This document shows positions 1 to 37,038 of a stretch of 37,038 nt of DNA, piece after piece (the first letter of the stretch is position 1; every line of letters starts with the position of its first letter). Source of the stretch: a virus; IMG/VR virus record IMGVR_UViG_3300027851_000073, positions 1-37,038 of that record; one strand, 5' to 3'. A program made the translations under genes and the position numbers. The notes beneath the pieces are model-generated. The model saw nothing but the letters and a program-made list of their open reading frames with translations, did not search any database and was not told the origin of the DNA.

Positions 1-174
1 GCCAGTGCCGCCGCCAGGGGCGCCGCCAGTGCCGCCGCCAGTGCCGCCGCCAGTGCCGCCGCCTGGGGCGCCGCCAGTGCCGCCGCCTGGGGCGCCGCCA
101 GTGCCGCCGCCTGGGGCGCCGCCAGGGGCGCCGCCAGTGCCGCCGCCAGTGCCGCCGCCTGGGGCGCCGCCTGG
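1..174 (+). repeat. 12-bp tandem repeat (about 14 units)
   Basis: Units are variants of GCCGCCGCCAGT and GCCGCCTGGGGC, in phase with the reading frame, so each unit encodes four residues (SAAA or WGAA type). Unit identity is high, which suggests recent expansion or contraction by slippage. The left end of the array lies outside the window. Confidence 0.85.
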
Positions 175-225
175 GACGCTCAAGTCACTCGCTTCCTCCA
201 ATACCTCAACGGGGAGCCCGCGTGA
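1..225 (+). CDS. C-terminal part of an alanine-rich tetrapeptide-repeat phage protein (5' end outside window)
   Basis: Open from base 1 in frame 1 to a TGA at 223-225. The first ~57 residues are a tetrapeptide repeat of the form [S/W/R]-[A/G]-A-A, followed by a non-repetitive tail that includes AWDAQVTRFLQYLNGEPA. Tails of this kind, an Ala/Trp/Arg helical repeat followed by a short leucine-containing segment, are familiar in phage early proteins of unknown function. The stop overlaps the next start as TGATG, which supports this frame over the proline-rich frame 2 reading (5-355), whose product runs out of frame into the next gene. The start is missing. The repeat is probably a long amphipathic helix; no biochemical function is known to me. 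Confidence 0.7.
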   Translation, partial: ASAAARGAASAAASAAASAAAWGAASAAAWGAASAAAWGAARGAASAAASAAAWGAAWDAQVTRFLQYLNGEPA

Positions 226-581
226 TGTCCGCGACGCACGAAGCCCGCGCGCGCCGTCTGTTCTCGGCCCAGCGCACGAACAGCGATCGCGCTTGGTCAC
301 AGCCGATCCGCGAGGCCCGCGAGGCCGAGATCATCTACGCGCCGGATCATCCTGACCACGATGACCGCATGCAGGCGCTGGCTGAGATGGGCGACTGCAT
401 CCTGACGCTGCGGGAGCGCGCGGCTTACGCGTCGGATCAGCGGCCGTTTCTCGACCTGATCGAGCACATCGAGGACGGCGCGTTCCTGATGACCAAGGCA
501 GCGTGGCGCTGGGACGACGAGCGTCAGGACCGCGCCCACGGCGCCAAGCTGGACGCGCAGCGCGAGATGAGGGGGATCTGA
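225..581 (+). CDS. Hypothetical early phage protein, 118 aa
   Basis: Starts at ATG 225, which overlaps the upstream TGA (TGATG); a GTG lies one codon earlier. The protein is charged and mainly helical, rich in Arg, Asp and Glu, with no signal peptide or membrane segment. I recognise no family. Its C-terminus (ending EMRGI) overlaps the next start by one base, so translation is likely coupled through the whole early operon. Codon use is consistent with its neighbours. Confidence 0.7.
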   Translation: MSATHEARARRLFSAQRTNSDRAWSQPIREAREAEIIYAPDHPDHDDRMQALAEMGDCILTLRERAAYASDQRPFLDLIEHIEDGAFLMTKAAWRWDDERQDRAHGAKLDAQREMRGI

Positions 582-712
582 TGGAAGCGACGATCAAACT
601 GCCGCCGCTGACCGAGGCGATGACGGCGAAGGATCTATGGAGGCACGAGCGGGCGCTTCGCGACGCGCTTGGCCCCAAGGGGCGCGCTGCATTGGAGGTG
701 CTGTTTCCATGA
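581..712 (+). CDS. Small hypothetical protein, 43 aa
   Basis: ATG 581 overlaps the TGA of the previous gene (TGATG). The peptide begins MEATIKLPPLTEAMTAKDLW and ends EVLFP, with a predicted helical, charged middle. The next start (ATG 709) overlaps its stop as ATGA. No family recognised. Support comes from coupling on both sides and from the otherwise unexplained gap between two good genes. Confidence 0.6.
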   Translation: MEATIKLPPLTEAMTAKDLWRHERALRDALGPKGRAALEVLFP

Positions 713-888
713 ACCGCCCCCTCTCCTTCCGCGTCATCGAAGGCGGGCGTCAGCCGCTGCATCGCGTGCCGATGGTTCCGCGCGACGACCTGCGCCCCGT
801 CAATGGGATCGCGCTTGCACTAGTCGGCGGCCTGCTGATCTGGGCCGGGATTGCAGCGGTGGTCTGGAATGCGTGGGGGCGGCCGTGA
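709..888 (+). CDS. Small single-pass membrane protein, 59 aa
   Basis: ATGA overlap with the upstream gene. A soluble N-terminal ~33 residues is followed by one strongly hydrophobic segment (about residues 34-54, IALALVGGLLIWAGIAAVVW) and a short polar tail. It is probably an inner-membrane protein of unknown role. Its stop (TGA 886-888) overlaps the GTG start of the exonuclease gene. A topology with the C-terminus inside or outside cannot be decided from the sequence. Confidence 0.6.
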   Translation: MNRPLSFRVIEGGRQPLHRVPMVPRDDLRPVNGIALALVGGLLIWAGIAAVVWNAWGRP

Positions 889-1850
889 CCCTGCTCCCCA
901 TCCCGGCCAGCAAGGCCGATTGGCACGCACTCCGGCGTCGGCATATCGGCGCATCCGAGGTCGCGGCGCTCTTCAACATGCAGGCGCCATTCCAGCCCGG
1001 CATCTACGCGCTGTGGATGGACCGCGCCGGGCGCGTCCCGCTGCCGCCCGTCGAGATCGAACGCGCGCAGTGGGGCTTGCTACTGGAAGAGGCGATCGCC
1101 ACCGGAGCGGCCGAGCGCGAGGGCTGGCAGGTGCTCCCCGGCCAGTACGCCAGCCATGAGAGCGGCGTCGGCGCGACGCTGGATCGCATCATCGCCGAGC
1201 CGGGGCCGAATGATGTCGGCTGCGAAGGGCCTGGCGCGCTGGAACTCAAGAACGTCGATGTCCTGCAAACGCTGCGGGGCCGGGCGTGGAATGGCGAGCC
1301 TCCGATCCATGTTCAGTTGCAGCTACAGGCGCAACTGCTCGCGACGGGGTTCTCCTGGGGCGCGATCGCGTGGCTCGTCGGGGGTAACGAGCTTCGCATC
1401 CTGCGCCACCGCGCCCGGCCGGCCATTCAGGCTGAGATCGTGCGACGCGCTCGGGCGTTCTGGCAGTCCATCCGAGACGACCAGCCGCCGCAGCCTGACG
1501 GTTCCGACGCGACCTATCAGGCGTTGCTCGCCCTGCTGCCCGATGCGGATGAAGGCGACGAGCCGGCCGACCTGCGCGGGGACAATGCCGCCGAAGCCGC
1601 TGCGGCCGACTACCTGCGCGGCGCGGCCATGGAGAAGGAAGGCAAGGCGCTGAAGGACGCGGCCCGCAACGTGCTGCTGTCCAAGATCGGCGCCTCACGC
1701 TGGGCGAAGACGAACGCCGCGACCGTGGGCCTGACGCGCGTTGATGCCGTGCCGGATCGCCTGGCGCGAGAGGGCGAGAAGATCAAGGGGCGCGCCGCGT
1801 CGGTGCGGATCGGCGTCCGGCCATATCAGGAAATGGAGACCGCAGCGTGA
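885..1850 (+). CDS. YqaJ-family viral recombinase / exonuclease
   Basis: 321 aa from GTG 885, which overlaps the upstream stop as GTGA; longer in-frame starts run through other genes. It has the PD-(D/E)XK nuclease layout of the YqaJ/lambda-exonuclease family: GASEVAALF near residues 22-30, acidic E68/E69 in the WGLLLEEA helix, D100 in ATLDRII, E120-x-K122 in GALELKNV, then a glutamine-rich helix (QLQLQAQLLATG). Such enzymes resect double-stranded DNA ends 5' to 3' and hand 3' single strands to an annealing protein. The very next gene is RecT, so the two form a RecE/RecT-like homologous recombination module acting on phage DNA in the cytoplasm. All visible catalytic residues are present. Confidence 0.9.
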   Translation: MTLLPIPASKADWHALRRRHIGASEVAALFNMQAPFQPGIYALWMDRAGRVPLPPVEIERAQWGLLLEEAIATGAAEREGWQVLPGQYASHESGVGATLDRIIAEPGPNDVGCEGPGALELKNVDVLQTLRGRAWNGEPPIHVQLQLQAQLLATGFSWGAIAWLVGGNELRILRHRARPAIQAEIVRRARAFWQSIRDDQPPQPDGSDATYQALLALLPDADEGDEPADLRGDNAAEAAAADYLRGAAMEKEGKALKDAARNVLLSKIGASRWAKTNAATVGLTRVDAVPDRLAREGEKIKGRAASVRIGVRPYQEMETAA

Positions 1851-2647
1851 ATCAGATCGCGAAGACCGAAGCACGCCCGATTGACGTGCTGCGCCGGCAA
1901 CTCAGCAGCCTGCCTGAGATCGCGCAGAATCTTCCGAGCACGATCAGCCCGGACAAGTTCCGCAACGTCGTGATCACGGCGGCGAACATGTCGCCCGACC
2001 TGCTCAACGCTGATCGGCGCTCACTGCTGGGCGCCTGCGTGAAATGCGCTGCCGATGGGCTGGTGCCCGATGGTCGAGAGGCCGCGCTTGTCCTGATGGG
2101 CGGCAAGGTCAGCTACATGCCGATGATCGCCGGCATCCTGAAGCGCGCTCGGAATAGCGGCGAGATTGCCGCGCTCGTCGTGCAGGTTGTCCATGAGCGG
2201 GACAAATTCGTCTGGCGCCCATGCGACCCGGATGCGCCGATCGAGCACGAAACGCCGGGCCTTCTGGAAGACCGAGGCTCCCCGGTCGGCGCCTACGCCA
2301 TTGCCCGTCTGAAGGACGGCAGCGTCATGGCCGAGGTCATGAACAAGGCCGAAATCGAGAAGGTGCGCAACGTCAGCCGCGCGAAGGGCTCCGGACCTTG
2401 GACGATGTGGTGGGACCAGATGGCGCGCAAGACGGTCATGCGTCGCCTGTCGAAGTACTTGCCGATGGACGCGGCCCCGATCGAGGCGCTTCTTCATCGA
2501 GACGACGCTCTCGGCCAACCGCAGGGCGATGCCGACGCCGGCCCGATCGTGATCGACGGCGAGGCGACCAGCAGCAAGCTCGACGCGATGGAGGCGGCCT
2601 TCTCGGACGAGCCGCGCGAAGTCTCCGGCGAGGTCGTCGGCAAATGA
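1847..2647 (+). CDS. recT: RecT-family single-strand annealing protein
   Basis: 266 aa, ATGA overlap with the exonuclease. The RecT core is clear: a central region with VSYMPMIAGILKRARNSG, followed by VVHERDKFVW and a PVGAYAIARLKDGS strand, and the late WWDQMARKTVMRRLSKYLP helix typical of the family. The acidic, less conserved tail (about residues 215-266) resembles the tail RecT uses for host SSB contact. It anneals complementary single strands produced by the upstream nuclease, in phage recombination and possibly end repair or replication restart. Length is normal for the family. Confidence 0.92.
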   Translation: MNQIAKTEARPIDVLRRQLSSLPEIAQNLPSTISPDKFRNVVITAANMSPDLLNADRRSLLGACVKCAADGLVPDGREAALVLMGGKVSYMPMIAGILKRARNSGEIAALVVQVVHERDKFVWRPCDPDAPIEHETPGLLEDRGSPVGAYAIARLKDGSVMAEVMNKAEIEKVRNVSRAKGSGPWTMWWDQMARKTVMRRLSKYLPMDAAPIEALLHRDDALGQPQGDADAGPIVIDGEATSSKLDAMEAAFSDEPREVSGEVVGK

Positions 2648-3042
2648 CCCCCGGCGAATGGACCCCCGCCCGTCTCGCCCTGCTGCGCGCTGAGTACGCG
2701 AGCGCCGAGGACAATCGGGCGCTGCTGGATCGGATCAACGCGCTGGACGGGGCGCCGATCGCCTCGGTCAAGTCGTTGGGGCTCAAGGCGTCGAAGCTCG
2801 GTCTGATGAAGACCGCCAGCGCGATGGCAGCGATATGGGCGCTGGCCGCCCGGCCGGGCGAACGGACACCGCGCCGCGCAAGCCTCGCGTGGCCGCCGTC
2901 AAGCCTGAGGTGGTGCTTCTCGGCCGTCGTGGTGCGCCCCCGAGTTTCCGGAAGGCGCCCCCGAAGCCGGCGAAACCCAAGGTCGTCGAGCAGCCGTCAG
3001 ACGATCCCGGCATCCGGCGCTACCAGCGAGCGCGGGCGCTGA
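2644..3042 (+). CDS. Hypothetical protein with helix-turn-helix-like N-terminus; C-terminal half probably out of frame
   Basis: 132 aa from ATG 2644, which overlaps the RecT stop (ATGA). The first ~60 residues (starting MTPGEWTPARLALLRAEYAS) look like a GcrA/SANT-style small DNA-binding helix bundle with a W-T-x-x-x-x-x-L-R start. After about residue 65 the translation becomes rich in Arg, Ser and Pro and loses normal codon bias, as expected of a shifted frame. The other frame (2835-3149) looks protein-like over the same stretch. I suspect one gene of about 505 nt split by a natural or sequencing frameshift near 2815-2850; alternatively these are two overlapping genes. DNA binding is inferred only. 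Confidence 0.5.
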   Translation: MTPGEWTPARLALLRAEYASAEDNRALLDRINALDGAPIASVKSLGLKASKLGLMKTASAMAAIWALAARPGERTPRRASLAWPPSSLRWCFSAVVVRPRVSGRRPRSRRNPRSSSSRQTIPASGATSERGR

Positions 3043-3149
3043 TTGCGCAGGGGAAGGACCCGTTCCGCGTGGCTGCGGACGTGGGCATCCCGGCGTGGCG
3101 AGCGCTCGGGATTGTGGGCGAGATCAGGCAGGAGAGGGCGAGGGGATGA
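2835..3149 (+). CDS. Hypothetical protein, likely the 3' part of the preceding gene
   Basis: 104 aa if read from ATG 2835, which has only a weak ribosome binding site and lies ~200 nt inside the preceding frame. A Pro/Lys-rich linker (APPSFRKAPPKPAKPKVVEQ) leads to a compact C-terminal domain, about residues 58-104, including RARALIAQGKDPFRVAADVG and a helix ending QERARG. It has the feel of a helix-turn-helix or resolvase-like fold: an ALIAQGKDPFRVAADVGIP turn with a following helix. The stop overlaps ATG 3146. It fits better as the C-terminal half of the 2644 gene after a one-base shift than as an independent gene. Confidence 0.5.
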   Translation: MGAGRPAGRTDTAPRKPRVAAVKPEVVLLGRRGAPPSFRKAPPKPAKPKVVEQPSDDPGIRRYQRARALIAQGKDPFRVAADVGIPAWRALGIVGEIRQERARG

Positions 3150-3379
3150 AACGCTGCCTCAGTTCTATGCAAAGGAAGGGCGGTGAGAAGACCCGCGCCC
3201 TCCTTGCTAGAAAGCAGGTCCGCATCTGGTCTGACGAGCACCGCGCTTGGTGGCGTGCTGAGTGCTGCGGCTACACGATTCATGGCGAAGCCGCCGGCAT
3301 CTACGCGTTCGAGGACGCATGGGCAGCCACCTCTCACTGCGGCCCCGAGAAACGCATCGTCTTTGAGGTGGTGGCATGA
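3146..3379 (+). CDS. Hypothetical phage protein, 77 aa
   Basis: ATG 3146 overlaps the upstream TGA and follows a purine-rich ribosome binding stretch (GGAGAGGGCGAGGGG). Basic N-terminal ~25 residues, then a beta-rich part containing VRIWSDEHRAWWRAECCGYT and HCGPEKRIVFEVVA. Two adjacent cysteines and a later HC pair might bind metal, but the spacing is not a recognised motif. Short proteins with this W/Y-rich core are common in phage early operons. Function unknown. Confidence 0.65.
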   Translation: MKRCLSSMQRKGGEKTRALLARKQVRIWSDEHRAWWRAECCGYTIHGEAAGIYAFEDAWAATSHCGPEKRIVFEVVA

Positions 3380-3720
3380 CCGCCGCCCCGACGCCGCGCG
3401 AGCTGGAGGAGAGGGTGGCGAGGGCGATCCACAGGACGTTCCCGGCCGCTGATAGCGATCCGTGGGACGCTGCTGTCGCCCGCTATAAGGCGTATGGCCT
3501 GCCCGGCAATCCGCCTCACGTTGCGCGAGCACTTTCGGCAGCAGAGGCCGCGCTCGCCGTAGTGAGGGAGGCGCTGCGGGAGCCGACGGAGGAGATGCTG
3601 GATAGAGCAGTCTCGTTCGCCCTGAACGTGAAGATCGGCGGCGAATATGGCTGGACGCAGTACATGCGCGACCTCTGGCAGCATCAAATGTCAGCCTCGC
3701 CGCTGGGAGGAGAGCCGTGA
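3376..3720 (+). CDS. Hypothetical phage protein, 114 aa
   Basis: ATGA overlap with the previous gene. The N-terminal PTPRELEERVARAIHRTF helix and the middle AALAVVREALREPTEEMLDR segment, followed by a short aromatic part (GWTQYMRDLWQHQM), match a widespread type of small helical phage protein that I can describe but not name a function for. No metal motif, signal peptide or membrane segment. Its stop overlaps a GTG start. Confidence 0.7.
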   Translation: MTAAPTPRELEERVARAIHRTFPAADSDPWDAAVARYKAYGLPGNPPHVARALSAAEAALAVVREALREPTEEMLDRAVSFALNVKIGGEYGWTQYMRDLWQHQMSASPLGGEP

Positions 3721-3842
3721 CCCCGACCCTACCCGAGGTCTGGCTGTTCCTGCTGGGCCTGGCGTTCGCAATCTGGCTGCTCCTGCGCGGCCTTGGAAGC
3801 GCGCTCGCGTGGTGGGCGCGCGTGCTGGATAGGAGGGGGTGA
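3717..3842 (+). CDS. Small membrane peptide, 41 aa
   Basis: GTG 3717 overlaps the upstream stop (GTGA), and the TGA at 3840-3842 overlaps ATG 3842. The peptide begins MTPTLPEVWLFLLGLAFAIW and continues with a Leu/Ala/Trp-rich stretch, giving one transmembrane helix (about residues 8-33) and a basic tail DRRG. The gap it fills, with perfect coupling on both sides, is the main evidence. Role unknown. Confidence 0.6.
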   Translation: MTPTLPEVWLFLLGLAFAIWLLLRGLGSALAWWARVLDRRG

Positions 3843-4057
3843 TGGCCGAACGAATTTGGACTGACGAGCAGGTCGCTGCGCTGAACGACTACCAGAAACG
3901 CGGCGAGTTTCACCCGTTCACCTGCCCAGGCGATCACAATCATTGCGCCAAACAGCGCGAACTGAAGGCGACGCCCGAAGGTTGGGTCTGCGCCTGCGGA
4001 GAATACCGGCAGAACTGGGCGCACGGCTTCATGATGGAGGAACACCATGCCCGCTGA
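3842..4057 (+). CDS. Small Cys/His-containing hypothetical protein, 71 aa
   Basis: Start ATG 3842 in a TGATG overlap (a GTG lies one codon earlier). Cys and His residues are spaced in two clusters: FTCPGDHNHC (about residues 26-36) and GWVCACGEYRQNWAHGF (about 48-64). This suggests a small zinc-binding fold that holds a short beta hairpin. The sequence strongly resembles small phage proteins of unknown function that carry this CxxxxHxxC...CxC pattern. Its 3' end overlaps the next gene by 11 nt. Confidence 0.7.
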   Translation: MAERIWTDEQVAALNDYQKRGEFHPFTCPGDHNHCAKQRELKATPEGWVCACGEYRQNWAHGFMMEEHHAR

Positions 4058-4421
4058 CCGGCGCCTGACGATCGAGACTGCCCGCGTGGGGATGCAGGTT
4101 CGGTGGGCCGACAATGACTTCGCGCCGCCCACGACAATACGGCACGTCAGTCCTGGATCTGTGCAGGTCGCCGGGCACGTCTGCGCCTACCACCCTAACA
4201 ACTTCATCCCCGCCGACCCCGAGCCCGCGCCGTCGTGGGCGACGGAGGAGCTGCGGAAGGCGCTGGTGGAGTGGGCGAGCCCGCGCTCGAAGCTACCGTT
4301 GATCGGAACGCCCGATGCATGCATGCGGCTATTTCTGGCGGCGAGAGATGCCGGACTTCTCCGCGCGCCGGCCAGCACGACTGATCGGGCGGCCAGCATC
4401 GACGGGGAGTGGTTCGTATGA
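4047..4421 (+). CDS. Hypothetical phage protein, 124 aa
   Basis: ATG 4047, inside the end of the previous gene. An N-terminal beta-rich domain (about residues 8-54, with VGMQVRWADNDF and GSVQVAGHVC) could be a small SH3-like barrel. It is followed by a Pro/Ala linker and a helical C-terminal part (about 63-105). The stop overlaps ATG 4418. No family named. Confidence 0.65.
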   Translation: MPADRRLTIETARVGMQVRWADNDFAPPTTIRHVSPGSVQVAGHVCAYHPNNFIPADPEPAPSWATEELRKALVEWASPRSKLPLIGTPDACMRLFLAARDAGLLRAPASTTDRAASIDGEWFV

Positions 4422-4840
4422 GCATCGACTGGCCTGCCGCATGGGCTGCTCTAGCACAGATGGACGGCGACGAGTGGGACGCCGAGAGCGAACGGCTCGA
4501 TTACCAATGGCGCGCTGAATACGAACGTGCGTTCTTGGCGGTCGCGGTGTCACGGCCGGGCTGGGCTATCGAGGACGCCCGCGAATGGGCGTCTGATTGC
4601 GTGAGCGACGCGCTGGCCACCTACAGCGGCAGCAAGACGCCCGCCGTGGCCGAGGCAGGGCGGCTAAGGGAGGCGCTGGCGTTCTACGCCGATCCAGCAA
4701 ACTGGCGCGACACCCCGTCATGGGATGGCGATCCGGACTGCATCACACCGAAGGCTATCCCTGTCGATCATACGCAGGAGGGATCGCCATGTGATTGCGG
4801 GGATCGAGCCCGCGCCGCCCTCGAAGGAGGCGCGAAGTGA
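4418..4840 (+). CDS. Hypothetical phage protein, 140 aa
   Basis: Start ATG 4418 (ATGA overlap); a longer in-frame ATG at 4409 lies inside the previous gene and is less likely. The acidic N-terminus is rich in Trp and Asp (MDGDEWDAESERLDYQW), then a helical middle and a C-terminal segment with Cys-x-Cys (SPCDCGDRARAALEGG). The last codons contain an excellent ribosome binding site (AAGGAGG, 4824-4830) for the next gene. Function unknown. Confidence 0.7.
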   Translation: MSIDWPAAWAALAQMDGDEWDAESERLDYQWRAEYERAFLAVAVSRPGWAIEDAREWASDCVSDALATYSGSKTPAVAEAGRLREALAFYADPANWRDTPSWDGDPDCITPKAIPVDHTQEGSPCDCGDRARAALEGGAK

Positions 4841-5691
4841 GCGCGTGGCCCGATCTGCTCCCCGAAGATCCGAATGAGCGCGCGATCTTCGATGATAACG
4901 CCGAGCTACACGGCTCTCCGCTAATGGCGGTGTGGGCTCAGCTCAACGCTGCGAGCGTGATGGCTCCAAAGCAAGGGTCCTGGGGCCGCTACCTTGCTGT
5001 AATGGCTAACGAGGTGCGGGCCGCCATGATCGCTCAGGCCGACCTCGCAGCCGCCCGCGCGGAGGGCGCAGAGGCGATGCGGGAGGTGTGCGAGCAAGCC
5101 GCGATGGATGAGCACCGTAATCGCGAGATCGAGCTAGCCGACATGCGGGGCAACAAGATCCGCGATGTCGGAGCCATCAGTTTCGTTGCCGGAGGAAGCG
5201 GCTCCGCAAAGGTCATCGCGTCTCGCATCCGCGCCCTCCCCATCCCCGCCGCCGACGCGCTGACCAAGATGGCTGCGCCAGTACCCTCACATCAGCATGG
5301 TGGGGAGAATGCGCAGCAGCAGGGAGGGGAGGAAGGCATTGCATCGTTCTCCCCTCCCGACGCGCTGACACGGCGGGATGATGGCTGGCAGCCGTTCGTC
5401 TATGCGTCGCCGCCAGATGGGCTGTGCTGGCTGCTGGTTGAGCGCCCGGAGACATGGTTCGATGCCGGTGACGACGGCCGGGATGTCGGCGGCTACACGG
5501 GGCAGATGGAGATGGTCGTGGTGCTCGCCGAGGTCTATGGGACCGACACCGGGCCGGCCTTCGAGAGCGTCGGCTACGGTGATCACGGGCACGTCGGGGA
5601 TGACGATCTCGTTGTCTCGTTCATTCCTCTTTCTGCGCCATCGACACCAACCATCCGCGCCCGCGCTGGCGGGGAGGAGCGGCAGGGATGA
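4837..5691 (+). CDS. Hypothetical multidomain early protein, 284 aa
   Basis: GTG 4837 preceded by AAGGAGGCGCGAA, an ideal ribosome binding site; the longer ATG at 4795 is embedded in the previous gene. The N-terminal ~120 residues are helical (an Ala/Glu-rich segment AARAEGAEAMREVCEQAAMD). A linker with repeated Gln and Glu follows (about 150-175). The C-terminal domain (about 180-270) starts GWQPFVYASPPDGLCWLLVE and contains many Asp/Gly turns, reminiscent of the W-x-P-x-x-x-x-P-x-x-G opening of DUF551-like phage proteins. It could be a fusion of two small phage modules. Confidence 0.7.
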   Translation: MSAWPDLLPEDPNERAIFDDNAELHGSPLMAVWAQLNAASVMAPKQGSWGRYLAVMANEVRAAMIAQADLAAARAEGAEAMREVCEQAAMDEHRNREIELADMRGNKIRDVGAISFVAGGSGSAKVIASRIRALPIPAADALTKMAAPVPSHQHGGENAQQQGGEEGIASFSPPDALTRRDDGWQPFVYASPPDGLCWLLVERPETWFDAGDDGRDVGGYTGQMEMVVVLAEVYGTDTGPAFESVGYGDHGHVGDDDLVVSFIPLSAPSTPTIRARAGGEERQG

Positions 5692-6014
5692 CCTACGATG
5701 TATTTGCCGATGACAGCGAGCACGTCGTCATCGGCTACCAGCAAATGCGCATCGGCTACATCGCGTACTGCCTCGGCATCCCCGCATCCACGCTCGCCGG
5801 CCTGCGGGATGGGTCGCTGGTGGCGGTGCCGAGGGAGCCGATCGCGCGCTATCAATTCGCACTGCAAAAGCGCCGGGAAGCGCGAGACCATCACGGCATA
5901 GACAGTTCCCACGCAATCGAAGCGACCGAAGAAGTCTTCGATGCGCGGAGTAAGGTGCTTGCTGCAATTCTCGCCGCCGCCGCCCCCGCGCCGAAGGGAG
6001 GGGAGCATGGTTGA
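5688..6014 (+). CDS. Hypothetical phage protein, 108 aa
   Basis: ATGA overlap with the previous gene. The N-terminal ~55 residues contain QMRIGYIAYCLGIPASTLAG, which could form a compact helix-turn-helix in which PASTLAGLRDG is the recognition-like part. The C-terminus is Ala-rich. Weak resemblance to small DNA-binding proteins only. It overlaps the next gene by 8 nt. Confidence 0.6.
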   Translation: MTYDVFADDSEHVVIGYQQMRIGYIAYCLGIPASTLAGLRDGSLVAVPREPIARYQFALQKRREARDHHGIDSSHAIEATEEVFDARSKVLAAILAAAAPAPKGGEHG

Positions 6015-6249
6015 TAGATCTGCCCTTATCAAACTTGTGCGTCCCACCGCTTCGATGATCTCGGGATTGCCAGTTGAAGCTCGCATTGTCCTGCTGGAAG
6101 CGTTGCTGGCCCAGGAGATGTGCAACCTGCCGCCGAGTGCGCGTGACGACGCGATGCGCGAGCATCTGCGCCAATTCCCTGGTGTGCTTGACGCAACAGA
6201 GTCCGGGATGCGGTGGGCTTTGGCCGAGAATGCGAGGGACGAACCATGA
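6007..6249 (+). CDS. Hypothetical phage protein, 80 aa
   Basis: ATG 6007 follows GAAGGGAGGGGAGC, a strong purine-rich ribosome binding site; the longer in-frame ATG at 5941 would overlap the previous gene by 74 nt and is rejected. All-helical, with VEARIVLLEALLAQEMCNLP as its core and an acidic C-terminus. Function unknown. Stop overlaps ATG 6246. Confidence 0.65.
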   Translation: MVDRSALIKLVRPTASMISGLPVEARIVLLEALLAQEMCNLPPSARDDAMREHLRQFPGVLDATESGMRWALAENARDEP

Positions 6250-6689
6250 CCAACACGCGCGCCGCGCTGCTGGCACTGGCCGATCGCTGCGAGCAGGCGA
6301 GCGGGCCGGATCGGGAGATTGATTTCTCGATATTCCGCGCGCTCCATCCTGAATACGCCGGGCCGGAATGGAAGCCATACGGAAACGGGCTTCGGCACAT
6401 CAACGATAGCAGCGACATGCGCTGCCTGCCGGCGCCGGAGATGACGCCCCCGCGCTGGACCGCCAGCCTCGACGCGGCGCTGACGCTGGTCCGGAGCGTC
6501 AAATGCTTCATCGCCGCGCTTGGGGACATTGCCGCTGACGGGCTGCCAGGATGTTGCCTGTGTGTCAGCACTGATCCAGTGCACGAGATATGGGGCATAG
6601 CGCTGGGCGGAGGCGACCCTGACGGCAAGCTGGCCAGGGCTACGGTATCCGCCGCCCTCCGTGCCCTCGCCGCCGAGGCGCCGCAATGA
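6246..6689 (+). CDS. Phage ABA-sandwich domain-like protein
   Basis: 147 aa, ATGA overlap. The opening ALLALADRCEQASGPDREID, the central YTASLDAALTLV-type strand (here WTASLDAALTLVRSVKCF) and the closing segment with LARATVSAALRALA follow the pattern of the phage ABA-sandwich family, small proteins common in phages of Alphaproteobacteria. The molecular role of the family is not established. The middle carries two vicinal cysteines (GCCLCV) that are not part of the usual pattern. Confidence 0.75.
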   Translation: MTNTRAALLALADRCEQASGPDREIDFSIFRALHPEYAGPEWKPYGNGLRHINDSSDMRCLPAPEMTPPRWTASLDAALTLVRSVKCFIAALGDIAADGLPGCCLCVSTDPVHEIWGIALGGGDPDGKLARATVSAALRALAAEAPQ

Positions 6690-7240
6690 CGGGCGCAGTG
6701 CGGGCGGCGTTGGAGGCGGCTGTCATTAGTGAGTGCGGGCTTTACCGCTACACACTACGCCGGCCGAGTGAAGTCATGTTTGCCGAGCGAGGCACAGCAG
6801 CCTTCGTGATGCTGAATCCAAGTACAGCCGATGAGACGCTCGACGACCCGACTGTTCGCCGATGCAGAGCCTTCGCGCGCGCGTGGGGTTGTAACGGGCT
6901 CACCGTGATGAATCTCTACGCGCTCCGCTCGGCTGACCCTGCGGCCCTGTGGAGAGCAAATGATCCAGTCGGCCCGGAGAACGATCGCTATCTCCGTAGG
7001 ATGGCGCGCGAGTATGGCGACATCGTCTGCGCATGGGGCGCCAATGCGAAGCAGGACCGCGTAAGGGCCTTCCTGCGAATGATGGACGGGGTCAATGCGC
7101 GATTATGGTGCCTAGGCGTGACCAAGAACGGGGCTCCGAAGCACCCACTTTACATCCGAGCAGATCAGCCACTCATCCCATGGCCAGCCGCAGTCGAAGC
7201 CGCCGCCGTCACGCGCGCAGCCTCGGAGGACAGGGGATGA
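6686..7240 (+). CDS. DUF1643 family protein
   Basis: 184 aa, ATGA overlap. Typical DUF1643 features are visible: an N-terminal YRYTLRRPSEVMF strand, FVMLNPSTADETLDDPTVRRC (about residues 39-59), GCNGLTVMNLYALRSADPAAL, IVCAWGANAK and the closing CLGVTKNGAPKHPLYI. The family occurs in bacteria and phages; its reaction is not known. Here it sits in the recombination and early operon rather than beside restriction genes. Length is normal for the family. Confidence 0.88.
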   Translation: MTGAVRAALEAAVISECGLYRYTLRRPSEVMFAERGTAAFVMLNPSTADETLDDPTVRRCRAFARAWGCNGLTVMNLYALRSADPAALWRANDPVGPENDRYLRRMAREYGDIVCAWGANAKQDRVRAFLRMMDGVNARLWCLGVTKNGAPKHPLYIRADQPLIPWPAAVEAAAVTRAASEDRG

Positions 7241-7449
7241 AGCGCGCGTTGAGCGAGTGGGAGATCGTCAACAACGTCCTGGCCGATGCGTGCGTGGTCG
7301 CCGGATCGCAGCAGGCATGGGCGCACGAGAACGGCATCAGCCCGCAATTCGTGTGCGACGTGCTGCAAGGCCGGCGCGCGCCGACTGAGCGCCTGGCGCG
7401 AGCGCTGGGATACCGGCGCGTGGTTTCGTTCGAGAGGATCAGGACATGA
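7237..7449 (+). CDS. Small helix-turn-helix DNA-binding protein, 70 aa
   Basis: ATG 7237 overlaps the DUF1643 stop and follows GGAGGACAGGGG. The segment GSQQAWAHENGISPQFVCDVLQGRRAPTERLARALGYRRV (residues about 23-62) reads as a Cro/XRE-like helix-turn-helix, with QQAWAHENGIS as helix 2 and turn and PQFVCDVLQGR as the recognition helix. Such small proteins often act as Cro-like regulators or as antitoxin-like binders, but operon position gives no target. This is the best transcription-regulator candidate in the early operon. Confidence 0.75.
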   Translation: MKRALSEWEIVNNVLADACVVAGSQQAWAHENGISPQFVCDVLQGRRAPTERLARALGYRRVVSFERIRT

Positions 7450-7886
7450 GCAAAAAGGCCGCAAACGCCATCCAGGCCCTGCGCGCGCGCAACCCCGCTA
7501 CGTATCGCGAGGCGCGTTCTGCCTACTTCGCCGCCGACACCGCCTATCAGGTCGCGGGGCAGATGATCGCGCGCGAAGGTGCAAAGCACTACCGCGCCCT
7601 CGAAGCCGAGATGAACAAGGCGCTGGCGCCGCACCGTGTCGAGTGGAAGCGATACGGCGCGCCGAGCGAAAGCGAGTTCGGCGGGAGCGACGTGAACCAC
7701 GCAGACTGGTGCGCCAGCGCGCACTTGGCCGGCGAGGTTTGGCCTGAGCCGAAGGGTGGGCGCTACAACATGCAGATGCGCGCGCATATCCCGTTCAGCC
7801 TGTCGCCGCGCGATGGCGATGAATTTTGGCGCGCCGTGTGGCTGCTGAAAGCTGCGGCAGATGCGATGGCGGAGGGCGGGCTGTGA
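7446..7886 (+). CDS. Hypothetical phage protein, 146 aa
   Basis: ATGA overlap. N-terminal ~55 residues are helical and basic (KKAANAIQALRARNPATYRE), then a more mixed, Trp-containing part (NHADWCASAHLAGEVWPEP) and a C-terminal helix (DEFWRAVWLLKAAADAMAEG). No family, metal site or membrane segment recognised. The stop overlaps a GTG start. Confidence 0.65.
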   Translation: MSKKAANAIQALRARNPATYREARSAYFAADTAYQVAGQMIAREGAKHYRALEAEMNKALAPHRVEWKRYGAPSESEFGGSDVNHADWCASAHLAGEVWPEPKGGRYNMQMRAHIPFSLSPRDGDEFWRAVWLLKAAADAMAEGGL

Positions 7887-8110
7887 ACAACCGCACTATG
7901 CCGCCGCTGCCACGCGCCACCATGCAGCCAGAAACATTTTACGCGCGGTGCCCCGGATGCCTTCGTCCGCACCATTTGGACGGGTGCGACTGGGAAGAAC
8001 AGGACAACGGCTCATATGCCGCCGTTCCTGAGGCGCGGTTTCCTTTGTGCGAATACTGCGATCTTCAATTTGAAATCGCGCCGGTCTGGATCAAGGAGGT
8101 CACCCCATGA
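7883..8110 (+). CDS. Small zinc-ribbon-like protein, 75 aa
   Basis: GTG 7883 overlaps the upstream TGA; in-frame ATGs at 7898 and 7922 are alternative starts. Two Cys pairs, CPGC and CEYC (about residues 23-26 and 55-58), lie ~29 residues apart, a layout typical of a zinc ribbon. A ribosome binding site for the next gene (AAGGAGG) is at its 3' end (8094-8100). Function unknown; a nucleic-acid or protein-binding ribbon is inferred. Confidence 0.65.
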   Translation: MNNRTMPPLPRATMQPETFYARCPGCLRPHHLDGCDWEEQDNGSYAAVPEARFPLCEYCDLQFEIAPVWIKEVTP

Positions 8111-8337
8111 CCGACGATAACGCGCCGGGCTGGCGGCCCATCGAGAGCATGCCGAGTGGGACGGGCCCGTTCCTGCTGTGCGCGCAGGACGATCTAAACA
8201 CCTTCTACTTCGTCGCGCAGACCGGCGCGGCCGGCGATTTCATCCTCGAATGGGACGGTCACCCACTGACAGAGGCTGTGTTCGGCAAATTCGTCGGCTG
8301 GCGCCCCCTCCCCCCGCCGCCGTCGCAGGAGGGGTGA
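8107..8337 (+). CDS. DUF551-like phage protein, 76 aa
   Basis: ATGA overlap, strong ribosome binding site AAGGAGG. It opens with GWRPIESMPSGTGPFLLC and ends GWRPLPPPP, the W-x-P-I-E-x-x-P...W-x-P-L-P-x-P-P frame of DUF551 proteins, which are common in phage early operons and of unknown function. Stops directly before the next ATG. Confidence 0.78.
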   Translation: MTDDNAPGWRPIESMPSGTGPFLLCAQDDLNTFYFVAQTGAAGDFILEWDGHPLTEAVFGKFVGWRPLPPPPSQEG

Positions 8338-8745
8338 ATGGGTGAAGATCTGACCACGCGAGGCACGCCGCGGATCAGGGCCAAGAAGGTTCCAAGGCCC
8401 AAGGTCAGCGTCGATGGAATGATCGGCGCCGCCATCCGTTCTGCCATGGACCGGATGTTCAAGGCGGGAGGAAACCCGTCAGACATCATCCCAGTCATCG
8501 ACGTGCTGTTTGAGCGCGCGAATGGATGCTGCGAAGTGTCAGGCATCCCGTTCAGCGATGAATATGATGGCCCCGCGCGCCGTCGCCCCTGGGTGCCAAC
8601 AGTTGACCGTATCGACGCCAGCAAGGGCTATGAGCCCGACAATATCCGGCTGGTGTGCTGCGCGGTGAACATCGCTTTGAACGATTGGGGTGATGACGTG
8701 TTCAACCGGATGGTCGATGCTGCCTACAGGAAGCGCCATGGCTGA
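8338..8745 (+). CDS. HNH-like phage protein
   Basis: 135 aa, starting immediately after the previous stop and behind GCAGGAGGGGTGA. The C-terminal half has an HNH-like signature: CEVSGIPFSDEY, then RRPWVPTVDRIDASKGYEPD, NIRLVCCAVNIALNDWG. In this family the usual D-H pair of the HNH motif is replaced (DRID), and the N and second cluster are kept. It is therefore probably related to small phage HNH proteins found near integrase or recombination genes; catalytic activity is uncertain. The N-terminal ~60 residues are basic. Confidence 0.75.
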   Translation: MGEDLTTRGTPRIRAKKVPRPKVSVDGMIGAAIRSAMDRMFKAGGNPSDIIPVIDVLFERANGCCEVSGIPFSDEYDGPARRRPWVPTVDRIDASKGYEPDNIRLVCCAVNIALNDWGDDVFNRMVDAAYRKRHG

Positions 8746-9040
8746 GCCCGCCCGGCACTTCACCGTCGCGCGGCTGGCTGACCATTGGCAGGTTAGCCAA
8801 ACGCACGTCTACTCGCTGATCCAGTCCGGTCGGCTCGGGCATATCCGCATCGGCGCGGCAATCCGTATCCGCCAGCAGGACGTTGACGCTTTCGAGGCAC
8901 AGGCATGGCACGCCCCAAGCTCGACCGACCAAGCTTCCGTCTCGTCAGGCGTTCCGACCGCTATGCCATTGAGTATTGGTGGGAGGGGCGCGCGCACCGT
9001 GTTTCTACAGGCGCAACAGAAGAGCGCGAGGCGCGGGTAG
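8738..9040 (+). CDS. xis: Excisionase-like helix-turn-helix protein
   Basis: 100 aa from ATG 8738, overlapping the HNH-like gene end by 8 nt. FTVARLADHWQVSQTHVYSLIQSGRLGHIRIGAAIRIRQQDVDAFEA (residues about 8-54) is a MerR/excisionase-type winged helix: helix, turn, recognition helix, then a wing (HIRIGAAIRI). The C-terminal part is not conserved and overlaps the start of the integrase gene by 136 nt in another frame. Immediate position before the integrase supports a role as recombination directionality factor that binds attP arms and favours excision. It could also act as a small regulator of int. Confidence 0.75.
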   Translation: MAEPARHFTVARLADHWQVSQTHVYSLIQSGRLGHIRIGAAIRIRQQDVDAFEAQAWHAPSSTDQASVSSGVPTAMPLSIGGRGARTVFLQAQQKSARRG

Positions 9041-10017
9041 CACTTGCGGCATATCAGGCCGGCTGGGGGAAGGCGCCGCCGCCTGAATCGCCAAGCATCG
9101 GCGGCCTTCTAGAGGGATACGAACAGGACCGCCTGGGCAACGCCATGAGGCCTGTCCATGCGCCGGGCACGTTGAAGGCCTGTGTAGCGGCGTTGAATAG
9201 GCATCTAGGCGATTTGCCGCCCGACATGCTGACCAAGCAGCGTTGCCGGCTCTACGCCGCCGAGCGCCGCTCGGAGGGCTACGAGGTAGGCCCCAAGTCC
9301 GCAAGGCGCCGCAAGCCCGTCGCAGACGGAACTATCATCCGCGAGCTAGTCACGTTGCGCGCCGCCTTCAAATGGGCGGTAGATGAGAAATGGATATCGG
9401 CCGCACCATACGTAGAGGTTCCGTCCGCACCAGAGCCAAAGGACCGCTGGCTGACGCGCGCGGAGGCTGCAGCCCTATTGGGCGGGTGCGTCGATTTTCA
9501 CATCAAGGTTTTCGTCATGCTGGCCCTGCACACAGCAGCGCGGCGCGCGGCGATTCTTGGGCTCCAATGGGCCGATGTGGACCTAAACGCCGGCCGTCTT
9601 TCCTACGGAACAGGACGCGGCAACAAAGGCCGCGCTCGTCAAGTGCCGATCAACCCGGAGCTGATGACCTATTTGCAGCGCGCCCGCGAGTTGGCGCAGT
9701 CGGAGTGGGTGGTGGAATTTGCCGGCTCGCAGGTCGGCTCGGTGCGGACTGGCTTCATGGCAGCTTGCCGCAGATCAGGTCTGTCCGGAGTGACGCCCCA
9801 TACCCTGAGGCATACGGCCGCGACGTGGGCGGCACAGCAGCGGGTTCCGATGTGGGAGATAGCCGGCCTGCTCGGGCACAGCGATGTGCAGATGGTGGAG
9901 CAGGTCTATGGGCATCATTCGCCCGACCACCTGAGGGCTGCGGCTGGGGCCGTGGGCCGCGTATCCTCTCCAATCGGAGAGGTTTCGATCCGCGTCAAAA
10001 AGCAGAAAATCAAATAG
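8905..10017 (+). CDS. int: Tyrosine-family phage integrase
   Basis: 370 aa, ATG 8905. An N-terminal arm-binding/SAM-like part (about 1-175) precedes the catalytic domain. Catalytic residues in order: R213 in HTAARRAAILGLQW, K241 in GRGNKGRARQVPI, H299 and R302 in PHTLRHTAATWA, H325 in LLGHSDVQM and the nucleophile Y335 in EQVYGHHSPDHL. All six expected positions are present. The enzyme catalyses attP x attB recombination, here most likely at tRNA-Thr, since the gene ends only 5 nt before a tRNA-Thr 3' half. The 3' end of the gene contains one of two identical palindromes that flank the core (9965-9982). Confidence 0.95.
   Translation: MARPKLDRPSFRLVRRSDRYAIEYWWEGRAHRVSTGATEEREARVALAAYQAGWGKAPPPESPSIGGLLEGYEQDRLGNAMRPVHAPGTLKACVAALNRHLGDLPPDMLTKQRCRLYAAERRSEGYEVGPKSARRRKPVADGTIIRELVTLRAAFKWAVDEKWISAAPYVEVPSAPEPKDRWLTRAEAAALLGGCVDFHIKVFVMLALHTAARRAAILGLQWADVDLNAGRLSYGTGRGNKGRARQVPINPELMTYLQRARELAQSEWVVEFAGSQVGSVRTGFMAACRRSGLSGVTPHTLRHTAATWAAQQRVPMWEIAGLLGHSDVQMVEQVYGHHSPDHLRAAAGAVGRVSSPIGEVSIRVKKQKIK
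9965..9982. repeat. 18-bp palindrome, left copy (attP arm site candidate)
   Basis: CCTCTCCAATCGGAGAGG: 7-bp inverted repeat around AATC, identical to 10153-10170, and placed 41 nt left of the tRNA core. It lies inside the last codons of int. Confidence 0.7.
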
Positions 10018-10022
10018 AATCA

Positions 10023-10073
10023 TGGTGCTGTTGGAGAGGATTGAACTCTCGACCTCTCCCTTACCAAGGGAGT
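10023..10073 (-). other. attP core: 3' half of tRNA-Thr(GGU)
   Basis: Read on the minus strand: anticodon stem CTCCC/GGGAG with loop TTGGTAA (anticodon GGT, threonine) at 10056-10072, variable AGGTC, T arm GAGAG-TTCAATC-CTCTC, acceptor 3' strand CAACAGC, discriminator A and encoded CCA (10023-10025). Upstream (right of 10073) the sequence does not continue into a D arm, so it is not a whole tRNA. A phage carries such a fragment so that integration restores the host tRNA. Because the left side is int and the right side is phage lysis genes, I call it attP rather than attL or attR. Confidence 0.85.
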
Positions 10074-10152
10074 TTCCTGCCTCTCAGGCGTTGATTCGCC
10101 TATGTCAAGCCGCTCCGGGCAACGCGCATGTTCGCTTTTCTCCCCTCGGTTT

Positions 10153-10170
10153 CCTCTCCAATCGGAGAGG
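10153..10170. repeat. 18-bp palindrome, right copy (attP arm site candidate)
   Basis: Identical to 9965-9982. It continues as GGAGAGGATTGGA, sharing the 11-mer GGAGAGGATTG with the core T-arm (10033-10043). A third half-copy CCTCTCCAA is at 10199-10207. These are probable integrase arm-type or excisionase sites. Confidence 0.65.
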
Positions 10171-10217
10171 ATTGGACGCTAGAGCGCTCCCTAAACTTCC
10201 TCTCCAACACCCCAAAC

Positions 10218-10250
10218 GCAAAAACCCCCGCCGCTTCCGCGACGGGGGTT
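10218..10250 (-). terminator. Rho-independent terminator of the late operon
   Basis: AACCCCCG (10223-10230) pairs with CGGGGGTT (10243-10250), with an inner CGC/GCG stem around TTCC. On the minus strand the hairpin is followed by a run of five Ts (10224 to 10220). It lies beyond the last late gene and before attP, so it would end late transcription; the plus-strand side lacks a T run. Confidence 0.75.
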
Positions 10251-10319
10251 CTGCGAGCGCGTCGTTGCAGCCACTGGCGGGCCCATCGCAACGCTCTAAG
10301 AAAGGGAATCAGCCCATAC

Positions 10320-10355
10320 GACAATGGCCAGGCAAACCACTGCCTGGCCATTGTC
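10320..10355. repeat. Perfect 15-bp inverted repeat hairpin
   Basis: GACAATGGCCAGGCA (10320-10334) and TGCCTGGCCATTGTC (10341-10355) are exact complements around a 6-nt loop AACCAC. No T run on either side, so it is not a standard terminator. It could be a recombination-related site, an RNA-stabilising hairpin at the 3' end of the late transcript, or a protein binding site. The remaining DNA between 10018 and 10445 holds no gene that I can support. Confidence 0.7.
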
Positions 10356-10445
10356 ACCCCGTCCTGGAGCGGACTGAGATACAGAGAGGTTTGCGCTAGA
10401 AGATGGCGGTCCCTTATACCACCCCACCGAATCGCCGGGCAACAG

Positions 10446-10514
10446 TTATCGCGCCAGCGCCACCGCGATGACCGCCACGCCCAGCGCGTAGAGCAGGGCG
10501 AGTTGGAGGGTCAT
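10446..10514 (-). CDS. Putative 22-aa membrane peptide
   Basis: ATG at 10514 overlaps the endolysin stop as ATGA; the product is MTLQLALLYALGVAVIAVAL plus AR, one complete hydrophobic helix with a positively charged end. It is the last possible gene of the late operon. The coupling and composition suggest a lysis-associated membrane peptide, but it is very short and might not be real. Confidence 0.4.
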   Translation of the reverse strand: MTLQLALLYALGVAVIAVALAR

Positions 10515-11089
10515 GAGAGCGCGACCGCTTCCACCTCGTTGACCCGGCGCTCCCATCCCCGGCCGAAGGTGCTGTAGCTGGTCAGGCGCCGCAGGAACTT
10601 CCGCCGCGCGTCGCAGAGATCGACCACGACCGCCTTGGCCCCGGCGCGCTTCACGCCCTCGATCGTCTTCGGCCCGACAACGCCATCCTGCGCGACGCCG
10701 AGGATGGATTGCAGATCTCGCACTGCCCTGCCCGGCCCGCTGTTCACCGCGTAGTCGAACACGGCCAGATCGACACCGGCCGGTAGCTGGTCGCCCTTCA
10801 CGGCGTTCCAGTAGCGGGCGCGGTAGATCTCCCCGGCCTCGCCCTTGGTCAGGTTGCGTACATCGCCCTTAGTCACGGGCTTCCCGCGCCAGTCGCGTAG
10901 GGTGGCCAGCGTGATGCCCATGTTGGTCGCGCCGCCGGGGTCCGCCGGGTGATCGACATAGCCGCCTTCGTGCTTGAGCAGCTCGGTCAGGCAGGTGTCG
11001 AAGCGGTCTGGCTTAGTGGCCGTGGCGCCCACAGCCGACGGAGCAGCCGCAGGCGTCCCGCGCCCGCGCAGCCAGGCGAAGATGTTCAT
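10511..11089 (-). CDS. Endolysin, glycoside hydrolase family 108
   Basis: 192 aa from ATG 11089; a longer in-frame ATG at 11140 adds a low-quality basic extension. Residues ~27-115 are the GH108 lysozyme domain, with catalytic E41 in LLKHEGGYVDHPADPGGATN and MGITLATLRDWRG, then YWNAVKGDQLPAGVD. The C-terminal part (about 115-190) has the PG_binding_3 pattern: VFDYAVNSGPGRAVRDLQ, GVAQDGVVGPKT. It cleaves peptidoglycan glycan strands after reaching the periplasm. The N-terminal MNIFAWLRGRG is not a clear signal peptide, so release probably depends on the holin candidates encoded upstream in the operon. Confidence 0.93.
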   Translation of the reverse strand: MNIFAWLRGRGTPAAAPSAVGATATKPDRFDTCLTELLKHEGGYVDHPADPGGATNMGITLATLRDWRGKPVTKGDVRNLTKGEAGEIYRARYWNAVKGDQLPAGVDLAVFDYAVNSGPGRAVRDLQSILGVAQDGVVGPKTIEGVKRAGAKAVVVDLCDARRKFLRRLTSYSTFGRGWERRVNEVEAVALS

Positions 11090-11093
11090 GGCG

Positions 11094-11288
11094 TCACCGC
11101 TCCGGCAGCGCCGCGCGGACAAAGCAGTCCTTCGCCTCAAGTAGCTTTCTCAGACCTGCGCTCTTCTCGGCGCAGTCCGGAGTATTGGTGTCGATATGCC
11201 TAGCCATATCGCCGAATGGCTTGCTGACCGCCTGCAAGAAGGCGGGGAGATGCTCATAGTCGAAGAAGCGCATGATGGGGTTGGCCAT
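11094..11288 (-). CDS. Small conserved phage protein, 64 aa
   Basis: ATG 11288 preceded by GGAG (minus strand, about 9 nt upstream); the ATG at 11309 would extend it without a ribosome binding site. Sequence pattern MRFFDYEHLPAFLQAVSKPF followed by SAGLRKLLEAKDCFVRAAL is widely conserved next to phage lysis genes. It is a short soluble two-helix protein; its function is not established. Sits between the endolysin and the spanins. Confidence 0.8.
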   Translation of the reverse strand: MANPIMRFFDYEHLPAFLQAVSKPFGDMARHIDTNTPDCAEKSAGLRKLLEAKDCFVRAALPER

Positions 11289-11313
11289 CGTCAATCTCCA
11301 ATTGTGCATGTGG

Positions 11314-11526
11314 TTAGCGGCAGATCGCCCGGTTGAACGCGCGATCAGCCGCCATCGCGTCCATCATCCCCGGCAGCACGGCACCGCGCGGTAGGGTCGC
11401 CAGCTCATCGGCCGCGCGAAGCTGGTAAAGCTCCGGAAACTCGCTCACGCGAGGGCAAGGTCTAGAAGCGACCGTCTCGCAACCGGCGATCAGCACCGTC
11501 ACGCTGAGCATCAGCAGCAGCCGCAT
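11314..11526 (-). CDS. Rz1-like outer-membrane spanin lipoprotein
   Basis: 70 aa from ATG 11526. A classic lipoprotein signal peptide: MRLLLMLSVTVLIAGC, with the lipobox LIAGC at residues 12-16 and cleavage before C16. The mature part is short (54 aa), with Pro and Arg early (SRPCPRV) and a helical end. It begins inside the upstream membrane gene in a different frame, the overlapping arrangement of Rz/Rz1 pairs. It would pair with the inner-membrane spanin across the periplasm to disrupt the outer membrane. A second mature cysteine (RPC) is a small oddity. Confidence 0.8.
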   Translation of the reverse strand: MRLLLMLSVTVLIAGCETVASRPCPRVSEFPELYQLRAADELATLPRGAVLPGMMDAMAADRAFNRAICR

Positions 11527-11686
11527 CCCCTGCCCTCCTAGCTGTCTGTTCGGATTGCGCGGCATCGGCCCGCGCGGCGTCCTGGCCGGCGTCTCGACCG
11601 CATGCGTAGAGGCCGGCGGCAATGACCAGCGCAGCCACCGCCACAGCGCCCCAGCGGGCTAGCGGGGTGGCAAAGAGCGCCATCAT
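11462..11686 (-). CDS. Rz-like inner-membrane spanin candidate
   Basis: 74 aa from ATG 11686 (ATGA overlap with the upstream holin gene; a second ATG at 11683). One transmembrane helix (about residues 10-29, RWGAVAVAALVIAAGLYACG) followed by an Ala/Asp/Arg-rich helical periplasmic segment with heptad character (DAARADAAQSEQTARRAGDA). The Rz1 start codon lies inside its 3' part. It is short for an i-spanin, so assignment rests on context and topology. Confidence 0.7.
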   Translation of the reverse strand: MMALFATPLARWGAVAVAALVIAAGLYACGRDAGQDAARADAAQSEQTARRAGDAAAADAQRDGADRRLRDGRF

Positions 11687-11865
11687 TTGCTTTCCGGCTT
11701 CAGCGCGCTCACAGCCCCGAGCCCGACGAGCGCGAGCCCGGTGAAGGCGTCGATCATCGTCCCTGCGTCCATGCCGTAGCGGACGCCGAAGATGACGATG
11801 ACGAGGCTTCTCATCGTGCCCGGCTCAGACAGCCGAGCACGCAGGTACGCGGCAATGCGTGCCAT
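11683..11865 (-). CDS. Holin-like small membrane protein, 60 aa
   Basis: ATG 11865. N-terminal basic part (MARIAAYLRARLSEPGTMRS), a hydrophobic helix (SLVIVIFGVRYGM) and a second one (DAFTGLALVGLGAVSALKPE). The two-helix topology and position next to the spanins and endolysin fit a phage holin, which forms lesions in the inner membrane at the time of lysis. The closing SALKPESK pattern recurs in small alphaproteobacterial phage holins as far as I recall. Confidence 0.7.
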   Translation of the reverse strand: MARIAAYLRARLSEPGTMRSLVIVIFGVRYGMDAGTMIDAFTGLALVGLGAVSALKPESK

Positions 11866-11964
11866 GATGATCTCCGTTGCGGGGTGGATTCGAGGGGTGG
11901 TAGAAAGGGGCGCTGCGGCGGCGTGGAGAGGCGCACGCTAATCAGCGGAGCGAGAGATCCTGCG

Positions 11965-12034
11965 TGGGGAATGGTGTAATGGCAGCACCCACCTGACGGC
12001 AGGAGAGGTCCACGTTCGAATCGTGGTTTCCCGC
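11965..12034 (+). tRNA. tRNA-like gene with defective anticodon arm (isotype not assignable)
   Basis: Acceptor 11965-11971 (TGGGGAA) pairs with 12027-12033 (TTTCCCG), two wobbles. D arm GTG/CAC (or GGTG/CACC) around a loop with TAATGGCAG. T arm is perfect: CCACG-TTCGAAT-CGTGG (12010-12026). The region between (11989-12009) allows only a stem CCT/AGG extended by C-G with an A.A mismatch, and a 6-nt loop GACGGC instead of 7. G11964 can pair with C12034 as a G-1:C73 pair, a tRNA-His hallmark, but no GTG anticodon is present. The 3' end is CACA, not CCA. Probably a decaying phage tRNA or a tRNA mimic. It is on the strand opposite to the lysis genes. Confidence 0.55.
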
Positions 12035-12102
12035 ACACTAAAACGAGGCGCCGTGTCCGCGCCTATCGCCCGCCGAGCCGGGAGTAACGCCCCGGCCCGC
12101 AG

Positions 12103-12333
12103 CTACTTAATCAGCCCCTTAGCCGCAGCCGCGATGCCGGCGAGAAACGACGCGATCGCGATCAGGCCGCCCAGCAGCAGCCGCGCGCCCTTCGCCTGAT
12201 CCAGGATCGAGGTCAGCTTCGTGATCTGCACATCGAGCCGCTCGATCGCCCGTTCCAGGTTTTCGATGCGCTCGGTCAAGTGCTTCACATCTCGCTCAAG
12301 GCCGCCAAACAGACGAGGATCGATCTCGCTCAT
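12103..12333 (-). CDS. XhlA-like coiled-coil membrane protein
   Basis: 76 aa. The N-terminal part is a heptad-rich coiled coil (DVKHLTERIENLERAIERLD, then VQITKLTSILDQAKG), followed by one transmembrane helix (about residues 50-70, ARLLLGGLIAIASFLAG). This is the architecture of XhlA / hemolysin-type holin accessory proteins in phage lysis regions. It would sit in the inner membrane with the coiled coil in the cytoplasm. The other holin candidate is at 11683-11865, so the phage may use two membrane proteins for lysis timing. Confidence 0.75.
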   Translation of the reverse strand: MSEIDPRLFGGLERDVKHLTERIENLERAIERLDVQITKLTSILDQAKGARLLLGGLIAIASFLAGIAAAAKGLIK

Positions 12334-12350
12334 CCATGCCCCCAGGATAC

Positions 12351-12387
12351 ATCACGCGCGCGTGTGCGCGCGCGAAATCAGCGTGAT
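12351..12387. repeat. Alternating CG/CA tract and flanking 7-bp inverted repeat
   Basis: 12353-12374 is a strict 22-nt pyrimidine-purine alternation, a candidate left-handed (Z) DNA tract. ATCACGC (12351-12357) is the exact complement of GCGTGAT (12381-12387). It separates the XhlA-like gene from the fragment upstream of it. Confidence 0.6.
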
Positions 12388-12388
12388 T

Positions 12389-12466
12389 TCAGGCCGGCTG
12401 GATCGCTTCGGCCGCACGGAACAGGTCGTCCATCTGCGCGTCAGTCAGGCCTAGCGCCTTGCCGAA
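12389..12466 (-). pseudogene. C-terminal gene fragment sharing the LTxxQxDxLF tail motif
   Basis: In this frame 25 codons are open before TGA 12389-12391, with no start codon except an internal ATG: FGKALGLTDAQMDDLFRAAE and a short end. An in-frame TGA lies just upstream (12470-12472). The tail GLTDAQMDDLF matches GLTAEQVDALF at the end of the fibre-assembly protein. It either is a decayed duplicate or is the true C-terminus of the membrane protein at 12451-13011 after a frameshift near 12466-12475. Confidence 0.5.
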
Positions 12467-13011
12467 GGATCAAACGATCCCGCCGCCAATGCCGCACCAA
12501 GCGCGGCACCGATGACGGCGCCGACGAAAACCTCGGCCCACTCGGTCGGGCCGGCCGCCAGCAGCCGCACACGCGGTAGGCCGCGCACGTCGCCGATCCA
12601 CCAGCACAGCGCGTAGATCGGCCCGAAGGCAACACCGGCAGCCGCCATCGGCCACCAGGTCCACCCGTTCACGATCGCGAGCACGATGGACGGCGCCATC
12701 ACCATCAGACCCCATCCGGCCATGGTGAGAGCCTCCATGAGGCGCGAGCCGCCCTTGCGGCCGATGTCCATGGCCTTGCCCCATCCAGCAACGCTCATGC
12801 CGAGAAACAGCGCTGCCGCCGCAGGCACGGCCAACCAGCCGAGCGCAGGTACCAGCGGCGCAGCGATCGCCACCGACGTCGCGATGCGCGCCTTCGTCGT
12901 TCCCGGCGGCAGGCGCAGCAGGGTTTCCCAGGCGCCGCCGCGCACGCGCCACCAGAATGCCCCCCACAGCGCATAACCCGCGGCGAGCACGATGCCGGCG
13001 GCGGTGCTCAC
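12451..13011 (-). CDS. Polytopic membrane protein, 186 aa
   Basis: GTG 13011 overlaps the stop of the truncated methylase gene (GTGA). About five hydrophobic segments: residues ~4-20, ~44-72, ~92-112, ~118-138 and ~164-180, with Gly/Ala/Trp-rich composition (GWTWWPMAAAGVAFGPIYAL) and basic cytoplasmic-type loops. No family recognised. Position between the fibre-assembly and lysis genes is typical for accessory membrane proteins. The end (FDPSARR) lies over the tail-motif fragment in a different frame, so the C-terminus may be altered by a frameshift. Confidence 0.7.
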   Translation of the reverse strand: MSTAAGIVLAAGYALWGAFWWRVRGGAWETLLRLPPGTTKARIATSVAIAAPLVPALGWLAVPAAAALFLGMSVAGWGKAMDIGRKGGSRLMEALTMAGWGLMVMAPSIVLAIVNGWTWWPMAAAGVAFGPIYALCWWIGDVRGLPRVRLLAAGPTEWAEVFVGAVIGAALGAALAAGSFDPSARR

Positions 13012-13340
13012 AGGGTGCTGCCGGCGACGAACAGCGCATCCACCTCGGCCCGGCTGGTCAGGCGCCAGCGGATCATCTCGAGGAACGGCAGATAATGCCG
13101 CTGCAGGATCCGAAAGAGCGTGGCGACGTCTCGGCTCAGGTCGTTGATCACCTCCGAGCGCGCCCTGAAGGGGCGCCGGAAGAAGATGCCGCCCATGCCG
13201 ATGAAGGGCTCGACGTAGGCGGTGTGAGGGATGGCCCCAAGGCGCTCGACGATCCGGCGGGCCAGATTGCGCTTCCCGCCCTGCCAGGGTGCCACGGGGG
13301 CGGCCGGGCGGGCGGGGATCAGGTCAGGACTCGACTCCAT
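13008..13340 (-). CDS. Truncated DNA adenine methylase (Dam family), N-terminal part only
   Basis: 110 aa from ATG 13340; an upstream in-frame ATG at 13433 adds a low-complexity extension. APWQGGKRNLARRIVERLG, then YVEPFIGMGGIFFRRPF (the AdoMet-binding F-x-G-x-G motif) and EVINDLSRDVATLFRILQRH are the N-terminal landmarks of Dam/MT-A70-unrelated D12 class methylases. The family is usually about 250-300 aa; the catalytic D-P-P-Y motif is missing because the frame stops after VDALFVAGSTL. The last residues resemble the tail of the fibre-assembly gene. The gene is therefore very likely inactive as a methyltransferase, unless completed in trans. Confidence 0.75.
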   Translation of the reverse strand: MESSPDLIPARPAAPVAPWQGGKRNLARRIVERLGAIPHTAYVEPFIGMGGIFFRRPFRARSEVINDLSRDVATLFRILQRHYLPFLEMIRWRLTSRAEVDALFVAGSTL

Positions 13341-13344
13341 GCGT

Positions 13345-13468
13345 CTCGCACTCGATAAGCCCCGCGCCTCGGCCGAGGTGGCGGGGCGGCTTGTCCGTGC
13401 GAGGTTGCACCCTCGCGGCTTGGGCCGCTGCAACGGCCCAGCCCCCGCCTTTCGGCGGGAGGGGTCCG
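13345..13468. other. Structured intergenic segment with three hairpins
   Basis: Between the fibre-assembly and methylase genes. CCTCGGCCGAGG (around 13367-13378) sits in an imperfect larger stem (AAGCC/GGCTT and CCCCGC/GCGGGG arms); GTTGCA and TGCAAC enclose GCGGC/GCCGC; and CCCGCC-TTTC-GGCGGG forms a third stem near 13445-13460. No T run follows on the minus strand, so termination would be partial at best. No coding potential seen beyond a weak 5' extension of the methylase frame. Confidence 0.5.
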
Positions 13469-13888
13469 TCAGAGGGTCGCCGCCTGGCTGAAGAGCGCGT
13501 CCACCTGCTCAGCGGTCAGGCCGAGGCCGCCGGAGATCGCTGCCAGCAGCGGGGAAGCGCACTCAATCGTGGTCGCGTATTCCCATTCGATCTGCGTCGC
13601 GCCGCCGGCTGCGGCGACTGCCGCCTCGACCTGGTCGAGCAGCCCCGCCGCATGAAGGGCAAGCCGCGCCTGCCGGGCCGTCACCGCGGCCGGCACCACG
13701 GGTGCGGCCGGCGGCGGCTCGTAGGGCACCAGCGCCTCGCCATCCCACCGCTGGCCCGCGGTGTCCGTAATCCAGGCCTGCCAGACCTCGACCGGGATTT
13801 CGATCGCGCCCTCGGGGATCGCCGGATGATCCGGCGTGTAGAAGCCGGTCGCGAGGCCGGCCGGGTCGATCGTCGCGTGCATCGTCAT
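13469..13888 (-). CDS. Tail fibre assembly / chaperone-like protein
   Basis: 139 aa, ATG 13888, starting right after the tail fibre stop. The N-terminal part has TGFYTPDHPAIPEGAIEIPV and WITDTAGQRWDGEALVPYEP, the pattern of phage tail fibre assembly (caudoviral Tfa-like/DUF4376-like) proteins, then a Pro-rich linker and a helical C-terminal part with TARQARLALHAAGLLDQVEA, ending GLTAEQVDALFSQAATL. Such proteins help trimerise or decorate tail fibres. Adjacent to the fibre gene, as expected. The C-terminal motif recurs in two neighbouring frames. Confidence 0.82.
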   Translation of the reverse strand: MTMHATIDPAGLATGFYTPDHPAIPEGAIEIPVEVWQAWITDTAGQRWDGEALVPYEPPPAAPVVPAAVTARQARLALHAAGLLDQVEAAVAAAGGATQIEWEYATTIECASPLLAAISGGLGLTAEQVDALFSQAATL

Positions 13889-13889
13889 G

Positions 13890-14903
13890 TCAGTTCCCCA
13901 CCGCCCACCAGCTCACGTTGACCGCCTGGTTGAAGAGCGTCGTGTTGTCCGGCGCCTCGCCGTAGACCGTGAAGCCGGTTACGCCGAAGGCATTGACAGT
14001 GACCAGCGGCACGCGCCCCGTGCCGCTGTTCATCGGGCCTCGCGGCGTCGCGACCGCCTGCAGCATGCTGACGCGGAACGCCACCGGCAGCACCACGTTG
14101 ACCGACGAGGATATGGCGCCGCTGGCCGGCAACACCGCGGTGCCCCATTGCATCAACCCCTCGCCGGGCGTCCGGTAGTAGCCGGACGAGCCGGGCGAGA
14201 ACTCGAATGCCCCCGCGCCGACCGCGTACCAGGCGGCTGCGCCATCCGATGCCAGGGTCAGGCGATCGCGCGGCGTCACCGGCACCGAGGCGATACCGTT
14301 GATCAGATCGGCGCCCGATCTCTGCACAGTGACGGTGTTCGCGCCAACATCGGTGCGGATGATCGTGAAGCGCAGGGGCCGACCGCCGGCCGCGTTGGCC
14401 GCCGGCAGCGTGAGCGTCACATTCCCCGCCGCCGCCGAGGCCAGCACCAGGCCGGCCTGATCGGGCGCCAGGACCGTGCTGGCGTTGATGTTGGCGACGC
14501 CGTTCTGGAGATATGACGCCCAGCCCGCGCCACCTGCGCCCGGATTGGTCAGGTTGTTGTCGACCAGTGACACCCAGGCCGCGCCGGCGGATGCCCCTGC
14601 GATCACCGCGCCCTTCGGGTAGCCACCGATCGCCGCGGCGAAGGCGGCGTCGTAAGGCACCGGCCCGCCCGCGCCTTGCCAGCGGGCCCATGCGCTGATC
14701 TCGTTGAGGATGCCATTCATGTCCTGCCCGAACGGCGGGACACCGCCGGCCGCAATCGGTGTCATCGTCAGTGGCGGGAACCCGGTCGTGAACGACGCGG
14801 CGCCCGGCGTGATGCTGACCTGCGATGGAACGGGAATCGTGTTTTTCAGCCCGCTTTCGGCGAACGGCACCGGGATGCGGGGTGGGAGATCGCTATACTG
14901 CAT
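13890..14903 (-). CDS. Tail fibre protein
   Basis: 337 aa, ATG 14903 (MQYSDLPPRIPVPFAESG); it overlaps the end of the upstream DUF2612 gene by 11 nt. The N-terminal ~100 residues (GGVPPFGQDMNGILNEISAW) match the baseplate-attachment part of alphaproteobacterial phage fibres. The middle is Gly/Ala/Asn-rich (ATLPAANAAGG-like) and beta-stranded. The C-terminus, from about residue 240 (GLMQWGTAVLP, ISSSVNVVLPVAFRVS) to WWAVGN, resembles the gp53-like receptor-binding end domain. It would trimerise and bind the host surface. It is likely a fast-evolving host-range determinant. Confidence 0.88.
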   Translation of the reverse strand: MQYSDLPPRIPVPFAESGLKNTIPVPSQVSITPGAASFTTGFPPLTMTPIAAGGVPPFGQDMNGILNEISAWARWQGAGGPVPYDAAFAAAIGGYPKGAVIAGASAGAAWVSLVDNNLTNPGAGGAGWASYLQNGVANINASTVLAPDQAGLVLASAAAGNVTLTLPAANAAGGRPLRFTIIRTDVGANTVTVQRSGADLINGIASVPVTPRDRLTLASDGAAAWYAVGAGAFEFSPGSSGYYRTPGEGLMQWGTAVLPASGAISSSVNVVLPVAFRVSMLQAVATPRGPMNSGTGRVPLVTVNAFGVTGFTVYGEAPDNTTLFNQAVNVSWWAVGN

Positions 14904-15552
14904 AGATGGCCCCCTGCGACAGGAACGTGCCTTCGCCGAAGGGCGATGCGTCTCCTGCCTCGTTGAATCCGAAAGTGCTTCCCTGCGGCGCTTCAAGAAG
15001 CGTGACGCCGACGCCGGTCGGGCGTGGCAAGACGTTGCCTTGCGTCAGAATCGCAAGCTCGAACGGTTCGAGATAAAACTCGAACGTGAATCGCATCTGC
15101 ATGTTGCCGAGGCTGTTGACGTAGCAGCGCCCGCGCCCCTCGAACAACTGCGTCAGAAGGCGGTTGATGACCGGGCTTGTCGTTCGCGCGATGTTGGTCG
15201 CGGCCTTGATGAGGATCAGCGCGCGATACGCTTCATCGCTGAGAACGAAATTCTGCGTGACCGCTTGGCCATCCGAGAAGGGCGCATTGTTGAACGGCGT
15301 GAAGTCTGGCGTGCCGACCTCGTAGCCGAAGTATGTCGGCGGCGTGGTGATGGTGAGTGTGCGCCCGACACCGACGATGCGGCCCCAGATATCGAGGCCG
15401 ATCCCCTCGGCGGTCAGGATGTTCCATATCTTGTTGTAGAATTCGTCGAAGTCGGCCGCCGGGTCGAGATACCCGTTGAAGTTGGTGATGAGCTGCACCA
15501 GCGTCGCGCTATTCGCGTATTGGCTGATGATGGTCTTCTCGAAGTCCTGCAT
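14893..15552 (-). CDS. DUF2612 baseplate protein
   Basis: 219 aa. Begins MQDFEKTIISQYANSATLVQ, with DPAADFDEFYNKIWNILTAE and GLDIWGRIVGVGRTL, the conserved DUF2612 opening; later FVLSDEAYRALILIKAATNI and a C-terminal FGFNEAGDASPFGEGTF region. DUF2612 proteins act in the position of gpI / tail protein I, linking the baseplate J protein to the fibres. Located directly after baseplate J, as expected. Confidence 0.9.
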   Translation of the reverse strand: MQDFEKTIISQYANSATLVQLITNFNGYLDPAADFDEFYNKIWNILTAEGIGLDIWGRIVGVGRTLTITTPPTYFGYEVGTPDFTPFNNAPFSDGQAVTQNFVLSDEAYRALILIKAATNIARTTSPVINRLLTQLFEGRGRCYVNSLGNMQMRFTFEFYLEPFELAILTQGNVLPRPTGVGVTLLEAPQGSTFGFNEAGDASPFGEGTFLSQGAIYAV

Positions 15553-15555
15553 CGG

Positions 15556-16971
15556 TCAGACCAGCGTCAGAGCAATGTCGGTCGCGTCGATCGTGGGCGC
15601 CTGGTCGATATCCAGAACCACATCGTCCACCATGTCGGTGCCGGTCATGGCCTGGCTCGAATTGGCCTGAGCGGAACTCAGCGTGTACGTCCCGGTTCCG
15701 CCTGTTCCAGTTCCAAGAGCGGTGATGAAAGTTCCATCCGACACGGTCGATCCGCGCACCCACTGGCCGACCCGCAGCGTGCCAGACGCAACGGCCGTCA
15801 CCGTCAGGGTCGAACCCGTGGACGATGCTGTAAACGACGCCTGCGTGCCGGCGCCAACCTTGATCGAGATGATCCTCGCCCACGCTCCCAGCAGGGCAAC
15901 GGCCGAGTAGTACCGTGATGCGTATACGGTGCCGCCGATCCTCTCGCGCTGACCGCCGTCTCCGCCGGCAAAGGCCAGGATGATCGCCGCCTGAATCTGC
16001 GTCAGGGCCGAAGATGGAACCTGCGTGCTGTCGGTGATGCTGACGCGGAAGAGGATCGGAACAAGGTCCGGTACCTGGTACTTGACCGTGTAGGTCGGGT
16101 AGGGCGGGCTGTAGCTGATGTCAGACACCGTGACCGTCGTGTTGCCCACGAAATCGCAGCCGGGACTCACTTTCCGCCAGATCGCATCCCCGATGTCCTG
16201 CGCCTCACCGCCAAGCACGCAGACATAGATGGAATGCGCGGCGATGGAGACGCCGCCGATGGTGACGGGGCTGCTGGTCGGGTTCTGGTTGACGTAGGCA
16301 TCCAACACGTTCGCCACGCCCAGGACTTCGCCCCGCACGGCCGCCAAACTGCCCTGTGCATTGGTGGCGACGGACGCCGAGCGCCGCGCCTCGAACTCCG
16401 CGCGGCCTTCCACGACATTGCCCAGACTGCCATCGCTGGGATTGTTGATCGTGTCCCAGCCTGGGATCGACTGATAGATGATCGTCAGCGTGTTCGCCGG
16501 GCACGGAATCGGGCCCGTTTCCACACAGGCGAACGGCAGTGTGACGATGCCGGAAACCGGGATGGTCCCAGCCTGCGTGCAAGAGAACAGGATGCCGTCC
16601 GTGGTCTGCGCCAGAGCGCCGACCGGGATGACCGTGCCCGCCAGCCCGCTGCATTGAGCAAGCACGACCGTGGGCTCGGCAGGATTGCGCTCGATGAAGT
16701 AGATGCGCGCGATCGCATCCTGCATGCGACCTTCCGCGAAGGCCGGATCGACCTGATTCGTGTAATAGACGAACTGGTCATTCTTGTTCCCGATGATGGC
16801 CGTCATCGACGAGGCCAACTGGCCCTGCGGTGATTCTACGGCGGGGTTCATGTTGCCGCCGAAGGCCGCATTCATGTCGGTCATGACACCGACGTAGATG
16901 GCCGCTTCGGATGGCGCGATGAAGCCCGTCGGCCCGAACTCCGGTTCGGGGACGCTGCTGGTATCGCTCAT
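15556..16971 (-). CDS. Baseplate J-like protein
   Basis: 471 aa. N-terminal [40 protein letters not shown] and the [20 protein letters not shown] segment are typical of baseplate J (gp47-like) proteins. [18 protein letters not shown] and [20 protein letters not shown] follow, then the DUF-type C-terminus. It forms the wedge of the contractile-tail baseplate. Residues ~386-445 (15637-15816) are an inserted 60-residue module ([14 protein letters not shown]... [13 protein letters not shown]) that also occurs in the tail terminator and cement proteins; without it the length is normal. Confidence 0.92.
15637..15816 (-). repeat. Protein module copy 1 (in baseplate J)
   Basis: Encodes a ~60-residue segment with [17 protein letters not shown], a G-S-T-V-S-D-G-T turn and [16 protein letters not shown]. 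Related copies: 24702-24884, 29114-29296, 28931-29110. Confidence 0.8.
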
Positions 16972-16972
16972 G

Positions 16973-17323
16973 TCAGAATCCCGCTGCGGTGACGGTGCCG
17001 GTCACGTCCGTGATCTGCACCTGGCCGGTGATCTGGCGCTCTTCGAGGCCAGTGATGTAGCAGGTCGCGCTCACGACCTCAGGAACCGTGAGAGCCGCGT
17101 TTTCGAAGGCGTTCTTCATCAGTTGAAGCGGCGGGAACTGCCCAAGGATCTGCTGGAAGTACGGAACGCCCTTGGTCGTGTCGTACCAGGCCTCGCCACG
17201 AAAGAGCCGGATGGCGCTCGCCGCGTCCTGCGCCAAGGCATATGGGTTCGACGCGACCGCGATGTTCCCGAAGGCATCGAGAATGATGTCCCAGCGGTCG
17301 ATGTCCAGAAGCAGCGTGCGCAT
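16973..17323 (-). CDS. Baseplate wedge, gp25-like protein
   Basis: 116 aa. [20 protein letters not shown], the [20 protein letters not shown] stretch and [20 protein letters not shown], then a beta-rich end, are the pattern of gp25/XkdS-like wedge proteins, which contact the J protein and the sheath. Position between spike and J genes fits. Length is right for the family. Confidence 0.8.
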
Positions 17324-17952
17324 CAGACTGGGGCCTGAGTATTGGCGCCGCCTATCGTGACGCCGCTGTGGACGTGCGTATCGCCGACGTTCTTGCCGTT
17401 ATGGGTCAGCGCCGAGGACGTGATCGCGACCGCGCCCGAGGTGGTGATGTTCACCGGGCCAGTCGCGGTGATGTTGATTCCCCCGCCGGACACGAACTGA
17501 ACAAACTGCGTGGCACCACCATTGAGCACGCCGCCGATGTAGAGCGCGTCGGCCATGTCATAGCGCCGCGCCGAGCCCGGCTGCGATGGTGCGCGGCTGG
17601 TCTTCACGACGCTGATATCGCGCATCGCGAAGACCACGATGCCGATGTCACCGACCGCCGGGTCGAGGATCACAGCATTGCCGCCGGATTGCAGGCGGAA
17701 CACCGGCACGTTGTGGATGGTGCCGTGCGGGACAGCATTCCCGGCGCCATCGACCTGCGAGACCATCGGCTGGATATCGACGAAGGAGGCGCCCCCGGTT
17801 CCGCCCGGCGTTACGGCCTTCACCAGCCCAACCGTCGCGGTCGCCATGCGAGACGCGAGCGATTGGAACAGATGCGCCTGCGCGTTGACCTCGGATGTCG
17901 CCGCTGAAAGAGACTGGATCGGCTCGGCGGTGACGCTATCGGATGGTGGCAA
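17323..17952 (-). CDS. Gp138-type membrane-puncturing spike protein
   Basis: I choose TTG 17952 (GGAG ribosome binding site ~9 nt upstream), which gives MPPSDSVTAEPIQSLSAATS; ATG 18018 would overlap the upstream gene by 83 nt and ATG 17847 would remove protein-like sequence. The N-terminal OB-like domain (TVGLVKAVTPGG... VDIQPMVSQVDGAG, then NVPVFRLQSGGNAVILDPAV, GDIGIVVFAMRDIS) is of the Gp138_N kind. A beta-helical segment of repeated GxxxITxxG follows (INITATGPVNITTSGAVAIT). The tip is GDTHVHSGV, with an H-x-H that in related spikes binds iron. It pierces the outer membrane. Confidence 0.88.
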   Translation of the reverse strand: MPPSDSVTAEPIQSLSAATSEVNAQAHLFQSLASRMATATVGLVKAVTPGGTGGASFVDIQPMVSQVDGAGNAVPHGTIHNVPVFRLQSGGNAVILDPAVGDIGIVVFAMRDISVVKTSRAPSQPGSARRYDMADALYIGGVLNGGATQFVQFVSGGGINITATGPVNITTSGAVAITSSALTHNGKNVGDTHVHSGVTIGGANTQAPV

Positions 17953-18838
17953 AGCGTGGCTCCGCTGCCTCGAGGAACGTGAACCAAGGACCACCTGGCG
18001 TCTCGGCGGCGAGGTCATGCATCAGGCTGTAGACGCGCCATTGGCCATTGGCTGGCGTGAGCTCGCTTTCGACCTTGATCAGACCTTGGAATGTGATGCT
18101 GGGGTTGAAGAGCGTTTGAATCGCGATGCCATTCCTGGTGAAGGCCGGGTATCCGATCATGCCCGTTTGCGGCGTGATCAGCGGAACCTGACCGCCTCGC
18201 GGGCGACCTCGCGGCATGATGGCCATGACGCCAAGCTCAACCACCATGTCGATCCCGGCCGCCTCGGCGCACGCCTGCGCCTGCGCGTAGAGCGCACCGG
18301 GGAAGTAGGGATTGGCCAACTGAGCGGTGACGCCGTTGTTCTCGAACGCGAGGCCCATCTGCGTCGCGAGGCCAGACATGATCGTCGCCACGTCAGCCGA
18401 GCCCGTGAAGCTCGACGGAGGCGCGATGGCGAGCGCCCCGGCCATGCCGGACTGTGCCACGACATGGAATGGCACTTCGGGCGATCCCTTGAAGTCGGCC
18501 CAGGCGTTGGTGATCGTCCCTTGGAACACCACCCCCATGCCGCTTTCGTCGTCGCCAGCCGAGACGGAGATGGCGTTGTTCCGCCCCGCCAGCGGCAGCC
18601 GGCCCAGCGTCGAAAGCTGGTTCATCAGGCTCAACGACATGCCGTAGATGCGGAACTGGCACTCGGTCATCGCCAAGCCGCCAGCCTTCTTGATCTGCGC
18701 GGTCGCCCGATGATTGGTCAGAGTGACCTGATTTCCCCCTTCAGCGAATGTCGGGTTGGTCGTGACGTTGGGGCTCGACGCGCTGGTCGTTGGCATCAGC
18801 GTGAACGTGATGTCCAGGCGGCGACGAACGAAGGTCAT
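17936..18838 (-). CDS. Baseplate hub protein
   Basis: 300 aa, ATG 18838. MTFVRRRLDITFTLM and VTLTNHRATAQIKKAGGLAM open the N-terminal barrel; SLSLMNQLSTLGRLPLAGRN follows, then the FHVVAQSGMAGALAIAPPSS region, the VATIMSGLATQMGLAFENNG helix and MVVELGVMAIMPRGRPRGG. This is the phage hub fold (gp27/gpD-like) of contractile-tailed phages. It forms the central ring that holds the spike below the tail tube. The next gene (spike) starts within its end. Confidence 0.85.
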   Translation of the reverse strand: MTFVRRRLDITFTLMPTTSASSPNVTTNPTFAEGGNQVTLTNHRATAQIKKAGGLAMTECQFRIYGMSLSLMNQLSTLGRLPLAGRNNAISVSAGDDESGMGVVFQGTITNAWADFKGSPEVPFHVVAQSGMAGALAIAPPSSFTGSADVATIMSGLATQMGLAFENNGVTAQLANPYFPGALYAQAQACAEAAGIDMVVELGVMAIMPRGRPRGGQVPLITPQTGMIGYPAFTRNGIAIQTLFNPSITFQGLIKVESELTPANGQWRVYSLMHDLAAETPGGPWFTFLEAAEPRFATIR

Positions 18839-19158
18839 TCGGGCAGGTACGCGAGGAAGAAGCGGCTTCCCAGCCCCGTGTAGTAGACCTGATCGGGGTT
18901 CGCCGGCACCAGCGGATCGGCCGCCGGCTGCGTGTCATAGAAGGCCAGATCGCCGATGAAGCCGAGATAGACAGATCGCACGATCCGGTTGCCGATCTCG
19001 CACAGCACGCCGCCGATGATCAGGACGTCGTTGACGTAGAGGTTGAGGAACATTCCGGTTGCTTTCTGCGCGATCGCGATACGGCAAAGCTGGCCGTCGA
19101 GCGTCACGTTGAAGACCTGATTCGGCACCGGCTGCGTGGGGATGACCAGCGCCATCAT
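18835..19158 (-). CDS. Baseplate plug protein, Pam3 gp18-like
   Basis: 107 aa, ATGA overlap with the hub gene. VIPTQPVPNQVFNVTLDGQL, LNLYVNDVLIIGGVLCEIGN, RIVRSVYLGFIGDLAFYDTQ and YYTGLGSRFFLAYLPE match the conserved pattern of this plug family. The protein closes the channel between hub and tail tube before contraction. ATG 19158 is followed at once by a second ATG. Length is that of the family. Confidence 0.88.
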   Translation of the reverse strand: MMALVIPTQPVPNQVFNVTLDGQLCRIAIAQKATGMFLNLYVNDVLIIGGVLCEIGNRIVRSVYLGFIGDLAFYDTQPAADPLVPANPDQVYYTGLGSRFFLAYLPE

Positions 19159-19859
19159 CCGGCTCCATTCGGCGTCGCGGAGGCGATGGGGGGCAGCGCC
19201 TCGGTCTGCACTGCCGTCGGCGTCGCCGCCTGCACCGTGCCGGCGCTAACCGGGGATGCGCCGCTCGGCTGCTGCGGAGACGGCGCGCCAGTCGCGGCGG
19301 CGGTATCAGCGTCGGCGAAGGACGTTCCTGCGGTAAGCCGGACCTCCATCAGCCACACATCGACCGACAGTAGCGTCACGCCGCCCTTGGACGTGCGGCG
19401 ATAGTCGTAATGGACCACATTGGCTCTGGAATAGGTGACATCGGACGTCACCAGACTGACGATGGTCAGGCCCTTCAGCAGCTTATCCAGGGTCGTCAGG
19501 AAGGCCGTGCGCTTGGCATCCGATCCGCCGACCGTGAAGGTCGCCCGCGCGTCGTAGGGCGTCTGGACCTTGTTGTACGAGGCGAATCCGCCCTTCTCGA
19601 TAGGATAGTCCGCGAGCCGAGATTCTGCCTTGTAATCGACCGCCGAGACGTTATCGCCCAGCAAAAGCGGCACGCCCTCTTCGTCGTACAGTCCCCACGT
19701 GGAAGGGATGAAGCTGCGGATGAAGTTGATGGCGTCCGCGACCAGCAGGACGGGCCGCACGAACTGTGCCTGAATGGTCCCTGCCCGCGCCAACAACGGC
19801 ACGCCAGGATAGGGCGGCACCGTTGGGAAGGCGGGAATGGGAAGTATGGGAAGAGGCAT
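19155..19859 (-). CDS. Dit-like tail / baseplate protein
   Basis: 234 aa. Pro-rich N-terminus (MPLPILPIPAFPTVPPYPGV). DNVSAVDYKAESRLADYPIE and KGGFASYNKVQTPYDARATF resemble the S...E...hPVE.GA pattern of Dit-like proteins; VSLVTSDVTYSRANVVHYDY and RRTSKGGVTLLSVDVWLMEV complete the barrel. The C-terminal ~55 residues are Ala/Thr/Pro-rich low complexity. It connects the tail tube end with the hub. The gene lies between tape measure and plug, as in other contractile phages. Confidence 0.82.
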   Translation of the reverse strand: MPLPILPIPAFPTVPPYPGVPLLARAGTIQAQFVRPVLLVADAINFIRSFIPSTWGLYDEEGVPLLLGDNVSAVDYKAESRLADYPIEKGGFASYNKVQTPYDARATFTVGGSDAKRTAFLTTLDKLLKGLTIVSLVTSDVTYSRANVVHYDYRRTSKGGVTLLSVDVWLMEVRLTAGTSFADADTAAATGAPSPQQPSGASPVSAGTVQAATPTAVQTEALPPIASATPNGAG

Positions 19860-21820
19860 CAGGCAAGCCCCTGCGTGGCCTGATCAACGAAGGTCGTCCG
19901 GGCCAGCGCCGCCCCGATGTCCCGCGCGATCCCGCCAGCATCGGTTGCCGCCGTCTGCACGTTGATCGTGCCGATGTTGGCCTCGTTGTTGCTGGTCTGG
20001 TTTGGCCGCACGTTGTCCCGCAAGGCCGCGCCATCCGGGCCGGTGACGAGGTTCGGATCGATGGTGGGAGGCGGGAGCGTGACGCCTTGGGCTGCGGCTG
20101 CTGCTTCAGCGGGGGACATGGCGCGCGGGATGCGAACGCCTTGCGCCGCAGCGGCCTGTTCCGCTGGGGTCATCGTGCGCCCAGCAGGCGGCACGGCGGG
20201 GACGGAAGCGGTCGCTGGGGTCGGCGCCTGCGCCCTCTGCAAGACGCCCAAAGCATTCGCCTGCCGGCGCGGACCGCTACGATCCTCATCACCAGGGATG
20301 CTATAGCGTCGATGCAGGATATCGGCCCCGACGCGGGCATCAGTCGTCCGAGCCAAGGCGTCGCCCACGGCGCGGTGAGAATTCCTCAACTCCCAGTCCA
20401 TGAAGTCGAGTTGCATCTCAAGCGGAGCGCCCAGCGGAGAGCGCCCATACCGCGCCTCGAAGGCTGCGATGCGCGGCCCTCGCCATTGGCCAATGCCCAT
20501 TGCGCCACGCCCGCCCCCGCCGGGGTTGAACGCATTCACGTCCAAGCCTTGGGTCTCGCCCATGGTGTTGCCGACGATGGCCGCCGCCTGCTCGGCGGTC
20601 CACCCGCGCGAGCGGAAGAAATTAAAGGCCGTCTGCTGGTTCTGCTGGGCCGCGATCGTGCCCGCCGCGCCACCCATGGCCGCACCCTGTACGGCCGCAG
20701 GAGCCACGCCGGCTGCTGGATTTGCCTCCCTCGGCGCCGGGGCCGGAACAGGCTGCCCGTTGCGGTCCAGAACCCAATTATTGGTTCCGTCAGGGCCCGT
20801 CACGCGTTCTGGTTCAGGTTCTCCCGCGTTTGCAGCACGTGGGATGATCCCAAGCCTGCGCAGCCATTCGAGCATGGCATTGCCCATATCTCGAACCGCA
20901 CCGACGAACGCCGTAACGTCATCAAGGAAGTCCTGCGATCCCAGATAAGTCGCAAGCCGTCGAACGGCTGTCTCGATCGCCTCGAATGCCGGCCGAAAGG
21001 CAGGGCCAGAAATATACGTCCCGAAGTCACGAAGCTTTTCCAGCACGAACACGATGGCCGGCGTGAAGTCGGTCAGCAGCCGGCTCGCTGACGTCTGCAA
21101 CGCCTGCTGGAAATCCAACCAAGCCTGCTGCCTACGCTGGGCCGCCGCCGCCTGCTCCGGGCTAACCACGCCTAGGCGCCGCTGCTCCGCGAGCATGGCG
21201 TTGCGCTGCTGGGCCGGCAGCGCAGCTAGGTTGACAGTCTCCTGGCCCATGCCCAGGGCTTGAGCGATGGTCAGCCGCTCTTGAGCCGGGCGCCGCGCCA
21301 GTGCTTCCAGAACGTCGCGGTAGATGGCCTCGTTGTCGCGCGTGTTGCCCGCAGCATCGACTAGCGCAACGTTCAGCGCGCGGAAGGCCGGGGAAAGCCC
21401 CTGGCCGCCAAGAAGCCGAAATTGCTGGATCTGGTTCTGGATCGCCGCGAAGGCGCCTGTCACCTCTCCCGCGGCGTTTCCAACCCGCCGCGACACACCC
21501 TCCCAGGCAGAAAGCGCCTGAGTGGACATGTTGAGATCGCGCGCCATACGGCCGATGGCCGCGCTGCTCTCCGTGGTCTGGCGGATGAAGGAGGCAATGC
21601 CGACGCCAGCGGTGAACACGCCGGCAAGACCCAAGGCCGCGTTGCGCGCCGAGGTAATGGACTGCGCCACCCGCGCGCCGGCCAGTTCATAGGCCTTCTG
21701 CGTGCGGTTCGCATCCTCGCGAAGGCGCCGGTTGGTATCGGCGCTCTCGCGCTCGCCCTTCTTCAGGCCCTTGGTGTCCAGACCAAGGGTCATCACCAGG
21801 GCGTCAATCACCGTCGCCAT
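19859..21820 (-). CDS. Tape measure protein with tail lysozyme domain
   Basis: 653 aa. N-terminal coiled coil (residues 1-60, KGERESADTNRRLREDANRT), hydrophobic patch AALGLAGVFTAGVGIASFI (61-79), then DLNMSTQALSAWEGVSRRVG and LLTDFTPAIVFVLEKLRDFG, normal for tape measures. Residues about 396-530 form a phage tail lysozyme domain: FNFFRSRGWTAEQAAAIVGN, a likely catalytic E422 in MGETQGLDVNAF, and GRGAMGIGQWRGPRIAAFEA. The C-terminal region has two near-identical stretches, TPAEQAAAAQGVRIP and SPAEAAAAAQGVTLP. The protein sets tail length and digests cell wall during infection. Length suggests a fairly short tail (about 100 nm by the usual scaling). Confidence 0.93.
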   Translation of the reverse strand: MATVIDALVMTLGLDTKGLKKGERESADTNRRLREDANRTQKAYELAGARVAQSITSARNAALGLAGVFTAGVGIASFIRQTTESSAAIGRMARDLNMSTQALSAWEGVSRRVGNAAGEVTGAFAAIQNQIQQFRLLGGQGLSPAFRALNVALVDAAGNTRDNEAIYRDVLEALARRPAQERLTIAQALGMGQETVNLAALPAQQRNAMLAEQRRLGVVSPEQAAAAQRRQQAWLDFQQALQTSASRLLTDFTPAIVFVLEKLRDFGTYISGPAFRPAFEAIETAVRRLATYLGSQDFLDDVTAFVGAVRDMGNAMLEWLRRLGIIPRAANAGEPEPERVTGPDGTNNWVLDRNGQPVPAPAPREANPAAGVAPAAVQGAAMGGAAGTIAAQQNQQTAFNFFRSRGWTAEQAAAIVGNTMGETQGLDVNAFNPGGGGRGAMGIGQWRGPRIAAFEARYGRSPLGAPLEMQLDFMDWELRNSHRAVGDALARTTDARVGADILHRRYSIPGDEDRSGPRRQANALGVLQRAQAPTPATASVPAVPPAGRTMTPAEQAAAAQGVRIPRAMSPAEAAAAAQGVTLPPPTIDPNLVTGPDGAALRDNVRPNQTSNNEANIGTINVQTAATDAGGIARDIGAALARTTFVDQATQGLA

Positions 21821-21828
21821 GACGCCCC

Positions 21829-22442
21829 CTAGCCCTTAGCCGCACGCTTCCGCGCGATATGCTGGTTGTGGAGATCGACCGAATGGACTTCCAACAGGTC
21901 GTACATCCCCTCGACGCCATAGATCGTGTCGAGCTCGTGCAGCGAAGCCAGCTTGCTCGATACGACGGCGCCGGTTACGCGGCAGACGTTGGGGTATTGA
22001 ATGAAGCGCCCACGCCCGCCACCAACTCCCGGAGGGACGTCGATATGGCGGCGGGAATGGAAAAACCCAGCATGAGTTGGAAGACCTCGGAGCGCAGGGT
22101 GAGCCGCGTCAGGACTTCCTCGATGTCATCCTCGATCAGCGGCCGGTAGACCTGCTTGGATGGATCGGGCTGGATTTCCACGCAGCCCATCATCTCATCC
22201 AGCAGAGGTTGCGCCGCGTCGAAGTCCATGCGCGAGAAGATCGACAGGCCGAAATGCGCGATCGCGGCCAGGCCAGCTTCTTGAATATTGTCCGGGATTT
22301 CCACCCCCGAAGCCAGCAGCGCCGCTAGCGACCGGGCCGCCCAACGCTCAGCGCGAGACGCCGGCATTTCCGTCAGCCGGAAGACCTTCCCCTGATCGCG
22401 ACCTGCCGCCGTGATCGTCACATGGATGACCTTTCGGGCCAT
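21829..22442 (-). CDS. Tail assembly chaperone fusion made by -1 frameshift (gpGT-like)
   Basis: The upstream frame (from ATG 22442) carries the heptamer G GGT TTT at 22062-22068 (minus strand). A -1 slip there continues into HSRRHIDVPPGVGGGRGRFI and, near the end, LHELDTIYGVEGMYDLLEVH, ending ARKRAAKG at TAG 21829-21831. The extension has no start codon of its own and sits just before the tape measure gene, as in lambda G/GT. The fusion would carry ~127 residues of the first protein plus ~77 of the second. It would bind the tape measure protein during tail assembly. Confidence 0.85.
21975..22442 (-). CDS. Tail assembly chaperone, short form (gpG-like)
   Basis: 155 aa. ATG 22442 overlaps the tail tube stop (TAATG). 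ARKVIHVTITAAGRDQGKVF and RLTEMPASRAERWAARSLAA open the protein; then IPDNIQEAGLAAIAHFGLSI, LLDEMMGCVEIQPDPSKQVY and PLIEDDIEEVLTRLTLRSEV are typical of the tail chaperone family. The last ~30 residues come from the unshifted frame, ending TPTSAA. Most ribosomes should make this form. Confidence 0.88.
   Translation of the reverse strand: MARKVIHVTITAAGRDQGKVFRLTEMPASRAERWAARSLAALLASGVEIPDNIQEAGLAAIAHFGLSIFSRMDFDAAQPLLDEMMGCVEIQPDPSKQVYRPLIEDDIEEVLTRLTLRSEVFQLMLGFSIPAAISTSLRELVAGVGASFNTPTSAA
22062..22068 (-). promoter_or_regulatory. Slippery heptamer GGGTTTT for programmed -1 frameshift
   Basis: Read on the minus strand, the 0 frame is CTG GGT TTT TCC; the heptamer G GGT TTT matches X XXY YYZ. 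After slipping one base back the codons are GGG TTT TTC CAT, entering the long open frame to 21829. Followed by a GC-rich stretch that could form a downstream stem. Confidence 0.85.
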
Positions 22443-22879
22443 TACAGCGGCGCCTCCGACACGTTCTGCCAAGTGATCGTGAAGGTGCGCGGCTGAAGGA
22501 TCTTCTTCACGCCAACCACCGGCGTGTAGCTCGTCAGCGCACCCTTGGTGAGGGTGTAGGACTTCCCAATGGCCGGAAGCGTGATGATGGCGTCCGCGAA
22601 GTAGAGCTCGCGGATCGTCTTCATCGCAGCGTTCCATGCGTCGAAGATGTCAGCCGAAACGCTATCGCCCTGAAGCGAGATCGTCTGCGGCACCATGACC
22701 GGGAGCCAGCCCGCCGACATGACGCCGTCGACGCCCATAACGACCTCGGCAGGCTGCACCTGTTCGGTCGAGAATGCATCGTCGGCGGCATAGCCCTGAA
22801 GCTGCTGCGGAGCGGGGAAGAGACTGCGCACGGACAGCATGAACACGCTGTTGGCAGCGGTGAGAGTCTTGTCGGCCAT
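22442..22879 (-). CDS. Tail tube protein
   Basis: 145 aa. DKTLTAANSVFMLSVRSLFP, LQGYAADDAFSTEQVQPAEV, VMGVDGVMSAGWLPVMVPQT, SLQGDSVSADIFDAWNAAMK and the closing LQPRTFTITWQNV are the pattern of DUF3277-like / contractile-phage tail tube proteins. Forms the hexameric inner tube inside the sheath. It follows the sheath gene, as in other myophages. Length is normal. Confidence 0.85.
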   Translation of the reverse strand: MADKTLTAANSVFMLSVRSLFPAPQQLQGYAADDAFSTEQVQPAEVVMGVDGVMSAGWLPVMVPQTISLQGDSVSADIFDAWNAAMKTIRELYFADAIITLPAIGKSYTLTKGALTSYTPVVGVKKILQPRTFTITWQNVSEAPL

Positions 22880-22891
22880 CTTCCGCGCTCC

Positions 22892-24385
22892 TTACTGCAC
22901 GAGGATCGAAGCAAGGTTCACGGTCTGGACGCTCTGGCCATCCATGTACCAGAGTGAGCACGGCGGCGAACCGCGAGCGGCCCTGACCTGGGCCGTCGCG
23001 TCCTTGACCTGAAGGTAGAAGCCGGTCGTGCTCAGCGTGTCCGCGATGTTCACCCCGGCGGCGCTGTTCACCTCTGCGGTCTGCGCCGCCGACAGGGTAA
23101 CGCCTGCACGGATGGCGCCGAAGTTCAGCGCCGCATTGATTGGGTCCATGCACCACGCCTTGATCAGCGTGTAGCCGTCTTGGTTGTACGGGACCGACTT
23201 CGCCTGCACGAGGCCCGACATGATCGCGAGCTGCAGCGCGTTGTTCAGCCAGATCTGGTTGACGTAGCTGTCCACCCAGGCGAAGGGGCCGGACACCAGC
23301 CCCGGATAGGTGAACACGAACTGATCGTTCGCCGTCGCATACGACCCATAGAAGTTGTAGCCGTTGGCGATCAAGTTGTTCGCCTCCGTGGCATTGGTCA
23401 CCGTGGCGGCAAGGCCGGTCTGCGAGCGGAACGCCAGCGTCGCGCGACCGTTGGTCGCCTCGAAATCGAGCGAAGCCACATAGCCGAGGACGAAGACCGA
23501 ATAGGACGCATCCGGCGCATAGATCGGCGCCGTGCCGGTGCTGTTGGTGTCCTTCAGGATGTAGCCGAGCGAGCCGGTGGCGGCGCTGGACTGCGTCGGC
23601 GTCACATCCGTGTCCCAGGGGACATAGAGGAAGCGGTTGCCAGTCCCATTCGTCCACGCAGCGAAGGCGAGCTTGTTCGTATTGCCCGACACATCCGGGT
23701 CAAACAGCGTGGTGAACGCCGCCCAGTTCGTGGCGCCCAGCACAAGGTCGGTCATGAACGCTGCCGGCGTCGCCGCAACGGTGCCCTGCGACATGACCGC
23801 GCCCGTAGCCGCAGTCAGCTTCAGGCCAGCCGCAAGCGTGCCGGTGATGGCGCTGATGGTGCTGCTGGCTCCCGTAGTGGAGGACGTGAACACGAAACCG
23901 CCCGAGACGCTGTCGTAGGTCACGGTAAAGCCGGGCGCCGTGAATGCCGCCAGGATCAGCGAGGCCGCGTTCGAGAACGACGAAGCGCCCGACAGGTTGA
24001 TCGAGGAACTGGTCTTGGACACGCCATCGACCGTGATCGTCAGCGTGCCAGCGGCCAGCGCCTTGACTTCATCCAGCGTGCCGGCGTTCGCGCCGCGCAC
24101 ATAAGCGGCGACGGACGCGGTCGGATACTGCGCGAACAGCACGTCGCCCGGCTTCTTCGTCGAGTTGTCGAAGCCGTTGAAGTAGATGGTCGCCATGGCC
24201 GCTTCGTCGGACGACGGCCCGAAATAGTCGGCCACGTCCGCTGCCGTCGCGAACTCGACCACGCTGCCGATCGGCGTGCGCGTGCTGGTGGTCAGGATCA
24301 GGCCATTGAGATCGAGAGCCGTGCCGCCCGCACTGATGACGGACGGCGTGACCGACACGATCGCGCTTGCCGGAATGCTCGCCAT
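22892..24385 (-). CDS. Tail sheath protein, DUF3383 family
   Basis: 497 aa. IPASAIVSVTPSVISAGGTA, PIGSVVEFATAADVADYFGP and AMATIYFNGFDNSTKKPGDV open the DUF3383 domain; the centre has LVLGATNWAAFTTLFDPDVS and RFLYVPWDTDVTPTQSSAAT; the C-terminal domain has NGYNFYGSYATANDQFVFTY, VNQIWLNNALQLAIMSGLVQ and GFYLQVKDATAQVRAARGSP. Contracts during infection and proves that this is a myovirus. A Thr/Ser/Ala-rich segment (about residues 110-195) is probably the surface-exposed insertion domain. Confidence 0.94.
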   Translation of the reverse strand: MASIPASAIVSVTPSVISAGGTALDLNGLILTTSTRTPIGSVVEFATAADVADYFGPSSDEAAMATIYFNGFDNSTKKPGDVLFAQYPTASVAAYVRGANAGTLDEVKALAAGTLTITVDGVSKTSSSINLSGASSFSNAASLILAAFTAPGFTVTYDSVSGGFVFTSSTTGASSTISAITGTLAAGLKLTAATGAVMSQGTVAATPAAFMTDLVLGATNWAAFTTLFDPDVSGNTNKLAFAAWTNGTGNRFLYVPWDTDVTPTQSSAATGSLGYILKDTNSTGTAPIYAPDASYSVFVLGYVASLDFEATNGRATLAFRSQTGLAATVTNATEANNLIANGYNFYGSYATANDQFVFTYPGLVSGPFAWVDSYVNQIWLNNALQLAIMSGLVQAKSVPYNQDGYTLIKAWCMDPINAALNFGAIRAGVTLSAAQTAEVNSAAGVNIADTLSTTGFYLQVKDATAQVRAARGSPPCSLWYMDGQSVQTVNLASILVQ

Positions 24386-24395
24386 GAGGGCGCTC

Positions 24396-25106
24396 CTAAT
24401 CGACGGGGTTCAGAGTGATTTCGACCTGATCCGCAAACCTCTGCGGCACGGTCACGATGGGATTCGCCTGCATGACGGCATCCACCGACCAGCGGTATTC
24501 AACCTGCGCCTCGCCATTGACGAACGGCACCTGGCGCGGCTCGCTGGCGTGCAGGGGCTGCAATTCAGGTTGCAGGGCGGTGAAGAAGTCGCAGGCATAC
24601 ATGTCGCGGAACAGGGTCGAGATGAACTGCGCGTTGTCGGCGCTGGACGGGCCGTGCACGTCGAGTTGCACCGTCACCATCGTTGCCTGCCGCGCGGCCA
24701 TGGTGCCGGCGAACAAGGCCCGCGACGAGACAGTCTGCGCTGGGGATACCGTGTAGGTTCCGACCCCGCCTGTGCCAGTCCCGAAGGCCGTCACGATGGT
24801 TCCTGCCGCCACGCCAGATCCATAGACCGGAGCGCCGATGCGGATGATCCCGAATTCGACCTCGGTCACCGTCAAGGTCGTGCCGGTGATGAAGCCCAGG
24901 AACGCCGTGTCGTTGTAGCTATCTTCGTTCGTCGCAAGCCGCCGCCGCATGAACGGCGTCATGACCACGAAGTTGGTTCCGATTGGCTCCGGGACGCGGT
25001 TGGTCTGCGCCTTGATCACGGCCGTCCCTGCCGGAAGAACGTCCAGCAGGAAGGCCCGCAGAACCGTCAGGATCTGCGTTTCGGTCAGGCTGAGCGCAGC
25101 GGCCAT
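24396..25106 (-). CDS. Tail terminator / neck protein (LIC_12616-like) with inserted module
   Basis: 236 aa. [40 protein letters not shown] and [13 protein letters not shown] open the terminator fold; [40 protein letters not shown] and [20 protein letters not shown] complete it. Residues 75-135 (24702-24884) are the inserted repeat module, replacing what would be a short loop. The start of the gene overlaps the end of the HNH gene by 22 nt. The protein caps the tail tube and joins it to the neck. Confidence 0.85.
24702..24884 (-). repeat. Protein module copy 2 (in tail terminator)
   Basis: [60 protein letters not shown]: clear relative of the other three copies. Sits in what should be a loop of the terminator fold. 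Confidence 0.8.
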
Positions 25107-25708
25107 TGGTTATGCTTCGCCAAGTTTTCGGCCGCCGTGATGATGCGAAGATTCGCTTCACAGTGCAGCCCGCAGACAATCTTCGATTTCAACGGAACGA
25201 TGTGGTCAACGTGGTGCGGGATGCCGGTCTCTCGGGAGATGCGAGCCGCCTCCACGTAAATTGCCTTGATGCGTCCCTGGTCAGCCCAATGAGGCATAGC
25301 GCGCAACTTGGCCGCGTCTCGTGCCCTTGTCCGAGCGGCGCAGGCAGCCGAATTTTCTTTGCTCCACGCAGAGTGACGCTCGGCTACACGCTCACGATTG
25401 GCTGCGTGCCATTCTCTGGCGTTAGCGAGGCGCCGGGCTCTGTTTTGAGCGTGGTATATTGTTGAGTAAGCGGCCCGTTGAGCCTTGGTTTCCGCGCGCT
25501 GCTTTGCCTTTCTGGCTTTGATCTTGTCAGCGTTGGCTTCTCGATACGCCTTATTGACCGCAAGAGCAGTTTCTCTGTCAGACCAATAACGCTCCATACT
25601 TCGCGCCTTCGTGCGCTCGATAATTTTTGTTCTGTTTTTCTGGTAGTAAGCCGCTTGGTAAGCGGCGGCTTTTTCTTTTTTGGCGAAATCTGAAGCAGTA
25701 TCCGGCAT
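25085..25708 (-). CDS. HNH homing endonuclease
   Basis: 207 aa. The N-terminal ~140 residues are Lys/Arg/Ala-rich and helical, made of approximate repeats ([39 protein letters not shown]), a DNA-binding stalk found in many phage HNH nucleases. The HNH core is [20 protein letters not shown], then [18 protein letters not shown] (D168-H169, H182, N186, N195). It lies between neck genes and its last codons (WPLRSA) read through the start of the tail terminator gene. Its 5' part is clearly richer in A and T than neighbours, a sign of transfer. It probably cuts the same gene junction in related phages. Confidence 0.9.
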
Positions 25709-25711
25709 CGG

Positions 25712-26080
25712 TTATCCCATCTGTCGAACGGCCACTACTTTACACCAATTCCCCCACTGCTCCAACGTCTGCTTCACCAACCACTGCTGGCCGTTGAATG
25801 CGATCAGATCGCCGCCCTTGCTGTCCGGCCGCACAACGCCGTTCCAGTCGCCGTAGAGATAGATCGCGCGAGCCTCGCCCTGGATGTTGAGTCCGTCGAT
25901 CTGTTGCAGATCCTTGTAGGTCAGCGCCTGCACCTGCATCGGACCCGTGACAGGCGCCGCATAGGTCGGAACCTGCGTGCCATCCGCGCTGGTCGTGTAG
26001 CCCGTGCTGGACAACAGCGTGCCCTGGATCATCGGGTTCACGGCCGCGACGATCGGGCCTGCGATCCCGTGGAGGTTCAT
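25712..26080 (-). CDS. Neck / head-tail connector protein
   Basis: 122 aa, ATG 26080 (overlaps the upstream stop). AGPIVAAVNPMIQGTLLSST, VPTYAAPVTGPMQVQALTYK, LQQIDGLNIQGEARAIYLYG and GGDLIAFNGQQWLVKQTLEQ, a beta-rich protein in the position of the head-tail joining or head closure factor. Homologues occur next to DUF4054 and gp10-like genes in this phage group; I assign the broad class only. Confidence 0.7.
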   Translation of the reverse strand: MNLHGIAGPIVAAVNPMIQGTLLSSTGYTTSADGTQVPTYAAPVTGPMQVQALTYKDLQQIDGLNIQGEARAIYLYGDWNGVVRPDSKGGDLIAFNGQQWLVKQTLEQWGNWCKVVAVRQMG

Positions 26081-26340
26081 CAGGGCGTCTGAAGCGCGGT
26101 GACGATGTTGGCGGCCGTGGAACTGCCCGTGAGCGCCGCGATAGCCGCCGTGGCCCCGGCCGACAGGATCGTGCTACCGGGCGCGACCACCTGCTGAAGC
26201 GCGGCCACGTCGGCAGCGGTGAGCACTGCAACGCCGGTTGCCGTAGCGTTGCTGGTGTCCACGGTGATGAGCAGCGATCCATCGGCCTGGATGCCAGTCA
26301 CCGTGACGTCGCCGTTGTTGGAAGACCAGAGAGTGGTCAT
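26080..26340 (-). CDS. Small hypothetical virion-region protein, 86 aa
   Basis: ATG 26340. WSSNNGDVTVTGIQADGSLL and ITVDTSNATATGVAVLTAAD, then a Thr/Ala/Val-rich C-terminal region. Probably a small beta-structured protein; it could be a decoration or neck component. No family recognised. Overlaps the next gene's start by one base. Confidence 0.65.
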   Translation of the reverse strand: MTTLWSSNNGDVTVTGIQADGSLLITVDTSNATATGVAVLTAADVAALQQVVAPGSTILSAGATAAIAALTGSSTAANIVTALQTP

Positions 26341-26351
26341 GGAGCGCGCTC

Positions 26352-26894
26352 CTAGGTTTTGACGTCGAAGTTGACGCTTGCGAGAAGATTGCCTGTCCAG
26401 ATCAACGGTTTTGCCTGTGTGGCCGTGACGCTTGGCGCCTTGCCAGCGGCAATGTCATGCCGGGCCTTCGCCACGTCAGAACCGGTAATTTCTTCTGGAT
26501 GATTGCCAAACCTCTGCCGCAAAAGCAGCGTAACGGGGCTCAGCGGCGGGTCGGTCAGATCCCTGATGGACTGCTGCAACTGGCCGGCGATCATGCCGCC
26601 CATTTCTCCGAGCGTCTTTTCGGCATCGAAGTTGTTGGCCTTGAGGCGGTCGCCGGTCTTCGGCCCCCAGGTGTCCTTTTCCTCCGCGATCATCGTCCGA
26701 AAAAACGGGCGTGGCGGGATACCCGCTTTTGGCGCCCCGAACTCCTGAATCGCAGCCACAGCCGGGGTAGGCAAACCGCCCTTCTGCCCGCTGCCTTCGA
26801 GAAACCCCACCCGAAGCATCGCGGACTTATCCGCCTGCTTCGAAAGGTGCCGCATGTAGGCTTCCAACTTCTTCCCGCCGGATAGCGCATTCAT
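26352..26894 (-). CDS. HK97 gp10-like neck / tail completion protein
   Basis: 180 aa; ATG 26894 overlaps the DUF4054 stop (ATGA); longer in-frame starts run through DUF4054. MLRVGFLEGSGQKGGLPTPA, VAAIQEFGAPKAGIPPRPFF and RTMIAEEKDTWGPKTGDRLK follow the gp10-like pattern (VGF... G....VA.iqEFG...iP.RPF.r). Helical middle (FDAEKTLGEMGGMIAGQLQQ), then the conserved PLSPVTLLLRQRFG and PLIWTGNLLASVNFDV. Works at the head-tail interface. Confidence 0.85.
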   Translation of the reverse strand: MNALSGGKKLEAYMRHLSKQADKSAMLRVGFLEGSGQKGGLPTPAVAAIQEFGAPKAGIPPRPFFRTMIAEEKDTWGPKTGDRLKANNFDAEKTLGEMGGMIAGQLQQSIRDLTDPPLSPVTLLLRQRFGNHPEEITGSDVAKARHDIAAGKAPSVTATQAKPLIWTGNLLASVNFDVKT

Positions 26895-27346
26895 CGCCGC
26901 ATCCACACGCCGGCATAGGGCCAGCCGAACGGAATAGGCGTCACCGGCCCCGGGACATACCGCATCGTCCGGTACTGCGCCGTCGCCTGCCAGTAGGCCG
27001 CGCCGTATGGGGTTTGCAGGAACCACGCCGAATTGGCCGTGCCGCCCGGCATGTCCGCATGCACCGATACACTGCCCTCGGTCGCACTGTCGATGCGGCC
27101 GACCAGAGGCGACGCGAGCTGCCCATCGGCACCCTTGCGATAAAGGGCCGCGATGTGCGCCGTCAGCATGTTCAGCAGCACAGCACGACGCGCCGTATCC
27201 TGCACGACGCTGCATGCGGTGTTGTCGAGGTAGATCGTGGCTTCGTTGAAGTAGGACTGCGCGACCGGCTCAGTGATGCCCGCGAACTCCGGATAGCGCG
27301 CCACCCATACCGCATAGTCGAAGGTGACGACGCCGGTTCCGGACAT
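26891..27346 (-). CDS. DUF4054 head-tail adaptor
   Basis: 151 aa. VTFDYAVWVARYPEFAGITE, VAQSYFNEATIYLDNTACSV, LLNMLTAHIAALYRKGADGQ and GRIDSATEGSVSVHADMPGG, the DUF4054 pattern of small helical adaptor proteins that sit under the portal. The aromatic/proline C-terminus (YVPGPVTPIPFGWPYAGVWM) is typical. Normal size. Confidence 0.9.
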   Translation of the reverse strand: MSGTGVVTFDYAVWVARYPEFAGITEPVAQSYFNEATIYLDNTACSVVQDTARRAVLLNMLTAHIAALYRKGADGQLASPLVGRIDSATEGSVSVHADMPGGTANSAWFLQTPYGAAYWQATAQYRTMRYVPGPVTPIPFGWPYAGVWMRR

Positions 27347-27348
27347 GG

Positions 27349-27771
27349 TCAGATCCTCGGGCGAGCTTCGCGTTCGATGCCCGGCGCCGGCTTGTCAGGA
27401 TCGAGTCCTTCCAGGCCGCTGCGGACAGAGCGCTTTTCCTTCGCCTCGCCGACGACCGCCCCGGCCTTCTCATGCGCAAAGATCAGATTGGCCTTGACGT
27501 ATGGAGCATTCTTGTTCTGGGCGAGCCACTTCTCCCAGAAATCCGCAGGCACGCCAGGGGTCAGCGCATAGCCGCCGACGATCTGCGGCGCGTCCTCAGG
27601 CAGAGGCACGCCGACAGGACGCGCGCAGCCATTGACCTTGATGCGGTTCGCCTCATCGAGCGGGCGCGCGACGACGCCGACCTTGGGGTCGATGCCATCG
27701 AACACGGCGGGGTCCACTAGATCGAGGTAGAGCCCGTGCGGGAGCTTGCAGGCGACGGTGACGGTGCTCAT
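27349..27771 (-). CDS. Conserved virion-cluster protein, 140 aa
   Basis: ATG 27771 (STVTVACKLPHGLYLDLVD) chosen over ATG 27789, which overlaps the capsid gene end. NGCARPVGVPLPEDAPQIVG and GVPADFWEKWLAQNKNAPYV, then a charged tail (GEAKEKRSVRSGLEGLDPDK). Such proteins sit between DUF2184 capsid and DUF4054 genes in related phages. Likely an accessory head or neck protein; function not known to me. Confidence 0.75.
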   Translation of the reverse strand: MSTVTVACKLPHGLYLDLVDPAVFDGIDPKVGVVARPLDEANRIKVNGCARPVGVPLPEDAPQIVGGYALTPGVPADFWEKWLAQNKNAPYVKANLIFAHEKAGAVVGEAKEKRSVRSGLEGLDPDKPAPGIEREARPRI

Positions 27772-27785
27772 GCCTCGGTCTCCGC

Positions 27786-28832
27786 TCATACGCCAAGCAT
27801 CTGCGAGATGCCGAAGGGCTGAAGGATGATCGCCCCCCAGGTGCCCTGCGACTTCTTCTGCTTGAAGCTGCTCATGTCGCGCACGATCGGATGCGACCGC
27901 ATCTTCTCGTTGAACGCCATGTAGCCGGTCTCCTGGCCCTCGACCTGATCGACGATCAGCTGAACCAGATTCCCCGCCGTGGTCGCGTATTCGACGGCGG
28001 TCTCCACGCGGATGTTGGGGAAGTTCTTCTTCAGCAGATCAGCGACGTTCACGTTGAAAGCATTGGTCGCCGTCAGCGCCACTTCGGACCCTGGCGACAT
28101 TGCCAGCGTCATGCGGCTGTCCATCTGCACAAGGCCATTGGACTGCGCCACGAGCTGATAGAATAGGCTCTGGATGTCGGCGAAAATCTCGTTCGCCGTC
28201 GCCGTCACCACGCCGGACGTGACCCACGGCCCATGCGCCTGCGAGTTGTACGCCTTCGGGCCAGGCTGGATCGGCGCCGAAAGGCCCGGATCATTGAGTA
28301 GGCCGTAGTTCTGAAGGCCGGCGACGCCGAAGAAATAGGTCTTGTTCTGGAACTTGTTCAGCACCAGCACGGACGATTCGTTGAGCTGCGCCGCCCAGTT
28401 GATGCGCGCAAGGCCCATGCGCTCGAGCTCGCGCTCGCCCCACTGCGTCACCGTCTGGTAGTAGTAGGACTGGCGCTGGGGCCAATTGACGTTGGCGCCG
28501 ACATGGCCGTTGTTGTTGAAGTCCCCATAGCTGGATACTTCGCCCGTGCGCTCGGAGACCGGGAACATGGCCGTATCGGTCAGCCAGTCGCCCTTGCGGA
28601 CCTCGCCCATGATCACGGCGGCCTTCATCGGGGCTACGAGGATCTTGATGATGTTCGGGTCCACCCACTGCGTCAGATACGCAGGGATGGCCGAGTTGGA
28701 CTGCGTCACCAGCGTGGGCTGGGCGTCCATGGCGAGAGCGAAGTTGTGCCGGAATTCGTCCGGGAGGTAGTCCTGCGCGCCCGAGAAATGGATGCCCCAT
28801 TCCTGCGCCAGGCTGTGGAAATCAGCGTGCAT
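27786..28832 (-). CDS. Major capsid protein, DUF2184 family
   Basis: 348 aa. SGAQDYLPDEFRHNFALAMD, PTLVTQSNSAIPAYLTQWVD and VEYATTAGNLVQLIVDQVEG are typical of the DUF2184 HK97-fold capsid proteins; also SYYYQTVTQWGERELERMGL and FGVAGLQNYGLLNDPGLSAP. Forms the head shell. Flanked by cement and neck genes, as expected. Size is normal. Confidence 0.94.
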   Translation of the reverse strand: MHADFHSLAQEWGIHFSGAQDYLPDEFRHNFALAMDAQPTLVTQSNSAIPAYLTQWVDPNIIKILVAPMKAAVIMGEVRKGDWLTDTAMFPVSERTGEVSSYGDFNNNGHVGANVNWPQRQSYYYQTVTQWGERELERMGLARINWAAQLNESSVLVLNKFQNKTYFFGVAGLQNYGLLNDPGLSAPIQPGPKAYNSQAHGPWVTSGVVTATANEIFADIQSLFYQLVAQSNGLVQMDSRMTLAMSPGSEVALTATNAFNVNVADLLKKNFPNIRVETAVEYATTAGNLVQLIVDQVEGQETGYMAFNEKMRSHPIVRDMSSFKQKKSQGTWGAIILQPFGISQMLGV

Positions 28833-28843
28833 TGATCTGCTCC

Positions 28844-29767
28844 TTACGCCTGGGGCGGGGTGGTGCGGCTGATTTTCACCAGCTCGCCGGCGAGGCCGGG
28901 CGAGGTGATGTACCAGCTGGTCTCGACGTCACCGGTCGCGGTGATCGCCGTGCTCGAAGCCGTCTGGCTCGCGGACACGTAGTAGGTGCCGGTGCCCCCG
29001 GTGCCCGTGCCGAAGCCGGTGATGAAGGTGCCGGCGGTGACGCCGGAGCCGGACAGCACGTTGCCTACAGCAAGGGAGCCAGAGCCGACCACCGTGACCG
29101 TCAGGACGCCGTAGGCCGCGGTGATGGTCGTCGAGGCGGCAGTCTGCGCGATGGACACCTGATAGGTGCCGGCGCCGCCCGTGGTGCCGGTGATCTGCGC
29201 GACGATCTTCGTGCCGGAGGACACGCCCGAGCCGGAGAGGGTCGCGCCCGGCACGAGCACGCCGGAGCCGACGGCCGTCACGGTCAGGACGTTGTCCGCG
29301 ATCGAGCCCGTCACGCTGGTCGAAGGCGCCGCGGCGATGGAGCCGGTGACGGAAGCGCTCTGCACCGGAGAGCCGGTAGCAGCGGCGCGAATGGCGCCGG
29401 TCGCATAGTTGGCGTACACCTTCTGCCCGATCTGTGCGGCATTCGCGCAGACGGCCCAGAAGTCGCCGCCAGCCATCAGGGTGACCGGGAACCCCTCGGG
29501 GACGAGCATGCCCGCCTCCTGCATGTAGGTCGTGATCAGGCCCTGCTGATTGCGGTGCACGAAGCCGGCCGGCTGGCCGGTGCCGCGGTTCACCGCATAG
29601 GTGCCGGACGGGTCCACCCAGGCGAAGCGCCCGACGGTGAGGCCGTCGGGACCGGCGACGAGCTGATTCGGCCCAGCGTCGAAGCTGAACCACGGATTGG
29701 CCGAAGCGAAGTCACCGGCGACAGCCGGCGCCTGGTTCGCGTAGACCTGGGTCTGGAAACCGGACAT
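28844..29767 (-). CDS. Structural cement / capsid decoration protein (Gp24-like) with two inserted modules
   Basis: 307 aa. Residues 1-135 match the Gp24-type cement protein: [80 protein letters not shown]. The usual C-terminal strand ([20 protein letters not shown]) appears at residues 281-300. Between them two copies of the ~60-residue module (158-218 and 220-279) are inserted in tandem. The modules would protrude from the capsid surface and might bind sugars or surfaces. The family is normally about half as long. Confidence 0.88.
28931..29110 (-). repeat. Protein module copy 3 (in cement protein)
   Basis: [59 protein letters not shown]. Tandem with the next copy. Confidence 0.8.
29114..29296 (-). 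repeat. Protein module copy 4 (in cement protein)
   Basis: [58 protein letters not shown]. Most diverged of the four (GTTGGAG instead of GTGTGGTG). Confidence 0.8.
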
Positions 29768-29780
29768 GAGCGTATCTCCC

Positions 29781-30521
29781 TCAGACGTGCCGGATGCGAT
29801 CGACGCCGGGGATGCGCTCGGCCAGGGCTTTCGCCGCAGCCGCGTCCATGGCGACAGTGGTCTTCGGCTTCACCGCGCCGGGAGCGGGCTGCGCGAGCAG
29901 CACAGGCTTGAGGGCGGACGGATGCAGTTCCTTGTGGTCCACGCCCATCTTGCCCAGCGCGAAGCGATAGACGGCCTCGGCGCTGTCCATCGCGACGGCG
30001 ATCTCCCCGACGTAGGGGCGCACCACGCGCTCGGCGTCGCGCAGGTCGTTCATGCGCTTCACCACGGCGGCTTCGGTCGCCTTGACCGCCTTCGCCACGC
30101 TGGACGCGATGGCCGCATCCATGGCTGCCTTCACGTCCGGCTTCATGGCCGGCCCGTCCTCTTCGTCCTCGCCCTTGGGCTTGTCCTCGGCGTCCTTGGC
30201 GGCTTCGCGCGCCAGGCGCGCGGCCTTCTCTTCCTCGGTCTCGTCCGGGTCTTCGTCGAGCGCCGGATCGTCGGCGATGGTGTCGAGCTTGTCGAGCAGC
30301 GTCACGACGTCGTCGACGCTCGCATCCTTCGCGAGCTTGCCGGCACAGGCGGCGTCGAGCGCCATCTTGATAGCGGGCTTCTGCGCTGCCCAATTGGCGG
30401 CATTGACCCCCTTGAGCAGGGCGTTGAGGTCGGGCAGCGCCGCGTCCTTCGCCATCTTCGGCGCCAGGTAGGCGGTGAGAGCGCCGGATGCGACCAGCGC
30501 GCGGCGGGAGTTCAGACGCAT
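29781..30521 (-). CDS. Nested in-frame scaffold protein candidate
   Basis: ATG 30521 ([13 protein letters not shown]) is preceded on the minus strand by CACGGAGACGATC, i.e. GGAG six bases upstream, a far better site than usual for an internal Met. In lambda and many other phages the scaffold (Nu3) is made from such an internal start in the protease gene. The product would be 246 aa and coincide with the helical scaffold domain. Confidence 0.55.
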
Positions 30522-31082
30522 GATCGTCTCCGTGAAAAAGGGATGGGAATCGCCGACGATGACATCCGCGCCGGCTCGGCCTTGCTCAACAAGCGCGACA
30601 TGATTGCCGCGTAGGTTCCGCATCACGCCGTCGTAGCGGACGCCATCCACGGCTCCCGACGTGGGATCGAAGTCGTAGCGGTAGGCGCAGGACAATTCGC
30701 GCTGTGCGCCGCTCTCGATTCCGCCGATCGCGTTGCGCTCCCACACGACAAGGCTGTTGCGGAGGTAGGTGCCGTCGAAGTCCGCATCGCTGCCCGTGCT
30801 GCCCACGACGAGGTCGGGGCGATGGTCGTCAACCGTGACCGGGACGTGCTCGGACAGGAGCGGGATGTTGTTGAAAGTCGGCGCGGCGGCAGCCAGTTCG
30901 GCCGGGTCGCGGTAGAGGTGATAGACGCGATCGGCGTCGAGGCCGTGGCGCTCGTAGTCGGGTATCTCGCGGCCGAGATACGGGTTGACCGCGGCCTTGC
31001 TGATGTTGGTGACGGCGACGTGGAGGCGGCCGTCTTCGTCGATGTGCCGCACGCTGGCGCGGTCGAAGGCGATGGTGGTCAT
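29781..31082 (-). CDS. DUF2213 prohead protease fused to scaffold
   Basis: 433 aa. N-terminal ~180 residues are the DUF2213 protease: [80 protein letters not shown]. From about residue 188 ([13 protein letters not shown]) it becomes a helical, acidic scaffold-like region ([20 protein letters not shown]) with a C-terminal [20 protein letters not shown] domain. The protease matures the prohead; the scaffold guides capsid assembly. A second start inside the gene probably yields scaffold alone. Confidence 0.9.
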
Positions 31083-31906
31083 CAGTCAAAGCCCTTCACG
31101 ATCGCCTTGCTTACGCAGCGACAGTTGATCGCAGTCCCCGGCCACACCCACTCGCCTTCGAGATACATCCCCTTGGCGATGTCGTAGGTCTTGCCGTTCG
31201 CCGCGACGTGCTCCGGCCGGGGCTCCTTGCCGCCCGCGCTGTGCATCCACTGCGCGGTGGTGATGCCCAACTCCTGCTGACGAACCCGCGTGATGGTGGC
31301 CGTGGCCTTATTGGACTGGTCGCGACTTATCAGGGCCGCGCGGCGCTTCGTCACGCCCAGCCGCGCCTGCAATTCCTTGCTCAGAAACCCAAGGTCACGG
31401 CCCTGCTGCACCGACCGCATCACCAGCCCCTGCACCTGCGTCAGATGCTCGGACGCAATGGACTTGATCAGCCCGACCTGTTCCCCAACCGTGGCCTGAA
31501 ACACGTCGTTGACGTTGCGCGTCATCTTGAATTCGACCGTGAATCCGGCTTTGTCCAGGATCGCCTTCAACGCCCTATCCGACCGATCGAACGAAGCCTT
31601 CGCGAACCACTCGGCAAGGTCCGGCGCGGCCTGGTCAAACTGCGCCTGCCATCGCGCGCCGAGAGACGCCATTTCATCCCGCAGGTTCATGGCCGGCGAC
31701 TTGCCGGTTGACCCGCCGTCCGGCGCGTCCTGCGCGAGTTCCGGGGGCTTGGCCCGGTATGTCGCGCGCAGCCAATAGACAAGGCTGCGCTGCATGGCCT
31801 CAATCAGCCGGTCCAGTTTCCTGCGATACGCCGCCTGGAGCCCCAGGTTCGGCCGGACAGCGTCGAGAAGAATTGGCTTGCCGGTGGGGGAGACGAGACG
31901 TTTCAT
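31082..31906 (-). CDS. Mu gpF-like head morphogenesis protein
   Basis: 274 aa. LQAAYRRKLDRLIEAMQRSL at the N-terminus; the conserved C-terminal part has VGLIKSIASEHLTQVQGLVM, RRAALISRDQSNKATATITR, VRQQELGITTAQWMHSAGGK and PGTAINCRCVSKAIVKGFD, which is the Phage_Mu_F pattern ending in the I-N-C-R-C motif. A minor head protein attached to the portal. Stop overlaps the protease start. Confidence 0.93.
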   Translation of the reverse strand: MKRLVSPTGKPILLDAVRPNLGLQAAYRRKLDRLIEAMQRSLVYWLRATYRAKPPELAQDAPDGGSTGKSPAMNLRDEMASLGARWQAQFDQAAPDLAEWFAKASFDRSDRALKAILDKAGFTVEFKMTRNVNDVFQATVGEQVGLIKSIASEHLTQVQGLVMRSVQQGRDLGFLSKELQARLGVTKRRAALISRDQSNKATATITRVRQQELGITTAQWMHSAGGKEPRPEHVAANGKTYDIAKGMYLEGEWVWPGTAINCRCVSKAIVKGFD

Positions 31907-31931
31907 ATTCCGCCCCGCTCTCGGGTAGTAT
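31902..31931 (+). promoter_or_regulatory. Possible promoter of the moron gene
   Basis: TTCATA (31902-31907) and TAGTAT (31926-31931), 18-bp spacing, are imperfect matches to sigma-70 hexamers, directly upstream of the only plus-strand gene within the late operon. Weak by eye. Confidence 0.35.
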
Positions 31932-31961
31932 CAGCGCCCATCCTTGAAGGAGGCACTTCCT

Positions 31962-32270
31962 GTGAAGGTCATCGGCGGCGCGCTGGCCGCGTTCGGGGGC
32001 ATCGCCCTCATGTTCATCGCCTACCAAGCCGGCACGATGAAATACGAGTGCGTCAGCCCGGCGAATTACCCGATGGGCGATGGAACCGGGCGATGGTTCT
32101 ACATGTGCGCTGGGCCGGAACCGAGTGCGAGCCAGAGGGTGAATGGCTTCGCAGCCGCACGGGCTCGGCTTAGCCCACCGCCCGATATGCCAGGAGGCAG
32201 AAGCACCATGCCGGGGTTCTACGCCGACACGGCGCCATCTGACGCTATCCTCACACCGAGGACCCGCTAA
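31962..32270 (+). CDS. Moron-like membrane-anchored protein on the opposite strand
   Basis: 102 aa from GTG 31962, preceded by AAGGAGG (31947-31953) at 8 nt; the ATG at 31944 would contain the ribosome binding site. One N-terminal helix (residues 3-23, VIGGALAAFGGIALMFIAYQ) works as signal anchor; the rest is probably periplasmic, with two cysteines (YECVSP and YMCAGP, about 18 residues apart) that could form a disulfide. It lies between the Mu-F and portal genes, pointing against them, with its own ribosome binding site, so it is likely expressed from the prophage. Candidate for superinfection exclusion or host-fitness function, inferred only from layout. Confidence 0.7.
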   Translation: MKVIGGALAAFGGIALMFIAYQAGTMKYECVSPANYPMGDGTGRWFYMCAGPEPSASQRVNGFAAARARLSPPPDMPGGRSTMPGFYADTAPSDAILTPRTR

Positions 32271-33781
32271 ATCTCGCGCTCCTCGCCCTTGCCGCCTATA
32301 CCGCCAGCCGGATCGCCCTCGATGTCTTCCGGCAAGTCCTCTTCCGGCGCCTCGATTTCCTTGTTCAGATCCAGCGCCGGATACAGGCTGTCCTCGTCCG
32401 TCGCGATGCGCTCGCGCACCTCGCCAGGGTCAAGCACGCCAATCCCCACATAGACCGCATCCGTGTCCGCGTCCGTCTTGCGCACCGTCGCTAGGGCCAC
32501 ATCGTCAAGCTGCCACAGCGGCTCGAAACGAAAACCAATGTCGGGATCGATCTCGCCGAATTCCGACAACTGGATGATCTCCAGAACCTTCGCCAGATTC
32601 GCCGTGAACAGCCGCTCCTGACACGCCTTGATCCAGTCGTAGAAGGCCCGGATCTCGCCGTCGGTGGAAGCGTTCAGGCCGGCCGGCGTCGTGCCCAGCA
32701 GAACCACAAGCGGGATGGAGGACACCGACGCGATCTGCTCCTGAGCCTGCGCTTGCAGCTTGTCCAACGTGGACAGCGGCACCGAGACATTGGCCAGCGT
32801 CTCAGTGTCCTTGTCGGTCAGCATCAGGCCGCGGTTGTCGCGCGTGGCGTTGAAAAGCTGGGCGCGGTTGATCAGCCCGTCGCCATCGTTCTCATTCATC
32901 AGGGCGGCGAGGTTCGTCGCTAGCTGCATGACCGAGAAGTTATGCACCAGGTCGCCGACGCTAGTGCGCGTCCTGATCCAGTTGTTCACATAGGGCATGG
33001 CCATCTGGGTCAGGCTCATGCCGCCGAAGTTGTAGGCCGGCTTGATGATGTCCGGCACCTCGCGCCCAACGAACGTCAGCAGCCGCGACGCATGGACCGT
33101 GTTGCCCATGACGAACCACGATTCCGGCTTGTAGTAGGTGGACAGGAGCGGATTGTCGGAATTGTAGGTGGCCGGATAGGTCCAAATGGGCTCAACCGAC
33201 CGCAGCGCCTTCAACGCGCCCTTGGGGATGGTCTCCTTCGAGATGACCAGCGGTGTTTGCAGAAGCGCCGTATCGAGCGTGGCACCGGTGTCGATGTAGA
33301 TGTGTGCCAAGCCGAAGAAACCGTCCTGCTCCGCAGCCCTCCGGAACAGGTCCCGCACGCGGAACCGCTCCATGGCGGCTTCGAGGTCAGCCAGTCGCTT
33401 CGCCTTGCCTTCGTCCTGCGCGCCGTCGCCAGTAGACTGCAACTTGATCCAGTTGCGCGTCATGGACATGGCCGTCTTTTCGGAAATCAGCCGGTATTCG
33501 GGCAACTGCGCCAGTTCGGACAGGTAGCCATAGCCGACGAACCCACCCACGGCGCTGAATAGCGATTGCTGCGCGGTCGCCTGCGCCATGGCCCAGTTGT
33601 AGGAGCCGGTGATGGCGGAATCCATCGCCATGCCCTTGTGGCCATCAGGGAGCACGCCAGGGGGCGTCTGAGGCAGCGTGAAGGCGCGGGGCATGGGTGC
33701 CGGCTTGGCCTGCGCCATGGCCACGGCAGAGGCCGTCACGCGCAGGCTGGCATCGTTGGTCTTGCGTTTGGCTTTCTTCAC
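32267..33781 (-). CDS. Portal protein, DUF1073 family
   Basis: 504 aa from GTG 33781 with GAGAGAGG upstream; ATG 33850 lies inside the terminase gene. SYNWAMAQATAQQSLFSAVG, GYGYLSELAQLPEYRLISEK, TAMSMTRNWIKLQSTGDG, then GLAHIYIDTGATLDTALLQT and PLVVLLGTTPAGLNASTDGE are typical of the DUF1073 portal family. It forms the dodecameric DNA channel at the head vertex. The last residues are acidic and disordered (IEAPEEDLPEDIEGDPAGGI). Its stop touches the end of the moron gene (4-nt convergent overlap). Confidence 0.92.
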   Translation of the reverse strand: MKKAKRKTNDASLRVTASAVAMAQAKPAPMPRAFTLPQTPPGVLPDGHKGMAMDSAITGSYNWAMAQATAQQSLFSAVGGFVGYGYLSELAQLPEYRLISEKTAMSMTRNWIKLQSTGDGAQDEGKAKRLADLEAAMERFRVRDLFRRAAEQDGFFGLAHIYIDTGATLDTALLQTPLVISKETIPKGALKALRSVEPIWTYPATYNSDNPLLSTYYKPESWFVMGNTVHASRLLTFVGREVPDIIKPAYNFGGMSLTQMAMPYVNNWIRTRTSVGDLVHNFSVMQLATNLAALMNENDGDGLINRAQLFNATRDNRGLMLTDKDTETLANVSVPLSTLDKLQAQAQEQIASVSSIPLVVLLGTTPAGLNASTDGEIRAFYDWIKACQERLFTANLAKVLEIIQLSEFGEIDPDIGFRFEPLWQLDDVALATVRKTDADTDAVYVGIGVLDPGEVRERIATDEDSLYPALDLNKEIEAPEEDLPEDIEGDPAGGIGGKGEEREI

Positions 33782-33794
33782 CGCGTGGCCTCTC

Positions 33795-35375
33795 TCAGAT
33801 TTTCGCCAAGAGGCTGGTGGTGATGCGAAGGGCGGTGGTGCGCGGGGCAAACCGGATCATCACGGCGTCGGCTAGGTTCGGCGACCGCGTGCCGTCCGGC
33901 GTCTTGTCCACCACGATCTTGCCGATGGTGCTGATCGAGTAGGTGGGCTGCGAAAGCTCGTTGCAGAGCGCCTGGCGGTTCGGCAGGTCGGCCGGGATCG
34001 TGATCAGCTCGTCGGCGATATACGGGGCGCCCTCGACGACCGCTCGGTAGGTGCGCTGGAACCGGGTCCTTAGCGCCCACCACGCCTGCGCCTTGTGGTT
34101 GGCGAAGAAATCCTCGTTCTTCCGCCCCTTCACGTCCTCTGCCTTAGGGGCATAGACAGCGCCGGAGCCTCGGAACGGCTCAACCTGCAGCCTGCGTGCG
34201 CGGGTCTCGTTGATGACCCTGGCATCGCCGCGCACACCAGCGCCGAGCCCGTCCGCATCGTAGTGGAATCCGTCATACCCTCGGTCGTCGCAGAGCATGA
34301 ACGCGCGCTGCACCGTGCCGAAAATGTCGTCGCCCTTGCCGGACCACTGCTCTAGCGTCTCGACCATCGGGCCGTGGGTGCCGCAGAACGCGTTCTGGTC
34401 CTTGCCTTCGTCCGCGACGTCCAAAGCCGCTGCGCGCTGGCCCGTGGGGATGAAGCCCAGCTTCCGGTGCGCGTCCACTGCGGCCTGCACCCAGGCGCTG
34501 GGAATGAGCACACCTTCGACCGAGGCGGCAAAGTCTATGTCGAGTTCCTGCGCGACCGTCACCGGGTCGAGTTCGGACACCTGCTTGGCATACCAGGCAT
34601 CGTCCTTGCGCGGATCGTCGCGCCAGTGAAAGCGAAACACCCGATCCGACGGCCATTCCGCAACCTTGCGATAGAACGGATTGCCGATGCCGTTAGCAGT
34701 GCTGACGTCAATCCGGCAGTTGGTTGTCTGCGATAGCGCAGCGTCCACCGTCTCGGGGCGCTCCAGGAAGGCGCTTTCGTCCACGAAGTAGAGCGACGCG
34801 CGATCGCCGCGCCCGATGTTGTCGCCGGCCTCGCCGGTGATGATGCTGCCCGTCTCGCGGAACATGATCCGCATGTGCGGCGCGTCGCTCTTGGAGTCGA
34901 AGCCGCCCCGGAATTCAGCGGGCAGAGTTTCGATGAACTTGCGTGCTTTCCAGAACAGCGACTTCGGCGCGCCAAGCTTATCGACGTATTCCTCTTTTCG
35001 CGAGCCGCAGCCGATCGCCACCCCCTCGTGAAACAGGCAGAGCGTGACCGAGAGCGCCATCGTCAGCCACGAAACGCCACTCTCGCGCGACTTTGGCGAC
35101 ACGCCCGGCCGGCGACTGCGCCAACTGTCGATCACCCAGTCGATCCATTCCACCTGGCGGGGGAACAGGATGAAGGGGATCAGCGAGGGGCGGCCGATTT
35201 CGACGTTGCGGGGATCTACCGTGCAACCAAAGTCTGAAATGAACTGCGCGGGATGATCTCGGTAATAAGTGCGTATGGCCGGAAGCGATTGTGGGTTCTG
35301 CCTGATTCTGTTCAGGCGTTCTACGCGCTCACGGAAAACCGCAGCGTAGTCAGGGTTCTTCCAGTCGAACTGCAT
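33795..35375 (-). CDS. terL: Terminase large subunit
   Basis: 526 aa, ATG 35375. Adenine-binding region FPRQVEWIDWVIDSW, Walker A SPKSRESGVSW (about 93-103), Walker B LYFVDES with E200, coupling motif STANG, and the nuclease domain with D319 in AALDVADEGKDQNAF and D373 in FHYDADGLG. It pumps DNA into the prohead and cuts it. The start overlaps the HNH gene by 26 nt. All main residues present. Length is typical. Confidence 0.94.
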   Translation of the reverse strand: MQFDWKNPDYAAVFRERVERLNRIRQNPQSLPAIRTYYRDHPAQFISDFGCTVDPRNVEIGRPSLIPFILFPRQVEWIDWVIDSWRSRRPGVSPKSRESGVSWLTMALSVTLCLFHEGVAIGCGSRKEEYVDKLGAPKSLFWKARKFIETLPAEFRGGFDSKSDAPHMRIMFRETGSIITGEAGDNIGRGDRASLYFVDESAFLERPETVDAALSQTTNCRIDVSTANGIGNPFYRKVAEWPSDRVFRFHWRDDPRKDDAWYAKQVSELDPVTVAQELDIDFAASVEGVLIPSAWVQAAVDAHRKLGFIPTGQRAAALDVADEGKDQNAFCGTHGPMVETLEQWSGKGDDIFGTVQRAFMLCDDRGYDGFHYDADGLGAGVRGDARVINETRARRLQVEPFRGSGAVYAPKAEDVKGRKNEDFFANHKAQAWWALRTRFQRTYRAVVEGAPYIADELITIPADLPNRQALCNELSQPTYSISTIGKIVVDKTPDGTRSPNLADAVMIRFAPRTTALRITTSLLAKI

Positions 35376-35847
35376 GAGACCGGGCAAACTCCCCGAAATG
35401 CAATGATGCAGCCGCCCGGTAAGCCCTCTCCGCGTCATCACGCGCGAGATATCGCCCGAGGTTCTTCTGGCGCCCGTTCACGCAAATTCGAGCTAGCCAC
35501 CTCTGCCGGTCGGGCTCAAAGCGAACGCCCGCAGCCCCGATGTTCTGGCAGTTCTGCTGCCTCGTTGCGGGCCTCAGATTGGCGATGCGATTGTCGCTCG
35601 GATCGCCATTGATGTGGTCAATCTCGTCGCCGGGATCCTCGCCATACATCATCGCCCAAGCCAAGCGATGCGCGGCGTATTCCTGCTGATTGATCTTCAC
35701 GCGGCGATAGGTGCCACGTCCGACCCTCGAACCCGCTACGTCACCCGCCTTGCGGTGTCCTCGGTTGCTAATCTTCCAGCGGAAGACCCCTGTTTCTGGG
35801 TCGTAGTCCAGGGCATTGCGTGCCGCAGCGATATCGATCGGCTTCAC
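35350..35847 (-). CDS. HNH/AP2 homing endonuclease
   Basis: 165 aa. N-terminal RNALDYDPETGVFRWKISNR and YAAHRLAWAMMYGEDPGDE, then the HNH signature EIDHINGDPSDNRIANLRPA (D77-H78, N86, N90), and an AP2/ERF-like DNA-binding domain from about residue 105: GVRFEPDRQRWLARICVNGR and NLGRYLARDDAERAYRAAAS. It is inserted between small and large terminase genes and its last codons run into the large terminase start. Classic location for a homing endonuclease. Confidence 0.92.
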   Translation of the reverse strand: MKPIDIAAARNALDYDPETGVFRWKISNRGHRKAGDVAGSRVGRGTYRRVKINQQEYAAHRLAWAMMYGEDPGDEIDHINGDPSDNRIANLRPATRQQNCQNIGAAGVRFEPDRQRWLARICVNGRQKNLGRYLARDDAERAYRAAASLHFGEFARSHAVRLEEP

Positions 35848-35849
35848 GC

Positions 35850-36341
35850 CTATCTCCCCTGAATGATCCGCTGGTATTCACGGGCGGCCTCAACCGGATC
35901 GTCGGTGGCGATGGTCACGGAAACCTGCGGCCCGCCATTGGGGCCGGTATGCTCAGTGGTGACGCGCTCGCCGTAAACCTTAGGGAGCATCTTCGAGAGC
36001 AGCCACTTGCGCGTGTCGGCCCGGAGCCGTGACCGCTGCACATGCTCGGCGTCCAGGACGGTCTCGACCGAACCATCCTGCTTGCGCCGCTCCATCCAGT
36101 CGTTGGACCCGTCGTCGCTGATTTCCAGCAGTTCCTCAGCCATAGAGTGCGCCTGAGCTTCGCGCGCGCGGGCGTATTGCGTGGAAAAGCCGTCCCGGTC
36201 CTCGATCACCCATCCGCGCACGGTGCGCTCCGAGGGCATGCGCTCATCACGACAAATCGATCGTAAGCTCTCACCCTCAGAAAGCCGCTCGCAGATTTCC
36301 TCCGCGATGGCCGGGGTGAATACCGTGGGCCGCCCTGTCAC
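35850..36341 (-). CDS. terS: Terminase small subunit
   Basis: 163 aa, ATG 36341 overlapping the NusG-like stop. GRPTVFTPAIAEEICERLSE, GESLRSICRDERMPSERTVR and GWVIEDRDGFSTQYARAREA form the N-terminal helix-turn-helix of Sf6-type small terminases; the centre QAHSMAEELLEISDDGSN and KWLLSKMLPKVYGERVT are also typical. It recognises the packaging site and activates the large subunit. The large terminase gene is separated from it by the HNH gene. Confidence 0.9.
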   Translation of the reverse strand: MTGRPTVFTPAIAEEICERLSEGESLRSICRDERMPSERTVRGWVIEDRDGFSTQYARAREAQAHSMAEELLEISDDGSNDWMERRKQDGSVETVLDAEHVQRSRLRADTRKWLLSKMLPKVYGERVTTEHTGPNGGPQVSVTIATDDPVEAAREYQRIIQGR

Positions 36342-37012
36342 GGCACCTTCTCCAGCTCGCCCTTGGTAAACTCGACCTCACGCTCACCGCCAAGCAGGCT
36401 TAGCAGCAACCGCACCCGCTTGCCCTCAGACAGGGCACAGACGCCCTGATGGCCGGCGAAGGGCCCGTCCATCACCCGGTACAGGCTACCGGCCTCAATG
36501 GCCGGGAAAGCCTCCGCACGGTCGTCTATGACGCCGTCGCCAGCTCGGCCCTGGGCTTGAAGGCCCTCTACGACCCCGCGACGAACCGGCACCGGCTTTT
36601 CCCCCACGGTGGTGAACAGGCGATGCACGCCCCGAGCGCCGAAGATGCGGCGCCATTGGTCTGCCTGAGGATCGAAGGAGACGAACATGTAGCGCGGGAA
36701 CAGCGGCTGGATCTCCGACCGCTCGGGCTCTCCGCGCTTCTTGGGCCGGCTGTACTTGACGAACATCGGCAGGAAGGCCCGAAAACCCATGCCGGCCAAG
36801 TCAATCAACGCTCGGTATTCAGCCCGGGAGTTGGTCTGAGCCACGAACCAGCGAGGTTCATAACGGCTTCCGCACGGTATCGCAGTGGGGGCACCCCCGG
36901 GCGATACCGTGCTCTGGGCCGAGAGAATGGCGGCAGGAATCGTTCCCGTCAATGGTTTTGTGCGGGAGATGATCTGGACATCGGAAGGCAGCGTCATGGC
37001 CCGGATATGCAT
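36338..37012 (-). CDS. Phage NusG / RfaH-like transcription elongation factor
   Basis: 224 aa from ATG 37012, with AGGAAAGGAC upstream; an earlier ATG at 37033 lacks such a site. Residues ~53-150 are an NGN domain (PRWFVAQTNSRAEYRALIDL, GFRAFLPMFVKYSRPKKRGE, EIQPLFPRYMFVSFDPQADQ, RRIFGARGVHRLFTTVGEKP). Residues ~173-223 are a KOW domain (SLYRVMDGPFAGHQGVCALS, KRVRLLLSLLGGEREVEF). The first 52 residues are an unusual extension. NGN binds RNA polymerase clamp; RfaH-type paralogues suppress pausing and termination at chosen operons. It is the first gene of the late operon here, so an operon-specific antiterminator of the late region is the natural guess. The gene contains a perfect 12-bp hairpin near its start. 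Confidence 0.9.
   Translation of the reverse strand: MHIRAMTLPSDVQIISRTKPLTGTIPAAILSAQSTVSPGGAPTAIPCGSRYEPRWFVAQTNSRAEYRALIDLAGMGFRAFLPMFVKYSRPKKRGEPERSEIQPLFPRYMFVSFDPQADQWRRIFGARGVHRLFTTVGEKPVPVRRGVVEGLQAQGRAGDGVIDDRAEAFPAIEAGSLYRVMDGPFAGHQGVCALSEGKRVRLLLSLLGGEREVEFTKGELEKVP
36872..36912 (-). promoter_or_regulatory. Perfect 12-bp RNA hairpin in the NusG-like gene
   Basis: GCACGGTATCGC (36872-36883) and GCGATACCGTGC (36901-36912) are exact complements; the inside carries GGGG-GTGC-CCCC, giving a second short stem. In the transcript this forms a long two-level hairpin within codons ~34-47, inside the non-conserved N-terminal extension of the protein. Such an element could be an attenuator, an autoregulatory site or the loading signal for the encoded factor. 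Confidence 0.7.
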
Positions 37013-37038
37013 GGTCGTCCTTTCCTGGATCATTGTCC

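Follow-up and report, generated by a model that had tools for sequence, protein, structure and literature searches.

Can a NusG paralogue take the place ahead of the late genes that Q takes in lambdoid phages, and could a hairpin inside its own gene recruit it? This question is raised by one end of the linear virus contig IMGVR_UViG_3300027851_000073 from IMG/VR, whose 37038 bases were analysed as a whole and are called the window here. In the phages known to control late genes by antitermination, Q-type proteins do so, with N/nut or put acting for early genes; NusG paralogues have been described from operons for capsules and antibiotics and from those of plasmids. The sequence-only reading of the window had placed a gene for a NusG paralogue (nusG) at the head of a minus-strand operon of about 26 kb, and had proposed an inverted repeat in that gene as a possible recruitment element of a NusG-type antitermination system.

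The operon was confirmed, with packaging, head, tail and endolysin genes spanning 36.3 to 10.5 kb. The minus-strand order after the terminase small subunit gene (terS) is HNH, large subunit (TerL), portal, head, sheath, tape-measure, baseplate and endolysin, and the plus strand carries RecE, RecT and integrase; no repressor or replication gene was recognised among the ORFs scanned in the window. The stop codon of nusG and the GTG of terS overlap by 4 nt and form a direct junction without a gap. The ATG of nusG at 37012 follows AGGAAAGGA, a good ribosome-binding sequence, and another in-frame ATG is found at 37033. Only 26 nt of the record lie ahead of ATG 37012; any promoter, leader or preceding genes fall beyond its end, and nusG may be read either as the first late gene or as the last early gene. 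The sole strong intrinsic terminator on the late strand of the window lies past the endolysin gene (10248-10225) and is the probable end of the late operon; the scan of the window found no strong terminator within the operon that would need read-through. Between the convergent integrase and endolysin genes (window 10320-10355) an inverted repeat was also seen, with perfect 15-bp arms, a loop of 6 nt and no T-tract on either strand. The features are listed in Table 1.

Table 1. Positions of the features discussed, in the window (plain numbers) and in the other phage sequences (numbers preceded by the sequence handle)
Feature	Position	Strand	Basis
NusG paralogue, 224 aa	36338..37012	-	PF02357 52.4 bits, phrog_6386, sequence
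N-terminal extension, 54 residues	36851..37012	-	residues ahead of NGN tryptophan
12-bp perfect hairpin with inner 4-bp stem, in coding sequence	36872..36912	-	
Second predicted hairpin, immediately 3' of the first	36840..36864	-	
NGN domain	36563..36853	-	PF02357
C-terminal KOW-like region	36341..36499	-	alignment; predicted strands (low confidence)
Terminase small subunit (terS)	35850..36341	-	phrog_1482 5.6e-49
HNH gene, between TerL and terS	35350-35847	-	
Terminase large subunit (TerL)	33795..35441	-	profile match
Endolysin, final gene of the late block	10511..11140	-	
Strong intrinsic terminator, CCCCCGTCGCGGAAGCGGCGGGGG TTTTT, 3' of the endolysin gene	10225..10248	-	terminator scan
Covarying RNA element, six phages	L194:5598-5660; L201:3507-3569; L200:2617-2680; L202:2998-3060; L203:3975-4034; L193:5608-5669		
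Conserved block TTTCACCCGCCGGGNGGCTTGTG, between nusG and terS, ppBjS10J-1 group	L082:6780-6802; L087:5828-5850; L088:5828-5850; L089:1636-1658; L090:5852-5874		

The NGN domain scored 52.4 bits with PF02357 against a cut-off of 22.2, which places the protein in the NusG/Spt5 superfamily. It also matched PHROG 6386, 'transcription antiterminator', over residues 58-229 (6.4e-17), a profile that matches housekeeping NusG as well. An NGN and a KOW domain had both been claimed. The former stood firmly; the latter is suggested by alignment and by low-confidence strands, Pfam giving no KOW match in the window NusG protein. The full-length NusG/RfaH models span residues 63-225 of the protein (P0001) and align its C-terminus with KOW, and the structure prediction gave a beta-rich C-terminal domain at low confidence (mean pLDDT 47). 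The N-terminal extension was borne out too, with its length corrected from 52 to 54 residues before the NGN tryptophan, as compared with 3 in RfaH and 8 in NusG.

The scores with the models of the known families stayed far below those required: 31 bits against 135.7 for housekeeping NusG (TIGR00922), 23.2 against 125 for LoaP (NF033641), 47.8 against 100 for UpxY (NF033644) and 73.2 against 144.5 for RfaH (TIGR01955), the last being the best full-length model. At the ops-contact, HTTT and CTD-interface positions of RfaH the protein carries K10N, Q13A, H20D, QWRR in place of HTTT and F130C, and keeps R16 and R73. No Q homologue was found among the window ORFs scanned, which represent a part of the genome, and the window nusG matched phrog_6386 only. 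By these sequence tests the protein is not RfaH, LoaP, UpxY, housekeeping NusG or Q. Its nearest relatives by identity are paralogues from exopolysaccharide (EPS) operons, with 33 % identity to that of Sulfitobacter. The searches of IMG/VR, GTDB contigs, phages and plasmids yielded no close relative; the GTDB contigs gave only a housekeeping NusG, and the plasmids EPS-operon paralogues and RfaH.

With the window protein and the recovered relatives as queries, diverged NusG paralogues, often annotated as 'hypothetical', were found to recur 0-3 genes ahead of the terminase genes in unrelated phages. This slot, in the position of Q, is filled by nusG in Bradyrhizobium ppBjS10J-1 and four IMG/VR relatives, Synechococcus MinM1, Labrenzia V1, Microcystis yong2 (record ends joined), Nostoc Nsp-JY10, Sinorhizobium phi2LM21 and phi3LM21, Rhizobium PPF1, Agrobacterium Rivra, Mesorhizobium MseS-P1 and the IMG/VR virus G007, which has the same TerL type as the window. 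The NusG paralogue of S-N03 is located outside the slot. The slot proteins share about 16-27 % identity with the window protein and the paralogue phylogeny gave no resolved tree, so independent capture and rapid divergence fit these data alike. In Hafnia yong1 and E. coli 689R2, with the TerL type of the window (59 %), the Q position holds an annotated Q followed by lysis genes. Among 80 TerL relatives a single one encoded an NGN protein above the cut-off, and among 80 TerS relatives none did, many of these records being fragments; this makes nusG an isolated acquisition in the window phage.

The slot proteins also share a long N-terminus. Counted from annotated or ORF starts, the extensions comprise 27-57 residues in ten Q-slot proteins versus 3-17 in RfaH, NusG, S-N03 and two paralogues from exopolysaccharide operons. 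In the ppBjS10J-1 group pN of nusG is far below pS, in the extension and the remainder alike, pointing to amino-acid constraint. Some diverged phage extensions start alike, with MMQHRG..G..IAT or MMQHK..G.S (L193:4869, L194:4857, L202:2289). The window has one part of the Q-slot module: the gene immediately ahead of terminase encodes an NGN paralogue whose N-terminal extension is long. The other part, a covarying RNA element and a terminator between nusG and terS, was found in other phages and is missing from the window.

In the 7.1 kb of nusG-to-terminase gaps, whose limits were chosen by the analyst and which include small ORFs, 4 strong intrinsic terminators were present, in comparison to 3 in 294 kb elsewhere (p 1e-5); under the strict scan a terminator follows 4 of the 11 Q-slot genes. 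The gaps of phi2LM21 and Nsp-JY10 have about 37 nt in common at approximately 90 % identity (BLAST E 4e-5), the NusG proteins of the two phages being 28 % identical. The BLAST query was the 241-nt phi2LM21 gap, in which roughly the final nine nt of nusG are included; it also matched PPF1, phi3LM21, Rivra and MseS-P1, where in each case a NusG gene immediately precedes the match and terminase genes come after it. These six phages, five rhizobial and one of Nostoc, contain an untranslated, covarying RNA element whose core lies 99-162 nt past the nusG stop codon. It is built of two stacked helices (outer CCYTGA/TCARGG, inner variable) followed by the single-stranded GTGCNNNAGCTATG, and an intrinsic terminator stands directly 3' of it in 5 of the 6, none being visible in MseS-P1. 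RNAalifold recovered the structure unaided. Of its 11 pairs, with 95.4 % of cells paired, 4 show compensatory changes, a level reached by 0 of 500 shuffles. The covariance model gave one strong match per phage, at 69-84 bits, in the same six phages from which it was built, the next best match scoring 14.8 bits. No Rfam family corresponds to the element.

In phages of the ppBjS10J-1 group the space from nusG to terS holds a different signal, the TTTCACCCGCCGGGNGGCTTGTG block. It is unrelated to the covarying element, has 30 of 40 columns invariant versus 2 in a median window of columns, and contains GGGNGGCTTGTG, with the GG-N8-TG spacing of ops. In L088 a match to RF00519 (alphaproteobacterial MmgR/suhB sRNA) starts at 5847, at the end of the block, and ends in a terminator. 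The block might act as a promoter whose short transcript is terminated, to be compared with pR'-tR' of lambda, where a promoter gives such a transcript, or it might be a site of pausing and loading. In the nusG-terS gap of Microcystis yong2 (L096:4459-4718 joined to L097:1-70) CCCCGCG..CGCGGGGTTTTT was noticed, with two TGCGAAAGC motifs in the loop that evoke the unpaired stretch of the covarying element.

Both the covarying element and the TTTCACCCGCCGGGNGGCTTGTG block are absent from the window, where model R1 gives chance scores only. As the window also has no nusG-terS gap, the signal, if the logic is the same, should lie in the leader beyond the record or inside genes. Near matches to the ops element occurred in the window only at chance level, and the upstream leader falls beyond the record. 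Near the 3' end of nusG, at 36379-36391 of the minus strand, stands GGCGGTGAGCGTG, which equals E. coli ops (GGCGGTAGCGTG) plus one extra base. It stands some 40 nt ahead of terS and, as it doubles as the codons for GGER in the KOW region, may be a coincidence.

The explanation that we favour, judging from the sequence comparisons, is that the window nusG product probably acts as an antitermination or processivity factor of the late operon. A phage-specific NusG paralogue would fill the late-antiterminator slot and would be made at the end of the early or the start of the late programme; its NGN domain would bind the host RNA polymerase and suppress pausing and termination, so that the packaging-head-tail-lysis operon of about 26 kb could be transcribed to its end. 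Polymerase binding, the antitermination or anti-pausing activity and the timing are proposed here by analogy with the NusG family. In related architectures the paralogue would be loaded by a cis element located where the late operon begins, and the polymerase would be carried past the terminator there. In the window phage this element might lie upstream of the record end or be embedded in nusG, the hairpin pair 36840-36912 being the best candidate; any role of the hairpin is likewise conjectural. Several findings weigh against the explanation: the window has no covarying element, no nusG-terS gap and no strong terminator to be read through within the operon, NGN proteins are almost absent from the TerL and TerS relatives, the paralogue phylogeny gave no resolved tree, and in the strict scan terminators follow only 4 of 11 Q-slot genes. 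The protein family, the position of the gene, the recurrence of the slot, the covarying element with its terminator elsewhere and the hairpin as a physical feature are observations. The earlier claim of NusG-type rather than Q-type late control gained from the recurrence before terminase, from the cis element with terminator and from Q standing there in phages with a similar TerL, and it extends to the window from those other phages. We think that the factor resembles Q in position and LoaP or RfaH in protein type, and is a member of none of these.

The inverted repeat itself was found as described, ahead of NGN: its arms (36872-36883 and 36901-36912) are complementary in 12 of 12 positions, and the fold is of -34 kcal/mol (z -4.3). 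Perfect stems of at least 12 bp with a loop of up to 45 number 2 in the 37 kb versus 0.3 on average over ten Markov sequences, and among synonymous recodings of the region 3 in 3000 reach 12 bp and 1 in 300 fold as well. The frame of nusG has its best coding signal in the first third of the extension and its worst in the hairpin block, with the minimum exactly across the hairpin. The in-gene hairpin is therefore probably not mere noise, as judged post hoc from a single genome. It is translated, there being no ATG, GTG or TTG between it and the first conserved NGN residue. A terminator function was rejected, as it has no T-tract, and no Rfam match was found in the window. Comparable hairpins were found in none of the other phage nusG genes, that of G007 having 9 bp, about the chance level, and the collections searched hold no close relative of the window nusG in which the stem could be compared.

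We give close to an even chance to the hairpin being a local feature with no part in antitermination: it might control the translation of nusG, serve a dimeric protein as operator or be left over from a recombination junction in the mosaic. That it is an inverted repeat, lies in a linker under little constraint with a weak coding signal and is seen in one genome only fits this. The operator version is weakened by the arm, which as a repeated site occurs 8 times in the window versus 6.6 expected, hence with no further copies beyond chance, and ordinary control at the start codon is unlikely for a stem lying 100 nt inside the gene.

As regards the protein, a more general role appears rather unlikely, namely that of a NusG competitor which blocks Rho-dependent termination or alters host transcription with no dedicated site in the late operon. 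In this family RNA polymerase can be bound by the NGN domain alone, as is established for NusG and RfaH, and no cis site was found in the window. PMC7819879 describes loss of the Rho interaction as an early step of paralogue evolution, which was counted in favour of this role. The recurrent position before terminase and the linked cis element and terminator elsewhere, however, indicate a local target.

That the hairpin is the cis recruitment element, acting like the LoaP RNA or as put-like twin hairpins, we consider unlikely, and the earlier proposal to this effect was not supported. Its non-random stem (z -4.3, Markov and recoding tests) would suit the role, as would the coding signal being weakest exactly there, expected under nucleic-acid constraint, the second hairpin directly after it and the lack of an untranslated downstream gap to house an element. 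Directly 3' of the hairpin, GTGCGGAAGCCGTTATG (GTGCGGAAGC..TATG) is similar to GTGCNNNAGCTATG, the part of the covarying element that does not vary. The pattern GTGCGGAAGC..TATG, picked after seeing the site, has one match in the window versus 0.04 expected; in a blind gapped profile scan the motif came only sixth in the window, with a score of 9.6 as against best scores of 10-19 in shuffled sequence, and the likeness is treated as a lead. Against recruitment stand the other phage nusG genes, which lack the stem, the fact that no relative shows it conserved, the translating ribosomes, which would unfold it, and the loop, which is UGC inside GGGG/CCCC in the reading frame and not of the UNCG type. 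The covariance model gives the hairpin 0 bits, by which it was rejected as a copy of the covarying element, and it lies on the other side: within nusG before NGN, while the element of the other phages is downstream of nusG. The hairpin of the window nusG is real, and a recruitment role is possible for it as a candidate. More far-reaching, and distinctly improbable, is the idea that NusG paralogues are widespread undescribed late antiterminators of phages, each loaded by an element of its own, DNA or RNA, where the late operon starts, and that in this compact phage the element moved into the coding sequence of nusG as a twin hairpin, with translation and loading of the regulator interfering. 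A captured host NusG paralogue with no regulatory role in the phage is very unlikely, for despite its sporadic presence (1/80 TerL and 0/80 TerS relatives) and its identity to the Sulfitobacter paralogue, many unrelated phages fill the same slot and pN is far below pS in the ppBjS10J-1 group.

The favoured late-operon factor may be compared with known systems. The put RNA of HK022, which acts on RNA polymerase without a phage protein, also combines structured RNA and intrinsic terminators in phage antitermination, but in the six phages with the covarying element its neighbour is a gene for a NusG paralogue. The loading site of lambda Q is a DNA element at the late promoter. Q with qut and tR' (PMC7171158) shares the slot before the late genes, and in related phages the terminator between regulator and late genes; Q is, however, an unrelated protein, and in the six phages just named the element is a covarying RNA. 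GafZ of the Caulobacter gene transfer agent likewise serves as antiterminator for a phage-like structural cluster, but it is not a NusG paralogue; it works with NusA, NusG and NusE and loads at the promoter (PMC11150451).

Among NusG paralogues, LoaP of Bacillus velezensis also serves long operons and is recruited via a UNCG-type RNA hairpin, which belongs to a leader that is not translated and that has a terminator farther downstream (PMC12691694), whereas the window gene is viral, reaches 23 bits versus the cut-off of 125 and has its hairpin in coding sequence. RfaH with ops (PMC6391919, PMC7819879) shares the PLFP.Y.FV.FDP motif, the long-operon logic and TIGR01955 as the best model; the window protein attains half of the equivalog cut-off, and the rfaH gene stands by itself, its product acting in trans. 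UpxY of Bacteroides (PMC7819879) is, as the window protein may be, encoded at the head of its own target operon, but its targets are capsule operons, and it works in the leader that precedes its gene.

Phage NusG paralogues as late regulators, and the layout of NusG, RNA element, terminator and terminase, were described neither in PMC7819879, PMC6391919, PMC12691694, PMC11150451, PMC7593976 and PMC5537653 nor in the literature reached by full-text searches, weak evidence as subscription literature is mostly outside these. The main text of PMC5537653, which reports phi2LM21 and phi3LM21, leaves NusG unmentioned. The recurrent layout of a NusG paralogue, covarying RNA, terminator and terminase provides a defined, minimal and testable model of how NusG paralogues are targeted, and suggests that phages have repeatedly substituted a host-type elongation factor for Q. 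A record named 'Microcystis phage MaAM05' (L195, MW495066.1 34257-42859) carries secE-nusG-rplK-rplA together with biosynthetic genes and looks like a misfiled bacterial contig.
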